64,000 nt of DNA, taken from an uncultured Thiohalocapsa sp. (GTDB lineage: Bacteria; Pseudomonadota; Gammaproteobacteria; Chromatiales; Chromatiaceae). The translations under genes and the position numbers were made by a program. Where the stretch lies: assembly GCF_913063425.1 (NCBI RefSeq), contig NZ_CAJXYK010000012.1, positions 1 through 64,000 of the forward strand. The letters are read 5' to 3'. This document shows positions 1 through 64,000 of the stretch, one piece after another (position 1 is the first letter of the stretch; each line of letters starts with the position of its first letter). The notes under the pieces were generated by a model. That model was given only the letters and a program-made list of their open reading frames with translations. It searched no databases and was not told where the DNA came from.

Positions 1-83
1 GCTTCGCCCATGTCTCGATGCCTCTTCTGTGTTGGGCGCTAGCTTAAACTTGTGTCCTGTTTTCGGGGTCCACTTTAAAGGAG

Positions 84-888
84 AACCTGATCCTGCGCCG
101 GGTGACACACCTGGATCAACTCGCCGACAAGCTGCACGAGCCGCGGGTGCGCCACATCATCGAGCCGATGCTGGCCGGCACCGCGCTGGGACACGTGCCC
201 CAAGACGACGTTCAATATCTGAATCGACCTGGGCCTGTGCCGGATGGCGCCGGGCGCGGGCCTGACCATCGCCAACCCGATCTATCGGGAGGTGCTGCCC
301 CGCGCGCTGACCTTCACCCCCGACGCATCGATGCCACGGATCAGCCCCACCTGGCTCGACGCCGACGGCAGCCTGAACCCGGATCGCCTGCTCGAAGCCT
401 TCATCGACTTCTGGCGCCAGCACGGCGAGCCCCTGCTCGGCAGCGCCCCCTACCACGAGATCGCCCCGCACCTGGTGCTGATGGCCTTCCTGCAGCGGGT
501 GGTCAATGGCAATGGGATGATCGAGCGCGAATACGCCATCGGCCGCGGGCGCATGGACCTGTGCCTGCGCTATGGGGCGCTGACCCTGGGGCTGGCGCTC
601 AAGGTCTGGCGCGAGGGCGCCGCCGACCCGCTGGCCGAGGGCCTCGCGCAGCTCGACGGCTATCTGGCCGGACTCGGGCTCGACTCGGGCTGGCTGGTGA
701 TCTTCGACCGCCGCATGGGCATTCCCCCGCTGGCTGAGCGGCTCAGTGAGGAGGAGCAGGTCAGCCCCGGTGGGCGACGTACTCGGGTGGTGCGGCTCCA
801 GGGAGATATCGATTTATTGGGCATCCTGCCCAAAAATCGGACGGAGCGTGCCGCCGCCCGTCAATCGATGATCATCTCCAGCCGGTAA
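84..888 (+). pseudogene. AAA-ATPase-like / PD-(D/E)XK protein, C-terminal remnant with frameshift
   Basis: This looks like the 3' half of a gene for the AAA-ATPase-like family that carries a C-terminal PD-(D/E)XK nuclease-like domain (DUF1703-type architecture), common in multicopy form in Chromatiales. The first piece (from about 84) reads LDQLADKLHEPRVRHIIEPM and then QDDVQYL. One extra base near 222 shifts the frame, and the second piece continues DLGLCRMAPGAGLTIANPIYREVLP to the stop at 888, so the two pieces are one former gene. REYAIGRGRMDLCLRY fits the nuclease-like core. The N-terminal ATPase half is absent. The last residues run into a repeated shard (see 861-985). The family call is from memory of the motif, not from a search. 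Confidence 0.6.
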
Positions 889-1278
889 TTGGCGATCGCG
901 TCGCGGCGCGCGGCGCTGCGCATGAGATAGACGCGCAGCTTGTAGTCGCCGCTCGCGGGCAGCACGCCCTCGAACTGGCAAGCCACCTCCCGCCAGCAGG
1001 TACGCCAGCAGCCGGCTGAGGTGGGCGGTCAGCCCCCGGGCTGTCTCGGCAGCGTCCCCGTCCATCGCCAGTGCCGCAATCCCGGCGACGTGCCGCTCTA
1101 TCCCTGCGAGCAGGACGCCGACGCCCAGGAAGACGGCGCCGACAGCCAGGTGGATGCCGAGGTATTCATTCGTCTGCGGGGCCCGACCCGCAATGAATAA
1201 GCTGCGGACGACGAGCACGCCCGCGGCAATGGACAGTAGCGCCGCGCAGAGATAGACGAGCCTGAAGACGACAATCAT
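814..1278 (-). CDS. truncated small membrane protein joined to shard sequence
   Basis: The first 90 or so residues (MIVVFRLVYLCAALLSIAAG..., then EYLGIHLAVGAVFLGVGVLL) form two clear hydrophobic segments and look like a real small integral membrane protein. Beyond about residue 93 the frame runs out of phase through the PliG-like shard at 861-985, giving an Arg/Ala-rich tail that is not protein-like. The 3' end of the original gene was therefore probably lost when the shard was joined. I do not recognise a named family. Expression is uncertain, since no clear ribosome binding site is seen before the ATG at 1278. Confidence 0.4.
   Translation of the reverse strand: MIVVFRLVYLCAALLSIAAGVLVVRSLFIAGRAPQTNEYLGIHLAVGAVFLGVGVLLAGIERHVAGIAALAMDGDAAETARGLTAHLSRLLAYLLAGGGLPVRGRAARERRLQAARLSHAQRRAPRRDRQLPAGDDHRLTGGGTLRPIFGQDAQ
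861..985 (-). pseudogene. 3' shard of a PliG-like gene (copy 1)
   Basis: On the minus strand this reads FEGVLPASGDYKLRVYLMRS, then AARRDAIANYRLEMIID and a stop at 861. It is nearly identical to the C-terminal 40 residues of the intact gene at 3321-3725. No start or signal peptide is attached. Another copy of only the last 18 codons lies at 6239-6296. Confidence 0.75.
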
Positions 1279-1436
1279 GGTTTTTCCCGCCCCGATGCTT
1301 CAGCGTCGCGTCTGCTGGCGAACCGCCACGGGCGATCCCAAGCCCCCGCGACCGGCCCAACCCTGGCGCGTTGCGACTGACTCCCAACGCTGGGCGTTGG
1401 GGGCCAGAGGGTCAGGGTGCCAGGAACGGCAGGCGC

Positions 1437-1622
1437 TCAACGGCACTTGGGATGGCTGGGGACGTTATCGACGCCAACCACGCGGTCGTAGCTGGTCAAC
1501 TGGACGCACTGGTGGGTCTTGGCGTTGTAGTAGGTGCCGTAGATGGTGTCGCCCGCGGTCAGGGTATCGACGTTGGTGACGCCGCGCGCGCTCATCACGT
1601 CGATGGCCTTGGACAGATGGGT
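1437..1622 (-). pseudogene. 3' shard of the HPKC-tail gene (copy 1)
   Basis: The minus strand reads GVTNVDTLTAGDTIYGTYYN, then AKTHQCVQLTSYDRVVGVDN and VPSHPKCR, with a stop at 1437. Three related shards end at 2481, 4230 and 6614 with HPKCR, HPKCN and HPKCK. This is the C-terminal part of a small two-cysteine protein. I do not recognise the family. The 5' part is missing; the shard abuts a palindromic repeat at 1615-1652. Confidence 0.6.
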
Positions 1623-1642
1623 TTCGCTTGGCTCTACTCATT

Positions 1643-1879
1643 CTACGCCCTCGGCCCTTCTTCCTCGGCGCGGGACTCGCGCACGGCATCGAGGATATCG
1701 GCTGTCGTCGCGGCGGAGCGGATGCCCGGCACGTCGAACGGCGAGCCGGAGCGCGGGCGCTTCGCGGTCAGCGAGAACACGGCGCCGTCGCGGCGGCGGA
1801 TCTCAATCTCCTCGTCTTGGGCCAGCTCAAGAAGCTTTGCGAGGTTTTGCCTGGCCTCGGAGTAGGTAAATACCTGCAT
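1643..1879 (-). CDS. Phd/YefM-family antitoxin
   Basis: A 78-residue protein starting MQVFTYSEARQNLAKLLELA has the typical N-terminus of Phd/YefM 'prevent-host-death' antitoxins. EIEIRRRDGAVFSL forms the beta-strand part of the DNA-binding fold, and the acidic, flexible C-terminus would wrap the toxin. It lies 7 bases downstream of the PIN toxin gene at 1887-2282 in the same direction, so here the toxin is encoded first, the reverse of the usual order. Related antitoxins bind their own promoter; the palindrome at 2285-2296 is the obvious candidate site. A frame-broken copy of its C-terminal half lies at 9386-9573. Confidence 0.85.
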   Translation of the reverse strand: MQVFTYSEARQNLAKLLELAQDEEIEIRRRDGAVFSLTAKRPRSGSPFDVPGIRSAATTADILDAVRESRAEEEGPRA

Positions 1880-1886
1880 CTTCGTG

Positions 1887-2282
1887 TCACTCCTGCTCGA
1901 GCAGCGTAATCTTCAGCTCGGCGCCGACCTGCCGCATGCGCGCATCGAGGGTGAGCAGCGGATACGACAGGGCGCGGGCGCAGTGCAGAACATAGGCGTC
2001 GTAGGCATAGATGCCCCTGTCGGTTGCCAATTGCAGCGCCTGCGCAACGTCCACCGCCACCAGACGGACCGGCATCCGCCGGGTGACGGCCAGGGCAGCC
2101 ATCGCCTGCTCGCCGGTCAGGCGTCGGCGCTTGACCAGGGCCGACAGGGCATTGCCGATCTCGTAGGGCAGGATCTCCGGGGCGAAGACCTCGGCCCCGA
2201 CCGTCAGGTCGATGATGCGCTGCCGTTCGGGCTCGTCGAGCGCGACCGCCAGCAGGATGTTGGTGTCCGCGACAATTTTCAT
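1887..2282 (-). CDS. PIN-domain (VapC-like) toxin
   Basis: A 131-residue PIN-fold protein, presumably a Mg2+-dependent RNase toxin. The first acidic residue is in MKIVADTNILLAVAL, the second in PEILPYEIGNALSALV, and the later acidic pair in YAYDAYVLHCARALSYPLLT and LDARM. The ATG at 2282 is chosen because the PIN strand begins there; the longer open frame upstream is repeat sequence. No Shine-Dalgarno is visible, and the start lies 3 bases from a 12-bp palindrome, so the message could be nearly leaderless. It is paired with the Phd-type antitoxin immediately downstream. Confidence 0.85.
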   Translation of the reverse strand: MKIVADTNILLAVALDEPERQRIIDLTVGAEVFAPEILPYEIGNALSALVKRRRLTGEQAMAALAVTRRMPVRLVAVDVAQALQLATDRGIYAYDAYVLHCARALSYPLLTLDARMRQVGAELKITLLEQE

Positions 2283-2284
2283 TC

Positions 2285-2296
2285 GTACAATTGTAC
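2285..2296. promoter_or_regulatory. perfect 12-bp palindrome, candidate TA operator
   Basis: GTACAATTGTAC is a perfect inverted repeat ending 3 bases before the start codon of the PIN toxin gene at 2282. It is AT-rich in very GC-rich DNA. Autoregulation through such palindromes is usual for Phd-type systems. Its role here is inferred from position. Confidence 0.5.
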
Positions 2297-2423
2297 AAGT
2301 GATTTCGGGCAGATCAAGTGTCGCGCCGGCGTCGCGATCATGGCGCCACCCTCCCGTCGGCGACGCCAGGCCGCTGGCGTGGTGCCGGATGCGCGCCCAT
2401 GCCGGAGCGCGAGCCCCGCTGCG

Positions 2424-2452
2424 GGATGGGTTTCGCTTCGCTCTACCCATCC
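2424..2452. repeat. dispersed palindromic repeat GGATGGGT...ACCCATCC
   Basis: Eight-base arms flank a TTCGCTTCGCTC-type loop. The same element is at 3783-3811 and, inverted, at 6187-6215; a degenerate copy is at 1615-1652. It is a common intergenic repeat in proteobacterial genomes and generates spurious peptide strings when translated. Confidence 0.85.
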
Positions 2453-2480
2453 TACGGCCCTGCCGGTGCGGATAGCGGGC

Positions 2481-2610
2481 TCAGCGGCACTTCGGATGGC
2501 TGGGCACGTCGTCAACGCCGACCACGCGGTCGTTGCTGGTCAACTGGACGCACTGGTGGGTCTTGGCGTTTTAGTAGGTGCCGTAGATGGTATCGCCCGC
2601 GGTCAGGGTA
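2481..2610 (-). pseudogene. 3' shard of the HPKC-tail gene (copy 2, with nonsense codon)
   Basis: The minus strand reads QCVQLTSNDRVVGVDDVPSH then PKCR and stop, preceded by TAGDTIYGTY and then a TAA at the codon where copies 1 and 4 have a tyrosine. It is therefore both truncated and interrupted. Confidence 0.6.
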
Positions 2611-2683
2611 GAAACCGGAAATCGAGCTTGGCCCCTTTCCCGAGCTTGCCTGTCCGTATCCGAATGGATACACTCTGGACCTC

Positions 2684-2986
2684 GTGAATACTATCCTCAG
2701 AACTGCCGCCTTCGATACCTGACTGACCAAGCTCAAGGATCTCATCGGCAAGGCGCGCATTGTCGAACGTATTCGCTCCGCGGAACGGGGTCAGTTCGGC
2801 GATTGCAGGCCCGTCGGAGAGGGCGTATCTGAGATGCGGATTCATGCGGGACCGGGTTATCGACTGTATTTCACACGCACCGGGGATGTGGTCGACGTCC
2901 TGCTCTGCGGTGGCCCCAAGGGCGGCCAGGAGCGCGACATCGACAAGGCCAAGACCTACGCGAAGCAATTGAGACACAAGCAATGA
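2684..2986 (+). pseudogene. HI1419-type (RelE/HigB-like) toxin with in-frame TGA
   Basis: From a GTG at 2684 the frame reads VNTILRTAAFDT, then TGA at 2720, then LTKLKDLIGKARIVERIRSA and on to MRIHAGPGYRLYFTRTG and LLCGGPKGGQERDIDKAKTY, with the stop at 2986. This is the full length (100 codons) of the addiction-module killer family typified by HI1419, a RelE/ParE-fold mRNase. The family normally has Trp at the position of the TGA (F-D-x-W-L), so a single TGG to TGA change or a sequencing error explains it. The 3' end overlaps the antitoxin gene by 4 bases. If the stop is real the toxin is inactive unless internal initiation occurs. Confidence 0.75.
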
Positions 2987-3291
2987 GCCAAACCGACGAG
3001 CTGGCATTGGCCCCTTTCGACGCCAGCGACTACTTGGACAGCGACGAGACCATCGCCGAGTACCTGCGTGCGGCCCTTGAGAACCCAGACCCGGACGCCT
3101 TTCTCACCGCGGTTCGAGATGTAGCAAAGGCCCGCGGCATCTCGCGGGTGGCGGCCGAGGCGGGCCTCGGCCGCGAGAGCCTCTACAAGGCGCTCAAGCC
3201 CGGCGCCCACCCACGCTTCGACACCATGCGGCGGCTGCTCGGCGCCCTGGGGGTCAGGCTGGACATCGCCGGACCGCACCTGCATCCCTGA
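2983..3291 (+). CDS. HI1420-type addiction-module antidote (HigA-like, HTH)
   Basis: A 102-residue protein: DSDETIAEYLRAALENPDPD, then FLTAVRDVAKARGISRVAAE and AGLGRESLYKALKPGAHPRF. The C-terminal half is a helix-turn-helix of the HigA/HI1420 antidote family, in which the antidote follows its toxin gene. The ATG overlaps the toxin stop (ATGA at 2983-2986), implying translational coupling. It is intact although its partner has a premature stop, which is the combination expected when a TA pair decays without killing the host. Confidence 0.85.
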   Translation: MSQTDELALAPFDASDYLDSDETIAEYLRAALENPDPDAFLTAVRDVAKARGISRVAAEAGLGRESLYKALKPGAHPRFDTMRRLLGALGVRLDIAGPHLHP

Positions 3292-3320
3292 GCCGGTCGC
3301 GCGCTTCGCGCCGCCGCCCG

Positions 3321-3725
3321 TCAATCGATGATCATCTCCAGCCGATAGTTGGCGATCTCATCGCGGCGCGCGGCGCTGCGCATCAGATACACGCGGACCT
3401 TGTAGTCGCCGCTCGCCGGCAGCGGGCCCTCGAACTGGTTGCCGGAGCTGGCGCCGACGAACATCGCCTCGTTCTCCTTACCCGGCGCGATGATGTTGAA
3501 GTAGTTGGCGCCGTTGTCGGTGGACAGGCTGACGTTCATGGACTGGCCCTGCTTCGCGCCGAGCACGTAGTCGATGGTCATGTCGCCCTGGATGCGGCCC
3601 TCAATGGTGGCGCTGTTGGCACCCTTGTGGAACTGGACGCGCTCGGTGTGGATGTCGCCGGCCAGGGCGCCGCTGGAGCCCAGCAGGGCGGCGAACAGGG
3701 TGCGGGTGATTGGGGTCATGGTCAT
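3321..3725 (-). CDS. PliG-like periplasmic protein (possible lysozyme inhibitor)
   Basis: A 134-residue secreted protein: MTMTPITRTLFAALLGSSGA followed by LA and the mature start GDIHTERVQF, a good Sec signal peptide with cleavage near residue 22. The mature part has short beta strands (ATIEGRIQGDMTIDYVLGAK, ANYFNIIAPG, LPASGDYKVRVYLMRSAARR) typical of proteins annotated as inhibitors of g-type lysozyme or as short beta-sandwich periplasmic proteins. The later ATG at 3719 is an alternative start. It is the only complete copy in the window; 3' shards lie at 861-985 and 6239-6296. A shard of the HPKC-tail gene lies upstream at 4230-4270, as it does in the other two sets. The family name is a best match from memory. 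Confidence 0.65.
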   Translation of the reverse strand: MTMTPITRTLFAALLGSSGALAGDIHTERVQFHKGANSATIEGRIQGDMTIDYVLGAKQGQSMNVSLSTDNGANYFNIIAPGKENEAMFVGASSGNQFEGPLPASGDYKVRVYLMRSAARRDEIANYRLEMIID

Positions 3726-3782
3726 TTCGGGGTTGATGCGAAAGCTTGATCTGAATGCGAAGTGGAATGAAGGGCTTCGACA

Positions 3783-3811
3783 GATGGGTTTCGCTTCGCT
3801 CTCCCCATCCA
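3783..3811. repeat. dispersed palindromic repeat GGATGGGT-type (copy)
   Basis: Same element as 2424-2452 with one changed base (CTCCCCATCC). It lies about 60 bases upstream of the PliG-like gene's start codon. Confidence 0.75.
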
Positions 3812-3832
3812 CGGGCTACAGGGATCCGCACT

Positions 3833-4050
3833 CGTTCCCAAGCTCCGCTTGGGAACTCGGTGCGCCAAGCTCTGCTTGGCGTGGGTCTCAGCACGGGAAG
3901 CAGAGCTTCCAACGCCGGGTTCCCAAGCAGAGCTTGGGAACCAGAGGAACGACAGTGACGCTCCGGCGTGGGAACCCAGTCTTCACCGCTCCAGCGGTCC
4001 GACGCCTCGGGAAGCTCAAGCGTCCGCGCTTGCTCCCGCGCTGGCGAGAT
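3833..4050. repeat. cluster of CCCAAGCTCxGCTTGGG palindromes and an associated repeat
   Basis: TTCCCAAGCTCCGCTTGGGA at about 3835, a variant GCCAAGCTCTGCTTGGC at about 3868, and the inverted CCCAAGCAGAGCTTGGG at about 3922 form a palindrome cluster. The following stretch to about 4050 (GTGGGAACCC..., ACCGCTCCAGCGGTCCGACG) is repeated in diverged form at 9280-9365. The same palindromes recur at 6315-6450. Confidence 0.75.
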
Positions 4051-4089
4051 TGTGAAGGTATTCCTATTCCCGCCCGAAACCGCGATCGC

Positions 4090-4188
4090 CGTGTAGGCTG
4101 GGCCGACGAAGGAGGCCCAGCATTCAAGCGCTTACCTCAGGCATCGCGTTGGGCCTCCTGCCGTCAGCCCGACCTACGGCCAATTCCT
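4090..4188. repeat. dispersed repeat with GTAGGCTGGGCC / GGGCCTCCTGCCGTCAGCCC ends
   Basis: The arms GTAGGCTGGGC and GCCCGACCTAC are imperfectly complementary, and inner segments GGAGGCCCA and TGGGCCTCC pair. It is a folded intergenic repeat with no coding content that I can support. Confidence 0.5.
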
Positions 4189-4229
4189 GCACGGTCTCTG
4201 GCGCGTAGGAGCAAGCGACAAAGAGTCGG

Positions 4230-4270
4230 TCAATTGCACTTCGGATGCGAGGGGAAGTTGTCGACTTCCG
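4230..4270 (-). pseudogene. 3' shard of the HPKC-tail gene (copy 3)
   Basis: Only the last codons remain: EVDNFPSHPKCN and the stop at 4230. It matches the C-termini of the shards ending at 1437, 2481 and 6614. Confidence 0.5.
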
Positions 4271-4294
4271 TCCTCGGCGGCGCGGCAGCCCTTT

Positions 4295-4432
4295 TTATAG
4301 GACTCGCCGTGCTGGTTCTGGTCGTAGCGGCCCCGGGGAACAGTCGTTGTAGCCGCGCTGGCGCCGCACCAGGAGGCCGAGGAGTCCCGGGATCAGAAGC
4401 AACCCGGTCGCGGGGACGGGGACGGGTGGAAA
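4295..4432 (-). pseudogene. orphan PEP-CTERM-like sorting tail
   Basis: On the minus strand the frame reads PVPVPATGLLLIPGLLGLLV then RRQRGYNDC, with a stop at 4295. A VP-x-P motif, then a hydrophobic helix, then an Arg-rich end is the layout of PEP-CTERM/exosortase sorting signals. No protein body precedes it: upstream (higher coordinates) is the GGGGTCAGACCC repeat and the IS4 transposase gene, which probably displaced the rest of the gene. No exosortase is seen in the window. Confidence 0.55.
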
Positions 4433-4434
4433 AA

Positions 4435-4446
4435 GGGGTCAGACCC
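4435..4446. repeat. GGGGTCAGACCC dispersed repeat
   Basis: GGGTC-A-GACCC is a near-perfect palindrome, followed by GAATGGCACTAAGATAAG. This string is widespread next to mobile genes and may mark the left flank of the IS4-family insertion. Confidence 0.5.
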
Positions 4447-4554
4447 GAATGGCACTAAGATAAGCGCAAGCGCTTGAAAACGCTTGGGGTAGGCTGGCCA
4501 AGATGGTACGGTGAAATCGCCAAACAACACCAACCATCTCAGGCGCCAGCCTTC

Positions 4555-5754
4555 ATGCATGCTACCCATCGTCCGGCCTTGGAGCAACAGAAACAGATTC
4601 AGCGCCGCACCGACGAGACCGACTCATACGCTTTCTTCAACGTGTTGACCAGTGCCCGCCTGTTCGATGCAGTAGAAGAACTGCTGCCGGAGCATCGCGA
4701 ACGGTTGTTCCCGCCGACGGAGACCTTGTCGATGTTTCTGGCGCAGGTACTTTCGGCTGACGGCAGCTGTCAACAGGCGGTCGATGCGGCCGTGATCAAG
4801 CGTATCTTCGGCGGTTTGCCCCGCTGTGCTGCGAGCACGAGTGCATACTGCCAGGCGCGCGGACGCTTGCCGACGGAGATGATCTCGGAGTTGGCACGGC
4901 AGGTCGGCAGCATGATCGGCGCGGGTGCACCGCGCTGGTGGCATTCCTGGAATCGCCCGGTGCGCTTGGTCGATGGCGCGACCGCGACCATGGCGGACAC
5001 GGCGGAGAACCAAGCCGTCTATCCACAGCCGAGCAGCCAGAAGCCCGGCTTAGGCTTCCCGATCTGCCGCATGGTGACACTGATTTGCCTGGGCAGCGGC
5101 GCACTGCTCGCTGCGGCCATCGGCCCGTGTGAAGGCAAGGGCAGCGATGAGCAAACCCTGTTGCGCAGCCTCCTCGATGCGCTTGAGGTGGACGATATCC
5201 TGCTCGGCGATGCCTTCTACCCGACCTATTTCCTGCTGTGCGAACTGGTGCAACGCCGCGTCGATGGGGTGTTCCAGCAGTACGGTGCGCGCAAACGCAG
5301 CACCGACTTCAAAACCGGAGAGCGTCTCGGCGCGCGCGATCATCTGGTGGTGTTGGAGAAACCGTCGAGGCGCCCGGAATGGATGACACCCCAGGAGTAT
5401 GCCCAAGCCCCGGCAACGCTGAAGGTGCGCGAGTTCGCCGCCGGCGGAAAGATCATGGTCACCACCTTCCTGGATGCCAAAGCGGCCCCGAAGAAAAAGC
5501 TGAAGGTGTTGCATCAGCGCCGCTGGAACGTGGAATTGGATCTGCGCAACATCAAGACCACGGGTGCGGGGCGGGGCGTGCAGAAACGGCTGATCAACGA
5601 CCTGCTGCGGATGGGACTGGATCGGATGGAGCATCAGGACTCGCCCGAAGGACCGCCGTTTCGCACCCAGACCCATCGCCTGGGCGCGCGGGTGCCGAGC
5701 CTGGACAACGTGGCCGAGGTGCTGGCCACCAGTGAGGCGGAGGACTGGCGCTGA
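4555..5754 (+). mobile_element. IS4-family transposase fused in frame to an antitoxin C-terminus
   Basis: The first 335 or so residues are an IS4-family DDE transposase: N-terminal part SYAFFNVLTSARLFDAVEEL, the first Asp in RLVDGATATMAD, the second in DILLGDAFYPTYF, and the C-terminal R-x3-E-x6-K signature in QRRWNVELDLRNIKTT. Directly after IKTT (about 5565) the sequence changes to RGVQKRLINDLLRMGLDRME and then FRTQTHRLGARVPSLDNVAE to the stop at 5754. This is the C-terminal part of a VapB-like antitoxin and overlaps the PIN gene by one base. So the transposase lost its last 70 or so residues and the antitoxin lost its N-terminal DNA-binding part. ATG 4555 is preferred; an in-frame ATG at 4474 exists. 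Confidence 0.8.
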
Positions 5755-6179
5755 TGCTGGTCGACGCCAATCTGCTGTTGTACGCGTCGCTGAAGGATTT
5801 CCCCCAGCATGAGGCAGCGCGGGACTGGCTCGATACCCAGTTGAACGGGCCGCGGCGCGTGGGCCTGCCCCGGCCGGCTCTGCTGGCCTTCATGCGCATC
5901 ACGACGAATGCCCGTCTGTTCACGTCCCCGTTGAGCACGGAGGCGGCCTGGGGGCAGGTCCGCCGCTGGCTCGCCTGCCGCAGTGTCTGGATTCCGGCTC
6001 CCGCGGAGCGCCACGCGGAGATCCTGGGCAACCTGCTGGTCGCCTCCAGGGCGACGGGCAACCTTGTGCCGGACGCGCACCTGGCCGCGCTCGCCATGGA
6101 GCATGGCCTCTCGCTCTACAGCTCCGACAGGGACTTCGCGGCATTCACCGGACTGTCTTGGTGCGATCCGCTCGCTTGA
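5754..6179 (+). CDS. PIN-domain (VapC-like) toxin
   Basis: A 141-residue PIN protein beginning MLVDANLLLYASLKDFPQHE. Acidic residues D4, E17 and the later pair in VPDAHLAALAMEHGLSLYSS and DRDFAAF fit the Mg2+-binding site of VapC RNases. The length and C-terminal DRDFxxFxGL are typical of the subfamily. The ATG overlaps the stop of the chimeric transposase-antitoxin frame (TGATG), so the toxin now depends on coupling to that frame or on its own weak site. Its cognate antitoxin survives only as the last 60 residues of the chimera, so its control may be lost or changed. Confidence 0.85.
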   Translation: MLVDANLLLYASLKDFPQHEAARDWLDTQLNGPRRVGLPRPALLAFMRITTNARLFTSPLSTEAAWGQVRRWLACRSVWIPAPAERHAEILGNLLVASRATGNLVPDAHLAALAMEHGLSLYSSDRDFAAFTGLSWCDPLA

Positions 6180-6186
6180 ATGCGCA

Positions 6187-6215
6187 GGATGGGTAGAGCG
6201 AAGCGAAACCCATCC
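6187..6215. repeat. dispersed palindromic repeat GGATGGGT-type (inverted copy)
   Basis: GGATGGGTAGAGCGAAGCGA followed by AACCCATCC. Same element as 2424-2452 in the opposite orientation, just after the PIN gene. Confidence 0.85.
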
Positions 6216-6238
6216 CACAGCCGCCACGCCGCCGTCCG

Positions 6239-6296
6239 TCAATCGATGATCATCGCCAGCCGGTCATTGGCGATCTCGTCGCGGCGCGCGGCGCTT
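6239..6296 (-). pseudogene. 3' shard of a PliG-like gene (copy 3)
   Basis: The minus strand reads RRAARRDEIANDRLAMIID and stop at 6239, matching the end of the intact gene at 3321. The match breaks at about 6296. Confidence 0.6.
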
Positions 6297-6314
6297 CTCC
6301 TTCTCCTTCTCCTT

Positions 6315-6450
6315 GTTCCCAAGCTCCGCTTGGGAACACGATGTGTGAAGCTCTGCTTCACGTGAGACGCTCACCACGGGAGCTTCGCGAGCCAACAGCC
6401 CTCGGGAAGCAGAGCTTTCCGAGCCTGGCTCCCAAGCGGAGCTTGGGAGC
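6315..6450. repeat. CCCAAGCTCCGCTTGGG palindrome cluster (second)
   Basis: TTCCCAAGCTCCGCTTGGGA at about 6316, GAAGCTCTGCTTC at about 6349 and CCCAAGCGGAGCTTGGG at about 6431 repeat the set seen at 3833-3945. Confidence 0.75.
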
Positions 6451-6613
6451 CGGAAAGCCGAGCTTTCCTCGCTCCGACACTCCTGCGTCGCGTCGGGTGC
6501 CGAACGGCCGCGGCCGAGCCGAAGCCCCTCGACCAACACCAAGCTGGAGCGTTGCAGCCGGCTCCAACGCCGGGCGTCGGAGCCAGAGGCCCTCGGTGCC
6601 GGGAGACGCCCGG

Positions 6614-6790
6614 TCATTTGCACTTCGGATGGGTGCGGATGTCGACGGCGCTGTCCACGCGGTCCTTGGCGTTGGCCAGCTGGGCGCATTGATGGGTCTC
6701 GGCGTTGTAATAGATGCCGTACAACGTATCCCCCGTGGTGAGGGTATCGACGTTGGTGAAGCCGCGCGCGGCTCGATGCCGCGCCGACGG
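6614..6790 (-). pseudogene. 3' shard of the HPKC-tail gene (copy 4)
   Basis: The minus strand reads RGFTNVDTLTTGDTLYGIYY, then NAETHQCAQLANAKDRVDSA and VDIRTHPKCK with a stop at 6614. It is the best preserved of the four shards but its 5' side is unrelated sequence. As in the first set, a PliG-like shard (6239) lies just downstream. Confidence 0.6.
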
Positions 6791-7167
6791 CTTCGCGGAG
6801 GTCGGCATGGCACCGAGCCGCGTGCCATCGCCCCAGAGCCCAAGATCGCCGTAGCCAGCCTCGCGAATCGCGCCTGGCCCGTTATTGCTCGGACGCATTC
6901 CATCAAAAAGGGATCTGACCTGAGGCATGCAGGCTCGTCTGCCCAGTGAACCGCCGCCCGATGTCCGTCAGCGTCTGTCACCGCTTTCTCTCTTGTCCCC
7001 GTTTTCTCTCTGGTCGGAAATACCTCACAGAGCGTTCGTCGGTTTGAAAACAAAGAGCGGCGCTCGGCGATCAGATCATCAACCATGTGCGGTGGCTTCT
7101 GCCCGCAGTACCGCGAATCGACCAACCCTTCCGATGCTGAGACCAGCGGCTTGGCGCTGCGCTCGGC

Positions 7168-7248
7168 AAGCTGTGGCGAGGCCACCAGCAGCCACGGCTC
7201 CTTCGCGTTGCGGGCGACTTTGCTGGCCTGGTTCGAGCGCGCGCGCCG
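7168..7248 (-). pseudogene. IS4-type transposase scrap
   Basis: ARSNQASKVARNAKEPWLLV resembles the R-K-A-x-R-x-A-x-E-P-W-L-L-V segment that precedes the C-terminal catalytic region of one IS4 transposase group. It directly follows the broken end of the response regulator and suggests the insertion that truncated it. Confidence 0.4.
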
Positions 7249-7259
7249 GCCGGCGGCGG

Positions 7260-7938
7260 TCTGCGCGCGGACCAGGCGCTGCTCGCGCAGGTACTCGAAG
7301 GTGGTCATCCCCAGGTGGGTCTGGAATTCGCGCCCGAGCCGCGCCTGGTTGGTGCCGACGCGGTGGGCCAGCTCGATGAGCCCGGGGGGCTCGGCCATCT
7401 CGTCGAGCAGGATGTCGATGGCGCGGTAGAGAAGACGCAGGCCCATCTGATCCGTGGCCTCCCCGGGCACAGCGTCCTTGCCGCCGGCGCGGGTCGCCCG
7501 CGCCTGGCGGGGCGGCTCCAACTGCTCGGCCATGCGTGCGAACAGGTGCCGATGTTGCAGGTGCGCGCTCACGCGCGCCAGGACCTCGCGATGATCGAAG
7601 GGCTTGGCGATGTAGTCCACGCAGCCGGCGTCGAAGCCCGCGAGCTTCTGCGCGGTGTCGCTCAGCACGGTGAGAAAGATCACCGGGATCGCACGCGTCA
7701 GCGGGATGGACTTGAGACGCCGGCAGGTCTCGTAGCCGTCCCAGCCGGGCATCCGGATGTCCAGCAGGATCAGGTCAGGCCGGCCCTGTTCCGCCTTGCG
7801 CAGGCCGTCGGGCCCGTCGCGGGCGATCAGGGTCTCGAAGCCCAACTCGGTAAGCTCCGCAACGATGGCGCGGAGCTGAACCGGCTCGTCGTCGATGATG
7901 AGGATGCTGGCCGGACGTGGCGGAGCTGTCTGCTGCAT
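7260..7938 (-). pseudogene. response regulator with AraC-type HTH, 3'-truncated
   Basis: Residues 11-128 form a receiver domain: acidic pair D16/D17 in ILIIDDEPVQ, phospho-acceptor D60 in DLILLDIRMPGWDGY, and K112 in DYIAKPFDHREV. After a linker, residues 166-226 contain the first helix-turn-helix of an AraC-type domain (LAHRVGTNQARLGREFQTHL then TTFEYLREQRLVRAQ). The second HTH is missing: after VRAQ the frame enters transposase-like and repeat sequence and stays open by chance to 6358. Phosphorylation could still occur but DNA binding is probably lost. No histidine kinase partner is adjacent. ATG 7938 is the natural start of the receiver domain. Confidence 0.75.
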
Positions 7939-8437
7939 AGAGATCGGGATACCTCGCCGACCTGTCGGCTGGAGCCTCGGTGATCGTTACGCCGGGGGAG
8001 ATTGCACCGGCGGGCCGGCGCAGTCCGTGCCGACTCCGGGAATCGCCCCCTCGCGCACCGAACGCAGAGACGCCGAGCGCGGGCGATTGATGCGTCGTGG
8101 GCTTCAAAGGCCCCCGTTCCGGGCCATTAGGCGGGATTTTCGCGGCCTGCCCAAGCCAGCGTCAACCTGACACCCGAGCTCGTGGGAGCGTCGGCCGACT
8201 GGGACTGCCGGCTTCCAGCCGGCCTCGCGCGCCGGGGGCTCGATGCCCCCGGCGCGCGATCCGCGGCGCTGAGGCGATGTCGTGCGATCTCCGGCACCGA
8301 GGCGATGTCGCCCTGCCCGGCCGGCGAGTCTGAAATACACCGCCGCGACGGCCAGGCGAGACGGAGGCAGACGGCTTGACGATTTGGCCGATCATACGTA
8401 GCGTGTCTGGTGACTATTACGTAGCTGACGATCTGCC
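7939..8437. other. gene-free stretch with short palindromes
   Basis: About 500 bases with no supported gene. It contains CCGGCTTCCAGCCGG at about 8208 and related short palindromes of the kind repeated elsewhere (18.9, 32.0, 60.2 kb). A possible promoter for the pair at 8438-9124 would be in the last 80 bases, where TTGACGATTTGGCCGATCAT and GTGACTATTACG are the only AT-richer parts. Confidence 0.4.
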
Positions 8438-8698
8438 ATGAACACAAAGCTCACCCTCAGCATGGACGAGTCGGTCATAGCGCGCGCCAAGCAGGCCGCA
8501 CGTGCCCGTAACACCAGTGTCTCGGCCATGCTCGCCGGACTCGTCCGCGGGCTCGACGCGCTGGACTGTCCGCGCGGCTCGGACTTCATCGGCCCCCTCA
8601 CCCGGGCCGCGACTGGGTTGGTGGATCTGGGCCCCGGCCATGCAGACGCCGATCTCCTCGGTGACGCCCTCTGGGAGCGCTATGGCGACCTCGGATGA
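8438..8698 (+). CDS. ribbon-helix-helix antitoxin (DUF6364-like)
   Basis: An 86-residue protein starting MNTKLTLSMDESVIARAKQA with ARARNTSVSAMLAGLVRGLD. This N-terminal strand followed by two helices is the RHH layout of DUF6364-type antitoxins. The remaining 45 residues would contact the toxin. The stop overlaps the start of the PIN gene by 4 bases (ATGA at 8695-8698), a coupled TA arrangement. The antitoxin is intact while the toxin frame is broken. Confidence 0.75.
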   Translation: MNTKLTLSMDESVIARAKQAARARNTSVSAMLAGLVRGLDALDCPRGSDFIGPLTRAATGLVDLGPGHADADLLGDALWERYGDLG

Positions 8699-9124
8699 GG
8701 CTTTTCGTCGACACCAACCTGCTGCTGGACGTCCTGGCAAAGCGCGAGCCGTTCTACACCGCGGCCGCCCGCGTCTGGACCCTCGCCGAGACCGGCGCCT
8801 GCGAGGCCCCTGGTCTCCGCGATCAGCTTCAACAACGTCTTCTACATCGTTCGCAAGGCCCGCGACCTGGCCACCGCGCGCCGGGCACTGGTCCTGCTCC
8901 GCGATGTCTTCGCCAGCGTCGCTCCGGACCAGCGCATCCTGAACCAGGCAATCGACTCGGATATCCCCGACTTCGAGGACGCCCTCCAGTTCTACAGCGC
9001 ACTGCACGCGCGCGCCGACTACCTGCTGACGCGCAACGTCGGCGATTTCCCGGCCGGCATCCTGCCCGTGCTTGCCCCCGACGAATTCCTCGCGTTGCTT
9101 GATCGGGCGGTCGACGAATCCTGA
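8695..9124 (+). pseudogene. PIN-domain toxin with +1 frameshift
   Basis: The first piece reads MRLFVDTNLLLDVLAKREPF then WTLAETGACEA. After a run of four C (8817-8820) the match continues in the next frame as LVSAISFNNVFYIVRKARDL, FEDALQFYSALHARADYLLT, RNVGDFP to a stop at 9124. Removing one C restores a 142-residue PIN protein with all acidic positions (D6, E in the first helix, D in PDFEDA, D in ARADYLLTRN). It is either a recent inactivating mutation or a homopolymer sequencing error. Confidence 0.8.
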
Positions 9125-9279
9125 CGGGCCTCGGCGGGAACCGTGACAAGCAACCAGACAATCCAGGGTGTGCCGTAACCTGTTGAAATGTCGTTTCCGC
9201 TGAGACCGTTCCCGGATTCCGCTGGCGCTCCATCCGGGCTGCACCGCCAACGCGGCGAATACTTGCCCGGTCTGTCCAG

Positions 9280-9365
9280 CGTGGGAACCCGCGGTCTTGA
9301 CCGCGCGAGCGGTCCGGCGCATCGGGACGCTGGAGCGTCCGCACTGGCTCCCGCGCCGGAGCGTG
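9280..9365. repeat. diverged copy of the repeat at 3966-4050
   Basis: GTGGGAACCCGCGGTCTTGA, AGCGGTCCGGCGC and CTGGAGCGTCCGCACTGGCT follow the same order as GTGGGAACCCAGTCTTCACC, AGCGGTCCGACGC and CTCAAGCGTCCGCGCTTGCT at 3966-4040. Confidence 0.6.
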
Positions 9366-9385
9366 GGAGCGAGAGACCCTCGGCC

Positions 9386-9573
9386 CTAGGCCCTCGGCCC
9401 TTCTTCCTCGGCGCGGGGCTCGCGCACGGCATCGAGGATATCGGCCGCCGTCGCGTCCGAGCGGATCCCGGGCACGTCGAACGGCGAGCCGGAGCGCGGC
9501 CCTTGGCGCTCAGCGAAGACACGGCGCCGTCGCGGCGGCGGATCTCGATCTCCTCGTCCCGATCCATCGTGCA
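9386..9573 (-). pseudogene. shard of a Phd-type antitoxin
   Basis: The minus strand contains DEEIEIRRRDGAVSSLSAKG and, after a frame change, GPRSGSPFDVPGIRSDATAA, DILDAVREPRAEEEGPRA and stop at 9386. This is a second copy of the antitoxin at 1643-1879 without its N-terminus and with a frameshift. No PIN partner is present. Confidence 0.7.
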
Positions 9574-9812
9574 CGTCTGGCCGCACTGTTCGCGGCGGTG
9601 ACGGCCTGTGTGCTGGGGCCGGGGCTGACGCTGACCGACATCGCCCGGCGCCTGCCGGGTGCGGGGGCGTTCTGCCACAAGCTCAAGCGCACCGATCGGC
9701 TGGTGGGCAACCGGCATCTGCAGCGCGAGGCGGGTTGCCGGCGGGCTTGATGCCGATCATCGTCGCCGACGCCGGTTTCCGGGTGCCGTTCTACCGGGCG
9801 GTGGAGCGCCAC
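9567..9812 (+). pseudogene. IS4-family transposase remnant with internal deletion
   Basis: ARLAALFAAVTACVLGPGLT, LTDIARRLPGAG and HKLKRTDRLVGNRHLQRE are the N-terminal part of an IS4-type transposase. It then jumps, in another frame, to LPAGLMPIIVADAGFRVPFY and RAVERHG, which contains the catalytic DAGF motif. About 100 residues between these are missing (junction near 9733) and the C-terminus is gone. It is unlike the IS4-family gene at 4555. Confidence 0.7.
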
Positions 9813-9817
9813 GGCGC

Positions 9818-9944
9818 CTCACAGCGACTGCAACGAGATCGGCAGCGCAAGCCGAACGAGATCGGCGATGTTCTCGCGGGCGCTGACCTCAGGGTCGGCG
9901 AGCTGTCCCCGGACGCCTACGCGGCGCTTCTGGAGGAGCTATGA
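9818..9944 (+). pseudogene. C-terminal fragment of a small TA-like protein
   Basis: ASQRLQRDRQRKPNEIGDVL then AGADLRVGELSPDAYAALLE and EL end at 9944, overlapping the next start by 4 bases (ATGA). The N-terminus is lost in the transposase remnant. Together with 9941-10229 it looks like the first gene of a two-gene toxin-antitoxin-like unit. I cannot name the family. Confidence 0.4.
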
Positions 9945-10229
9945 ACATCGACGAGGTGCTGCGCTGGCTCGCGCGGGCCGACGAGGATCTGACGCTGGTC
10001 TGCAGCCAATCGGTCGCCTTGTGGGAGCACCTGCTCGGGTTGCCGGTCCTGACGGAGAGGGTCGATATCGATTTCCCCGGCGACCTTCTCGATGCGCTGC
10101 CGGAGCCCCAGGTCTTCGCCACATCGGCCTTCACGCAAGAGCACTGTCCCCGACAGATCGAGCGGGGTGAAGTCGCGGCGCGAACGCTACGCGCGCTTCC
10201 TGGAAAGCCGCCGGAACGACCCCTCCTGA
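9941..10229 (+). pseudogene. nucleotidyltransferase-like protein (AbiEii-type), deleted and frameshifted
   Basis: MNIDEVLRWLARADEDLTLV then SQSVALWEHLLGLPVLTERV and DIDFPGDL look like the front of a MNT/AbiEii-like nucleotidyltransferase, whose GGQSVALW loop and DxD pair are recognisable. The Gly pair reads C-S here. The C-terminal part QVFATSAFTQEHCPRQIER follows after a large internal deletion, and one extra G in the run near 10162-10165 shifts the last segment VKSRRERYARFLESRRNDPS out of frame. It is not functional as read. Confidence 0.5.
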
Positions 10230-10270
10230 AGCCCGGTAGTGGAATAAGCGCAGCGGTTCCACCCGAGGGG

Positions 10271-10750
10271 CTATGGCGCAGGGGCGGGGGTGTAGTCGAA
10301 GGACGTGCCGGGGGTGATGCCGTGGCGCTCGGCGAAGCCGGCGCGGGTGTCGATCACGTACATGGCCGGGGCGCCGGAGGGGTAGCGCTGGTCGGACATG
10401 AGGGTGGTGTCGCGGGCGATGGCGACGATGCGGCGCTCGGCGTCGGCGAACAGCATGTCCAGCGAGCCCGGGGTGTTACACATCCAGAAGCGCCGGGGCG
10501 CGGCCCGCGGGAAGACGAACAGCATGCCGACGGTATCGTCGGGCAGGCGGCGCCACATGAGCCCGCGGGCGTGGGCGGCGGGGTCGTCGGCGATCTCTGC
10601 CTGGATGCGGGCCAGCACCCGGCCCTCGGTGGAGAGGAAGGAGACGGTAGCGTCCGGGCGAATGACCCCCTCGGCGGACGCCTGGGCGAGGGTCAGGGCG
10701 AGGAGGGCCGCGGCCAGGATGATCGCGGCGGGGGACGGCCCTCGGGTCAT
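10271..10750 (-). CDS. DUF192-family secreted protein
   Basis: A 159-residue protein with a Sec signal peptide ([20 protein letters not shown]...ASA) and a DUF192 domain: [53 protein letters not shown], and [20 protein letters not shown]. The family is a small beta-barrel of unknown biochemical role, usually periplasmic in gammaproteobacteria. It is the first intact non-mobile gene after the decayed zone. The start at 10750 nearly touches the remnant kinase on the other strand. Confidence 0.9.
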
Positions 10751-10767
10751 GGCGCGGGGGGACGGGG

Positions 10768-11381
10768 CCGGAGATGGACGGGCTCACGGCCTGCCGGCGC
10801 ATCCGCACCCTGCCCGGCGGGGAGGCGCTCCCCATCGTCGCCCTGACGGCCAACGCCCTGGCCGAGGAGCGCGAGCGCTGTCTCGCGGCGGGCATGGACG
10901 GCTACCTCACCAAGCCGCTGGAGCCCGAGGTGCTCTACGCCGAGCTGTGCCGCCGGCTGCGTCTGCCCACGGACGCCACCGCCACGGCGCAGCCGGCGCC
11001 CGGGACCGTGATCGGCGCACGCGCTCTGCCCGGCTTCGATGCGGCCAATGTTCTGCGCTGGCTGGACTAGGCCCCGGACGCCTGGTGCGGCATGGTGCGC
11101 ACCTTCCTCGCCGAGTATCCCGCGGCGATCGCTGCCATCGGCGCAGCCCTGGACGCCGACGACCGCGCAGCGGTGCACGATCTGCTGCATCGCCTGCGCG
11201 GTGCCGCCGGCGCGCTCGGCGCGGCGGAGCTGGCCGCCGCAGCCGGTCGCCTGGAACGGGCGCTGGCAGGCGACGGTCCCGTGGATGCCGACCTGCGTGC
11301 GCGCTTCTGCGCCAGCTCTGCGGCACCACCGGACGCGTCCGCGCGCATCAGCAGCGGGTCAGTGGACTCGCTCACAACACG

Positions 11382-11400
<19 letters not shown>
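10768..11400 (+). pseudogene. remnant of a hybrid histidine kinase: REC C-half plus HPt
   Basis: The frame opens with [60 protein letters not shown], which is the second half of a receiver domain (the phospho-acceptor half is missing). After a linker, a TAG at 11068 interrupts the frame. The same frame then continues as APDAWCGMVRTFLAEYPAAI, VHDLLHRLRGAAGALGAAEL, an HPt domain with its His in LLHRLRG. The kinase core and first part of REC are absent. It is a clear remnant with a nonsense codon. Confidence 0.75.
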
Positions 11401-12509
<1,109 letters not shown>

Positions 12510-12871
12510 GTCAGGGTCCGCGCGATGGCAATTGAACGGCAGCCGAGCGGCACGCGGCAGCCGGACGCCGGCGGCATCCGAGCCACCGCGTCAGGGCGAT
12601 GGCCAATGGTCGCACAAGTGGGCCATACACACCTGTGGCCGCGGCGCAGCTTGAGCCGGCGCGAGCGCCGTTTGATTGTCCGATCGCAACGACCGGCCGA
12701 TCCGCCCCGGCTATACTAACCACTTCATCAGCAGGGTCATTGGTGAGAAATTCACCGCGCCCGCACCCATCTCCCTTCGCAACCGGCGCTGCGCCACCCG
12801 TCCCTCGCCGCACGATGGACCCGGCGGGCACGCCGACCACAAGCCTCAGCAAGCCCATTGGAGCTTCACAC
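12510..12871. other. divergent intergenic region
   Basis: About 360 bases between the protease (minus) and the DUF2892 gene (plus) without a supported gene. TATACT at 12712-12717 could be a -10 element for the plus-strand gene, but no good -35 is seen. Confidence 0.3.
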
Positions 12872-13063
12872 ATGGTCAAGAACATTGGTCTGCAGGACCG
12901 CAACATCCGCTACGGCGCCGGCGCGCTGCTCATTCTGGCTGGCCTTTTCCTACAGAGCTGGATCCTCGGCATCCTCGGACTCATCGCCGTCGGTACCGCC
13001 TACTTCGGCACCTGCCTGGCCTACATCCCGCTGAACATCAGCACCAAGAAGCAGGGCGAGTAA
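12872..13063 (+). CDS. DUF2892 (YgaP-type) membrane protein
   Basis: A 63-residue protein: MVKNIGLQDRNIRYGAGALL, then ILAGLFLQSWILGILGLIAV and GTAYFGTCLAYIPLNIST. The N-terminal N-x-G-x-x-D-R-x-I-R-x-x-G motif and two membrane helices are those of DUF2892, the transmembrane part of YgaP rhodanese proteins, here as a stand-alone unit. The conserved Cys in FGTCLAY is present. The ATG at 12872 matches the family start. A strong terminator follows. Confidence 0.85.
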   Translation: MVKNIGLQDRNIRYGAGALLILAGLFLQSWILGILGLIAVGTAYFGTCLAYIPLNISTKKQGE

Positions 13064-13104
13064 GCGCCCGCCGCCGCCCCGGTCCCGGGGCGGCAGACAG
13101 CAGG

Positions 13105-13134
13105 GCCCCGCAGCCGGCGGCTGCGGGGCTTTTT
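13105..13134 (+). terminator. rho-independent terminator
   Basis: GCCCCGCAGCC (13105-13115) pairs perfectly with GGCTGCGGGGC (13119-13129) across a 3-base loop and is followed by TTTTT. It ends the DUF2892 transcript. Confidence 0.9.
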
Positions 13135-13394
13135 GCGTGTCTGGCGTTAAGCCCCGGCGGTGACACCCCTAAGCGGGCAACGCAGCCGAGAAGGCATGCC
13201 GCCGGTGCACCGCCGCCGCCCTCGCACGGCGGCCTCCGGGGACGCGGACTTCTGCCGGCACCCTGGGGCAGGCGGACTAAAGTCCGCTGGTGCCAGAAGA
13301 TCAGGTGCCGTCAGGTTTGTCGCAGCCCTGCTCGGGTAAGCCGTGCGCTCATCACAGATCTATTGACGGCCCCGAACGCCCCCACCTTGCGCCC

Positions 13395-14300
<906 letters not shown>

Positions 14301-14326
14301 GAGTGGCAGACGCTCACCGAGCGGAA

Positions 14327-14393
14327 AGGGCTGAGGGCTGAGGAATCCCGGCCCAGCCCTCAGCCCTCAACCCTCAGCCCTCAGCCCTGAACA
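14327..14393. repeat. GGGCTGAGGGCTGAGG / CCCTCAGCCCTCA inverted simple repeats
   Basis: GGGCTGAGGGCTGAGG faces four tandem CCCTCAGC/CCCTCAAC-type units, giving a long foldable stretch between the ATPase and permease genes. It may act as an mRNA hairpin separating the two coding parts. Confidence 0.6.
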
Positions 14394-14465
14394 GTGGGCC
14401 GTTACGCGTGCGACCCCGCTGCCGAGCCCTCGTCGGCAACCGACTCCCGCAACCGAGCATCCGCC

Positions 14466-15497
14466 ATGTGGCAACGCATCACAGCCGTCCTCACCGCCCG
14501 CAACCGCGAGTTCTACCGCGACAGCGCCGGTCTCATCTGGAACATCATGATGCCGGTGATGATGATCGTCGCCTTCGCCTTCATCTTCGGCGGCGGCCCG
14601 GACGACCTGTTCAAGGTCGGCGTGCTGGGCGACCCTGACACCGCCGCGGACGACACGGGCTTCCTCGCGACACCTTACGTCACCTTCGTGCCGGTTTCGG
14701 ACCAGGGCGCCGCCGTCACCAAGGTCGCCCGCCACCAGCTGGACCTGCTGGTGGACAGCCGCGGGCCGGGGGGCGCGGTGACGGGCTACTGGGTCAACCC
14801 GGCGTCGCCCAACGGCCAGATCACCGAGCGCCTGCTGCTCGGCGCCCACGCCCGCGGCGACGAGCCGGCCCCGGAGCGCCGGCTTGCCGCGGGCGAGGCA
14901 CTCAGCTACGCCGACTGGGTGCTGCCCGGCGTGCTCGCCATGAACGTCATGTTCTCCAGCCTCTGGGGCGTCGGCTGGGTGGTGGTGCGCTACCGCAAGA
15001 ACGGCGTGCTGCGCCGGCTCAAGGCGACGCCGCTGCGCCCGCTGGAGTTCCTCTCGGCGCAGGTGATCTCGCGCCTGCTGGTGGTCATCGCCACAGGCAC
15101 CCTGGTGTATCTGGGCGCGCTGGCCATTCTGGACTTCCCCATGCGCGGCTCCTACACGGCACTGGTACTGGTGTACATCGCCGGCGGCCTGTGCATGATC
15201 AGCCTCGGTCTGCTGGTGGCCTCGCGCCTGCGCACCGAAGAGCTCGCCGACGGCCTGCTGAACCTCATGGCCTGGCCCATGGTGCTGCTCTCCGGTGTCT
15301 GGTTTTCCATGGAGGGCACCAGCGCCGCGGCGCAATGGCTCTCGCAGCTCATGCCGCTCACCCACGTGGTGGACGCCGCCCGCGGCATCATGATCGACGG
15401 GGCCGGCGTGCTGGACGTGCTGCCGCAGCTGGTGCTGCTGACGGCGCTGGCCGCCCTGCTGCTGTTCACGGCGGCCCGGCTGTTCCGGTGGGAGTAG
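14466..15497 (+). CDS. ABC-2-type exporter permease
   Basis: A 343-residue permease: MWQRITAVLTARNREFYRDS, a first membrane helix (LIWNIMMPVMMIVAFAFIFG), a periplasmic loop to about residue 150, then five helices including NVMFSSLWGVGWVVVRYRKN and LLNLMAWPMVLLSGVWFSME. Helix-loop-five-helix is the ABC-2 permease plan. The motif RRLKATPLRPLEFLSAQVIS is the usual coupling loop. It pairs with the ATPase at 13395. The start at ATG 14466 puts the first helix at the expected place. Confidence 0.88.
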   Translation: MWQRITAVLTARNREFYRDSAGLIWNIMMPVMMIVAFAFIFGGGPDDLFKVGVLGDPDTAADDTGFLATPYVTFVPVSDQGAAVTKVARHQLDLLVDSRGPGGAVTGYWVNPASPNGQITERLLLGAHARGDEPAPERRLAAGEALSYADWVLPGVLAMNVMFSSLWGVGWVVVRYRKNGVLRRLKATPLRPLEFLSAQVISRLLVVIATGTLVYLGALAILDFPMRGSYTALVLVYIAGGLCMISLGLLVASRLRTEELADGLLNLMAWPMVLLSGVWFSMEGTSAAAQWLSQLMPLTHVVDAARGIMIDGAGVLDVLPQLVLLTALAALLLFTAARLFRWE

Positions 15498-15536
15498 CCC
15501 GCCGCGCACCCATCCACCCGACTCGACGAGACGCCG

Positions 15537-16103
15537 ATGCAATCTCTGGCCACCCTGCTCCTGCTGCTCGCCCTCGGCATCGGCGCCGCCGCAGCCGCCG
15601 ACGATGACGCCCTCTGGCAGCAGCTGCGCGCCGGCGAGGCCGCAGCACTCATGCGCCACGCACTGGCCCCCGGCACCGGCGACCCGGCGGACTTCGCCCT
15701 CGGCGACTGCGTCACCCAGCGCAATCTCTCCGCCGAAGGTCGTGAGCAGGCCGCGGCCATCGGCGCGCGCTTCCGCCGCCACGGCATCGACACCGCCCGG
15801 CTCTACTCCAGCCAATGGTGCCGCTGCCTGGACACCGCGCGAGGGCTGGCGCTGGGGGAGGTGGAGCCCTTCCCGGGCCTGAATTCCTTCTTCCGCAACC
15901 GCAGCGCAGCGCCCGGGCACACCGCCGCGGTGCTGGACCTGATCCGCGTGCGGACCCGAGCCGGGACGCCGCCTCTGGTGCTGGTGACCCACCAGGTCAA
16001 CATCACCGCCCTCACCGACGTCTTTCCGGGCTCGGGCGAGATCGTCGTGGTGCGCCCGGACGGCGATGGGATTGAGGTGCTCGGGCGCATCCCCACGCGC
16101 TGA
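15537..16103 (+). CDS. secreted histidine phosphatase family protein
   Basis: A 188-residue protein with a signal peptide (MQSLATLLLLLALGIGAAAA). The phosphatase core has LMRHALAPG (the RH of the RHG motif, phospho-His), LSAEGREQAAAIGARFRRHG, the substrate-binding Arg in YSSQWCRCLDTARGLALG, and the second His in LVTHQVNITALTD. This is the branch of the histidine phosphatase superfamily found in the periplasm. The substrate is unknown. It lies 40 bases after the permease gene and could be co-transcribed. Confidence 0.85.
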   Translation: MQSLATLLLLLALGIGAAAAADDDALWQQLRAGEAAALMRHALAPGTGDPADFALGDCVTQRNLSAEGREQAAAIGARFRRHGIDTARLYSSQWCRCLDTARGLALGEVEPFPGLNSFFRNRSAAPGHTAAVLDLIRVRTRAGTPPLVLVTHQVNITALTDVFPGSGEIVVVRPDGDGIEVLGRIPTR

Positions 16104-16257
16104 GGCCGCCGCCGCAGCCCGTCGTCTGTCGGTTGGCTGAGCGCAGCGCAGGCACCGACCGGGGCGGCGGATGCGCTGCGCTGATCCGCCCGGCATGCTG
16201 CCGTCGGCGGCCCCGACGCGAGCCGGGGTCAACGGACCGGGGCTCAGCGGCCTGTGG

Positions 16258-17505
16258 TCAGCGCAGCCGCGGTGGCCGGTCCCCACCCAACTCCCGCGCC
16301 CGCGCCGCCGCCGGCACCGTGCTGCAGCAGAGGAGCTGGTAGGTACCCACCGCCAGCAGGCCGCTGAGCCCCATGCCCAGCAGCAGCGGCAGCGCGGTGC
16401 CATTGTGCGCCAGGCTCGCAAGCGTGCCCGCGAGCGCCCCGAAGCCGAAGCGCCCCGCCCCCGCGAAGGCCGACGCCGTGCCCGCCATGCGCGGGAAATA
16501 GGCCATGAAGCCCGCCATGGCATTGCCCATCACCACGCCCGCCATGGCGATGTAGCCGCCGGCGCCGAGGGCGATGAGCCAGAGCGGCGGTGCTGCACCC
16601 AGGGCAACCGCCCCCAGCCCGAGCAGCGCCAGCGCCGCCGCCGCCGCGCCCTGCACCATGAGCCCCGCCCGCAGCAGCCGCTCGGCGCCGAAGCGCGGCA
16701 CCCAGCGCGAATTGAGATACGAGAACACCATCGCCGCCGCGATGTTGATGCCGAACAGCGGGCCGAACCAGCTCGCGGGCACGCCGTGCAGATCGATATA
16801 GACATAGGGCGAGGCAACGATGAAGATCATCATGCCGCCGAAGCTCGCCATGCCTGTCAGCAGGTAGCCGAGCGCGGCGCGGTGGCGCAGCAGCAGCCCG
16901 TAGTTGCGCGCCACCGCCGCCGGGTCCAGCCGATGCCGATGCGCCGGTGGCAGGGTCTCTGGCAGCTGCCGGAAGAAGAGCACGGCGGTGACCGCCGTGA
17001 TGCCCAGCAGCACCGCGAACACCCAGCGCCAGCTCCCGACCACCACCACGAGCCCGCCCAGGCTCGGCGCCAGCAGCGGGGCGAGGCCCATCACCAGCAT
17101 CACCAGTCCCATCACGCGGGCATAGTCGTCACGCTCGAACAAGTCCCGCACCAGCGCCGGCACGGTCACCGCCACCGCCGCGCCGCCCAGCGCCTGCACG
17201 GCGCGGGCCGCGAGCATGGCCGTCATGTTGGGCGCCAGGGCGCAGGCTACGTCTGCCAGCGCGAACACCGCGAGCCCCACCGCCACCGGCAGCCGCCGGC
17301 CGAGCACGTCGGACAGCGGCCCGAGCAGCAGCTGCGCGGCGGCGAATACGCCCAGATAGGCCGTAACACTGAGCTGGGCCAGCGAGACAGGCGCGCCGAG
17401 GTCCCGGGCGATGGCCGGGATACTCGGCAAATACATGTCGATGGCAAAGGGCGTGAGCGCGGACAGGAGCCCGAGCGTCAACAGCAGCGACGGAGAGATG
17501 GGCAT
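16258..17505 (-). CDS. Bcr/CflA-family MFS drug efflux transporter
   Basis: A 415-residue 12-helix MFS transporter. MPISPSLLLTLGLLSALTPF AIDMYLPS with the D-x-YLPS motif in helix 1, the A-like motif LLGPLSDVLGRRLPV between helices 2 and 3, and SWRWVFAVLLGI in helix 6 are typical of the Bcr/CflA (DHA1) group exporting bicyclomycin, chloramphenicol and similar drugs by proton antiport. The ATG at 17505 is chosen; a longer Arg-rich frame upstream is not protein-like. Confidence 0.9.
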   Translation of the reverse strand: MPISPSLLLTLGLLSALTPFAIDMYLPSIPAIARDLGAPVSLAQLSVTAYLGVFAAAQLLLGPLSDVLGRRLPVAVGLAVFALADVACALAPNMTAMLAARAVQALGGAAVAVTVPALVRDLFERDDYARVMGLVMLVMGLAPLLAPSLGGLVVVVGSWRWVFAVLLGITAVTAVLFFRQLPETLPPAHRHRLDPAAVARNYGLLLRHRAALGYLLTGMASFGGMMIFIVASPYVYIDLHGVPASWFGPLFGINIAAAMVFSYLNSRWVPRFGAERLLRAGLMVQGAAAAALALLGLGAVALGAAPPLWLIALGAGGYIAMAGVVMGNAMAGFMAYFPRMAGTASAFAGAGRFGFGALAGTLASLAHNGTALPLLLGMGLSGLLAVGTYQLLCCSTVPAAARARELGGDRPPRLR

Positions 17506-17851
17506 CAGGACACCGGGCGGGCGGGCGGGGCGCAGCCGCGAGCGCGGCCGGGCAGCGAGGCGGGCGGCGGCCGACCATGCCCGACGGCGGCATGAGGCGC
17601 CATCATCGCATGCCGGCCGGGGCTGGCGCGTCGGCGCCCGGACCCGAGCGGGGATCGGCAGGCGGTCGGCTCGCCGCCGCACGCTCGGCGGCGAAACACA
17701 GGAACAGCACCTTGTCTCGGCCCGAGCAGAACACCATAGCGTCACTGCAGGACATGAATGCATTCAAAGGCGACCGCCCCACGCGACCGGGACCTGCGCA
17801 GGCCGCGTCGGACATCGCAGCAACGGCTGCCGGGGCCATCGCCTGCCGGAC

Positions 17852-18880
17852 ATGCAGCGGGACAGCGCGATGCCGCAGACAGCACCTTCCCAAAACCCCT
17901 TCGCCCACGGCCGCAGCCAGGCCCTGCGCCTCGGCCTGGGCATGGCAGCCCTCGGCCGCCCCGGCTACATCAACCTGGGCCACGGCGAGGACTACCAGGA
18001 CGGCCGCAGCGTCGAGGCCATGCAGGCGCGCGCCTGGCAGGTGCTGGACGCCGCCTGGGATGCCGGCGTGCGTTATTTCGACGCCGCGCGCTCCTATGGC
18101 CGCGGCGAGGCCTTTCTGGGCGCCTGGCTCGCCGCACGGCAGGTCCCGGCGGATGCCGTCACCGTCGCCTCCAAGTGGGGCTACACCTACACCGCGGACT
18201 GGCAGGTAGACGCCGACAGGCACGAGGTGAAGGACCACCGCCTGCCGGTGCTGGAGCGCCAGTGGGCCGAGACCCGCGAGCACCTGGGCCACTGGCTCGA
18301 CCTGTACCAGATCCACTCCGCCACGTTCGACAGCGGCGTGCTGGACGACGCCCAGGTCCACGGCGCACTGGCGCGGCTCAAGTCCGACGGCCTGCGCATC
18401 GGGCTCACGCTGAGCGGCCCGACCCAGGCAGACGTGCTGCGGCGGGCCATGGACATCCGCGTGGACGGCGTCCGGCTGTTCGATGCGGTGCAGGCGACCT
18501 GGAATCTGTTGGAGCCCTCCGCCGGGCCGGCGCTGGCCCAGGCGCACGCCGAAGGGCTCGGGGTCATCGTCAAGGAGGCGCTCGCCAACGGCCGGCTCAC
18601 CGACCGCAACACCGCACCCGGCTTCGCCGAGCGCCGGCAGCGGCTCAGCGCGCTCGCGGCGCGCCTCGGTGTCGGGCTCGATGCCGTGGCCCTCGCCGCA
18701 GCACTCGCCCAGCCCTGGGCCGACGTGGTGCTGAGCGGCGCGGCCACCACCGCCCAGCTGCAAGCCAACCTGACGGCGAGTAAGGTCAACTGGGACGCCG
18801 ACGCCGAGGCCGCGGTCGAGGCGCTCCAGGAAGCCCCGGACACCTACTGGCGCACCCGCGCGGCGCTGGCCTGGAACTGA
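17852..18880 (+). CDS. aldo/keto reductase
   Basis: A 342-residue NADPH-dependent reductase of the AKR superfamily. LRLGLGMAALGRPGYINLGH is the first barrel strand; the catalytic set is Asp and Tyr in YFDAARSYGRGEAFLG, Lys in VASKWGYTY and His in YQIHSATFDS. DGLRIGLTLSGPTQADVLRR and the C-terminal VVLSGAATTAQLQANL complete the barrel and cofactor site. Two in-frame ATGs (17852, 17870) are possible starts. It diverges from the MFS gene at 17505. The physiological substrate is unknown. Confidence 0.88.
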   Translation: MQRDSAMPQTAPSQNPFAHGRSQALRLGLGMAALGRPGYINLGHGEDYQDGRSVEAMQARAWQVLDAAWDAGVRYFDAARSYGRGEAFLGAWLAARQVPADAVTVASKWGYTYTADWQVDADRHEVKDHRLPVLERQWAETREHLGHWLDLYQIHSATFDSGVLDDAQVHGALARLKSDGLRIGLTLSGPTQADVLRRAMDIRVDGVRLFDAVQATWNLLEPSAGPALAQAHAEGLGVIVKEALANGRLTDRNTAPGFAERRQRLSALAARLGVGLDAVALAAALAQPWADVVLSGAATTAQLQANLTASKVNWDADAEAAVEALQEAPDTYWRTRAALAWN

Positions 18881-18884
18881 CTGG

Positions 18885-19055
18885 AACCGCCGACGTCCCG
18901 TCGGCCCACCCGGGGCCGCCGACTTCCAGTCGGCGCCGCGCGACACCTCTGCACCAGGCACCGCCAACAGGCACCGCCAACAGGCACCACCCATTCGCCG
19001 CAACAGGCCGCCTCACGGCGGCCAAGCCGACTGAAAGTCGGCGTCCCCAGACCCG
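18885..19055. repeat. CCGACTTCCAGTCGG palindromes and a 13-bp tandem repeat
   Basis: Short palindromes GCCGACGTCCCGTCGGC, GCCGACTTCCAGTCGGC and GCCGACTGAAAGTCGGC flank a three-copy tandem of AGGCACCGCCAAC (from 18956). The palindrome family recurs at 31985-32115 and 60225-60275. Confidence 0.8.
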
Positions 19056-19181
19056 CGCCACCGCCGCACTGATCCAGCTGCGTGACGACGCCGTCGAGCC
19101 AAGCTGAATCACCGCAGAGCAGAGCTAACATCACCCCCCCTCAGTTGCACTCACCCCCGCCGCCCCACATGTAGCTCGCCC

Positions 19182-20798
19182 ATGTGGACGCGCACATACC
19201 AATGGCTTGATCGCACGGTGCTGGAGCTCGGCCGGGAGCTGCGGCTGTCATATCTGCCCCCATTGATGGTGTACGTGGCCGCCGGCATCCAGGGGCTCAC
19301 GGCGATTGTCGGCACCTTCTTCGTCAAGGACTACCTGGGGCTGTCGGCGGAGTTCCTGGCGGCGCTCGGCTTCTGGGCCATGATCCCCTGGTCGCTGAAG
19401 ATGCCGCTCGGGCACCTGGTGGACCTGGTCTGGCGCTGGAAGGCGCTGCTGGTGTACTTCGGTGCGCTGCTGATCACAGCGAGCCTGCTGATCATGCTGG
19501 GCCTGCTCGCCCGGCCGGAGAGCATGGGTGCCGTCATGCCGGTGGAGACCTGGTACGTGCTGAGCGTGCTGCTGGCGCCACTCGGCTATGTGGTGCAGGA
19601 CGTGGTGGCGGACGCCATGACCGTGGAAGCCGTCCCGACGCTGGACGAGCACGGCCGGCCCATCGACCCCGAGCAGCGCCGGCTCATGCACACCACCATG
19701 CAGACCCTGGGCCGGGTCGCCATCATCGGCGGCTCGGTGCTCGTGGCACTCCTGAACGTCTGGCTGTTCCGCGGCGTCGATGCCATGGACGAGGCCACCA
19801 AGGTCGCCACCTACATCCACATCTACGAGCTGGCGCTGGCGATCCCCATCGCGTCCGTGTCCGGCGTAATGCTCGGCGGCATCCTCAAGCACCGCGAGGT
19901 GCGCCGCCTGCGCGCGCTCGGTGAGGCCGCGGCAGCGGAGCGCCTGATCCACGGCGGCGAGCAGCGCACCAGGCCGAACCCCTGGATCCTCGGCGGCAGC
20001 CTGGCCTTCGTGCTGTTCACCCTCGCCGTGGGCCTCGGCGACCTGCCCTACAACAAAGAGATCGTCTTCGTCGGCTCCATGGCCATCGTCGGCTTCCTGA
20101 TCTCGCGGCTGCTCAAGGAGCTGACGCCGGAGGCCGCGCGCGTCCTGCTCGGCACCGCCGTCGTCGTCTTCGCCTTTCGGGCGCTGCCCAACCCCGGCGC
20201 CGGTCAAACCTGGTGGATGATCGACGACCTGGGCTTCGACCAGCAGTTCGTCTCCGTGCTGCAGCTGGTGGGCAGCGGCATGGCACTGGCGGCCATGTTC
20301 ATCTTCCGCCGCTTCCTGGCGGACCATTCCATCGTCTACATCGTCGGTTTTCTCACTGTCCTGACTGCGCTCCTGTCCCTGCCCAATCTGGCCATGTACT
20401 ACGGCCTGCACGAGTGGACCGCCGCGCACACCGGCGGCATCGTGGACGCCCGCTTCATCGCCCTGGTGGACACGGCGGTGGAGTCGCCGCTGGGGCTGGT
20501 GGCCATGATCCCGATGCTCGCATGGATCGCCAACTCCGCCCCCGCGCACCTCAAGGCGACCTTCTTCGCCGTGATGTCGTCCTTCGTCAACCTGGCCCTG
20601 TCCGCGAGCCAGCTCGGCACCAAGTACCTGAACCAGATCTTCACCGTCACCCGCGAAGTCCGCGAGGACGGCGTCGTGACAGTGCCGGCGGACTACTCGG
20701 AGCTCGGTGCGCTGCTGTGGACGGTGATGGCGCTGACGCTGCTGCTGCCCTTCGCGGCCATCGCCTTCGTCAAGCTGACCCGGCTGCGCAGCGCTTGA
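19182..20798 (+). CDS. MFS transporter, BT1/folate-biopterin-like
   Basis: A 538-residue membrane protein with about 12 helices. SYLPPLMVYVAAGIQGLTAI then FFVKDYLGLSAEFLAALGFW and MIPWSLKMPLGHLVDLVWRW resemble the folate-biopterin transporter (BT1) branch of the MFS, where P-W-x-x-K-x-x-x-G is characteristic. A conserved loop LGYVVQDVVADAMTVEAVP follows helix 4. It is longer than standard MFS pumps. The substrate is unknown. No operon partner is seen; the gene stands between palindrome-rich spacers. Confidence 0.75.
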   Translation: MWTRTYQWLDRTVLELGRELRLSYLPPLMVYVAAGIQGLTAIVGTFFVKDYLGLSAEFLAALGFWAMIPWSLKMPLGHLVDLVWRWKALLVYFGALLITASLLIMLGLLARPESMGAVMPVETWYVLSVLLAPLGYVVQDVVADAMTVEAVPTLDEHGRPIDPEQRRLMHTTMQTLGRVAIIGGSVLVALLNVWLFRGVDAMDEATKVATYIHIYELALAIPIASVSGVMLGGILKHREVRRLRALGEAAAAERLIHGGEQRTRPNPWILGGSLAFVLFTLAVGLGDLPYNKEIVFVGSMAIVGFLISRLLKELTPEAARVLLGTAVVVFAFRALPNPGAGQTWWMIDDLGFDQQFVSVLQLVGSGMALAAMFIFRRFLADHSIVYIVGFLTVLTALLSLPNLAMYYGLHEWTAAHTGGIVDARFIALVDTAVESPLGLVAMIPMLAWIANSAPAHLKATFFAVMSSFVNLALSASQLGTKYLNQIFTVTREVREDGVVTVPADYSELGALLWTVMALTLLLPFAAIAFVKLTRLRSA

Positions 20799-21017
20799 GG
20801 TGCCCCAGGGCGCCCTGGCCCCGCCGGCACCCCGGGTCGGGACCACTCCTTTGAAGGCCCCTCAACCCATGCCGGCCCCTCTCACCGCAAGCGCTGCCCG
20901 CCCCGCCCTCGGACCCAGCGCTCAACACCGGCGCAGCGAGCGACGACCGAGCTTGACAGCGCGACAGCCTTTCCTCAACATGCTTTCATGTTCAGCGCAT
21001 GCCGTCGGGCGAATGCA

Positions 21018-21275
21018 ATGGCCGCAAACATCCAAATCCGCAACGTCCCCGATGAGCTGCACCGGACGCTGAAGGCGCGGGCCGCCATGGCAGGCATGTC
21101 CCTGTCCGATTACCTCATGGATTACATGCGCCGTCTGGCGAGCCGACCGACACCCGAGGAAATGCGGGAGCGCCTGACCGGGCGCGAGCCGGTGCGTGTG
21201 ACCGAGCCCGCGGCAGACGTGCTGCGACGCGAGCGTGACGGGGCTGGGCCAGCGGGTGAACGGCACCGGCCATGA
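21018..21275 (+). CDS. FitA-like ribbon-helix-helix antitoxin
   Basis: An 85-residue protein: MAANIQIRNVPDELHRTLKA then RAAMAGMSLSDYLMDYMRRL, the FitA/VapB-type RHH DNA-binding domain, then a toxin-binding tail with RPTPEEMRERL. Its end overlaps the PIN toxin start by 4 bases (ATGA). The start at 21018 places the RHH strand at residue 4, as in the family. It is an intact pair, unlike those in the first 10 kb. Confidence 0.88.
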   Translation: MAANIQIRNVPDELHRTLKARAAMAGMSLSDYLMDYMRRLASRPTPEEMRERLTGREPVRVTEPAADVLRRERDGAGPAGERHRP

Positions 21276-21664
21276 TCGTCGTCGACGCCTCCGTGCTGGT
21301 GGACCTGCTGCTTCAGACCGAGGACGCACAAACCCTGACAGACAGGCTTCTGGACCCTGCGCGCGTACTCAACGCACCGCAGCTGGTGGACATCGAGGTC
21401 GCCCAGGCGCTGCGCCGTTATGTGAGCACTGGCGAGCTGTCAGCCGCGCGTGGCCGTGCCGCACTGGACGACCTCGCCGACCTGCCCCTTGAGCGCTACC
21501 CACACACCCTGCTGCTGCCCCGCCTCTGGGACTACCGCGACAACCTGAGCGCCTACGACGCCACCTACCTGGTGCTCGCCGAGGCCCTGGACTGCCCGGT
21601 CTGGACGCGGGATGCGCGCTTTGCGAAAGCACCGCCGGCAAAGGATCGGGTCCACTTGATCTGA
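21272..21664 (+). CDS. VapC/FitB-like PIN toxin
   Basis: A 130-residue PIN protein: MIVVDASVLVDLLLQTEDAQ (first Asp), LVDIEVAQALRRYVSTGELS (Glu), LSAYDATYLVLAEALDCPVW (Asp) and TRDARFAKA (Asp). All four acidic ligands of the RNase site are present. Coupled by overlap to the antitoxin gene. Confidence 0.9.
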   Translation: MIVVDASVLVDLLLQTEDAQTLTDRLLDPARVLNAPQLVDIEVAQALRRYVSTGELSAARGRAALDDLADLPLERYPHTLLLPRLWDYRDNLSAYDATYLVLAEALDCPVWTRDARFAKAPPAKDRVHLI

Positions 21665-22028
21665 AACGGAGCGCGGACCGCTCGCGTTGTCCGTGCTCAG
21701 TTTCGGTACTGCCCGCGACCGACGCCCGACAGGATGGTCCTGGGCGGCGGCGCGCGTTGTCGGCACCCGATCCTCAGCTGTAACAGCACCGGACGCCTTG
21801 CCATCGCCCGCATGCTGTGTGCCGGCTCAGATCGGCAGATGCCCCCGCTTGACGCAGAGCCGGCAGCCGTCGGCGGTTTCCGGGGTGCTGTTTCCGGGGT
21901 GACGATTGGGGCATTCGAGGGCTCGATCATGCGCCCGGCTGCCGGCACGACTGACACGGCTTGCGCTGCGTTGAGCACGCCGGCACGGGACCCCACTGCC
22001 GCTCATCACCTTCTGGAGACCATCACCC
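21665..22028. other. intergenic spacer
   Basis: About 360 bases with no supported gene, repeat or strong regulatory signal. Confidence 0.4.
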
Positions 22029-23363
22029 ATGCGTTTCGCCCCCCGACTGCTGCTCATGTTCTTGCTGCCCCTGTCGCCGCTCGCGGCCACGGCGCGCGCC
22101 GATGCGCCGGCGCCGCCGACGGGCGAGGCATTGCTGGACCAGGCCAAAGCGGCGGTGCAGGACATCACCACAGACGCGCTGGCGGCATTGATCGAGCGGG
22201 ACCCGAGCGCCGCGGTGGTGGACATCCGCACCGGCCGGGAGGCCTGGCGGGCGGGCGGCAGCATCGATGCGCCCCGGCACCTGGACATCCCCCGCGGCTG
22301 GCTGGAGCTGCAGATCGAAACGGCGGTGCCGGACCGGGACACGCCGGTGGTCGTCTACTGCGGCACCAACCTGCGCAGCCCCCTGGCGGCGCAGACCCTG
22401 GCCCGCATGGGCTACACCCAGGTCTACAACTATGCCGACGGCTTCTCCGCCTGGCGCGACGCCGGGCTGCCGGTAACCTCCCAGGACCCGGCGCCGCAAT
22501 CCATGCTCTACCGGCTGCCGCAGCAGGTGGCGGACGGCGTCTGGTCCGCCATCGGCGCCACGGCGCCGCCCACCTACGAGAACTCCGGCCACAACAACAA
22601 CCTCTCCTTCATCGTCACCGACGCGGGCGTGGTGGTGATCAACGCCGGCGACAATTACCTGCTGGCCCGCGCACTGCATGCGCAGATCAAGCAGGTGACG
22701 GACCAGCCGGTGAAATACGTGGTGCTGGAGAACGGCCAGGGCCACGCCATGCTCGGGTCCAATTACTGGAAGGCGCAGGGCGCCACCATCATCGCGCACG
22801 CCGACGCCGCCGCGAAGATCGAGGCCCAGGGTGCAGAGATCCTGGACCGGATGCGGCAGGGGCGCCGGGACAAGGGCAGCTTCACGGAGGTGGTCATGCC
22901 CGACGAGACCTTCGAAGACGAGAAGGTCCTGACGCTGGGCGGGCAGCGCATCGAGATCCTGAACTTGGGGCCTGCCCACAGCCCCGGCGACATCTCCGTC
23001 TGGCTGCCGCAGCAGAAGCTCGTCGTCGCCGGCGACATCGCCTTTCATCAACGGCTGCTGCCGGTGTTCGAGGACACGGACACCGCCGGCTGGATCGACA
23101 GCTGGGATGCCTTCGAGGCCCTGGGGGCGGAGATCGTCATCCCCGGCCACGGCGAGCCCACGAACATGACCGAGGTAACCAAATACACCAAGGACTATCT
23201 TGTCTACATGCGCGAGCAGATCGGTGCCCTCATCGACGCGGGCGGCGGCCTGACCGACGCCTATGAAGTGGACCAGTCCGCTTACCGCCAGCTGGATACC
23301 TTCGAGGAGCTGGCACGGCGCAACGCCGGGCGGATCTTTCGGGAGATGGAGTTTGCGTTTTGA
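22029..23363 (+). CDS. secreted rhodanese-metallo-beta-lactamase-fold fusion
   Basis: A 444-residue protein with a signal peptide (residues 1-24). Residues 45-150 are a rhodanese domain with Cys111 in VVVYCGTNLRSPLAAQ. Residues 160-400 are an MBL fold. The usual HxHxDH motif is replaced by ENGQGHAMLG (residues 234-243). Later metal-site motifs are kept: the His in LGPAHSPGDISVW, the Asp in VVAGDIAF and the His in VIPGHGEPTN. Cellular role may be sulfane-sulfur or persulfide chemistry in the periplasm, by analogy with rhodanese-ETHE1-type fusions. Whether it binds one, two or no metals is uncertain. Confidence 0.8.
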   Translation: MRFAPRLLLMFLLPLSPLAATARADAPAPPTGEALLDQAKAAVQDITTDALAALIERDPSAAVVDIRTGREAWRAGGSIDAPRHLDIPRGWLELQIETAVPDRDTPVVVYCGTNLRSPLAAQTLARMGYTQVYNYADGFSAWRDAGLPVTSQDPAPQSMLYRLPQQVADGVWSAIGATAPPTYENSGHNNNLSFIVTDAGVVVINAGDNYLLARALHAQIKQVTDQPVKYVVLENGQGHAMLGSNYWKAQGATIIAHADAAAKIEAQGAEILDRMRQGRRDKGSFTEVVMPDETFEDEKVLTLGGQRIEILNLGPAHSPGDISVWLPQQKLVVAGDIAFHQRLLPVFEDTDTAGWIDSWDAFEALGAEIVIPGHGEPTNMTEVTKYTKDYLVYMREQIGALIDAGGGLTDAYEVDQSAYRQLDTFEELARRNAGRIFREMEFAF

Positions 23364-23462
23364 GATGCTGCCGGCCGGCCGGGGCGTCACCGCGCTCCAG
23401 GTCTGCGGTGGATGCACTTCCCTTAACCCCAGCCTGGGGTGCCCGGTGCTGACCTCATGCAT

Positions 23463-23612
23463 AGCTCGCGCAAAGACGCGAAGGCGCAGAGGACAAGAGA
23501 GGACGGGAGAAAACGCCAGAATGTAAGCAGCAGAGACGTGCGGAGGACATTCTGTCGGTTGGCTGGGTCCATTGACTTCTTGCCTCTGCGGCTCTGCGCG
23601 AGCCTATTGTCT
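23463..23612. repeat. GCTCGCGCAAAGACGCGAAG ... CTCTGCGGCTCTGCGCGAG repeat
   Basis: The ends are imperfectly complementary around a roughly 150-base unit. This type of dispersed element gives spurious strings such as S-R-K-D-A-K-A-Q-R when translated and is widespread in environmental proteobacteria. No gene within it is supported. Confidence 0.65.
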
Positions 23613-23626
23613 GCGCCGGGCCTGTA

Positions 23627-24925
23627 TCAGTCGGCGGCCTCTGGCCCTGAGGATGGACCGCCCTCCCCCGCCAGCCGCGCCACCAGCAGCGGCTTGCCCT
23701 CCATGGTGCGGTGCACCGGGCAACGGTCGGCGATCTGAAGCAGGCGGGCGCGCTGAGCCCCGGTGAGGTCGCCGGTGAGGTCGATGCGGCGCTCGATGCG
23801 CTCGATGCGGCCCTGCTTGTCGGCGCCGGCGCGGATCTCATCATCACAGTCCGCCTCGCAGTCGTCCACGTGGATGCGCTCATGCTTGAGGCGCACTTCG
23901 ACATCGTCCAGCGGCAGATCCTTGTGGTCTGCATACATGCGGATGGTCATGGAGGTACAGGCGCCGAGCGCCATCAGCAGCAGGTCGTAGGGTGAGGGCC
24001 CGAGGTCCATGCCGCCGACGGACTTGGGCTCGTCTGCAAGCAGCTGGTGATGCTCGGTGTAGAGCCCGCGCAGGAAGCGCCCCTCCCGCTCGGTGACGAC
24101 GACCTCCTTGGGGGCGACCTCGGGCGCCGTGCCCAGCCCGGCCTCTTCGGCATGCGTGCGCAGGCCCAGGTAGCGGCTCGCCCAGGCCACCAGGGTCTCT
24201 GCGACGTACTCCGAGTCCTCGCGGTTGGTGAGGAGATGATCGGCGTCATGCAGGGAGATGAAGCTCTTCGGGTGCCTGGCGGCCTGGTAGATCTTCGCTG
24301 CCTCACCGATGGGCACGATCTCGTCCGCCGGCGAATGGAAGATCAGGAGTGCCCGCTTCAGCCGCTTGATGTGCTCGGCGTCGGCATGGTGCTCCAGATC
24401 GTCCAGGAACTGGCGCTTGATGCGGAAGCGGCGGTGGCCCACCTGGACCTCCGCGGCGCCGGTGGTCTCCATCTCCCCCCGCACGCCGCTGAACAGGTGC
24501 TCGATGTGCTTGGGGCTGGCGGGCGCGGCGATGGTCACCACCACCTCCACGCTCGGCAGCTCGTGCGCCGCCGCGAGCACCGCAGCACCACCCAGGCTGT
24601 GGCCGATGAGCATGACCGGCGCCGCATGCTCCGCCGTCAGCGCCCGGGCAGCGGCGATGAGGTCCTGCACATTGGACGTGAAGCTGGTGTTGGCGAAGTC
24701 GCCGTCGCTGTTGCCGAGCCCGGTGAAGTCGAAGCGCAGCACGGCGATGCCGCGGGCCGCGAGCGCCCGGCTGATGCGCGAGGCGGCGGCGATGTCCTTG
24801 CCGCAGGTAAAGCAATGGGCGAAGAGCGCGTAGCGCAGGGTCGGTACGCCGGGCGGCGGCGTCTCCAGGAGTCCGGAAAGCCTGTGGCCGTCTGGGTTCT
24901 GGAATTCGAGCTTGATGCGCGCCAT
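23627..24925 (-). CDS. alpha/beta-hydrolase-OsmC fusion
   Basis: A 432-residue two-domain protein. Residues 1-265 are an alpha/beta hydrolase with nucleophile Ser110 in [12 protein letters not shown] and the Asp in [12 protein letters not shown] and His in HDADHLL. Residues 285-425 are an OsmC/Ohr-like domain with its two redox Cys in [14 protein letters not shown] and [10 protein letters not shown]. This fusion is a known family; OsmC domains reduce organic hydroperoxides, and the hydrolase may release or process the substrate. The start at ATG 24925 gives [10 protein letters not shown]; the longer frame upstream is Arg-rich and discarded. Confidence 0.92.
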
Positions 24926-25087
24926 TCGGGGGCTCCGGCTGCGGCGGGTGGGCCCGCCCGGAGTCCGGAGTATGCCGGTGCGGCGGCGCACGCTGCAACG
25001 CAGCAGGGCGGCCTCGCCCGCATTGAAATCAGCGCGGGCTGGGGCACAACCGCCGACGTCGCGGAGCCGCCCCCGGGTGCGCGGACT

Positions 25088-26347
25088 TCAGTCCGCGTCG
25101 CTGGTGGTCTGCTCAGATGCCGGAGATTCAGGCATCGGCGGTGTTGCTCCGGGCTCCACCCCCTGCGGCTCGCCACCCGCGGCCGTCGCCGACGAGCCCA
25201 TGGCTGCTGCGGTAGCCTCGGGCGCAACATCCGCAGTGGGCGGCGCTGTCGTTTGGGCTTCAGACTCAGCCGGTGCCGCGGCATCTTCCATCGGCGGCTG
25301 CGCAGCGCTTGCATCAGCCGCGCTGCTTGCCTCATCCGCGCTGCCATCAACATCGCCGTCCTCGTCGGCCGCCGTCTCCCCCAGCAGCCGCGCGCGGTCG
25401 GTGTCCACCAGGATCTCGGCGTCGAAGGCGCTCAGGCGATAGACATAAGGCTCGCCGTCACGCCGCAGCGCATAGTCCCCGCTGTCGGCGATGGGGGCGA
25501 GCCGGTAGCGGCGCTCGCCGCCCGCGTGCTCGATGGCGATGACCCGCGCCGGATCATCCAGGTCGTAGTCGGCCGCGCTGTCCGGGCCGAGCACGCTGAT
25601 GTAGCCCACGGTGGCGACGGCGTCGGCCAGCTGGTCGGCGGCGGCGCTGTCCACGGTGGCGTCGCTGCCTTCCAGCGACCAGCCCTCCTCGCCGCGCACC
25701 AGCGTCCAGTCGTCGGCGCTGATGCGGCTGATCTCGCCGCGGTCGAACTGGAGCCGGCCGCGGTCGATCCAGTCGTCCGGGCTCGCGCCCAGGTCGAACA
25801 GGGCGAGCCGCAGGTCGTACACGGCCTCCTCGCCGCCGACACGTGCGAACAGCCGCCGGAAGCCCGGCGAGTCGCCGACGAGAAGCGTCGCCGCGCCGCC
25901 GTCGCCCCGCAGCGTCAGCCGCCGCTCGAAGGCGTCGTCCGCCACCCGGAAGCGGCGCCGGGCCTCGGCGCTGGTGGCCACCGGCAGCGGGCGCTCGAGG
26001 CCAGCGAGGTCGTCCAGCAATGTCTCGATCCGGCTGCCGCTGGCCGGGAAGCCGTCCAGCGCCGGCAGCACCCAGTCGTCGCCGCTGCGCGCCAGCCGCA
26101 CGCTGTCGCCGTCTGCCGTGCTGATCTCGATGGCCGTCACGGCGTCCATGTCCAGATCCAGCAGCGGCAGATCCCCCGCCGCCGGCGCCATGCTGCGGCC
26201 GCCGCCCATGAGCAGGGCCATGACAAGCTGCACCACCAGCAGCGCCGCCAGCAGCAGCACCAGGGGGCTCAGAAGCGCCGAGCGCCAGGCCGTATCCAGG
26301 CCAAAGCGGCGCGGGGCTGCCGGTTGACTCATGCTCGCCTCCGTCAT
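25088..26347 (-). CDS. DUF4340 protein of a gliding-type ABC operon
   Basis: A 419-residue protein with one N-terminal membrane helix (LSPLVLLLAALLVVQLVMAL) and a long periplasmic part with the DUF4340 repeats (LLVGDSPGFRRLFARVGGEE, AVYDLRLALFDLGASPDDWI, LQFDRGEISRISADDWTLVR). The last 90 residues are Ala/Asp/Glu/Pro-rich low complexity. It overlaps the upstream fused permease gene by 4 bases. In many gammaproteobacteria a DUF4340 gene ends the GldA-GldF-GldG-like operon; the transported substrate is not known. Confidence 0.85.
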   Translation of the reverse strand: MTEASMSQPAAPRRFGLDTAWRSALLSPLVLLLAALLVVQLVMALLMGGGRSMAPAAGDLPLLDLDMDAVTAIEISTADGDSVRLARSGDDWVLPALDGFPASGSRIETLLDDLAGLERPLPVATSAEARRRFRVADDAFERRLTLRGDGGAATLLVGDSPGFRRLFARVGGEEAVYDLRLALFDLGASPDDWIDRGRLQFDRGEISRISADDWTLVRGEEGWSLEGSDATVDSAAADQLADAVATVGYISVLGPDSAADYDLDDPARVIAIEHAGGERRYRLAPIADSGDYALRRDGEPYVYRLSAFDAEILVDTDRARLLGETAADEDGDVDGSADEASSAADASAAQPPMEDAAAPAESEAQTTAPPTADVAPEATAAAMGSSATAAGGEPQGVEPGATPPMPESPASEQTTSDAD

Positions 26348-29300
26348 GCCAGTGCCCTCCCGGCGTTGTCATCCACGAGCATGGCCTCCAGCGCCCGCTC
26401 ACGCCGGCGCCGCAGCAGCCGGTGCAGCCAGTACACCAGGGCCAGGCCCGCGGCGGCCAGGGCGTAGTTCAGCGACTCCCAGAACATGCGCTGTTGACGG
26501 CCCACCGGCTCCAGCAGGCGGTTGAACTGGCCGCGACCGCGCAGTGCCAGCAGGCCCCGGTCCTCCAGCGACCATTCGACGGCGTTCTGGACGAATTCCA
26601 GGGGCTTGAGGTAGCGGCTCTGGGTGGCCTCGGTGGCGAGGCTCATGGCCGTGTCCGACAGGAAGCTGTCGGAGCCGATGACGATGAGCCGTGCCGACGG
26701 CGGCGAATGCTCCACCACCGTGGAGATGACAGGTGTGTCGGGCTCGCCGTCGCCGGCGGCGGGCTCGACGGGGGTGTCGGCGGCAAGGTCGGCGGCCGCA
26801 TCTCCGGCTGCCGGGTCGGCGGCCGCGCCGGTGTCATCGCCCGCATCGTCCGCCGGCAGCAGCGGCGAGCGCGCGCCGGCGAAGGCGGACTCGAAGCGCC
26901 CCTCCACCAGCACCGCCAGCAGCTTGCGGCCGCGGTCATCCCCCACCGGGAAGCCGAGCCGGCCGAATTGCTCGAAATTCGGCTGCATGTCCGGTGTCTC
27001 GCTGGTCCAGGCCGCCGGCGAGCTTTGGATGAGCCGGGTGACCGCGCGCTCGGCCTGTTTCTCGGCATCCAGCGTGATGGGCGAGGTCCAGTTCATGGTG
27101 ATCTGGCGCAGATTGGCGGTGATGCCGCTAGCCCCGGACAGACCGTCGTCACGCACGTCTGGGAAGTAGGGATAGTCCAGGGTCTGGATCTCCTCCACCA
27201 CGAAGCCGCCCACCTGCCGCGGCACCGGAATCGGGAAGGGCGTGTTCTGCGGGTCCATCACCAGGGCCGGGGCCATGCCCACACCATGGTGATCGAGCCA
27301 GTCCTCAAGCCCCGTCTGCGCCGGGCCGGCGCTGATCTGGCTGCCCGTCAGGTCCACGTCGAACCTTGCGCTTGCCACCATCACGGTGCCGCCCTGCATC
27401 AGGAACTGGTCCACGGCGAACTGCTGCTGCTCGTCGAGCCCCGTCGGGTCCACCACGAACAGCAGATCGGCATCCTCCGGCACCTGACCCGAGGCCAGGT
27501 CCGTCTCGGTGAGCGCGAAGCCTTCGCGCAGGGTGTCCTTGAGCAGGGTGTAGCCGGGTCCGCCGCCGCCGGGCAGCCCGGGCATGGGCGGTGGTGCCGG
27601 GTCCGGTGTGTAGAGGGCGACCGTGCGCAGGACGCCGGGGGCGAAGCGCTTGATGCCGGCCTCGATGGCCCGCGCCAGGCTTGCCTTGTCGAGCCCCTCC
27701 GGCAACGGCACGGGCACCGCGCGCTCGCCCTGCTCCAGCACCATGTAGAAATAGAAGGGCTGGGGGTCGAGCAGGCCCAGCACCAGGGGCTGGAAGCCGA
27801 AGCGCTCGTCGATCTCCTGGGCCAGCGCCGGGTCCTGATCCGGGTCGGCGATGTCCCAGGTGAAGCGCGCCCGGTCCGATGCTTGATCCGGCGCCTGATC
27901 CGTCATGCGCCCACCGCGGTTGGCCTCGGCAGCGAGCTCCTCCAGCACCGCCTCCAGGTCTTCGCGCAGCGCCGGCAGCGGCTCCGGCAGGAGCGCCGGC
28001 GGCGAGATGAAGCCGCGGAAGCGGATGGGGCCGCCGACGCCGGCGAAGGGGTCGCCGCCACCCTGGTAGCCGTAGAGCACCTTCTTGATGGTGCGGGTGA
28101 GGTCGTACTCGGGGTTGCGCAGGCGCACGTCGAGGTCGGTCTCGCCCTGGACCTTCACCTCGATGAGGTCCTGGAAGCCCAGGGTTTCGAACTGATCGCC
28201 GTACTTCACCAGGATGTCGAAATACGAGTTGACCACCCCCGCCTGGTACTTGCTCGCGGTCTGGAAGGCCACCGGGCGGATGCCGTACTGCTCGCCGGCC
28301 TCGCGCTCCAGCTCCGGCGACGTCGCTGGGTCCACGAATTCCACCTGTACATTGGCGCCGCCCACCACCTCGTACTCCCGCAGCAGGTCGCGCAGCTGCG
28401 GCACCAGGGGTGCGAGCAGCGGGTGCGTCTCGGCACTGAAATAGCCGCGGATCAGAAGCGGCTCCCGGATCTGCTCAAGATAGGTGCGGGTGGCCTCGGA
28501 GACGGTGTAGCGCTGCCCCTCGGTGAGATCGGCGCGGGCCGTGCCCACCTGCTGCAGCCACAGGTTGGCGGCGATGAGGTTGGCCGCCGCCAGCAGGGTG
28601 ACGAGCGTCCAGCGGTGGTGGTCGGTGCGCTGCGCGCTGTCCGCCGCCCAGCGCAGCCGCTCCAGGCTGTGGACACAGAGCGCCAGGAATACCGCCGTCA
28701 GGCTCAGGTAGTAGTACAGGTCGCGCAGGTCGATGACGCCGCGGGTGATCGACTCGAAGCGCGAGCCGGTGCCGAACAGCCGCAGCACCTCACCGGCGCC
28801 ATGACCGAACAGCCCCGTCAGCGCCGGCGAGCCGATGAGATAAAACAGGGCACAGAGCAGCACGGTGCCGATGAGCGCGACGATGGGGTTGTCCGTGCGC
28901 GCGGAGACGAAGAGGCCAATGGCGATGTAGGCCGCCGCCAGCAGCAGGGTCGCCAGATAAGCCCCGAGCACCGGCCCCCAGTCCAGCGGCCCGAGGATGG
29001 ACACGGTCACCGGCAGGGGCAGCGTCAGCGCAAGCGCCACCGTCACCAGCGCCAGCGCGGCCTGGAACTTGGCCAGCACCAGCTTCCAGGTGGGCACCGG
29101 CAGGGTTGCGAGAACCTCCAGGGTGCCGGCGCGGCGCTCCTCGCTCCACAGGCGCATGGTGAGCGCGGCGGCGAGGAAGATCAGCAGCACCGGCATCCAG
29201 TCGAACAGCGGCCGGGTGTCCGCGAGGTTGCGGGCGAAGAAGGCATCTACCCAGAAGAAGACGAAGAGACAGGCCGCCAAAAAGGCGCCGATGAAGAGAT

Positions 29301-29364
29301 ACGCCACCGGCGAGCCGAAGAAGCTGGACAGCTCCTTGCGGGTCACGTGCAGGATGTCAGCCAT
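26344..29364 (-). CDS. fused GldF-GldG-like ABC permease/auxiliary protein
   Basis: A 1006-residue protein. Residues 1-240 are an ABC-2 permease (MADILHVTRKELSSFFGSPV AYLFIG, MRLWSEERRAGTLEVLATLP) with about six helices. After a further helix near residue 260, residues 280-900 are the GldG-like periplasmic part (YTVSEATRTYLEQIREPLLI, DVRLRNPEYDLTRTIKKVLY, DLLFVVDPTGLDEQQQFAVD). A final helix lies near the C-terminus (SLNYALAAAGLALVYWLHRL) followed by Arg-rich residues. GldF and GldG are separate proteins in Bacteroidetes; here they are one chain. The gene overlaps the ATPase gene (8 bases) and DUF4340 gene (4 bases), forming one transcription unit. Confidence 0.88.
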   Translation of the reverse strand: MADILHVTRKELSSFFGSPVAYLFIGAFLAACLFVFFWVDAFFARNLADTRPLFDWMPVLLIFLAAALTMRLWSEERRAGTLEVLATLPVPTWKLVLAKFQAALALVTVALALTLPLPVTVSILGPLDWGPVLGAYLATLLLAAAYIAIGLFVSARTDNPIVALIGTVLLCALFYLIGSPALTGLFGHGAGEVLRLFGTGSRFESITRGVIDLRDLYYYLSLTAVFLALCVHSLERLRWAADSAQRTDHHRWTLVTLLAAANLIAANLWLQQVGTARADLTEGQRYTVSEATRTYLEQIREPLLIRGYFSAETHPLLAPLVPQLRDLLREYEVVGGANVQVEFVDPATSPELEREAGEQYGIRPVAFQTASKYQAGVVNSYFDILVKYGDQFETLGFQDLIEVKVQGETDLDVRLRNPEYDLTRTIKKVLYGYQGGGDPFAGVGGPIRFRGFISPPALLPEPLPALREDLEAVLEELAAEANRGGRMTDQAPDQASDRARFTWDIADPDQDPALAQEIDERFGFQPLVLGLLDPQPFYFYMVLEQGERAVPVPLPEGLDKASLARAIEAGIKRFAPGVLRTVALYTPDPAPPPMPGLPGGGGPGYTLLKDTLREGFALTETDLASGQVPEDADLLFVVDPTGLDEQQQFAVDQFLMQGGTVMVASARFDVDLTGSQISAGPAQTGLEDWLDHHGVGMAPALVMDPQNTPFPIPVPRQVGGFVVEEIQTLDYPYFPDVRDDGLSGASGITANLRQITMNWTSPITLDAEKQAERAVTRLIQSSPAAWTSETPDMQPNFEQFGRLGFPVGDDRGRKLLAVLVEGRFESAFAGARSPLLPADDAGDDTGAAADPAAGDAAADLAADTPVEPAAGDGEPDTPVISTVVEHSPPSARLIVIGSDSFLSDTAMSLATEATQSRYLKPLEFVQNAVEWSLEDRGLLALRGRGQFNRLLEPVGRQQRMFWESLNYALAAAGLALVYWLHRLLRRRRERALEAMLVDDNAGRALA

Positions 29365-30322
29365 GGGTCGCCACCTCCTGCGTCGACGCCGCGGCGCCTG
29401 CCGCGCCCCCCTCCGCGATCTGCCCGAACACGGCCTCCAGGTCGTGGCGCTCGCGCGCCAGGGCGTAGAGCGCCCAGCCGCGCTCGGCGACGGCCACCGC
29501 CACCCGTGGTGCGGCGGCGTCGGGGTCCTCGGTGGTGAGCGCGAAATCGCGCCGGACGCCCTCCTCGCCGATGTGGTCCACGGCGCTGATGCCGGGCAGC
29601 GCACCCAGCGCCTCGCGCACCTCGCCCGGCTGGCGGTCCAGCGTCACCCGCAGCCGCGGGGTCGCGCCGATGGCGCCGATGGCGCTGTCCAGCGCGAGCT
29701 GCCCGGCACGCATGATGAGCACCCGGCCGCAGATGGCCTCCACCTCCTGCAGGATGTGGGTGGAGACGATCACCGTCGCATGGCCCGCCTGCTCGCGGAT
29801 CAGCGCGCGCATGTGCTGGATCTGCGAGGGGTCAAGCCCGTTGGTGGGCTCGTCCAGGATGAGCACGTCCGGCTCGTGCAGCAGGGCCGAGGCCACGCCC
29901 AGGCGCTGGCGGTAGCCGCGGGAGAGCGTCGCCACCGTCGCCGTCGCCTTGGGGCCGAGCCCGGTGCGCTCCACGGCGCGGCGGATGGCCGCCGGGCGCT
30001 GCCGCGGCGCAATGCCGTGCAGGGCGCCCTGGTAGTCCAGATGCTCCAGCACCGTCACGTCCGGATACAGTGGGCAGTTCTCCGGCAGGTAGCCGATCCT
30101 GCGCTGCACCTCACGCCGCCGGGCGGCGATGTCCTGCCCGTCGATGCGGATGCTGCCGCCGCTCGGCTCCAGAAAGCCGGTGAGCATCTTCATGATGGTG
30201 GTCTTGCCGGCGCCGTTGTGGCCCAGCAGACCAACGATCTCGCGGCGACCGATGTCGAAAGACACCGCATCCACCGCCTTGAGCGCGCCGTAGCTGCGGC
30301 TCAGGTCGCGTACTTCGATCAT
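29357..30322 (-). CDS. GldA-like ABC transporter ATP-binding protein
   Basis: A 321-residue ATPase: MIEVRDLSRSYGALKAVDAV, Walker A GLLGHNGAGKTT, signature region TLSRGYRQRLG (LSRGY replaces LSGGQ, usual in this group), Walker B VLILDEPTNGLDPSQ and switch His in STHILQEVEAIC. The C-terminal 90 residues are the regulatory extension. It is the first gene of the operon with the fused permease and DUF4340 protein. The start ATG at 30322 gives the family's normal N-terminus. Confidence 0.9.
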   Translation of the reverse strand: MIEVRDLSRSYGALKAVDAVSFDIGRREIVGLLGHNGAGKTTIMKMLTGFLEPSGGSIRIDGQDIAARRREVQRRIGYLPENCPLYPDVTVLEHLDYQGALHGIAPRQRPAAIRRAVERTGLGPKATATVATLSRGYRQRLGVASALLHEPDVLILDEPTNGLDPSQIQHMRALIREQAGHATVIVSTHILQEVEAICGRVLIMRAGQLALDSAIGAIGATPRLRVTLDRQPGEVREALGALPGISAVDHIGEEGVRRDFALTTEDPDAAAPRVAVAVAERGWALYALARERHDLEAVFGQIAEGGAAGAAASTQEVATHG

Positions 30323-30633
30323 GTTCGCACTTACCGTGTTGCAGCCGTTCAGTCCAATGATCGAGATGGGTTGCCTGGATGCCCTGCCGGCGCCGGCCCG
30401 AAACGGCGACGCCGCCTGGGCGGCACGGCACGCACCCCTGTCCGGCCGGCGGTGGAGGCTGGCACAGCTGCCCGCAATCGGCGGCTTGATTCCTCATGCC
30501 CGCCGGTGAGCGGCCCGGGCGCTGGCCATCTGGATGCTGGTGCTGTGCACCGGCCTGACGCCGCCCCCGCCAGGGCGGCGGGATTTCACAGCAGCAGGGG
30601 CGCCGCCCGCAAGGGGCGGCGAATGACGATTTG
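30323..30633. other. intergenic spacer
   Basis: About 310 bases upstream of the ABC operon and downstream of the minus-strand gene at 30634. No gene supported. The promoter of the ABC operon should lie in its first half, but no consensus is evident. Confidence 0.35.
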
Positions 30634-31827
30634 TTAAGGCATGCACTCCAGGTGCACGGTGAAGCCGGCGGCCCGGCGGCGCACCTCTTCGAGCGTGAGG
30701 CGGCCGAGGGCAGCGGCGCTGTAGAAGGCGACGCCCGCATCCGCAAGGAAGCGCCGCAGCACCGGCGCCGGCACCGCCGCGAAGGTCCCGGCATCGGCAC
30801 CCGCCACGGTGACGCCGGCCACGAGCCCGCCGCTGCCGATGAGGGGTGCACCCAGCCGCGCCGGCCCGTCGGGCAGGCTGATGGGGAGGGCAGACTCAGG
30901 AACGGGCAGCCCGGATGTCGCCGCGCCCTGGCGCCCGGCCGGCGCGGATGCCGAACCGCGCCCGGCGCCGTCACCCGCCGCAGCGTCCGACGGTGCCACA
31001 TCCATGACGCTTACCTCCCCCGTCAGCACCCCTCGCAGCGGCAGGCTCGCCGCAAACAGGCGCTGCGCCTCGACCCCGTCGGCGTCCGTGAGCACGGCCG
31101 GGCGCCCATGCAGGCCGTCCGCCACCAAAACGGCGAGGTCCAGGGCCGGGGCGCGCCGCAGCACCCGCGCATCCTGCCAGGCACCATCGCGATAGGCGCG
31201 CAGCCCGCGGCACTCCGCAATGAGCCGGTCCGCCGTCAGCACCATGCCCTGTGGATTCAGCAGGATGCCGCTGCCGGCGCTGCGCCGCAGGCCATCGGCG
31301 CCGCCGGGGGCGCCGCGCTCGAACTCGAAGCGCCCGCGCAGACACTGCTGCGCAGCCGAATCCGCAATGCTTGCCGGCTCCACCGCACCCCGACCGGCGA
31401 AGGCGAACACATGGTTGATGATCTCCAGCGCATCGTCGCCGATGATGCGCCGGCTGCCCGTACCGGCGCTGCTGCCGTAGCGCGCGGTGACGCCGGCGGG
31501 GTCTGCCCGACCGCCCAGCACGGCTACCGTGCGGTCGAGTCCGACCCCCTGGCGCATGGCCACCGCCAGCTCCAGCGCAAAGGCGCGCACCCGCTCACAG
31601 AGCACGTCGCCCTGCGCGGCGCCGCTGCCGTCGGCGGCTGCCTCCGCAGCCGCGCTGACGCGGCGTGGGGTCGCCCCAGGTGGCGCCTGGCAGGCAGTCT
31701 GCGAATAGGTCACATTGCCGTCGGCGTCCACGCATTTGTGCATACCTGCCGCCAGCGGGGCACCGAAGCAGCAGAGCAGCAGCGCTGTCGAACAACTCCG
31801 CAGCCACATGGTCGAGACCGGTCCCAT
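30634..31827 (-). CDS. DUF4124 protein with degenerate trypsin-like domain
   Basis: A protein of about 397 residues. After a signal peptide (MWLRSCSTALLLCCFGAPLA) comes a DUF4124 motif (MHKCVDADGNVTYSQTACQA). The second half has the layout of a trypsin-like fold (SGILLNPQGMVLTADRLIAE, LDLAVLVADG, RLGAPLIGSGGLVAGVTVAG). The His of the triad is replaced (TADRLI where proteases have TAAHV), and the Ser motif GNSGGP reads GAPLIGSGG, so it is probably not a protease. Starts at 31827 or 31809 are possible; 31809 fits the signal peptide best. A role in binding rather than cleavage is inferred. Confidence 0.7.
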   Translation of the reverse strand: MGPVSTMWLRSCSTALLLCCFGAPLAAGMHKCVDADGNVTYSQTACQAPPGATPRRVSAAAEAAADGSGAAQGDVLCERVRAFALELAVAMRQGVGLDRTVAVLGGRADPAGVTARYGSSAGTGSRRIIGDDALEIINHVFAFAGRGAVEPASIADSAAQQCLRGRFEFERGAPGGADGLRRSAGSGILLNPQGMVLTADRLIAECRGLRAYRDGAWQDARVLRRAPALDLAVLVADGLHGRPAVLTDADGVEAQRLFAASLPLRGVLTGEVSVMDVAPSDAAAGDGAGRGSASAPAGRQGAATSGLPVPESALPISLPDGPARLGAPLIGSGGLVAGVTVAGADAGTFAAVPAPVLRRFLADAGVAFYSAAALGRLTLEEVRRRAAGFTVHLECMP

Positions 31828-31984
31828 CGAAGTGATGCGCCGATTGTCGCATGCCGGCCGGCGAAAAGGCGGCGCCCGCCCAAGATTCAGGCGGCGCGAG
31901 TGGGCGGGACCCGCGTGCGGCGGGCGAATCGGGCTTGCAGATTGCAGAGCGCCGACTTCCCGTGTACCCGCGCTCACCGCAGCT

Positions 31985-32115
31985 CCCTGGGGGCGCCGAC
32001 TTCCAGTCGGCCCGCGCCCGCCGCAGCCCCCTGGGGGCGCCGACTTCCAGTCGGCCCGCGCCGGCCGCAGCCCCCTGGGGGCGCCGACTTCCAGTCGGCC
32101 CGCGCCGGCGGCGGG
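31985..32115. repeat. three tandem units of GGGGGCGCCGACTTCCAGTC
   Basis: Units of about 51 bases with GCCGACTTCCAGTCGGC palindromes and CCCTGGGGGCG linkers, repeated three times (about 31990, 32035, 32085). They match the palindromes near 18.9 kb. Confidence 0.85.
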
Positions 32116-32204
32116 GTCGATCACCATCGCGGGCACGTCATGCAGTGGTTGGATTGCCGCTTGTCCGCAGGCTCGAACAACTGATCGGCCGGTGGACGCC
32201 GGCG

Positions 32205-32433
32205 CGGTGTTGCGCCGAGTGAAACTCGGCGTCCCCAGGGGCGCGGTGTTGCGCCGAGTGAAACTCGGCGTCTCCAGGGGTGCAGTGTTGCGCCGAGTGA
32301 AACTCGGCGTCCCCAGGGGCACGGCGTTGCGCCGAGTGAAACTCGGCGTCCCCAGGGGCGCGGTGTTGCGCCGAGTGAAACTCGGCGTCCCCAGGGGTGC
32401 GGTGTTGCGCCGAGTGAAACTCGGCGTCCCCGC
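32205..32433. repeat. six-copy 39-bp tandem repeat with hairpin GCCGAGTGAAACTCGGC
   Basis: Six copies with a period of exactly 39 bases (hairpins beginning near 32214, 32253, 32292, 32331, 32370, 32409). Each unit has a 7-bp stem, GCCGAGT/ACTCGGC, with a GAA loop, then GTCCCCAGGGGCGCGGTGTT. A few substitutions separate the units. Because 39 is a multiple of 3, frames stay open on both strands and give false repetitive proteins. It lies between the degenerate protease gene and adk, 50 bases from the adk stop, and could act as a transcription or mRNA-stability barrier. Confidence 0.95.
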
Positions 32434-32479
32434 GGTGGGCGAGGTGGGCTGTGCGGCCTGAGCAGCGCCGCGGGCGGGG

Positions 32480-33505
<1,026 letters not shown>

Positions 33506-33566
33506 CGCGCTGAAACTGCCGCGCCGGTTTGTGCGCGTCAACCCCAGCCCGGCAGAGGACACCGGC

Positions 33567-35255
33567 ATGCAGATCTTCAACCAGATCAGGCTCGACAACA
33601 CCAAGGGCGATCTCTTCGGCGGTGTCACGGCCGCGGTCATCGCGCTGCCCATGGCGCTCGCCTTCGGTGTCGCCTCCGGTGCCGGCGCGGAGGCCGGGCT
33701 CTACGGCGCCGTGCTGGTGGGCCTGTTCGCGGCGCTGTTCGGCGGCACACCGACGCTGATCTCCGAGCCCACCGGGCCCATGACCGTCGTCTTCACGGCC
33801 GTCATCACCACCATGGTGGCCGCGAACCCTGAGAACGGCATGGCCATGGCCTTCACCACGGTCATGATGACAGGGCTGTTCCAAGTCCTGTTCGGCCTGC
33901 TGAAGCTCGGCCGGTACGTGACCATGATGCCCTATACGGTCATCTCCGGGTTCATGTCGGGCATCGGCTTCATCCTGATCATCATCCAGCTGCCGCCGCT
34001 GCTCGGCTTCGCGTCCCCGGGCGGCGGTGTCCTCGGCTCGCTCACTGCGCTGCCGGAGCTGATTGCCAGGGTCAACGTCGGCGAGGCGGCCCTAGGCGGC
34101 CTGGCGCTTGCCATCCTGGTCCTGATGCCGCGCGGCTGGCGGCGCTTCGTGCCGCCGCAGCTGCTGGCGCTGGTGGTGGGCACGCTGCTCGCCATGTTCG
34201 TGCTCGGCAGCGGCTCCTACCGCGCCATCGGCGAGGTGCCGGGGGGACTGCCGAGCCTCCAGATGCCCACCTTCAGCGCGGAGCAATGGCAGGTGATGGT
34301 CATCGATGCCCTGGTGCTGGCGCTGCTCGGCTCCATCGACGCCCTGCTGACCTCCGTCATCGCGGACAGCCTCACGCGCACCCAGCACAACTCCGACAAG
34401 GAGCTCATAGGCCAGGGTTTCGGCAACCTGGCCTCGGGCCTGTTCGGCGGCCTGCCCGGGGCCGGCGCCACCATGGGCACGGTGGTGAACATCCAGACCG
34501 GCGCACGCACGGCCCTGTCCGGCCTCACCCGGGCGCTGATCCTGGCGGTGGTGGTGTTCGGCGCGAGCGCCATGGTGGAGCCCATCCCCAAGGCGGTGCT
34601 GGCGGGCATCGCCATCAAGGTGGGTATCGACATCATCGACTGGGGCTTCCTGCGGCGCGCGCAGCGGGTGTCCATGCGCGGGGCGCTCATCATGTACGGC
34701 GTCATCCTGATGACGGTGTTCGTGGACCTCATCACCGCCGTCGGCATCGGGCTCTTCGTCGCCAACGTGCTCACCATCCGTCGGCTCGCCGACCTGCAGT
34801 CGGAGGGCGTGAAGCTGTTGGGACTGCCGGGACAGGAGCCGGGAGCCCGCTGCACCGAGGGCACCGAGGCCACCGAGGAAGAGCGCAAGATCCTCGACGA
34901 CCCGGGCAACGGCATCGCCCTGCTCTGCCTGAGCGGCCCGCTCATCTTCGGCGCCGCCAAGGCCATCACCCGCCAGCAGCACGAGATCGCCGAGGCCAAG
35001 AGCCTGGTGGTGGACCTCACCGATGTGCCGCACCTGGGTGTGACCACGTCGCTGGCCATCGAGGCCGCCGTGCGCGACGCCGTTGCGCACAACTGCCGCG
35101 TCTACTTTGCCGGGCTGCACCCGCAGCCCCGCAAGCGGCTCCTGAGCCTGCGCCTGGAGCGACTCGTGCCCACGGACAATTGGATCGACAAGCGCGCCGA
35201 TGCGCTGAAGCGCGCGGTGGCGGAGCGGGCCGGGCAGTCCGTGTCGTCCACCTGA
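33567..35255 (+). CDS. bicA: SulP-family bicarbonate transporter (BicA-like)
   Basis: A 562-residue SulP/SLC26 transporter. MQIFNQIRLDNTKGDLFGGV, AVIALPMALAFGVASGAGAE, GGTPTLISEPTGPMTVVFTA, MMPYTVISGFMSGIG and SVIADSLTRTQHNSDKELIG agree closely with cyanobacterial BicA, a low-affinity, high-flux Na+-dependent HCO3- importer. About 12-14 helices cover residues 20-425. A STAS domain covers about 450-550 (GNGIALLCLSGPLIFGAAKA, VVDLTDVPHLGVTTSLAIEA). AGAGGA sits about 9 bases before ATG 33567. The beta-carbonic anhydrase gene follows at 36125, which supports a carbon-supply role. Confidence 0.88.
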   Translation: MQIFNQIRLDNTKGDLFGGVTAAVIALPMALAFGVASGAGAEAGLYGAVLVGLFAALFGGTPTLISEPTGPMTVVFTAVITTMVAANPENGMAMAFTTVMMTGLFQVLFGLLKLGRYVTMMPYTVISGFMSGIGFILIIIQLPPLLGFASPGGGVLGSLTALPELIARVNVGEAALGGLALAILVLMPRGWRRFVPPQLLALVVGTLLAMFVLGSGSYRAIGEVPGGLPSLQMPTFSAEQWQVMVIDALVLALLGSIDALLTSVIADSLTRTQHNSDKELIGQGFGNLASGLFGGLPGAGATMGTVVNIQTGARTALSGLTRALILAVVVFGASAMVEPIPKAVLAGIAIKVGIDIIDWGFLRRAQRVSMRGALIMYGVILMTVFVDLITAVGIGLFVANVLTIRRLADLQSEGVKLLGLPGQEPGARCTEGTEATEEERKILDDPGNGIALLCLSGPLIFGAAKAITRQQHEIAEAKSLVVDLTDVPHLGVTTSLAIEAAVRDAVAHNCRVYFAGLHPQPRKRLLSLRLERLVPTDNWIDKRADALKRAVAERAGQSVSST

Positions 35256-35276
35256 GCCGGCGGCCGCGTCCGGTGC

Positions 35277-35852
35277 GTGTACAGCCGGACGCCTCGGCCC
35301 GTGCTGCGCGCCGACCGCGACAGACGCGAGCCGCTCCGGCACGCCTGCGGCCCCGGCTCGCCGACGCAGCGCCGCAGCGACCCCAGCACCTCCGGCGCCA
35401 AGCTGCACGGCAAGCTCGCCAAGCTGCGAGACCGCTTGGCGCACGACGTGGACATCAACGTCACCGGGCAGGCGCTCACCATGCCCGTGGCCATCCTGCA
35501 CGGCGATGCGGACTGGGTGGTGCCCGAGGCCCAGTGGGATACGCCTTTCGGCGCCACCAAGACCGAGCACAAGCGCCTGTTCCTGTCCCTCACCGACACT
35601 CACGGCTGCCCCGGCCATTACGCCAATCACGAACAGGCCACCACCGATACCAGCTTCTTCCCGCCGCTGCTGGCGCTGCTGCTGCTCGACGGCGTCGGTG
35701 CCGTGGACGACCTGGACTGGCGCTACCTCTGGTCCGCGCTGGACCGCGTTATCCGTGACGGCGTAGGGGCAGATCAGCTCACCTTCGACCTCGGCACCTG
35801 GTCCGACGGGCAGCCGGTGAAACCAGTGAGCGTCTACCTGTCGGGGAGCTGA
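35277..35852 (+). pseudogene. C-terminal remnant, possibly alpha/beta-hydrolase fold
   Basis: The credible part begins near 35400: DINVTGQALTMPVAILHGDA, DWVVPEAQWDTPFGATKTEH, DTHGCPGHYANHEQATTDTS and LTFDLGTWSDGQPVKPVSVY. ILHGDADWVVP resembles the Asp loop, and the DTHG/GHYANHE region could hold the His, of an alpha/beta hydrolase; the nucleophile elbow is absent. The first 40 residues are Arg-rich and not protein-like. It may be a small separate protein; I cannot assign it firmly. Confidence 0.35.
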
Positions 35853-36124
35853 GGCGTGCCCCGCCCTGGATGCGCGCCAAGCAGCGCAGACCCTGAGCCC
35901 ACCGCTCAATACCACTCGAAAGCTCATGATGGTGCCGGGCTGTTCCGTGGTGGTGCCGTCGCTCAGGCTGCCGAGGCCGGGCAGGCCCGTGGCCACGGCG
36001 CCGGGGATAGGCTGCCGGCGGTGCGTCCGGCTGACCGTCCTGCCCCCTGCCCTTCCACGCCCCGTTCATCGACAATGCGCGGCAACCATCGCGAGCTTCG
36101 CAGTCCTGAAGGAGGACTCCGCCC

Positions 36125-36778
36125 GTGAAGACCCTGCCCCACCTGTTCGACAACAACCGCGCCTGGGCTGCGTCCGTCAAGGGCGATGACCCGGACTTCT
36201 TTGCCCGTCTGGCGCGGCAGCAGGCGCCAAGGCTGTTGTGGATCGGCTGCTCCGACAGCCGGGTGCCGGCCAATGAGATCATCGGGCTGGCGCCGGGCGA
36301 TGTCTTCGTGCACCGCAACATTGCCAACCTGGTGGTGCATTCGGACCTGAACTGCCTGTCCGTGATCCAGTACGCCGTGGACGTGCTGCAGGTGGAGCAC
36401 ATCATCGTCTGCGGGCACTACGGCTGCGGGGGCGTCAAGGCGGCGCTGGAGCCGCAGGATCACGGCCTCATCGACAACTGGCTCAGGCACATCCGCAACG
36501 TCGGCCGCTTCCATGCCGACGCTTTGGCGGAATTGGCCTCGGGCCAGCGCCTGGACCGGCTGTGCGAGCTCAATGTCACGGAGCAGGTGACCAACGTCTG
36601 CAACACCACCATCGTCAAGCACGCCTGGGAGCAAGGCCGGCGGCTGGTGGTGCATGGCTGGATCTACAGCATTGCCGACGGCATCCTGCGTCAGCAGGTG
36701 CCGGAGATCGACTCGCTGCAGGCTCTCGCCGCAGCGCGTTGCGACGATGCGGGGTGGGTGGTGGGCACGCCGGGCTGA
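36125..36778 (+). CDS. can: beta-class carbonic anhydrase
   Basis: A 217-residue beta-carbonic anhydrase (CO2 + H2O to HCO3- + H+). Zinc ligands Cys42 (GCSDSRVPAN), His98 and Cys101 (CGHYGCGG), with the Asp44-Arg46 dyad. VFVHRNIANLVVHSDLNCLS and VVHGWIYSIADGIL are typical of the Can (YadF)-type proteobacterial enzyme. The start is GTG at 36125 with a good GGAGG 9 bases upstream (36111-36115). It lies downstream of bicA in the same direction with a roughly 870-base spacer, so it probably has its own promoter. Confidence 0.95.
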   Translation: MKTLPHLFDNNRAWAASVKGDDPDFFARLARQQAPRLLWIGCSDSRVPANEIIGLAPGDVFVHRNIANLVVHSDLNCLSVIQYAVDVLQVEHIIVCGHYGCGGVKAALEPQDHGLIDNWLRHIRNVGRFHADALAELASGQRLDRLCELNVTEQVTNVCNTTIVKHAWEQGRRLVVHGWIYSIADGILRQQVPEIDSLQALAAARCDDAGWVVGTPG

Positions 36779-36930
36779 CGGGCGTCACGGTGGTATTCGG
36801 TATACCGCCCCCGTTCTAGGGTTTCGAGTCGCATCGCCGCCTGGGGTGAGCGGGCGCATCGCGATGCTGCAGTCTTTCGTGTCGGTGCCTCGCGGCGCCT
36901 CCGACCCGGCCGACTCGTCGAGCCGTCGCG

Positions 36931-39900
36931 TCAGGCGCTCGGCGCCGGCTCGGGCCTGCCGCCGAGACGCTGAACAAGCCCATGCGCACTCTCGTGCATG
37001 GACAGCAGCGACGGGATGACCAGCAGCACCAGCACCGTGGCGAACGCGAGGCCGAAGGCGATGGAGGTGGCCATGGGGATCAGGAACTGGGCCTGGTAGG
37101 ACTGCTCGAAGAGCAATGGCGTCAGACCCGCGACGGTGGTGAGCGAGGTCAGCAGCACGGCGCGCAGGCGCTGGCAGGCGGCCTCCACCAAGGCCTCCTG
37201 GATGGGCATCCCGCCCGCGCGCAGGTGCTTGTAGAAGGTCACCAGGATGATGCTGTCGTTCACGACGATGCCGGAGAGCCCAAACATGCCGAAGAGCGAC
37301 AGGATGGTGAGGTCGATGCCCATAACCCAATGCCCCACCAGGGCACCGGTGAGTCCGAACGGAATCACGGCCATCACCACCAGCGGCCAGCCGTAGGAGG
37401 AGAACACCCAGGCCAGGATGAGATAGATCAGGATCAGGCCGAGCACCAGCCCCTTGCGCATGTCGGAGAGCGTGTCGCGCTGATCCGCGGAGCGCCCTTC
37501 GAAGGAGTAGTGGATGCCGTAGTCCCGCGCCAGCGCCGGCAGAGGCCCCTCTTCCAGCGAGGCGATGATGCGGTTGGTGTTATTGACCTCGGTGTTGACG
37601 TCCGCCGTGACCTCCACCGCCAGCTGCCCGTCGGCATGGCGCAGCACCTCGAAGCCGCGCCGGGAGCGCCACTCCGCCACCGCGGTAAGCGGCACCGACT
37701 CGCCCGCCGGCGTACGGATGTTGAGCCGGTACAGGCTCGCGAGGCTTGAGCGCTCGGCATCCGGCAGGCGCACGCGCACCTCCACCTCGTCCGGGCCGTC
37801 CTGGAAGATCTGCACCAGCAAGCCGTCGAAGGCCGCCCGCAGCTGCCGACCCAGGTCCGTCACCGTCAGTCCCAGGGCCTCGCCGGCCGGGGTCAGGGAG
37901 TAGATGAGCTGCTCACGGCCGTAGGCCATGTCATCTTCCACCTCGCGCACACCCTCAATGCCTGAGATGGTCTCGGCGAGGTCCACGGCGGCGGCCTTGA
38001 GCTGCTGCGCGTCGCTGCCGGTGAGCCGGATGGTCAGGTCCCGTCCGGGCGGACCGACCCGGCGGGAGGCGATGTTCAGGTTCTCAAGCCCCGCCGGCAG
38101 CTCGATGCGCTCGCGCCAGGCGCGGATGAGGTCCGTGTTGCGCACATCGCGCAGATCGCCGTCGAGCAGCTCCACGGTGAGGCCGCCCAGCTGATCCGCG
38201 TTGCCGCCGTCACCGGCCTTGGTGCCATGGTAGGCCACCACCGCGTTGATGAGCTTGCCGTCGGTGCGCTGGTGATCCAACGCCTCCTCGGTGGCGTAGA
38301 GCGTTTCTTCCAAGTGCAGCAGGAAGCGGTCCACCGTAGCCCGGGGCGTGCCGGCGACGAAGGTGACATTGGCATTGATGATCTGCGACTCGGGCGTCGG
38401 GAAGAAGGTGAAGCCGATGCGCCCACCTGCCATGAGCCCGAGCGCGAACAGCAGCAGCGCCATGGCCGCCGCCACCGTCGTGAACCGGTTGGCGATGGCG
38501 ACGCTGGCGAAGGGCCGGAACACCCGGTCGCGGAAGGCCTCGAAGCCGCGGTCCAGCCGGGCGCGGATGGAGTTGGGCTTGGTCTTGTGGGTGTGCACGA
38601 AGGCGTTGCGCAGATGCCCAGGCAGCACCAGGAAGCTCTCCACCAGCGAGGCCAGGATGACGCAGATGATCACCAACGGAATGGCGCCGAGGATGTTGCC
38701 GATGCGACCGCCCACCAGCATCAGCGGCAGGAAGGCCGCGATGGTGGTGAGCGAAGAGGCGATCACCGGCGCCAGCATGCGCCGGGCACCGCCTTCCGCC
38801 GCCAGCAGAGGGTCCTCGCCCATCTGGTAATGGGCCATGGCGTCCTCGCCGACGACGATGGCATCGTCGACGATGATGCCGAGCGCCATAATGAGTGCGA
38901 ACAGCGTAATCATGTTCACGCTGCCGCCGGTGAGATACAGGATGAACAGCGTCGCCGCGAAGGACACCGGGATACCCCAGGCCACCCAGAAGGCCACCCG
39001 GCCGGTGAGGAAGAGGTAGAGGATGGCCACCACCAGCACCAGGCCGCCGAGGCCATTGCGCACCAGCAGCATGATGCGCTCGCGCACCAGCTCCCAGGAG
39101 GCGTCGTAAACGGTGATCTCCACCCCCGGCGGCAGGATCGGCCGGGTCTCGTCGAGCCACTCGGCCAGGGACTGTGCGGCCTTGAGCGTATCGCCGGTCT
39201 CGGCGCGGCGGACGATCATCTCCACCGCGGGCTTGCCGTGCACGGTGACGTCCACCGTGTTGTCGCTGGGCTCGCGGGCGATCTCGGCGACGTCGCCCAG
39301 GTTGACGCGCAGCTGCTCCTCGGTCTTCACGGGCAGATCCCGGAACGCGAGCGGGTCGCGGCGCTTGTCCAGGCTGCGCAGCTCCCGCGCGCCCTCGCCG
39401 CGGCCCACCGCACCCGCCGGCAGGTCGCGGCTGAACGCGCCCACGCGCTCGCCCAGGTCCGTCAGGCCGAGCTCCAGCTGCTCCAGATGCTCGGTGGGCA
39501 CCTGGATGGCGATCTCCTCGTCGGGCAGGCCCTGGATGTCCACCTTGTCCAGGCCCCGATCCAGCAGCTCGGACTCGAAGCGACGCGCGAGCTTGCGCAT
39601 CTCGCCCGGATCGTCGAGACCGGTGATCAGGAGCCTGGCCACCTGCTCGTAGCGGGTCAACAGCGAAACTTCAGGCTTTTCTGCATCCTGAGGCAGGTTG
39701 CGAAACTCGTCCACGAAGCGGCGCACCTGGTCCAGGGCGAGCAGGGAATCCGTGCCCTCCTCGAATTCCAGCGTAATGGCAGAGATACCCTGGCTCGAGG
39801 TGCTGGTCATCTTGTCCAGGTTGTCGACCGTGCGCAGGCGCTGCTCAAGCGGCTCGGTGATGCCGTCTTCGATGTCCTCGGCGCTGGCGCCGGTCCAGAC

Positions 39901-40140
39901 CACCCGCACCTGCACGATGTCCAGCTCGAACGTGGGGAAGAACTGCACGTTGAGCCGGTCCAGCGCGAAGGCACCGGCCAGTATCATGATGATCATCAGC
40001 AGGTTGGCAGCGACCTTGTGATGGGCGAAGAGCCCGATCAGGTCGCCCCGATGCTGCATGGCGGGCTGCTGGCGGTTGAAGGTGCGCGGGCCGCCGCCGG
40101 GCGCCCGGCCGCCGGGCGTGGGTACGGAGGACTCGCTCAC
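36931..40140 (-). CDS. RND efflux permease (AcrB/MexF-like branch)
   Basis: A 1069-residue RND pump. After a 30-residue cytoplasmic leader, helix 1 (VAANLLMIIMILAGAFALDR) precedes the first porter domain (VRVVWTGASAEDIEDGITEP LEQRL). Central helices include MALGIIVDDAIVVGEDAMAH with the paired Asp of the proton relay. The second half repeats the plan (SLFGMFGLSGIVVNDSIILV). The helix-4 D-D pair favours the branch of uncharacterised multidrug RND pumps of environmental proteobacteria rather than the metal CusA branch. It overlaps the adaptor gene by 4 bases. Confidence 0.9.
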   Translation of the reverse strand: MSESSVPTPGGRAPGGGPRTFNRQQPAMQHRGDLIGLFAHHKVAANLLMIIMILAGAFALDRLNVQFFPTFELDIVQVRVVWTGASAEDIEDGITEPLEQRLRTVDNLDKMTSTSSQGISAITLEFEEGTDSLLALDQVRRFVDEFRNLPQDAEKPEVSLLTRYEQVARLLITGLDDPGEMRKLARRFESELLDRGLDKVDIQGLPDEEIAIQVPTEHLEQLELGLTDLGERVGAFSRDLPAGAVGRGEGARELRSLDKRRDPLAFRDLPVKTEEQLRVNLGDVAEIAREPSDNTVDVTVHGKPAVEMIVRRAETGDTLKAAQSLAEWLDETRPILPPGVEITVYDASWELVRERIMLLVRNGLGGLVLVVAILYLFLTGRVAFWVAWGIPVSFAATLFILYLTGGSVNMITLFALIMALGIIVDDAIVVGEDAMAHYQMGEDPLLAAEGGARRMLAPVIASSLTTIAAFLPLMLVGGRIGNILGAIPLVIICVILASLVESFLVLPGHLRNAFVHTHKTKPNSIRARLDRGFEAFRDRVFRPFASVAIANRFTTVAAAMALLLFALGLMAGGRIGFTFFPTPESQIINANVTFVAGTPRATVDRFLLHLEETLYATEEALDHQRTDGKLINAVVAYHGTKAGDGGNADQLGGLTVELLDGDLRDVRNTDLIRAWRERIELPAGLENLNIASRRVGPPGRDLTIRLTGSDAQQLKAAAVDLAETISGIEGVREVEDDMAYGREQLIYSLTPAGEALGLTVTDLGRQLRAAFDGLLVQIFQDGPDEVEVRVRLPDAERSSLASLYRLNIRTPAGESVPLTAVAEWRSRRGFEVLRHADGQLAVEVTADVNTEVNNTNRIIASLEEGPLPALARDYGIHYSFEGRSADQRDTLSDMRKGLVLGLILIYLILAWVFSSYGWPLVVMAVIPFGLTGALVGHWVMGIDLTILSLFGMFGLSGIVVNDSIILVTFYKHLRAGGMPIQEALVEAACQRLRAVLLTSLTTVAGLTPLLFEQSYQAQFLIPMATSIAFGLAFATVLVLLVIPSLLSMHESAHGLVQRLGGRPEPAPSA

Positions 40141-41468
40141 TGCACCGCCTGCGTCTTGCCGGCGTCCGTGCTGCCCGCGCTCGCCGCCGCACCGCCGGGC
40201 CGGTCGCTGCCGGCGGGCGCCTTCGCCACCCGCCCCTCCGCCAGGGTCTCGACCCGCAGTCCGTCCACCGCGTTCGGCATGTGCGTGGTGACGATGAGGT
40301 CGCCTGCCTGGATCTGCGGCGAGCGCACCAGGAGGCGCTCGCCGGCATCACCGCCGCGGCGCTCGCCGAGCGTTTCCACATCGACACCCACCATGCGGCC
40401 GGCTTCGAGCTTGTAGACGCGCCCGCCACCGTAGACGGCCCGAAAGGGCACGGCGATGACAGCGTCGCGTGCGGGACGCTCCAGGCGCAGCGTCAGCATC
40501 TGCCCGAGCCGCAGCGCCGCCGGATCGCCGGCGACGTGAAACAGGCCGTCAACGCCGCTCGGGCCAGCTTCGCCGGCGATGCGGTCCAGGGTCAGCGCCA
40601 ACGCCTGCTTGCCGATCTCCGCCTCAGCGGGCAGCTCGCCCCGCTCGCGCAGCGCCGTCACCAGCTCCGCCTGGTAGGGCGCCGGAACGCGCGCGCGCAC
40701 CTGTAGGCTGTCCAGCGCGAACATGCGCGCCAAAACCTGACCCTTGGAGACCTGATCCCCCACGGTGACCTCCACGCCGGTGACGATGCCGTCGTAGGGT
40801 GCACGAACCGTGGCGCGGGCGTATTCCAGCTCAAGCTCGTCGAGGCGCGCCCGGTTGCTCGCGAGCCGCGCTTCCAGCGCACGCAGCCGCGTGGGATGGT
40901 CGGCGAGGGTCATTTCCCGATTGGACACGGCGAGGGCCTGCTGCACCGCGGCCTGCTCGGCCTCGTCCAGCGCCTGCTCAGCCCCGACCCGCTGCGTCTT
41001 GAGCCGCTCCTGGCGCGCGACTGCATCCCGGGCCAGCGCCAGCAGCCGCTTCTCCTTCTCCAGCGCCAGCTTGTCGGTCTCGTAGCGGTTGCGCTCGCTG
41101 TCGATCTGGGCCTCGAGCTCGGCAATCTGTGCCCTCGCCTGGGCGATGCGCGGCAGAAAGTCGCGCTCGTCGAGGCGCACCAGGACATCCCCCTCGGCGA
41201 TGCGATCGCCGTCGCGCACCGCCACCTCCGTGACCCAGGCAGGCGCAGACGCGGTGGCGCGCATCAGGTCCGGCGTCTCAACCCGTCCGTAGAGCGTCAG
41301 CTCGGGCGCCAGGCGCTGCGGCACCGCACGCTCCACCTCCACGCGCCAAATGCGCTCCTGAACCTCGGGTGGGGTTTGCTCGGGCTTGGTGGATTTCAGC
41401 ACCCGAAAGGCACCGAAGCCGATGGCGAGCACCAGGATCGGCAGCAGAATCTTGAAGACTGTACGCAC
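40137..41468 (-). CDS. RND periplasmic adaptor (HlyD/AcrA family)
   Basis: A 443-residue membrane-fusion protein: N-terminal anchor (FKILLPILVLAIGFGAFRVL), lipoyl half-motifs VTEVAVRDGDRIAEGDVLVR and VRAPYDGIVTGVEVTVGDQV, a long coiled coil in between (about residues 115-225), and a beta-barrel (LRLGQMLTLRLERPARDAVI AVPFRAVYGG). The C-terminal 35 residues are Ala/Gly/Ser-rich. First gene of the two-gene pump operon; no outer-membrane TolC-like gene is in the unit. Confidence 0.9.
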   Translation of the reverse strand: MRTVFKILLPILVLAIGFGAFRVLKSTKPEQTPPEVQERIWRVEVERAVPQRLAPELTLYGRVETPDLMRATASAPAWVTEVAVRDGDRIAEGDVLVRLDERDFLPRIAQARAQIAELEAQIDSERNRYETDKLALEKEKRLLALARDAVARQERLKTQRVGAEQALDEAEQAAVQQALAVSNREMTLADHPTRLRALEARLASNRARLDELELEYARATVRAPYDGIVTGVEVTVGDQVSKGQVLARMFALDSLQVRARVPAPYQAELVTALRERGELPAEAEIGKQALALTLDRIAGEAGPSGVDGLFHVAGDPAALRLGQMLTLRLERPARDAVIAVPFRAVYGGGRVYKLEAGRMVGVDVETLGERRGGDAGERLLVRSPQIQAGDLIVTTHMPNAVDGLRVETLAEGRVAKAPAGSDRPGGAAASAGSTDAGKTQAVQ

Positions 41469-42052
41469 GGGATGGGTCTTAACGATGTGTCAGCGAAGGC
41501 CGGCAGAAGGCAAGGATTCGGCGGAAGTGTGCGCCGGGACGGCTCGTCGATTCGGCGCCTGCCGACACAGAGTCGGGGTGATGGGCCTTCAGAACAACGC
41601 GGGTCGTCACTCGCGCGTGGCATCCCCGACTGGTGAATCGCCCAGAACAGGCGCCGCCGCTGGGGTCGGCGCTCGACATTTTCCCCGCGCCGCAGCCACG
41701 GCAGGCGCCCCATGGCAGAAGGCTGCGTCCGCTTCAATAGATAAGAGCTCCCCGTATGTTCACTCATATCAAAACCCTTACATACACGAAATAAACAGCC
41801 CTTAGGCTCGTGTACGATAAGTGTTTATCATCCAATCATTTGTGTTCTCGACGGCGCGAATGAGCCGACATAATGTGTGCGGACCGCACGCCGCATCGTC
41901 ACATGTGAAGGGTAAAATATCGCCGCAGTGGGGATGACGCCATGCGGTCCCGCGACCGGCCTCTCGGCGACGCGCCGGTTGTGACGGAGGGCACCGCAGA
42001 GACGGACTCGGCGACTCGTCCAACCCCCCTTATACAGACGAGGTGAGCACGC
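41469..42052. other. gene-free region with an AT-rich core
   Basis: About 580 bases between the divergent adaptor gene and the gene at 42053. The stretch 41735-41915 is much more AT-rich than its surroundings (ACATACACGAAATAAACAGC, GATAAGTGTTTATCATCC, CATAATGTG). ATAAGTGTTTAT is a small inverted repeat. Promoters for both flanking genes are probably here; no consensus is certain. Confidence 0.4.
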
Positions 42053-42529
42053 ATGTTCGGGAAGACCGGAGCGATCCTGCTGTCCATCGGCAACCTGCCT
42101 CCCCAGGTCTCGCGCAGAGACCTCAAGTCCCACATCCAGACGGTCATCGACGACCTCGACGACAGCAGTTTTCGGTTTCCGCCCGCCATCCGCAGCTGCA
42201 GCATCCTGCGTCTCACCAACACCGCCACGGGCGTGGTCTCGCATCGGGGCCTTGTCTCCATCCAGCCCGCGCGCCTTGCGCTCAGGCTCATGGACGCGCT
42301 GGAGCAAAAGCCGCTGCGCGGCCTGAATCTCCAGGTGAGCCGCTATCGTCACAGCAGCTTCCCGGTGAATGCCGGCAGCCCCATGGTCTCCATGAGTGAG
42401 CTGCTTGGTGATGGCGCCCAGGTCGGCGTTGTCAACTGGAAACTGGACCTGGTCTCCGACACCGGGCTGCACAAGGCGACGGGACCGCACAAGCCCCGGG
42501 GTGGCACTGACGGCGCCTTCGCGCACTGA
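42053..42529 (+). CDS. small protein with RRM-like N-terminal fold (hypothetical)
   Basis: A 158-residue protein of unknown function. AILLSIGNLPPQVSRRDLKS resembles the first strand and helix of an RNA-recognition motif (RNP2-like I-L-L-S-I-G-N-L). The segment TGVVSHRGLVSIQPARLALR LMDALEQKPLRGLNLQVSRY has the strand-helix-strand order and central basic/aromatic positions of RNP1 and the last half of an RRM. The C-terminal 50 residues look flexible. An RRM-like RNA-binding role is inferred from pattern only. The start at 42053 is preceded by GAGGTGAG about 6 bases upstream, a good ribosome site. Confidence 0.6.
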   Translation: MFGKTGAILLSIGNLPPQVSRRDLKSHIQTVIDDLDDSSFRFPPAIRSCSILRLTNTATGVVSHRGLVSIQPARLALRLMDALEQKPLRGLNLQVSRYRHSSFPVNAGSPMVSMSELLGDGAQVGVVNWKLDLVSDTGLHKATGPHKPRGGTDGAFAH

Positions 42530-42659
42530 CGCCTGCGCGTCTCCGCGTGAGGCTGGCCGTGGCTTGACCGCGGGCCGCCGGTTCTCATCCGGCAAGGGCG
42601 TGCACGCAGGCGCGCGCCGCCCCCTTCCCCACTTCCGCACTCACGCCACTCGCGGATCG

Positions 42660-42708
42660 CAAAAAAGCCTGGCGCTGGTTGCCTCCGGCGACCAGCAGGC
42701 GGGCCAGG
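42660..42708 (-). terminator. candidate intrinsic terminator of the mrp operon
   Basis: Reading the minus strand, CCTGGC (42708-42703) pairs with GCCAGG (42673-42668), with an inner CTGGT/ACCAG stem, followed by CTTTTTTG. It lies 80 bases past the mnhG stop. Confidence 0.45.
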
Positions 42709-42789
42709 GGACGCCGGCCGTTCCCGGCGCGCCCCCCCCCGCAGGCACACCCGCAGTCCCTGTCGCCCTGGCCCATCCAGACCACGGGA

Positions 42790-43143
42790 TCAGCGCGAAG
42801 TTTCACCCGCCTGCGCACCATCCGCCACCTCAACCTGTGCGGGCGTCGGCGCGATGGAGTGCACGCGCAGGTGCAGCGCAGTCTTGGCCAGCAGATGCGC
42901 ACTCACGGGCGCCGTGATGAAGAGGAACACCGTCACCAGCACTTCGTGCAGGCTGATCCCCTCCCCGCGGGTGCTGAAGAAGGTCACCGACGCAATCAAC
43001 AAGGCGCCGACGCCGAGGGTCGTGGCCTTGGTGGGACCATGCAGACGGGTGTAGAAATCCCCGAGCCGCGCCAAGCCCAGGGAGCCGATGAAGGTGAAGG
43101 CGGCGCCGACGATGATCAGCGCCGAGATGGCAAGCTCAAGCAT
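42790..43143 (-). CDS. mnhG: Mrp-type Na+/H+ antiporter subunit G
   Basis: A 117-residue small subunit with three helices: MLELAISALIIVGAAFTFIG, then LGLARLGDFYTRLHGPTKAT (the family's conserved D-x-Y-x-R-x-H-x-x-x-K-A-x-x-x-G motif), LGVGALLIASVTFF and VLVTVFLFITAPVSAHLLAK. Last gene of the operon; 7 bases after mnhF. Part of the hetero-oligomeric complex in the inner membrane. Confidence 0.93.
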   Translation of the reverse strand: MLELAISALIIVGAAFTFIGSLGLARLGDFYTRLHGPTKATTLGVGALLIASVTFFSTRGEGISLHEVLVTVFLFITAPVSAHLLAKTALHLRVHSIAPTPAQVEVADGAQAGETSR

Positions 43144-43150
43144 CGATCAC

Positions 43151-43420
43151 CTATTCGATGATGTCGCCGCGCAACAGGTACTTGCACAGCGCCACGGTGC
43201 CGACGAAGCCCATCATGGCGATGAGCAGCGCCGCCTCGAAGTAGAGCGCGCTGCCGAGCAGGATGCCAAGCAGCACCAGCAGCGCGATGGTGTTCACGTA
43301 CAGCGTATCCAGGGCCAGGATCCGGTCCGGGTGATCCGGCCCCACCACCAGCCGCCACAGGCTGAGCAGCAGCGCGGCGCAGACCAGGGTGAAGGCGATG
43401 ATCAGGGCGATGTTCAGCAT
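43151..43420 (-). CDS. mnhF: Mrp-type Na+/H+ antiporter subunit F
   Basis: An 89-residue three-helix protein: MLNIALIIAFTLVCAALLLS, LWRLVVGPDHPDRILALDTL (the G-P-x-x-x-D-R-x-x-x-x-D motif of MrpF) and FEAALLIAMMGFVGTVALCK. The start overlaps the end of mnhE by 7 bases. Confidence 0.93.
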   Translation of the reverse strand: MLNIALIIAFTLVCAALLLSLWRLVVGPDHPDRILALDTLYVNTIALLVLLGILLGSALYFEAALLIAMMGFVGTVALCKYLLRGDIIE

Positions 43421-43911
43421 GGTGGCTCAAAGATGTCTCTGAGGGGCCGCTCGTAGCGGGTCTTGATCTCATGCGCCAGGGCGTCGGGGTCCGTCACCCG
43501 CAGGCCGTGAACGATGAGGGTGCGGCGGTCCGGACTGAGCCACGCGGAGACGGTGCCCGGCGTCAGGGACACGGTGTTCGCGAGAATGCTGATGGCGAGC
43601 TCGGTGCGCAGCTCCAAGGGCACCGCCACGAAGGCCGGCCGCGCGAAGCGCTGTCCACCCAGAATCAGGGCCGCCACCGTCACATTGGCAATCAGGATGT
43701 CCCACAACACCTTGACCAGGAAAAACACCAGCCACCAGGGCCGGGCAATGCGCACCCGGTCCGGCCAGAAGCGGCGGGTGAAGACCGGAATGGCCCAGCC
43801 GAGCAGGACGCCGAGCAGCGCCTGGCCCGCGGTGAAGCTGTTCACCAGCAACATCCAGGTGAGCGTCAGTGTGACAGTGAGCAGCGGATGCGGCAGCAGA
43901 CGGCTCAGCAT
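43414..43911 (-). CDS. mnhE: Mrp-type Na+/H+ antiporter subunit E
   Basis: A 165-residue subunit: LTLTWMLLVNSFTAGQALLG, VLLGWAIPVFTRRFWPDRVR, two further hydrophobic stretches (FFLVKVLWDILIANVTVAAL) and the conserved cytosolic domain ELAISILANTVSLTPGTVSA with VHGLRVTDPDALAHEIKTRY ERPL. The start at 43911 lies 3 bases after the mnhD stop. Confidence 0.93.
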   Translation of the reverse strand: MLSRLLPHPLLTVTLTLTWMLLVNSFTAGQALLGVLLGWAIPVFTRRFWPDRVRIARPWWLVFFLVKVLWDILIANVTVAALILGGQRFARPAFVAVPLELRTELAISILANTVSLTPGTVSAWLSPDRRTLIVHGLRVTDPDALAHEIKTRYERPLRDIFEPPC

Positions 43912-43913
43912 GG

Positions 43914-45524
43914 TCAACGCGCTCCGTCCACACCCAGCACGGCCTGGATGTAACGCTCGGGAGCGAGCACGGCCTCGGCGGTGGCGTTGGTGAAGTCCGT
44001 CACCAGCCCCGCGGCCAGCACCAGGGCGAGGCACAGGCCCGCCAGGCCCAGCACGGGCAGGAGTCGGGGCCAGTCCACCCTGGAGCCGGTCACCGTGCCG
44101 GGCGCGCGGCCGTCTTCGGCAAGGCACAGTGTCTCTGCGCCGCCGGAGCCGCTCCCGGTGCCCGTCACCGCGGCAGCCGCGGCATCGCCGCGCACCGCAC
44201 CATCGGCCCGGTAGAACAGCAGGCTGCCGCTGCGCGCCAGGGCGACGATGGTCAGCAGGCTCGCGCTCAGCACCAGTGCGAGCACCCAGGCCATGCCCGG
44301 CCGGTCCAGCGCCGCCTGCAGCAGCATCCACTTGCCGAGGAAGCCGGACAAGGGCGGCAAGCCGGAGATCAGGACGGCGAGAAAGAAGAACACACCGCCC
44401 ACCACGGGCGCGGCGGGCACCGTCGGCCCCGGGTCCAGCCGGTCCGCCAGGGCTCCGCGGCCACGGGCGATGACGTCCGCCAACAGAAACAGGGCGGCGG
44501 CGGCGAAGGTGCTGTGCGGCAGATAGTAGAGCCCGGCGGCAATGCCGGCGGGTGTGCCGAGCGCGAAGGCAGTGAGCAGGGTGCCGATGGACAGCACCAC
44601 CAGATAGGCGCTCTGGCGGCGCAGCCCCCGGGCGGACAGCACACCCAGCGCGGCCACGGTCATGGTGGCCAGGGCCAACGGCAGGAGCATGGGCTCGATG
44701 AGATGGGCCAGCGGGCCGGCGGCGTCGCCGAAGATCAGGGTCTCCACCCGCAGGATGGCATAGGCCCCCACCTTGGTCATGATGGCGAAGAGCGCGGCCA
44801 CCGGTGCAGAGGTGTGCGCATAGGCGGCCGGCAGCCAAAGATAGAGCGGCAGCAGGGCCGCCTTCAACGCGAAGACCGTGAACAGCAGCAGGCCTGCCGC
44901 GCGCACGATGCCGACATCCTCCGGCGCCGTCTCCGCAACCCGCACCGCGAGATCCGCCATGTTGAGCGTCCCGAGGATGCCGTACAGCGTACCCACGGCA
45001 AACAGGAACAAGGTCGAGCCCGCCAGGTTCACCACCACGAAGTGCAGGCCTGCACGCACCCGCGCCCGGCCGCCGCCATGCAGCAGCAGCCCGTAGGAGG
45101 CCAGCAGCAGCACCTCGAAGAACACGAACAGATTGAACAGATCGCCGGTGAGGAAGGCGCCGTTCAGGCCGAACAGCTGGAGCTGGAACAAGGGATGGAA
45201 GTGCCGGCTGCCGCTGTCCGTGCCCTGCACGGCATAAGACAGTGCGCAGCACGCCAGCAGCGCGGTGATCAGCAGCATCCACAGGCTCAGCCGATCCGCC
45301 ACCAGCGAGATCCCATAGGGCGCGGGCCAGTTCCCAACCTGGTACACGAGGATGCCCTCCCCCGTCACCAACGCCAACAGCCAGAGCACCGCCGCCAGCT
45401 CCAGCAGCGTGGCCCCAAGGTTCAGCCGCCGGCGCACGGCCAGCGACACCCGCCGGCGGGTCAGGAGCAGCAGGATGGCCGCCGCCAGCGGCAGCAGCAG
45501 CGGGAGCATGATCACCTGGCTCAA
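43914..45524 (-). CDS. mnhD: Mrp-type Na+/H+ antiporter subunit D
   Basis: A 536-residue NuoN/MrpD-type proton-pumping subunit with about 14 helices. The central Glu-bearing helix is in LFNLFVFFEVLLLASYGLLL, and the Lys-bearing helix in FALKAALLPLYLWLPAAYAH followed by SAPVAALFAIMTKVGAYAIL. An Asp/Ser-rich cytosolic loop lies near residue 440-480 (GTGSGSGGAETLCLAEDGRA), longer than in most homologues. Overlaps mnhC by 4 bases. Confidence 0.95.
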   Translation of the reverse strand: MSQVIMLPLLLPLAAAILLLLTRRRVSLAVRRRLNLGATLLELAAVLWLLALVTGEGILVYQVGNWPAPYGISLVADRLSLWMLLITALLACCALSYAVQGTDSGSRHFHPLFQLQLFGLNGAFLTGDLFNLFVFFEVLLLASYGLLLHGGGRARVRAGLHFVVVNLAGSTLFLFAVGTLYGILGTLNMADLAVRVAETAPEDVGIVRAAGLLLFTVFALKAALLPLYLWLPAAYAHTSAPVAALFAIMTKVGAYAILRVETLIFGDAAGPLAHLIEPMLLPLALATMTVAALGVLSARGLRRQSAYLVVLSIGTLLTAFALGTPAGIAAGLYYLPHSTFAAAALFLLADVIARGRGALADRLDPGPTVPAAPVVGGVFFFLAVLISGLPPLSGFLGKWMLLQAALDRPGMAWVLALVLSASLLTIVALARSGSLLFYRADGAVRGDAAAAAVTGTGSGSGGAETLCLAEDGRAPGTVTGSRVDWPRLLPVLGLAGLCLALVLAAGLVTDFTNATAEAVLAPERYIQAVLGVDGAR

Positions 45525-45937
45525 GGGTGCTCCTCCCCGGGATCTGCCTGACCATCGCCCATCGCATCGCCCATCGCGTCTCCCATCGCATCCCTCCGCG
45601 AGGAGGCCGCCGCCTCCGGGCGACCGTCCACGTGATCGTTGCCGAGCTCCGCCTGCGCCTTGACCGCCAGCATGATCACGAACGCAGTCATGCCGAAGGC
45701 GATGACGATGGCCGTCAGCACCAGCGCCTGCGGCAGCGGGTCCGCGTAGCCGGCGGCCTCGGCGCTGATGACGGCGGGCTGCCCGACGGTGAGCCGCCCG
45801 GTGGCGAAGAGGAAGAGATTCACCGCATAGGACAGCAGCGTCAGGCCCAGCACCACCGGAAAGGTGTAGGCGCGCAGCACCAGATAGACGCCGCAGCCGG
45901 TGAGGCTCGCGATGATGCCGGCAAGCAGGGCTTCCAT
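45521..45937 (-). CDS. mnhC: Mrp-type Na+/H+ antiporter subunit C
   Basis: A 138-residue NuoK-like subunit: MEALLAGIIASLTGCGVYLV, LGLTLLSYAVNLFLFATGRL, PLPQALVLTAIVIAFGMTAF VIMLAVKAQAELG. The Ala/Asp-rich tail contains a short imperfect repeat (DAMGDAMGDAMGDG). 15 bases after the AB gene. Confidence 0.95.
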   Translation of the reverse strand: MEALLAGIIASLTGCGVYLVLRAYTFPVVLGLTLLSYAVNLFLFATGRLTVGQPAVISAEAAGYADPLPQALVLTAIVIAFGMTAFVIMLAVKAQAELGNDHVDGRPEAAASSRRDAMGDAMGDAMGDGQADPGEEHP

Positions 45938-45952
45938 GGCGGTCCAGCTCCG

Positions 45953-48865
45953 TCAGTCGGTCGGCTCGGTCACCGGGCTGCGGCTGCGCCCGGTGGATGG
46001 CTCGGTGTCCGCCGCGCCCTGCGTGCGTGCTGCGGCATCCGCATCGCCGGCCCGCGGCGCCATGGCCCGGACGCCCCGGCTATCGCGCAGATGGCTCGCC
46101 CCGTGCATCAGGCCCATGTGCACCAGGATCAGCAGCGTGGCGCCCACCACCACCAGGTAGACGCCGAGGTCGAAGGCGATGGCCGACGCCAGCTCGAAAT
46201 CGGCGAACGGCAGGTGGACATGGGTGTAGGCCGAAGTCAGGAAGGGATAGCCAAGCGCCATGCTCACGGTGCCGGTGACCACCGCAATCAGCAGACCCAG
46301 ACCGATGGCCGGATGCAGATTGCCCGGCATGCGCTCGTGGGTCCAGGTCACGCCGTTGGCCAGGTACTGCATGATCAGGGCCACCGCGGTCACCAGGCCG
46401 GCGATGAAGCCGCCGCCCGGCAGGTTGTGCCCGCGCAGGAAGATGAACACCGCCACCAGCAGCGCCAGCGGCAGCAGCAGACGCACCAGGGCCGCCATGA
46501 TGGGCGGGTGCAGGTCCCAGCTCCACGCCCGCCCGGCGATGTCGTGGACCGGGCCCGACAGCCGCAGGTCCCGCAGCAGGGCATAGATGCCGAGTCCGGC
46601 CAGGGCCAGCACGGTGATCTCGCCCAGGGTGTCGAAGCCGCGGAAGTCCACCAGAATCACGTTGACCACATTGGTGCCGCCGCCACCGGGGACGCTGTTC
46701 TCCACGAAGAAGCCCGAGATGGAGGCATGCGGGCGGGTCAGCATGGCCCAGGTGAGCAGGCCCGCACCCCAGCCCGCGCCCAGAGCAATGAGGAAATGCC
46801 GCAGCCGCCGGCCCGTGTCCGTCTCCACCGGCGTGCGCCGGGGCAGGAAGTACAGCGCCAGCAGCAGCAGCACGATGGTGACGATTTCCACGGACAACTG
46901 TGTCAGTGCCAGGTCGGGCGCGGAGAACTTCACGAAGATCAGCGACACCAGGAGCCCCACCGCGCCCAGCACAATGAGCGATGTCAGCCGGCGCTGATGC
47001 CCGAGCGCCGACGCGAACGCTGCCAGCACCAGCGCCGCCGCCACCAGCACGCTGGCGGCATCCGGCAGGGTGATGGGCACGGGGCCGGTGATGGGCACGT
47101 GCGGCGGGATGATGCCCGCGGCGCCGGCCGCCAGCGCCGCGACAATGAGCACCGCGAGCAGGCGCTGCAGCGAGCCCGTGTCCAGCATCCGGGTCACGAA
47201 GCCGGCCAGCGCCAGCAGCTGCCGCAGCACCCAGTCATACACCGCCGGGGCGTCCAGCAGACCATGCCAGCGGTGCGCGATCTTGAACAGCGGGCGGCGG
47301 CCGATATACACGAGCACACCCCCAACCAGCGCGATGATGCTCATCACCAGCGCCGCGTTGAACCCGTGCCAGATGGCCAGGCTGTAATACGGCGGCTCCG
47401 CCTGCAGCATCCCGGCCACGCCCACCTTGAGCAGGGGCGCCACCGTATACGCCGGCAGAATGCCCACCAGCAGGCAGATGGCCACCAGGATTTCCACCGG
47501 GACCTGCATCCAGCGCGGCGGCTCGTGCGGCTCCCGCGGCAGGTTCTGGGGCTCGCCGTTGAAAAACACGTCGTGGATGAAGCGCAGCGAATAGGCCACC
47601 GCGAAGACACCCGCCACCGCCGCGCCGGCGGTCAGCAGCCAGTCCCAGGTGGTGTACTTCTGGAAGTTCACCGCCTCGTGAAAGAACATCTCCTTGGACA
47701 GAAAACCGTTGAACAGCGGCACCCCGGCCATGGACGCCGCGGCCACCATGGCCAGCGTGGCCGTGTAGGGCATGTAGCGCCACAAGCCGTTGATGAGGCG
47801 CATGTCCCGGGTGCCGCACTCGTGATCGATGATGCCGGCGGCCATGAACAGCGACGCCTTGAAGGTGGCGTGGTTGATGATGTGGAACACACCCGCCACC
47901 GCGGCCAGCGGCGTGCCGATGCCGAACAGCAGCGTGATCAGCCCAAGATGGCTGATGGTGGAATACGCCAGCAGCCCCTTCAGGTCGTGCTTAAAGAGCG
48001 CGAAGTAAGCGCCGATGACGAGCGTGGTCAGACCCGCGCCCATGACCACTGTGGACCAGGCATCGGTGCCTGAGAGCACCGGGAACAGCCGTGCCAGCAG
48101 GAACACCCCCGCCTTCACCATGGTGGCGGAGTGCAGATAGGCCGACACCGGCGTCGGCGCCGCCATGGCCTGCGGCAGCCAGAAATGGAACGGAAACTGC
48201 GCCGACTTGGTGAAGGCACCCAGCAGGATCAGCCCCAGCATGGGCAGGTAGAGCGGGTGCGCCCGGATGGCGTCGCCCTGGGTCAGAATGGCCGAGAGGT
48301 TATAGCTGCCCGCCATCTCCCCAAGCAGCAGGAAGCCGGCCAGCAGTGCAAGCCCGCCGAGCCCGGTGACCGCCAGTGCCATGCGGGCGCCGTTTCGGGC
48401 GTCGCTGCGATGCTGCCAGTAGCTGATGAGCAGGAACGACGACAGGCTCGTCATCTCCCAGAACATCAGCAGCAGCAGGATGTTCTCCGACAGCACGATG
48501 CCGAGCATCGAGCCCATGAACAGCAGCAGATAGGCAAAGAACCGGCCGGTGGAGTCCGACTCGCTCAGGTAGTACCGGGCGTAGAGGATGACCAGCAGAC
48601 CGATGACCAGGATGAGGATGGCAAACAGCATCCCGAGCCCGTCCAGCCGAAAAGCCAGGTCCAGGCCCAGCTCAGGCATCCACGGAATCGACTGAACCTC
48701 GGTGCCGCCGCGAAACACCGCCGGCTTGGCCGGGATCAGCACCACCAGGGCGAGCGCAGCCGTCGCGCCCGCAAGCCAAGCGGCATGCAGGCGACCGTAA
48801 CGGGAGACCCAGGCGGCGAGCGGTGCGCCGAGGAGCGGGATCAGGACAACAAAGGGCAGATTCAT
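45953..48865 (-). CDS. mnhA: Mrp-type Na+/H+ antiporter fused subunits A and B
   Basis: A 970-residue protein. The NuoL-like core has Glu137 in LMFWEMTSLSSFLLISYWQH, TKSAQFPFHFWLPQAMAAPT, SAYLHSATMVKAGVFLLARL and GLLAYSTISHLGLI. The C-terminal MrpA part (about 620-780) includes SAPDLALTQLSVEIVTIVLL. The final 140 residues (LLLPLALLVAVFIFLRGHNL PGGGFIAGLVTAVALIMQYL, DLGVYLVVVGATLLILVHMG) are a complete MrpB unit, so A and B are one chain; this is a known variant. First gene of the AB-C-D-E-F-G operon that exports Na+ in exchange for H+, useful at high pH or salinity. Confidence 0.93.
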   Translation of the reverse strand: MNLPFVVLIPLLGAPLAAWVSRYGRLHAAWLAGATAALALVVLIPAKPAVFRGGTEVQSIPWMPELGLDLAFRLDGLGMLFAILILVIGLLVILYARYYLSESDSTGRFFAYLLLFMGSMLGIVLSENILLLLMFWEMTSLSSFLLISYWQHRSDARNGARMALAVTGLGGLALLAGFLLLGEMAGSYNLSAILTQGDAIRAHPLYLPMLGLILLGAFTKSAQFPFHFWLPQAMAAPTPVSAYLHSATMVKAGVFLLARLFPVLSGTDAWSTVVMGAGLTTLVIGAYFALFKHDLKGLLAYSTISHLGLITLLFGIGTPLAAVAGVFHIINHATFKASLFMAAGIIDHECGTRDMRLINGLWRYMPYTATLAMVAAASMAGVPLFNGFLSKEMFFHEAVNFQKYTTWDWLLTAGAAVAGVFAVAYSLRFIHDVFFNGEPQNLPREPHEPPRWMQVPVEILVAICLLVGILPAYTVAPLLKVGVAGMLQAEPPYYSLAIWHGFNAALVMSIIALVGGVLVYIGRRPLFKIAHRWHGLLDAPAVYDWVLRQLLALAGFVTRMLDTGSLQRLLAVLIVAALAAGAAGIIPPHVPITGPVPITLPDAASVLVAAALVLAAFASALGHQRRLTSLIVLGAVGLLVSLIFVKFSAPDLALTQLSVEIVTIVLLLLALYFLPRRTPVETDTGRRLRHFLIALGAGWGAGLLTWAMLTRPHASISGFFVENSVPGGGGTNVVNVILVDFRGFDTLGEITVLALAGLGIYALLRDLRLSGPVHDIAGRAWSWDLHPPIMAALVRLLLPLALLVAVFIFLRGHNLPGGGFIAGLVTAVALIMQYLANGVTWTHERMPGNLHPAIGLGLLIAVVTGTVSMALGYPFLTSAYTHVHLPFADFELASAIAFDLGVYLVVVGATLLILVHMGLMHGASHLRDSRGVRAMAPRAGDADAAARTQGAADTEPSTGRSRSPVTEPTD

Positions 48866-48914
48866 GGGGAGGCAGACGTCCGCGAGGCGCGCAGTCTACC
48901 GCAACCGCCGCCCC

Positions 48915-49502
48915 CTAGGCAGACTCGACTGCGTCCGGGGACTGCTCCAGCACCCGCCGCAGCAGCGCCCGCGCCACCGCAGCGATTCCCGGGTCCTGGG
49001 ACTCCCGGGGCCCTGCGACGTTCAGCACGCGTATGCCCTGCGCGCGAAGCCATTCCCTGATGTCTTCGGGCGCCGGTGCCCGATTCAGATCGATCACAAG
49101 CAGCGGCCGGCCCTGACGTCGGGCGAGGTTCGCCGTCAACGCCGTGCCGCCGGCGAGCCCGCGGCGGTGCAGGATCAGTGTGCCGTCGCTGTCACGCAGG
49201 TTCCAGGCCGTACGCTGCGCCGGGTCGCTGTCCGGGGTCTCGCGCAGCGGATAGCGTGCCGGGATCTTGCCGTCCTCGGCGAGCCGCCCGCGCGGACACC
49301 AGCCACCGACCGGCACGCCGGCGGCGAGCCCCGCGTCCAGCGCCGCCCGGTCCACGCCCGTCTGCCCGCCGCTCACCAGCCTGGCCACCGGCTGCTGCCG
49401 GCGGGCGTGCAGCGCGGCCACGAGCTCACGGTCACGCCGGGCGAAGTATTGATCCTCCTCCGCCTGCTCCTTAAGCCGCAGTTTGTCGGGAAAGTCGGTC
49501 AT
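48915..49502 (-). CDS. putative molybdenum-carrier family protein with N-terminal extension
   Basis: A 195-residue protein. Residues 40-190 match the family related to molybdenum cofactor carrier proteins (Rossmann-like: ARLVSGGQTGVDRAALDAGL, GVPVGGWCPRGRLAEDGKIP, LRDSDGTLILHRRGLAGGTA, RQGRPLLVIDLNRAPAPEDI, IRVLNVAGPRESQDPGI). The first 38 residues (LKEQAEEDQYFARRDRELVA ALHARR) are a charged helix of a type also found as an independent short protein. No molybdopterin genes are adjacent. The start ATG at 49502 is chosen because upstream frame sequence is not conserved in character. Confidence 0.75.
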   Translation of the reverse strand: MTDFPDKLRLKEQAEEDQYFARRDRELVAALHARRQQPVARLVSGGQTGVDRAALDAGLAAGVPVGGWCPRGRLAEDGKIPARYPLRETPDSDPAQRTAWNLRDSDGTLILHRRGLAGGTALTANLARRQGRPLLVIDLNRAPAPEDIREWLRAQGIRVLNVAGPRESQDPGIAAVARALLRRVLEQSPDAVESA

Positions 49503-49561
49503 GCGCTGCCACGTGGATTGGTGTCCATTCAACGCACACCTCGCGTGCCCAGCAAACGGCC

Positions 49562-50029
49562 CTATTGGCGCGCGACGACGGCTTCCGCAATCCCCCTCAG
49601 TGCCCCCTGGATCCTGCCGACGGGCGGGCAGTCCGGCACCCCGTGGCGCGCGGCGATGTAGGCCGGATCGTTCCAGCCGAGATGGACGTCGCCCGCGGCG
49701 TCTTCCCAAACCAGCGCTTTCAGCGGCAGATCGATGCCGACGCTTTGGGCACATTGCATGAAGGGCGTGCCGCCCTTGGGATTGCCGAAGATGAGCAGCT
49801 GCGTCGGCCTCAGCTCCAGATCCACGTCGACGGCGCCGGCGGCATGGTCAATGCGCGCAAACACGGTGAGGCCGCGGCGCTCCACCTCGGCTTCGAGCCT
49901 GTCCATGGTGGCTGTCGCATCGTAAGGGCTTTGCACGACGAGCAGGCCTTCCGCGGCCTGCAGTGGCAGCGTGGGCGCAGCCAGCGCGATGGCGGTGACA
50001 AGGGCAGGCAGGACTTTGGACGCGGGCAT
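49562..50029 (-). CDS. DUF302 secreted protein
   Basis: A 155-residue protein with a signal peptide (MPASKVLPALVTAIALAAPT...QAA) and a DUF302 domain: LLVVQSPYDATATMDRLEAE, VERRGLTVFARIDHAAGAVD, LRPTQLLIFGNPKGGTPFMQ, LPLKALVWEDAAGDVHLGWN. DUF302 is a small beta-alpha fold of unknown function, often periplasmic. Confidence 0.9.
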   Translation of the reverse strand: MPASKVLPALVTAIALAAPTLPLQAAEGLLVVQSPYDATATMDRLEAEVERRGLTVFARIDHAAGAVDVDLELRPTQLLIFGNPKGGTPFMQCAQSVGIDLPLKALVWEDAAGDVHLGWNDPAYIAARHGVPDCPPVGRIQGALRGIAEAVVARQ

Positions 50030-50176
50030 GGCGGATGCTCCATGGGCGGCGGTTTGGGGGATGCGGCATCGCCCCCGCAGTCAAGCACGTGGCCGGGCCG
50101 CTGGGTATGGCTGATGTGACGAGGGGGCACTGCACGGTGTCGAGCCGCGCCTCGGCGGCAGGCACGCCGGCGCCGA

Positions 50177-51178
50177 TCAGGGCCGCTCCGCCAGCAGCAG
50201 GGCCCGCGCCGGCGCCGGATGGCCCTCCACGGTGCGCGTCGGATCATCCGGCGCCAGACACTTGTCCAGAGACTCGAAGCGCATCCAGTCGGTGCTGCGC
50301 TGCTCGGCGCTGGTGGTGCGGGTGATGTCCACGACGTCGATGCGGCGGAAGCCGGCGGCGGCGACCCAGTGCGCGAGCGCCGTGGTGCCGGGGATCGCAT
50401 GGACGTTGCGCATGCGGGCGTAACGGCCCGGCGGATACAGCACCCGATCGGCGCCGGAGTCAGGTGCTGGGTCGTCCAGCACCAGCGTCTCCAGCACCAA
50501 TTGTCCGCCGTGCCGCAGCGCCTGAAGGAGCCGCGCGAGATGGGCTGCGGCATCGCGGCGGTGGTACAGCACGCCCATGGAGAAGACGCTGTCGAACGCA
50601 CCCGCGGCATCCACGGCCGGCAGATCCCTGTCCGCCACGGGGAGCACCGCGAGCCGGTCTTCGCCGAAGTACCGGTTGACGGCGAGGAACTGGAGCACGA
50701 AGCGCAGGGTCGGGTCGATGCCCAGCACCAGCGCGGCACCGGCGCCGAGCGCGCGGTAGCCGTAGTAGCCATTGCCGCAGCCCACATCCAGCACCAGGCG
50801 CCCGTCCAGGGGCGCAATGGCCTCTGCGAGCCTGGACCACTTCCAGTCGGAGCGCCATTCCGCGTCCAGGGTGACGCCGTGCACGCAGAACGGCCCCTTG
50901 CGCCAGGGGTGCAGTGCCGCGAGCCCGGCGTGCAGCGCAGCGCGGGCGGCGGCGTCGATGGTGGCCTGGGGCGCCACCGACACACAGGCCGCATCGAGCC
51001 GGACCTCACCCGCCGCGATGGCCGGCAGCCCGGCCAGCGCGGCAAGCCAGGCCGGCAGGTCGCCATGGCGCGCCGGATGCAGACGCTCGTGTGTGAGCCG
51101 GCGCAACGGGGCGGCCCATGCGCCCGCCCGGGTCTTGGCGAGCCGGGCGAAGAAGGGCTCGAAGCGCGCCGTCGTCAC
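50177..51178 (-). CDS. cmoB: tRNA U34 carboxymethyltransferase CmoB
   Basis: A 333-residue enzyme that carboxymethylates 5-hydroxyuridine at tRNA position 34 using carboxy-SAM, giving cmo5U. The SAM/Cx-SAM site is LVLDVGCGNGYYGYRALGAG; upstream KGPFCVHGVTLDAEWRSDWK WSRLAEAI is the CmoB-specific segment with the W-R-S-D-x-K-W motif; FDSVFSMGVLYHRRDAAAHL and RMRNVHAIPGTTALAHWVAA follow. The start appears to be GTG at 51178, 52 bases after cmoA. Length agrees with the 323-residue E. coli enzyme. Confidence 0.95.
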   Translation of the reverse strand: MTTARFEPFFARLAKTRAGAWAAPLRRLTHERLHPARHGDLPAWLAALAGLPAIAAGEVRLDAACVSVAPQATIDAAARAALHAGLAALHPWRKGPFCVHGVTLDAEWRSDWKWSRLAEAIAPLDGRLVLDVGCGNGYYGYRALGAGAALVLGIDPTLRFVLQFLAVNRYFGEDRLAVLPVADRDLPAVDAAGAFDSVFSMGVLYHRRDAAAHLARLLQALRHGGQLVLETLVLDDPAPDSGADRVLYPPGRYARMRNVHAIPGTTALAHWVAAAGFRRIDVVDITRTTSAEQRSTDWMRFESLDKCLAPDDPTRTVEGHPAPARALLLAERP

Positions 51179-51230
51179 TGCCCTCGTCCCGGTGCAGCGG
51201 CCCCGGCCCCCAAGCCCTGCCGAGCCGGAC

Positions 51231-51959
51231 TCAGCGCGCCACCCAGCCGATGAAGTTGAGGCACTGGAACCAGCGCTCGATGCGCCGGAACCCCGCCCGG
51301 CGCAGCCGCTGCTCGTGGGTCTCGATGTCATCCGGCATCAGCACCGCCTCCAATGCCGCACGCTTGCGGGCGATCTCCAGCGCGCTGTAGCCCTGGGCGC
51401 GCTTGAAGTCCTGGTGCAGGCCGTCCAGCAGGCGCTCGGTGTCGGCATCCGGGAAGATCACCTTCTCCACCAGGATGAGCCCGGCCCCCGGCACCAAGCC
51501 ACTGCGCAGGCGCCGCAGCAGGTCGAGCCGGGCCGGCGGCGGGACGAATTGCAGCGTCAGGTTCAGCACCACGAGTCCGGCATCGGTCACCGGCACCTCG
51601 GCGATGTCGGCACAGACCGGCCTGATGCGCCCCGCCGCCACCGGCTCCGCGAGGCGCACCCGCAGCGCCTCCAGCATGGCCGGTGCGTTGTCCACGGCGA
51701 CGATGCGCGCCTGCGGCAGACGGGCGAGCAGCGCCGCCGAGGTCGCGCCCAGCGAGGCACCGAGGTCATAGATGGTCCGCCCGGGCACCGCGACCCGCGC
51801 CGCCACCAGCCCGAGCAGGCGCAGCAGCTCTGGCCAACCCGGCACCGAGCGCCGCAGCATATCCGGGAAGACCTGCGCCACCCGGGCATCGAACACGAAG
51901 TCCGTGGGCGGAGCGGCGCCCGCGAAGAGCTCATCGGTGGTCTCGGTGACGTCGCTCAT
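51231..51959 (-). CDS. cmoA: carboxy-SAM synthase CmoA
   Basis: A 242-residue methyltransferase-fold enzyme that converts SAM plus prephenate to carboxy-SAM. DFVFDARVAQVFPDMLRRSV PGWPELL, TIYDLGASLGATSAALLARL, VVLNLTLQFVPPPARLDLLR, ILVEKVIFPDADTERLLDGL HQDFKRAQGYSALEIARKR and the C-terminal WFQCLNFIGWVA are all CmoA hallmarks. It precedes cmoB in one operon. Confidence 0.96.
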   Translation of the reverse strand: MSDVTETTDELFAGAAPPTDFVFDARVAQVFPDMLRRSVPGWPELLRLLGLVAARVAVPGRTIYDLGASLGATSAALLARLPQARIVAVDNAPAMLEALRVRLAEPVAAGRIRPVCADIAEVPVTDAGLVVLNLTLQFVPPPARLDLLRRLRSGLVPGAGLILVEKVIFPDADTERLLDGLHQDFKRAQGYSALEIARKRAALEAVLMPDDIETHEQRLRRAGFRRIERWFQCLNFIGWVAR

Positions 51960-52020
51960 GGCAGGCACATGGCAGGCTCTCGGCTGCAAGAGGAACACGT
52001 CCGGCACGGGCTGCGCCGGC

Positions 52021-52068
52021 GCTGGCGGCAAGCGCTGGCGGCAAGCGCTGGCGGCAAGCGCTGGCGGG
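52021..52068. repeat. 13-bp tandem repeat GCTGGCGGCAAGC (3.7 copies)
   Basis: Perfect 13-base units between the divergent cmoA and ppk1 genes. Period 13 is also seen at 18956, and 39 (3 x 13) at 32205. Confidence 0.9.
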
Positions 52069-52183
52069 ACCCTGTGGCCGGCGGAGTCGGCGGCACCAAA
52101 AGCGCCACGCACCGACCGGACGGCATTGGTACCATAACCTGTTGTCAACGCGAACCGCTGCCCCGCGCGAGGCCCCCTGCGCC

Positions 52184-54406
52184 ATGAACGATTCCAGCCC
52201 CACCGCCGTGCTCGACGAGGATACCGACATCGCCGCCGTGGACACCGAAGCGGTGCCGCCACCCGCACCGCCGGACCTCGACGACCCCACGCTGTACCTG
52301 AACCGCGAGCTCACCTGGCTCGCCTTCAACCAGCGGGTGCAGCACGAGGCGGATGATCCGCGCACGCCGCTGCTGGAGCGCGTGAAGTTCCTGGCCATCG
52401 TCAACAACAACATCGACGAATTCTTCATGAAGCGCATCGGCGGGCTCAAGCAGCAGATCGCCGCCGGTGTGCACACGCCCACCGTGGACGGGCGCACCCC
52501 CGGTCAGCAGGTGGAGGAATGCCGCAGCGTGCTCGCCGGCATGCAGGCGGAGCAGGACCGCATCTTTCTGGAGCTGCTGACGGCGCTCGAAGCCCACGAC
52601 ATTCGCCTGGCGACCATCGACGCGCTGCCCAAGGACGCCCGCGAGCGCCTGCGGGAGCACTTCCGTCGGGACATTTTCCCAATGATCACGCCGCTCGCCA
52701 TGGACCCGGCGCACCCCTTCCCGTTCATCTCCAACCTGGCGCTGAACCTGCTGGTGACGCTGCGCTACCCGGGCGGCTCCGAGGTCTACATGGCCCGCAT
52801 CAAGGTGCCCGTCAGCAAGGACATCAGCAAGCGGCTGATCCAGGTGGACGGCGTCAACACCTTCGTGACGCTGGAGGACCTCATCGTCAACAATCTCGAC
52901 ATGCTCTTCCCGGGCATGGAGATCGACAGCTGCGAGCTCTTCCGCGTCACCCGCAATGCCATCGTCGAGCCCACCGAGGAGGCCGCCAACGACCTGCTGG
53001 AGCTCATCGAAACCGAGCTGCGCGAGCGCCACTTCGCGCCCATCGTGCGGCTCGAGGTGCAGGCGGGCATGCACAAGACGCACCGCGGCATGCTCGCGGC
53101 GGAGCTTGGCCTCAACGAAGAAGAAGATGTCTATGAGGTCCCGGGCATGATGGCCAAGCGGGACCTCTTCGAGCTCGCCTCATTGGACATCCCGGAGCTG
53201 CGCGACAAGCCCCATCGCCCCGGCGACCACCCCGTGCTCGGCAACGACCGCCGCAACATCTTCCACATCATCCGCGAGAATGGCCCGCTGCTGCTCCAGC
53301 ACCCGTACCAGTCCTTCTCCACCACCGTGGAGCGCTTCCTGTCCACGGCCGCCAAGGACCCAAAGGTGCTGGCCATCAAGATGACGCTGTACCGCACCTC
53401 CGGCGGCGCCATTCTGGACTCGCTCATCGAGGCGGCGCAGCACGGCAAGCAGGTGGCCGTGCTGGTGGAGCTGAAGGCCCGCTTCGACGAGGCCGCCAAC
53501 ATCGGCTGGGCGCGGCGGCTGGAGGCCGAGGGCATCCATGTTACCTACGGCGTCATGGGCCTCAAGACCCACAGCAAGCTCATCTTCGTGGTGCGCCGGG
53601 ACTACGCCCAGCTGCGCCGGTACTATCACATCGGCACCGGCAATTACCACGGCGGCACCGCCAAGCTCTACACCGACTTGGGCATGCTCGGCTGCGATGA
53701 GGACGTCGGCCAGGACCTCACCGAGCTGTTCAATTATCTCACCGGCTATTCGCCGCCGCCGAGCTACCGCAAGATCCTAGCAGCACCCTACACCCTGAAG
53801 CGCGGCATCCTGGACAAGATCGACCGCGAGATCGCCGTGCATGAGCGCACCGGCAGCGGCCACATCCAGATGAAGATGAACGCGCTGGAGGACTCGGACA
53901 TCGTTCGCGCGCTGTACAAGGCGACCCGCGCCGGTGTGAAGCTGGACCTCATCGTCCGCGACACCTGCCGTTTCCGCCCCGGTCTGCCCGGCATCAGCGA
54001 GAACGCCCAGGTCATCAGCATCGTCGGCCGCTTCCTGGAGCACGCACGGATTCTCTACTTCCACAACGGCGGCGACGAGGAATACTTCATCGGCTCCGCC
54101 GATATGATGCGCCGCAATCTGGAAAGCCGCGTGGAGGTCCATGCACCCGTGGACAACCCGGAGCTGCGCCAGGAGCTGCGCCTGATCCTGGACGTGCAGC
54201 TCGCCGACCAGCGCACCGCCTGGGACATGGACGCCGACGGTCAATACACCCAGCGCACGCCCGAGGACGAGAAGGCCAAGGGCGCCCAGCAGACCCTCAT
54301 CGGTGTGGCCGAGAAGCGCCTTGCCGCTGCTGCCAAGCACAAGGAAAAGACCCTGCGCTCGCGGTTGTTGAGCCACTTCGAGCATCGCCTGGCGGAGAAG
54401 TCTTGA
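52184..54406 (+). CDS. ppk1: polyphosphate kinase 1
   Basis: A 740-residue PPK1 that reversibly makes polyphosphate from ATP. YLNRELTWLAFNQRVQHEAD is the N-terminal domain start; the catalytic phospho-His is His463 in LKTHSKLIFVVRR, with the second His at 620 in FLEHARILYF. Motifs IKMTLYRTSGGAILDSLIEA, YHIGTGNYHGGTAKLYTDLG and the C-terminal IGSADMMRRNLESRVEVHAP are typical. The first 35 residues are an acidic/Pro-rich extension. ATG 52184 is preferred over an upstream TTG in frame. Confidence 0.97.
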   Translation: MNDSSPTAVLDEDTDIAAVDTEAVPPPAPPDLDDPTLYLNRELTWLAFNQRVQHEADDPRTPLLERVKFLAIVNNNIDEFFMKRIGGLKQQIAAGVHTPTVDGRTPGQQVEECRSVLAGMQAEQDRIFLELLTALEAHDIRLATIDALPKDARERLREHFRRDIFPMITPLAMDPAHPFPFISNLALNLLVTLRYPGGSEVYMARIKVPVSKDISKRLIQVDGVNTFVTLEDLIVNNLDMLFPGMEIDSCELFRVTRNAIVEPTEEAANDLLELIETELRERHFAPIVRLEVQAGMHKTHRGMLAAELGLNEEEDVYEVPGMMAKRDLFELASLDIPELRDKPHRPGDHPVLGNDRRNIFHIIRENGPLLLQHPYQSFSTTVERFLSTAAKDPKVLAIKMTLYRTSGGAILDSLIEAAQHGKQVAVLVELKARFDEAANIGWARRLEAEGIHVTYGVMGLKTHSKLIFVVRRDYAQLRRYYHIGTGNYHGGTAKLYTDLGMLGCDEDVGQDLTELFNYLTGYSPPPSYRKILAAPYTLKRGILDKIDREIAVHERTGSGHIQMKMNALEDSDIVRALYKATRAGVKLDLIVRDTCRFRPGLPGISENAQVISIVGRFLEHARILYFHNGGDEEYFIGSADMMRRNLESRVEVHAPVDNPELRQELRLILDVQLADQRTAWDMDADGQYTQRTPEDEKAKGAQQTLIGVAEKRLAAAAKHKEKTLRSRLLSHFEHRLAEKS

Positions 54407-54525
54407 GCGGCCCGAGCGAGTCCGAACGGAGCCCCGGCAGCGCCGCCACACGCGCATCCACCCGGTCCTGAGCGCTGAGCAACAGCCTCAGGCGCCTTGA
54501 CTGCCCACCGAGGAAGCTGGTCTCG

Positions 54526-55032
54526 ATGATCTCTCGCAAATCGCTCGCCATCGCGCTGTTCTGCCTTCCCCTTGCCGGCTGCTTCGAGAAGTGGGAGGTG
54601 CTGTCGGTCACCGACCTGAGCTTCCCGGGCGACTGCCAGGTGGCCCGGGACCACTTCGACCCCGCCGCCCGACCGGAGGGCGTCCCCGGCTGGACCGGCG
54701 AGAGCGGGCCGGATGACGTCTGCGCCACCGTGCTGGTGAAGATCCTGGAGTCGGACCCCACCGAGCCCCTGCCCGATGGCCTCACGCTGTCCACAACCTT
54801 CACGCAGTTGCCCGCGTCCGGGGACGCCCTCCAGCGCAGCGCTGCTTACGCCATCGCCGATCCCACCACGGTGACCCGGCTCAGGGTGGTCGCATTCATG
54901 GCCCGCGGCGCCGAAGCCGCTGATCGCGCCCGGCAGAGCACCGAGGGCTATCCGCTGGAAGTCGCCGGCACCGACATCGCACCCATCCAGTGCACGGTCT
55001 ACCCGGGCCGCGGCGAGATCGATTGCGATTGA
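54526..55032 (+). CDS. putative lipoprotein, unknown function
   Basis: A 168-residue protein. MISRKSLAIALFCLPLAGC is a lipoprotein signal with lipobox LAGC (Cys19). The mature part has three further Cys pairs candidates (GDCQVARDHF, PDDVCATVLV, PIQCTVYPGRGEIDCD) and no recognised domain. It follows ppk1 by about 120 bases in the same direction and may share its transcript. Confidence 0.7.
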   Translation: MISRKSLAIALFCLPLAGCFEKWEVLSVTDLSFPGDCQVARDHFDPAARPEGVPGWTGESGPDDVCATVLVKILESDPTEPLPDGLTLSTTFTQLPASGDALQRSAAYAIADPTTVTRLRVVAFMARGAEAADRARQSTEGYPLEVAGTDIAPIQCTVYPGRGEIDCD

Positions 55033-55150
55033 CGCCGACTGGACGCAGCCATCGCCCGAGGTGCCCCAACCGCGTGACGGCGCGGGTGGCGAGGGTCCCG
55101 CCTGAGGCCGGTGTCTCCATGCTGAAGGTCGACCCCCTGGAGGGTGTAGC

Positions 55151-56851
55151 ATGTGGCGAGATAAGGTTACCGTCCCCGTTATTTTGGTTACCGTCCCCGT
55201 TATTTTGGTGGTGGTGCTGTCGGGCTGTGCGCGGCCGGATGCGCCGCCGGCAACGCCGGGTCTGGTGGAGCTCACCATCGACCGCGCGCATGCGGCGCTG
55301 CGGGACGGGCGGCTCAGCTGCGAGGGGCTGATTCGGGGCTATCTGGCGCGTGTCCGGGCCTATGACCCGGCGCCGGATCAGGCTTCGGACAGCGAGCCGA
55401 CAGAACCACGTTTGGCGGCGCCCTCACCATCGGCTGCCGGGTCCGGGGCGCCGGTGGGCCGCCTGCGGATACCCGAGTCGGCGCCGGACGCGCTGAACGC
55501 CATCATTGCCGTCAATCCCAATGCCCTGGACCGCGCACGGGCGCTGGACGCGGAGCAGGCGAGGCTCGGGCGCCTGCGCACGCTGCACTGCATCCCGGTG
55601 CTGCTCAAGGACAACTTCGATACGGCGGACATGCCGACGGAGGCGGGCTCCGCAGCACTGGCGGGCTCCCTGCCGCCGGACGACGCCTTCATGGTGCGGC
55701 GGCTGCGCGCCGCCGGCGCCATCGTCCTGGCCAAGACCAACATGGGCGAGTGGGCCTTCAGTCCCTACCGCACCATCAGCTCCACCCACGGCGAGACCCG
55801 CAATCCCTATGACCTGTCCCGCGTGCCGGCGGGCTCCAGCGGCGGCACGGCGGCCGGTATCGCGGCCAATCTCGGCATCATCGGCATGGGTACGGACACG
55901 GGCAACTCCATCCGCGGGCCGGCGTCGCACACGGGGCTGGTGGGCATCCGCGCCACCCTCGGCGCCACCAGCCGGGACGGCATCGTGCCGTTGCTGACCA
56001 ACCGCGACGTGGGTGGACCGCTGCTGCGCACGGTGCGCGACACGGCCATCGTGTTCTCCGTGCTGGCGGGGCCCGATCCGGCGGACCCCATCACCGCAGC
56101 CGCGCGCGGGCGGGTGCCCGCGGATTACCGGCGCTTTCTCGAGCGCGACGGTCTGCGCGGCGCCCGCCTCGGGGTGCTGCGGGCGCTGATCGACACGGAG
56201 ACGGCGGACCCGGAGGTCACCGCCGTTTTCGAGCGCGCCTTGGCCGACCTCGAGCGCGCGGGCGCCACACTGGTGGACCCCTTCACCATCCCCCGCCTCG
56301 ACGCCGTCACCGAGGGCACAGGGTTTTGCAGCCGCTTCCGCTACGACCTGGACCGCTATCTGGCAACTCTGGGACCTGCCGCTCCCGTACGCTCGCTGGA
56401 CGCCATCGTCAGCGCCGGCCTGTTCCTGCCGCGGCATGCCGATGCGATGCAGTGGGCGACGGCGGCGCCCGGAGACCCCGCCGACCAGGTGCCGCCCTGC
56501 GTGGATGTGGCGGGCGACCCGCGCCGCAAGGCCCTGCTCGACGCCGTGGTCACGGCGATGGATGCGTCGCAGGTGGATGCCCTGGTCTACCCCACCTGGA
56601 GCAACCCGCCGCGGCGCGTCGGCGACGACGCCAGCCCCCACGGCAACAACAGCCCCATCATCGCCCCGCACAGCGGCCAACCCGCCATCAGCGTGCCCAT
56701 GGGCTTCACCGCGTCGGGGCTGCCGCTCGGCCTGCAACTGCTCGCCCGTCCCTTCGGCGAGCCAAAGCTGTTCCAATACGCCTACGCCTATGAGCAGGCG
56801 ACGCGGCACCGTCGGCCGCCCGCCCGGTACGGCTCCTTGGTCGATCGCTGA
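55151..56851 (+). CDS. amidase-signature lipoprotein
   Basis: A 566-residue amidase (C-N hydrolase). Ser-cisSer-Lys site: Lys in CIPVLLKDNFDTADMPTEAG S, and the Ser-rich motif in VPAGSSGGTAAGIAANLGII GMGTDTGNSIRGPASHTG. The N-terminus is MWRDKVTVPVILVTVPVILV VVLSGC, a signal with lipobox LSGC (Cys26), so it is probably a lipid-anchored enzyme; the hydrophobic core is made of two copies of a dispersed repeat. GGAGGG at 55139-55144 supports ATG 55151. The physiological amide is unknown; glutamyl-tRNA amidotransferase is unlikely as there are no gatB/gatC genes and it is exported. Confidence 0.88.
   Translation: MWRDKVTVPVILVTVPVILVVVLSGCARPDAPPATPGLVELTIDRAHAALRDGRLSCEGLIRGYLARVRAYDPAPDQASDSEPTEPRLAAPSPSAAGSGAPVGRLRIPESAPDALNAIIAVNPNALDRARALDAEQARLGRLRTLHCIPVLLKDNFDTADMPTEAGSAALAGSLPPDDAFMVRRLRAAGAIVLAKTNMGEWAFSPYRTISSTHGETRNPYDLSRVPAGSSGGTAAGIAANLGIIGMGTDTGNSIRGPASHTGLVGIRATLGATSRDGIVPLLTNRDVGGPLLRTVRDTAIVFSVLAGPDPADPITAAARGRVPADYRRFLERDGLRGARLGVLRALIDTETADPEVTAVFERALADLERAGATLVDPFTIPRLDAVTEGTGFCSRFRYDLDRYLATLGPAAPVRSLDAIVSAGLFLPRHADAMQWATAAPGDPADQVPPCVDVAGDPRRKALLDAVVTAMDASQVDALVYPTWSNPPRRVGDDASPHGNNSPIIAPHSGQPAISVPMGFTASGLPLGLQLLARPFGEPKLFQYAYAYEQATRHRRPPARYGSLVDR
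55166..55207 (+). repeat. two tandem 21-bp copies of GTTACCGTCCCCG-type repeat inside a signal peptide
   Basis: Two perfect, adjacent 21-base copies (55166-55186, 55187-55207) each encode VTVPVIL. The core GGTTACCGTCCCCG with ATAA before it is the reverse complement of CGGGGACGGTAACCTTAT near 59370, so this is a member of the dispersed family found at 59250-59390. Confidence 0.9.
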
Positions 56852-57169
56852 GCCAGCATCGCTTCGCCGCAGCCGCTGCGGTCAGCCGACCGAGCGCAGC
56901 CATCTGCGGCTGCTTGCGGCCGTGGCGCGGTGCATCGACTCCAAAGCGCCTTGCTGCCCCCCCAGAACGCTTGAAAGAACCAAGTCCCAAGGAGGGTCTC
57001 TAAGAGGCGATGACACGTAAAGACCCAGCGTCGCACTATGGTAACGGCCCCGTTTCCGTGTTATCAAAACGCTCGCGCGTGCTTGGACCACGGCCTTCGC
57101 GGCCGAGCGACAGACCGACGCGACCACTGACAAGCCACGACCATTTTTTGATAAACCGAGGACCATCCA

Positions 57170-57427
57170 ATGTCCAAGAAGAGCATCACCCCTGTTGCCG
57201 CCATCGTCGGTGCCGCGCTCGCCGGCGGCCTGAGCACGGCCCAGGCCGCCACCGCAGAGCTGTCTGCGGACGAGCTGTTCAGCGCCACCGAGCTCGACGC
57301 CGGCTACATGCAGGTCGCCGGCGCCGAGGGTAAGTGCGGCGAAGGCAAGTGCGGCGGCGACAAGGGCGAAGGCGAAGGCAAGTGCGGTGAAGGCAAGTGC
57401 GGCGAGGGTAAGTGCGGCGAGGGATGA
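57170..57427 (+). CDS. hvfA: HvfA/bufferin-type RiPP metallophore precursor with five EGKCG motifs
   Basis: An 85-residue precursor. Residues 1-27 are a Sec signal peptide (MSKKSITPVAAIVGAALAGG LSTAQAA). A 25-residue linker (LSADELFSATELDAGYMQVA) follows, then the core with EGKCG at residues 53-57, 58-62, 69-73, 74-78 and 79-83, and a Cys-free spacer GDKGEG between the second and third. In HvfA/bufferin systems a DUF692 (MNIO) enzyme turns EGKCG cysteines into oxazolone/thioamide or related five-membered heterocycles that bind copper, and the peptide is exported unfolded to the periplasm. GAGGA at 57158-57162 precedes the ATG. The downstream maturase genes (57565, 58427) confirm the family. 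Confidence 0.93.
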   Translation: MSKKSITPVAAIVGAALAGGLSTAQAATAELSADELFSATELDAGYMQVAGAEGKCGEGKCGGDKGEGEGKCGEGKCGEGKCGEG

Positions 57428-57505
57428 TGCCCATCGCGCACAGCGGCTGAGCGCCGGGCCCTACGCCCGATGCACGCCCGGTGCATCCCGCGACCCTGAG
57501 ACGGT

Positions 57506-57527
57506 CGGACCCGTAATGCCGGGTCCG
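57506..57527 (+). promoter_or_regulatory. hairpin between hvfA and hvfB
   Basis: CGGACCCG (57506-57513) pairs with CGGGTCCG (57520-57527) over a 6-base loop, without a following T-tract. Such a stem could protect the short hvfA message or attenuate read-through, giving more precursor than enzyme. Confidence 0.5.
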
Positions 57528-57564
57528 GCCGCCAACGCAGACACACCGCTCCCAGGCTGTTGCC

Positions 57565-58434
57565 ATGTACCAACCAAGCTGCCCCGTCCAGGGCGCCGGC
57601 CTCGGCCTGCGGCGGGAGTTCCTTGCCGCCGCGGCCGAGCAGCCGCCCACCGCGGTGAGCTTCTACGAAGTCGCCCCAGAGAACTGGATCGGCGTCGGCG
57701 GTCGCTTCGGGCGCCTGTTCCGCACCATGACCGAGCGCTTCCCCTTCGTCTGCCACGGTCTGTCACTGTCCATCGGCTCGCCGTCACCACTCGATGAGCC
57801 TTTCGTGCACCGCGTGAAGGCCTTTCTGGACATCCACGGCATCCGCGCCTACACGGAGCATCTGAGCTACACCTCAGACGACGGTCACCTCTACGACCTG
57901 ATGCCCATCCCGTTCACGGACGCGGCGGTGCGGCACGTGGCGGACCGGGTCCGACGCGTGCAGGACATTCTGGAGCGGCGCATCGCGCTGGAGAACGTCT
58001 CCTACTACGCCGCCCCCGGGCAAGCGATGCGCGAGATCGAGTTCATCAACGCGGTGCTGGCAGAGGCCGACTGCGACCTGCTGCTCGACGTGAACAACAT
58101 CTACGTCAACAGCATCAACCACGGCTACGATGCCGTCGAATTCCTCGAAGCCCTGCCCGCCGAGCGTGTCGTTTACTGTCACGTGGCAGGACACTACGAA
58201 GAGGCACCGGACCTGCGCGTGGACACCCACGGCGCCGACGTCATCGACCCGGTCTGGGACCTGCTCGAGCATGCCTACGCCCGCTTCGGCGTCTTCCCCA
58301 CCCTGCTGGAGCGGGACTTCAACATCCCCCCGCTGGAGCAGCTGAACGCCGAGGTCGCCCACATCGCCGCACTCCAAGCCCAACATCGAGCCCGACAGCG
58401 CCGCCCCGAGCACAGGCAGGTGGCCCATGGCTGA
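57565..58434 (+). CDS. hvfB: DUF692/MNIO-type RiPP maturase (HvfB-like)
   Basis: A 289-residue TIM-barrel multinuclear iron-dependent oxidative enzyme. Metal-binding and conserved segments: [103 protein letters not shown] and [11 protein letters not shown]. These His, Asp and Glu residues match the three-iron site of the family (MbnB, TglH, BufB). It should oxidise the EGKCG cysteines of the precursor at 57170. The end overlaps the next gene by 8 bases. Confidence 0.95.
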
Positions 58435-59227
58435 GCCCGTCACAGCAGCGCCGACGGGCGCTGACTTCCGTACCCTGCAGCGGGCTTTCGCGGCGCACAT
58501 CCGCGACCCGGCGCATGCGCCGCGGCCGGCGGATGTGGAAGAGCGCCGCATGGCTGTCTATCGGGAGCTTTTCTTCAAGAACATCTCGGGCCTGCTCGGC
58601 GCCGCCTTTCCGGTGCTGCGCCGGATACTGTCGGATGTGGACTGGGACGCGCTGGTGCGGGACTTCATGGTGCATCACCGCGCAGCCACCCCCCTGTTCC
58701 TGGAGCTCTCGCAGGAATTTCTCGACTACCTCGGCACCACCCGTGCCGACCAGAGCACGGATGACCCGCCCTTCCTGCTGGAGCTGGCCCACTACGAATG
58801 GGTCGAGCTCGCACTGGCGGTGAGCGACGACGAGCCCGACCCCACCCACGCCGACCCCAACGGCGATCTGCTGACCGGTATTCCGGTGATCTCCCCCCTC
58901 GCCTGGAACCTGAGCTATCGCTTCCCGGTGCACCGCATCGGCCCCGACTTTCAGCCGGATGCCCCGGACGCGACGCCCACCCATCTGGTGGTCTACCGTA
59001 ACCGCGCCGAGCGCATCGAGTTCCTGCAGATCAACGCCGTCACCCAGCGCCTGCTCACCCTGCTCCAGGAGGACACGCCGCGCACCGGCCGCGAGGCCAT
59101 GCAGGTCATCGCCACGGAGCTGGGCCATACGGCACCGGACCAGGTCATCGCCGCTGGCGCCAGGATGCTCGCCGACCTGCGCCGGCGCGACGTCATCCTC
59201 GGCACAGGCCGCCCCAACACGACCTGA
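58427..59227 (+). CDS. hvfC: DUF2063 partner protein (HvfC-like)
   Basis: A 266-residue protein of the DUF2063 family: [79 protein letters not shown] and a C-terminal winged-helix-like part. In MNIO systems this protein delivers the precursor to the enzyme (recognition-element role) and is needed for modification. Overlap with hvfB and absence of a separate site argue for translational coupling. Confidence 0.93.
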
Positions 59228-59244
59228 CCACCCCAATTTCGCGA

Positions 59245-59390
59245 ACAATTTCGGGGACGGTAACCCAAACCGCGACATGGCCGCGCCAAAGGGCTACACC
59301 CTGTAACGGGGACGGTATACTTAAGTCCCATCCACCGTCCGCACCCCGCACGACTAAGGGGACCCAATACGGGGACGGTAACCTTATTTG
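59245..59390. repeat. three copies of the GGGGACGGTAACC dispersed repeat
   Basis: CGGGGACGGTAACC at about 59251, CGGGGACGGTATAC at about 59299 and CGGGGACGGTAACCTTAT at about 59370 lie in the gap between hvfC and the DoxX gene. Related sequence occurs at 55166-55207 (inverted, in the amidase gene) and weakly at about 57040 before hvfA (GGTAACGGCCCCGTTTCCGT). Elements of this kind are often mobilised by REP-associated (RAYT) transposases, none of which is in the window. Confidence 0.85.
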
Positions 59391-59562
59391 CGCGACGGCC
59401 TGCGTCGCAGAGGCCGACATCGGCGTACTCCGCCGGTAGCCAGACAAATGCCCAGCCCTGGGCAGATCGATCGAATACACGCGCATGACAAGAAGCAGCC
59501 GCAGTCCCGGTCTCTGCTGAGGAATCCTCTGCAAGTCCACGCCAAGACTGGGAGAGACCCCC

Positions 59563-60189
59563 GTGATCAAGCTGTTGAACAAACTCCAGGATCTGCTCGA
59601 TGCCACCCGCGCCCTGGACTTCCTCGGCCCACTGGCCCTCAGGCTCTACCTCGCGCCCGTCTTCTGGGTGGCGGGGACCAATAAGGTCGTGGGCTTCGAG
59701 AACACCGTCGCCTGGTTCGGCAACCCCGATTGGGGTCTTGGACTGCCCTTCCCGACCCTGATGGCGGCGTTGGCCACGGGGACCGAGGTCGTGGGTGCCG
59801 TCCTGCTGCTGGTGGGCTTCGCGGTGCGCTGGATCAGCATCCCGCTGATGGTGACCATGCTGGTGGCCATGGTCACCGTGCACATCCAGAACGGCTGGCA
59901 GGCCATTGCCGATTCCGGCTCCGCCTTCGCATCACCCAGGCTCGGCATCTTCCAGCTCGAGGACGTGGGTCCGGCCGGCGAGCGCCTCGCTGCCGCCAAG
60001 GCGATTCTTCGCGAGCACGGCAACTACGACTGGCTGACGGAGGCCGGCAGCTTCGTGGTGCTGAACAACGGCATCGAATTCGCCGCCACCTACTTCGTCA
60101 TGCTGCTCGTGCTGTTCTTCATCGGCGCGGGGCGCTATCTCAGCGTCGATCATTGGCTGGACCGCCGCTGCCGGAGCGCACATCGCTGA
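59563..60189 (+). CDS. DoxX-family membrane protein of the RiPP operon
   Basis: A 208-residue DoxX protein with four helices: PLALRLYLAPVFWVAGTNKV, LMAALATGTEVVGAVLLLVG, SIPLMVTMLVAMVTVHIQNG and FAATYFVMLLVLFFIGAGRY, and the long periplasmic loop typical of the form linked to HvfA/bufferin clusters (annotated in some databases as a Cu-binding maturation protein). The start is GTG at 59563 with GGGAGAG about 8 bases upstream. A 335-base repeat-filled gap separates it from hvfC, so it may now have separate expression. Confidence 0.88.
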   Translation: MIKLLNKLQDLLDATRALDFLGPLALRLYLAPVFWVAGTNKVVGFENTVAWFGNPDWGLGLPFPTLMAALATGTEVVGAVLLLVGFAVRWISIPLMVTMLVAMVTVHIQNGWQAIADSGSAFASPRLGIFQLEDVGPAGERLAAAKAILREHGNYDWLTEAGSFVVLNNGIEFAATYFVMLLVLFFIGAGRYLSVDHWLDRRCRSAHR

Positions 60190-60224
60190 TGCAGTGCCGC
60201 GAAAAATCCGATGCCCTCCGATCA

Positions 60225-60300
60225 CTTGCCAGCGGTGGACTGAAGTCCGCCTGGCCCAGGGTGCCTACTGAAGTCGGCAGACCCGGGGCGACCTCGCCAC
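60225..60300. repeat. CCGACTTCCAGTCGG-family palindromes (diverged)
   Basis: AGCGGTGGACTGAAGTCCGC and ACTGAAGTCGGC are diverged members of the palindrome family seen at 18.9, 25.08 and 32.0 kb. Confidence 0.6.
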
Positions 60301-60432
60301 TTCCGCATTGGAGCACTGGGCCGCAGGTACCGCAGGCGCCCGGGCTGCGTCGTTTGCGTTAGACTGCGCGCCGACGGACCGGTGCCGGCCGGCCCGGAGC
60401 CACAGATGTTGCACGCAGACGGAGCCCGGGAC

Positions 60433-60735
60433 ATGCCCCAGCTGACCAACCTGACCAAGAGCAAAGCGGTGCGGAATACGGCCATCGGCATCGGTGTCGC
60501 TGTGCTGGTGCCTGTGGCCGTGACCTTCCTGGCGCCTTATGTGCGACCGGCGGCACGCTCGGTGGTGAAGGCGGGTCTCCTCGCGTTGGAAAAGGGCAAA
60601 GAGACCGCGGCGGAGCTGGGCGAAATGATGGACGATCTGGTGGCAGAGGTGCGCGACGAACTGCGTGAGGAGCGCGAGGCCGCCCTCGCCGCCATGCACC
60701 GCGACACCGAGGACGGGCCGCGCGGCGGCGCCTGA
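60433..60735 (+). CDS. DUF5132 membrane-associated protein
   Basis: A 100-residue protein: MPQLTNLTKSKAVRNTAIGI, one helix (GVAVLVPVAVTFLAPYVRPA), RSVVKAGLLALEKGKETAAE and an acidic amphipathic C-terminus (DDLVAEVRDELREEREAALA). This is the DUF5132 layout. Family members commonly sit beside heavy-metal-associated-domain proteins and copper P-type ATPases. GGAG 8 bases before ATG 60433 fixes the start over two in-frame upstream ATGs. Confidence 0.8.
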   Translation: MPQLTNLTKSKAVRNTAIGIGVAVLVPVAVTFLAPYVRPAARSVVKAGLLALEKGKETAAELGEMMDDLVAEVRDELREEREAALAAMHRDTEDGPRGGA

Positions 60736-60760
60736 GCCGTTCAGACCACCCGAGCCCGAT

Positions 60761-61264
60761 GTGCGCACCGTGAGCGCCGCCGCCGCACGCATCGCCCACC
60801 GCAGCAGCGGCCGCCTGCGCCTGCGCCTGCCGCAGCGCCGGCACGACCTGCCCTTCTTCCTCGCGCTGTACGAGGCACTGAGCGCAGCCCCGGAGATCGA
60901 CGAGGTCACGATCAACCCGGCCACCGGCAGCGTGCTGCTCTGGTTCGATCCGGTGCATGAGGCAGCCCTGCCGTCGGCCCTGAGCCGCACCGGCCTGCTG
61001 TTGCTGGACGAGGACCAGCTCCATCCGGAGCATGCCGAGCGCCACCTGTTCCACGTCTCGCTGAACGACATGCGCATCGTCGTCTTCCTGATCATGACGA
61101 CGCTCTCCATCCACCAGCTGCTCAAGGGCCAACTGCTGGCGCCCGCGCTGACCATGCTGCTCTATGTCGTCGACCTTGCGGTGGGCATGCGTCTGGAGCG
61201 CGATGCCGCTGCGGGGCATGGTGCGGAGCCCGCCGCCGCCGCGGACACGGCGGGCGCCGACTGA
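60761..61264 (+). CDS. HMA-like (heavy-metal-associated fold) membrane protein
   Basis: A protein of about 167 residues. IAHRSSGRLRLRLPQRRHDL, IDEVTINPATGSVLLWFDPV and LHPEHAERHLFHVSL resemble the ferredoxin-like fold of HMA_2-type domains that lack the Cys-x-x-Cys metal site; a membrane segment follows (MRIVVFLIMTTLSIHQLLKG QLLAPALTMLLYVVDLAVGM). No ATG is suitable; GTG 60761 or 60770 is the likely start, 25-35 bases after the DUF5132 gene. Such proteins accompany metal-handling gene clusters; the role is not known. Confidence 0.7.
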   Translation: MRTVSAAAARIAHRSSGRLRLRLPQRRHDLPFFLALYEALSAAPEIDEVTINPATGSVLLWFDPVHEAALPSALSRTGLLLLDEDQLHPEHAERHLFHVSLNDMRIVVFLIMTTLSIHQLLKGQLLAPALTMLLYVVDLAVGMRLERDAAAGHGAEPAAAADTAGAD

Positions 61265-61457
61265 GCCCCGGGACCGAGCCGCAGGCCGATCCGATACCCG
61301 CGCAGCACCGGCTCATCCTGTAACTGCGCGCCACACGCTGAGCCGACAGCTGCACGCCGTCACTCTGGGCCACGCAATGGGCTTCCTGTCCCGGCGGAGC
61401 CGCGCCGGCCCTGCTATCTTTGCAGGGACCATTGTGCAACCAGGAGCCGACCGCCCC

Positions 61458-61676
61458 GTGGGCAACCTCATCGTCACCGGCATCACCTTCGGCGTCTTCA
61501 TGACCGAGGCGCTCATCCACTACAACATGGGCCAGGCCAAGGCCCGCGGCGAGTTCAAGCTCACCATGCCGCCCGCGCAGGAGCTGGCCAAGATCGCCGC
61601 CGTCACCGCCACCTTCTCCGTGGTCACCGGCCTGCTGGTGAAGGCGCTGCCGAAGAACCTGCAGTCCCAGATCTGA
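61458..61676 (+). CDS. small two-helix membrane protein
   Basis: A 72-residue protein starting at GTG 61458 with AGGAG at 61442-61446. MGNLIVTGITFGVFMTEALI HYNMGQAKARGE, then LTMPPAQELAKIAAVTATFS VVTGLLVKALPK: two hydrophobic segments. It follows the HMA-like gene in the same direction and I have no family name for it. Confidence 0.6.
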   Translation: MGNLIVTGITFGVFMTEALIHYNMGQAKARGEFKLTMPPAQELAKIAAVTATFSVVTGLLVKALPKNLQSQI

Positions 61677-61913
61677 GGCGCCGAACGCAGGCACACACGC
61701 CTTGCGTTGCCTGCCTTCGACAACGCCGGCAGCGACGCTTTCGCAGAGGACCGGATTCAGTCAAGCGCGTTGGATTCCACCTCGCGCCGGAGTCCTTCCC
61801 CATCGGCCCAGCCCGCCGAGCGGACTCGCCGCCCTCTCACCGGACCACGGCGACAGCCGCCCGGGCAGCGCCACGTCATGACGCCGCGGCGTTCAATCTC
61901 GCGCACAAAAAAT

Positions 61914-61936
61914 GGGGAGGGGATCAACCCCTCCCC
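61914..61936 (-). terminator. terminator (mainly for the minus-strand gene)
   Basis: GGGGAGGGG (61914-61922) and CCCCTCCCC (61928-61936) form a perfect 9-bp stem with a 5-base loop. On the minus strand it is followed by ATTTTTTG, on the plus strand by only CTTTG. It ends the gene at 61967. Confidence 0.9.
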
Positions 61937-61966
61937 CTTTGACAGGGACGCCGTTGTCAACTGCCG

Positions 61967-64000
<2,034 letters not shown>

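Follow-up and report, generated by a model that had tools for sequence, protein, structure and literature searches.

The window analysed here is a 64,000-nucleotide stretch of a contig from an uncultured Thiohalocapsa sp. (NZ_CAJXYK010000012.1, positions 1 to 64,000), and it carries four plus-strand open reading frames for a repeat-bearing peptide, a DUF692 enzyme, a DUF2063 protein and a DoxX protein. The initial annotation had placed these four frames and had read five EGKCG motifs, in a 2+3 arrangement, in the first of them; both statements were confirmed to the base. The features are as follows.

57170..57427, plus strand: HvfA-family (EGKCG) RiPP precursor, 85 aa (open reading frame and NCBIfam NF050137)
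57326..57355, plus strand: first EGKCG block, 2 units (sequence and codons, hand-counted coordinates)
57356..57373, plus strand: Cys-free linker GDKGEG, 6 residues (hand-counted coordinates)
57374..57418, plus strand: second EGKCG block, 3 units (hand-counted coordinates)
57565..58434, plus strand: HvfB-family MNIO (DUF692) maturase, 289 aa (NF003818; Pfam MbnB_TglH_ChrH; PDB 3bww)
58427..59227, plus strand: HvfC-family partner, DUF2063 and NGO1945_C (PME1), 266 aa (NF050145; PF09836, PF22106; PDB 3dee)
59563..60189, plus strand: HvfX-family DoxX membrane protein, 208 aa, GTG start (NF050144; PF07681)

The precursor reads MSKKSITPVAAIVGAALAGGLSTAQA and, after a cleavage mark set by eye, ATAELSADELFSATELDAGYMQVAGA, followed by EGKCG EGKCG GDKGEG EGKCG EGKCG EGKCG EG; the C-terminal part of the translated frame is AEGKCG-EGKCG-GDKGEG-EGKCG-EGKCG-EGKCG-EG. 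Its N-terminus looks Sec-like on a reading by eye only (KK, a hydrophobic stretch and AQA). The HvfA-family domain model KCGExKCG_twice (NF050137, NCBIfam) matched the precursor at 30.2 bits (cut-off 19.5, E=2.6e-7), its sole match in the window's genome at E up to 10, and the same search matched in 1 of 14 control genomes and rose over the cut-off in none of the 14. A tandem-repeat program found periods of 15 and 33 bases, the period of 15 in 6.5 copies. Because the domain match is over its cut-off and the array is a tandem one, the EGKCG array is above chance. The strict HvfA equivalog model (NF050188) was not reached (33.4 bits against a cut-off of 95, NCBIfam), and the precursor is a member of the HvfA family but not a strict HvfA. 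At E up to 0.01 it had no match in Pfam, to DUF2282 or to any other family.

The MNIO exceeds the cut-off of the HvfB model NF003818 (443 against 360 bits, NCBIfam) and matches Pfam MbnB_TglH_ChrH at E=4e-105 and, by sequence, PDB 3bww at E=1.3e-75; the methanobactin model MbnB (TIGR04159) stays below its cut-off (40 against 325 bits, NCBIfam). Its gene overlaps that of the DUF2063 partner by 8 bases. The partner scores 323 bits with the HvfC model NF050145 (cut-off 142, NCBIfam), contains PF09836 (DUF2063) and PF22106 (NGO1945_C), with an RRE assigned by model name only, and matches PDB 3dee by sequence at E=1.5e-5. Both 3bww (MNIO) and 3dee (PME1) are cited as belonging to captophorin-type loci in the accessible text of PMC13097082. 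The DoxX gene begins after a further 335 bases, and its product scores 242 bits with the HvfX model NF050144 (cut-off 80, NCBIfam). With the HvfA-family domain, HvfB, HvfC and HvfX models all over cut-off, the earlier assignment of the cluster to the HvfA-type copper RiPP operons is upheld at the level of family.

An MNIO ortholog is present in eight of ten genomes of the genus, the window's included; the window's MNIO shares 71-86% identity with the other seven, and in G004 and G005 the MNIOs are distant ones only. DoxX was considered as a core gene and rejected: it is optional in the genus, since just three of the eight loci have it 3' of HvfC, namely those of the window's genome (G000), of G007 and of G008, where it follows HvfC at about 1.3 kb. 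G001 and G009 have a DoxX copy on another contig, and none was found in G002, G003, G004, G005 or G006, of which G002, G004 and G005 are less than 90% complete. The window's genome has a second HvfX-like DoxX gene (G000:C10:10979-11560; L121 1462-2148), 70% identical to the first and directly 3' of an open reading frame (265-1353 of L121) that by eye has the look of a metallo-beta-lactamase-fold hydrolase. This genome hence holds two HvfX-like genes, though a single MNIO by our query (sole match at E up to 0.001).

It has been reported that HvfB requires N175, D242 and H244 (accessible text of PMC13419390) and that R15, R16, D249 and F250 are the FonB residues named for the Lys-Cys group (accessible text of PMC13097082). 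By motif position, the window's MNIO has the NN pair at 177-178, DxH at D220/H222, Arg-Arg at R16-R17 and Asp-Phe at D251-F252, and the counterparts of the four FonB residues are R16, R17, D251 and F252, a pairing by motif and not by structure. We followed these positions through 110 related MNIO loci, made up of the 30 best matches of one search and the best 80 of at least 578 of another, which are the closest relatives and not a sample of the class. Among the matches listed, the counterparts of HvfB N175, D242 and H244 (N177/N178, D220 and H222) are found in 110 of 110 loci, and N177, N178, D220, H222 and D251 are invariant. A candidate precursor, for which at least two EGKCG-like motifs were required, was found at 94 of the 110 loci listed (89 distinct). 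Among these 94, Arg stands at R16 in 91 and at R17 in 92; the exceptions are L073 with Lys, L022 with Lys-Gln and L021, which is unaligned. Phe at position 252 accompanies every EGKCG-like precursor (94/94) and is found in 12 of the 16 loci without one, again among the matches listed. The position is taken by Asp, as reported for Cys-Lys enzymes in the accessible text of PMC13097082, in L027-L030, whose MNIOs are 39-43% identical and whose Cys-rich upstream frames look Cys-Lys by eye.

The 16 loci without a candidate precursor (of the 110 listed) are of several kinds. The sequence of L018 and L045 ends within about 110 bases 5' of the MNIO gene, L102 has a related Cys-rich frame not caught by the pattern, and upstream of the L027-L030 MNIOs lie Cys-rich frames of another kind. 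In the remaining nine of the 110 loci listed (L008, L014, L020, L049, L052, L060, L072, L088 and L094), no precursor was recognised among up to six nearest open reading frames within 2 kb (about 1.5 kb for L008, L014 and L020). L008, L049 and L052, the last two from Thiocapsa, have MNIOs about 77% identical to the window's by local alignment, with no EGKCG-like precursor recognised in that upstream stretch; in those genomes the substrate may lie elsewhere.

The class to which this cluster belongs is already published, as Buf_EGKCG/oxazolin (PMC12452194) and as captophorins (PMC13097082), and the following comparisons draw on the accessible parts of those papers and of PMC13419390. Captophorins are products of MNIO and PME1 clusters, by which Cys-rich peptides are furnished with 5-thiooxazoles; more than 20,000 examples of the class have been counted, and EGKCG is its commonest 5-mer repeat (PMC13097082). 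Its member fontiphorin (fonABC, Fontimonas thermophila) shares with the window EGKCG-type repeats in blocks, an MNIO with PME1, and the Lys-Cys specificity residues. It carries seven 5-thiooxazoles, binds copper by native MS and has, judged from its LysC fragments, a 2+3+2 layout, in contrast to five sites in 2+3 here; the fon cluster as presented consists of precursor, MNIO and PME1 only, whereas the window adds DoxX (PMC13097082). The LysC fragments lose 8, 12 and 8 H, as expected for modification at 2, 3 and 2 sites (PMC13097082); in fontiphorin, processing thus seems to be complete along a blocked array. The hvf operon of Haemophilus influenzae (HvfA, HvfB, HvfC and HvfX), which makes oxazolin, has the same four gene types as the window, and its HvfA likewise has EGKCG motifs after a Sec signal, the window's being Sec-like by eye (PMC13419390). 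That HvfA has six Cys in three AEGKCGEGKCG motifs and loses 4 Da per modified Cys (PMC13419390), whereas the window's precursor falls below the strict HvfA model; the oxazolin structure has been revised to 5-thiooxazole (PMC13097082). The Buf_EGKCG/oxazolin group comprises about 2,000 proteins of 31-506 residues, mostly from Pseudomonadota, which share repeated EGKCG with the window but arrange it in regular 17-residue pairs, unlike the one pair and one triple seen here (PMC12452194). No paper naming both Thiohalocapsa and DUF692 was found in the literature library searched, and thus no published description of this locus. With this cluster, a genus of purple sulfur bacteria joins a large class of copper peptides that was defined recently; taken alone, the cluster is ordinary.

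We consider it highly probable that the cluster is an EGKCG-type captophorin (oxazolin/fontiphorin-type) biosynthetic operon. By analogy with characterised relatives, an HvfA-like peptide would be made with a Sec-type leader, and the HvfB MNIO with its HvfC partner would most likely convert the cysteines of all five Lys-Cys-Gly sites to 5-thiooxazoles by oxidation in the cytoplasm (-4 Da at each site, about -20 Da for the whole peptide). The modified peptide would then be exported, bind excess copper(I) through its ring thiolates and buffer copper or a related stress in the periplasm, with DoxX as a putative accessory membrane protein and GDKGEG as a presumed ordinary Cys-free linker between EGKCG blocks. 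Several results count against this reading: the shortfall with the strict HvfA model, the optional DoxX, the nine listed loci with an MNIO and no recognised precursor, the lack of any copper-specific regulator recognised by NCBIfam and Pfam in nine proteins of and beside the cluster, and the lack of a promoter-like site on the operon's strand in a scan of 56850-60450. The one promoter-like site found in that scan is on the minus strand (0.2 expected) and was given no weight.

The initial annotation had taken the GDKGEG spacer for a degenerate repeat, that is, a sixth unit that had lost its cysteine. To its credit, arrays of the genus do differ in block pattern, two linker+EGKCG stretches in G009 differ at only 1 of 33 bases, and linkers may have arisen from units in the distant past. 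Among the matches listed, however, EGKCG-like blocks are separated at least once by a Cys-free linker in 86 of the 89 distinct precursors, and 88 have a linker of some kind; the three precursors without a Cys-free one are L013, at a contig end, and L077 and L091, whose sole linker contains Cys. Linkers are exclusively Cys-free in 72 of these 89 listed precursors, and 16 have at least one linker with a Cys outside the motif pattern. The listed precursors hold 280 linkers, 261 of them without Cys and most commonly six residues long (70/261), and 369 blocks, of which 173 have one unit, 176 two, 18 three and 2 four; 14 of the 89 frames were scored over their last 190 residues only, so that their unit counts may be low. 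Furthermore, Cys-free linkers are present in all eight genus loci with an orthologous MNIO, and two further members of the genus, G001 and G009, have GDKGEG itself. The linker has six residues and the unit five, whereas the seemingly Cys-less units of L064 and L093 (EGSSG) keep the five-residue frame and show a substitution, which speaks against a recent Cys loss in the window. A lost sixth unit is thus very unlikely, and since all eight genus loci have Cys-free linkers and some share this very sequence, GDKGEG is most simply an inherited, ordinary Cys-free linker of the family. As a separate observation, L026, L057 and L071 have EGKCG precursors with a pair of EF-hands inside the array and EGKCG blocks on both sides (EF-hand_5 and EF-hand_1 over Pfam cut-offs in L026 and L057, the motif only in L071). 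EF-hands have been placed at the C-terminus of a short EGKCG domain (accessible text of PMC12452194), and the internal placement may be a variant.

The expansion or contraction of the array proposed in the initial annotation is borne out in the genus; the 2+3 spacing, whose conservation it had suggested checking, recurs in only 1 of the 7 other loci. The pattern is 2+3 in the window and in G001 (both with GDKGEG), 3+2 in G008 and G007 (both DDKGEG), 3+3 in G003 (DAKGEG; variant units EGQCG and EGMCG), 2+1+2 in G009 (GDKGEG twice), 1+3 in G006 (GGQGDDGKDG; EGTCG) and 1+1 in G002 (GTKGEG; EGSCG). These seven relatives (G001, G002, G003, G006, G007, G008 and G009) share with the window an orthologous MNIO and HvfC, and their linkers end in KGEG in all except G006, whereas block patterns and some units differ. 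At the DNA level of the window's array, unit 1 equals unit 5 and unit 2 equals unit 4, which codon preference could explain in part. Because unit counts (2, 4, 5 and 6) and block patterns (six distinct ones in eight loci) differ among close relatives, the array turns over while the enzymes stay conserved. The locus thus displays array change among near relatives whose enzymes are conserved, and the genus, with arrays of 2, 4, 5 or 6 Cys in six patterns over eight loci, is a natural series for relating repeat layout to copper loading. One could speculate that the block pattern is a selected trait, in which blocks of 1-4 EGKCG would act as separate copper sites spaced by Cys-free linkers, and purple sulfur bacteria would retune metal stoichiometry by gain and loss of 15 bp (EGKCG) and 33 bp (linker+EGKCG) while conserving the enzymes; we regard this as rather unlikely.

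The cluster had also been called bufferin-type, and a bona fide bufferin operon, with a BufA1 (DUF2282) or a BufA2 (6/12-Cys) precursor, would have the same MNIO, DUF2063 and DoxX core genes. The BufB model NF050167 does match the MNIO at 268 bits, but this is below its own cut-off of 310 (NCBIfam), whereas HvfB is above its own; in addition, the precursor is without a DUF2282 match and has five Cys, and Phe, not Asp, stands at the position marking Cys-Lys enzymes. In its strict sense the term bufferin is not supported, and such an operon is extremely improbable here. A decayed or non-functional cluster, for which one could cite the two-unit array of G002 (1+1) as a sign of how short arrays can be, has next to no probability, with all frames open, the MNIO catalytic residues intact and the enzyme 71-86% identical in seven other genomes of the genus.

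We also examined the surroundings of the captophorin-type operon. A TTATCA...TGATAA inverted repeat (57061-57066 and 57149-57154) lies 5' of the precursor. We weighed it as a possible operator and dropped it, because the upstream regions of the other seven genus loci, each of about 270 bases, have no TGATAA (0/7) and have TTATCA in 2 of 7. Three terminator-like sites (1.7 expected) came out of the scan of 56850-60450, including a plus-strand one 3' of DoxX at 60335, and no weight was put on them. Genes for a DUF5132 protein and for an HMA_2-like protein (27.9 bits, short of the cut-off of 30) lie 3' of DoxX at 60382-61264. Of the 8 genus loci, 4 have DUF5132 next to the cluster (G000, G001, G002 and G007), and these genes were rejected as operon parts because DUF5132 is on another contig in G003, G006, G008 and G009.

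The gap between HvfC and DoxX contains three copies of a dispersed 10-base core, GGGGACGGTA (59253-59385), which occurs twice more near the start of an amidase gene (55163-55198). Two of the three gap copies also fit CGGGGACGGTANNCTT, a longer pattern of 16 bases that recurs genome-wide: when up to 1 mismatch is allowed, it has 63 matches in the genome and its reversed form has 1. Our guess is that this element is a REP-type repeat family. Finally, a long minus-strand open reading frame at 61967-64000, open at the end of the window, has a C-terminal tail whose runs of Asp/Glu make it extremely acidic.
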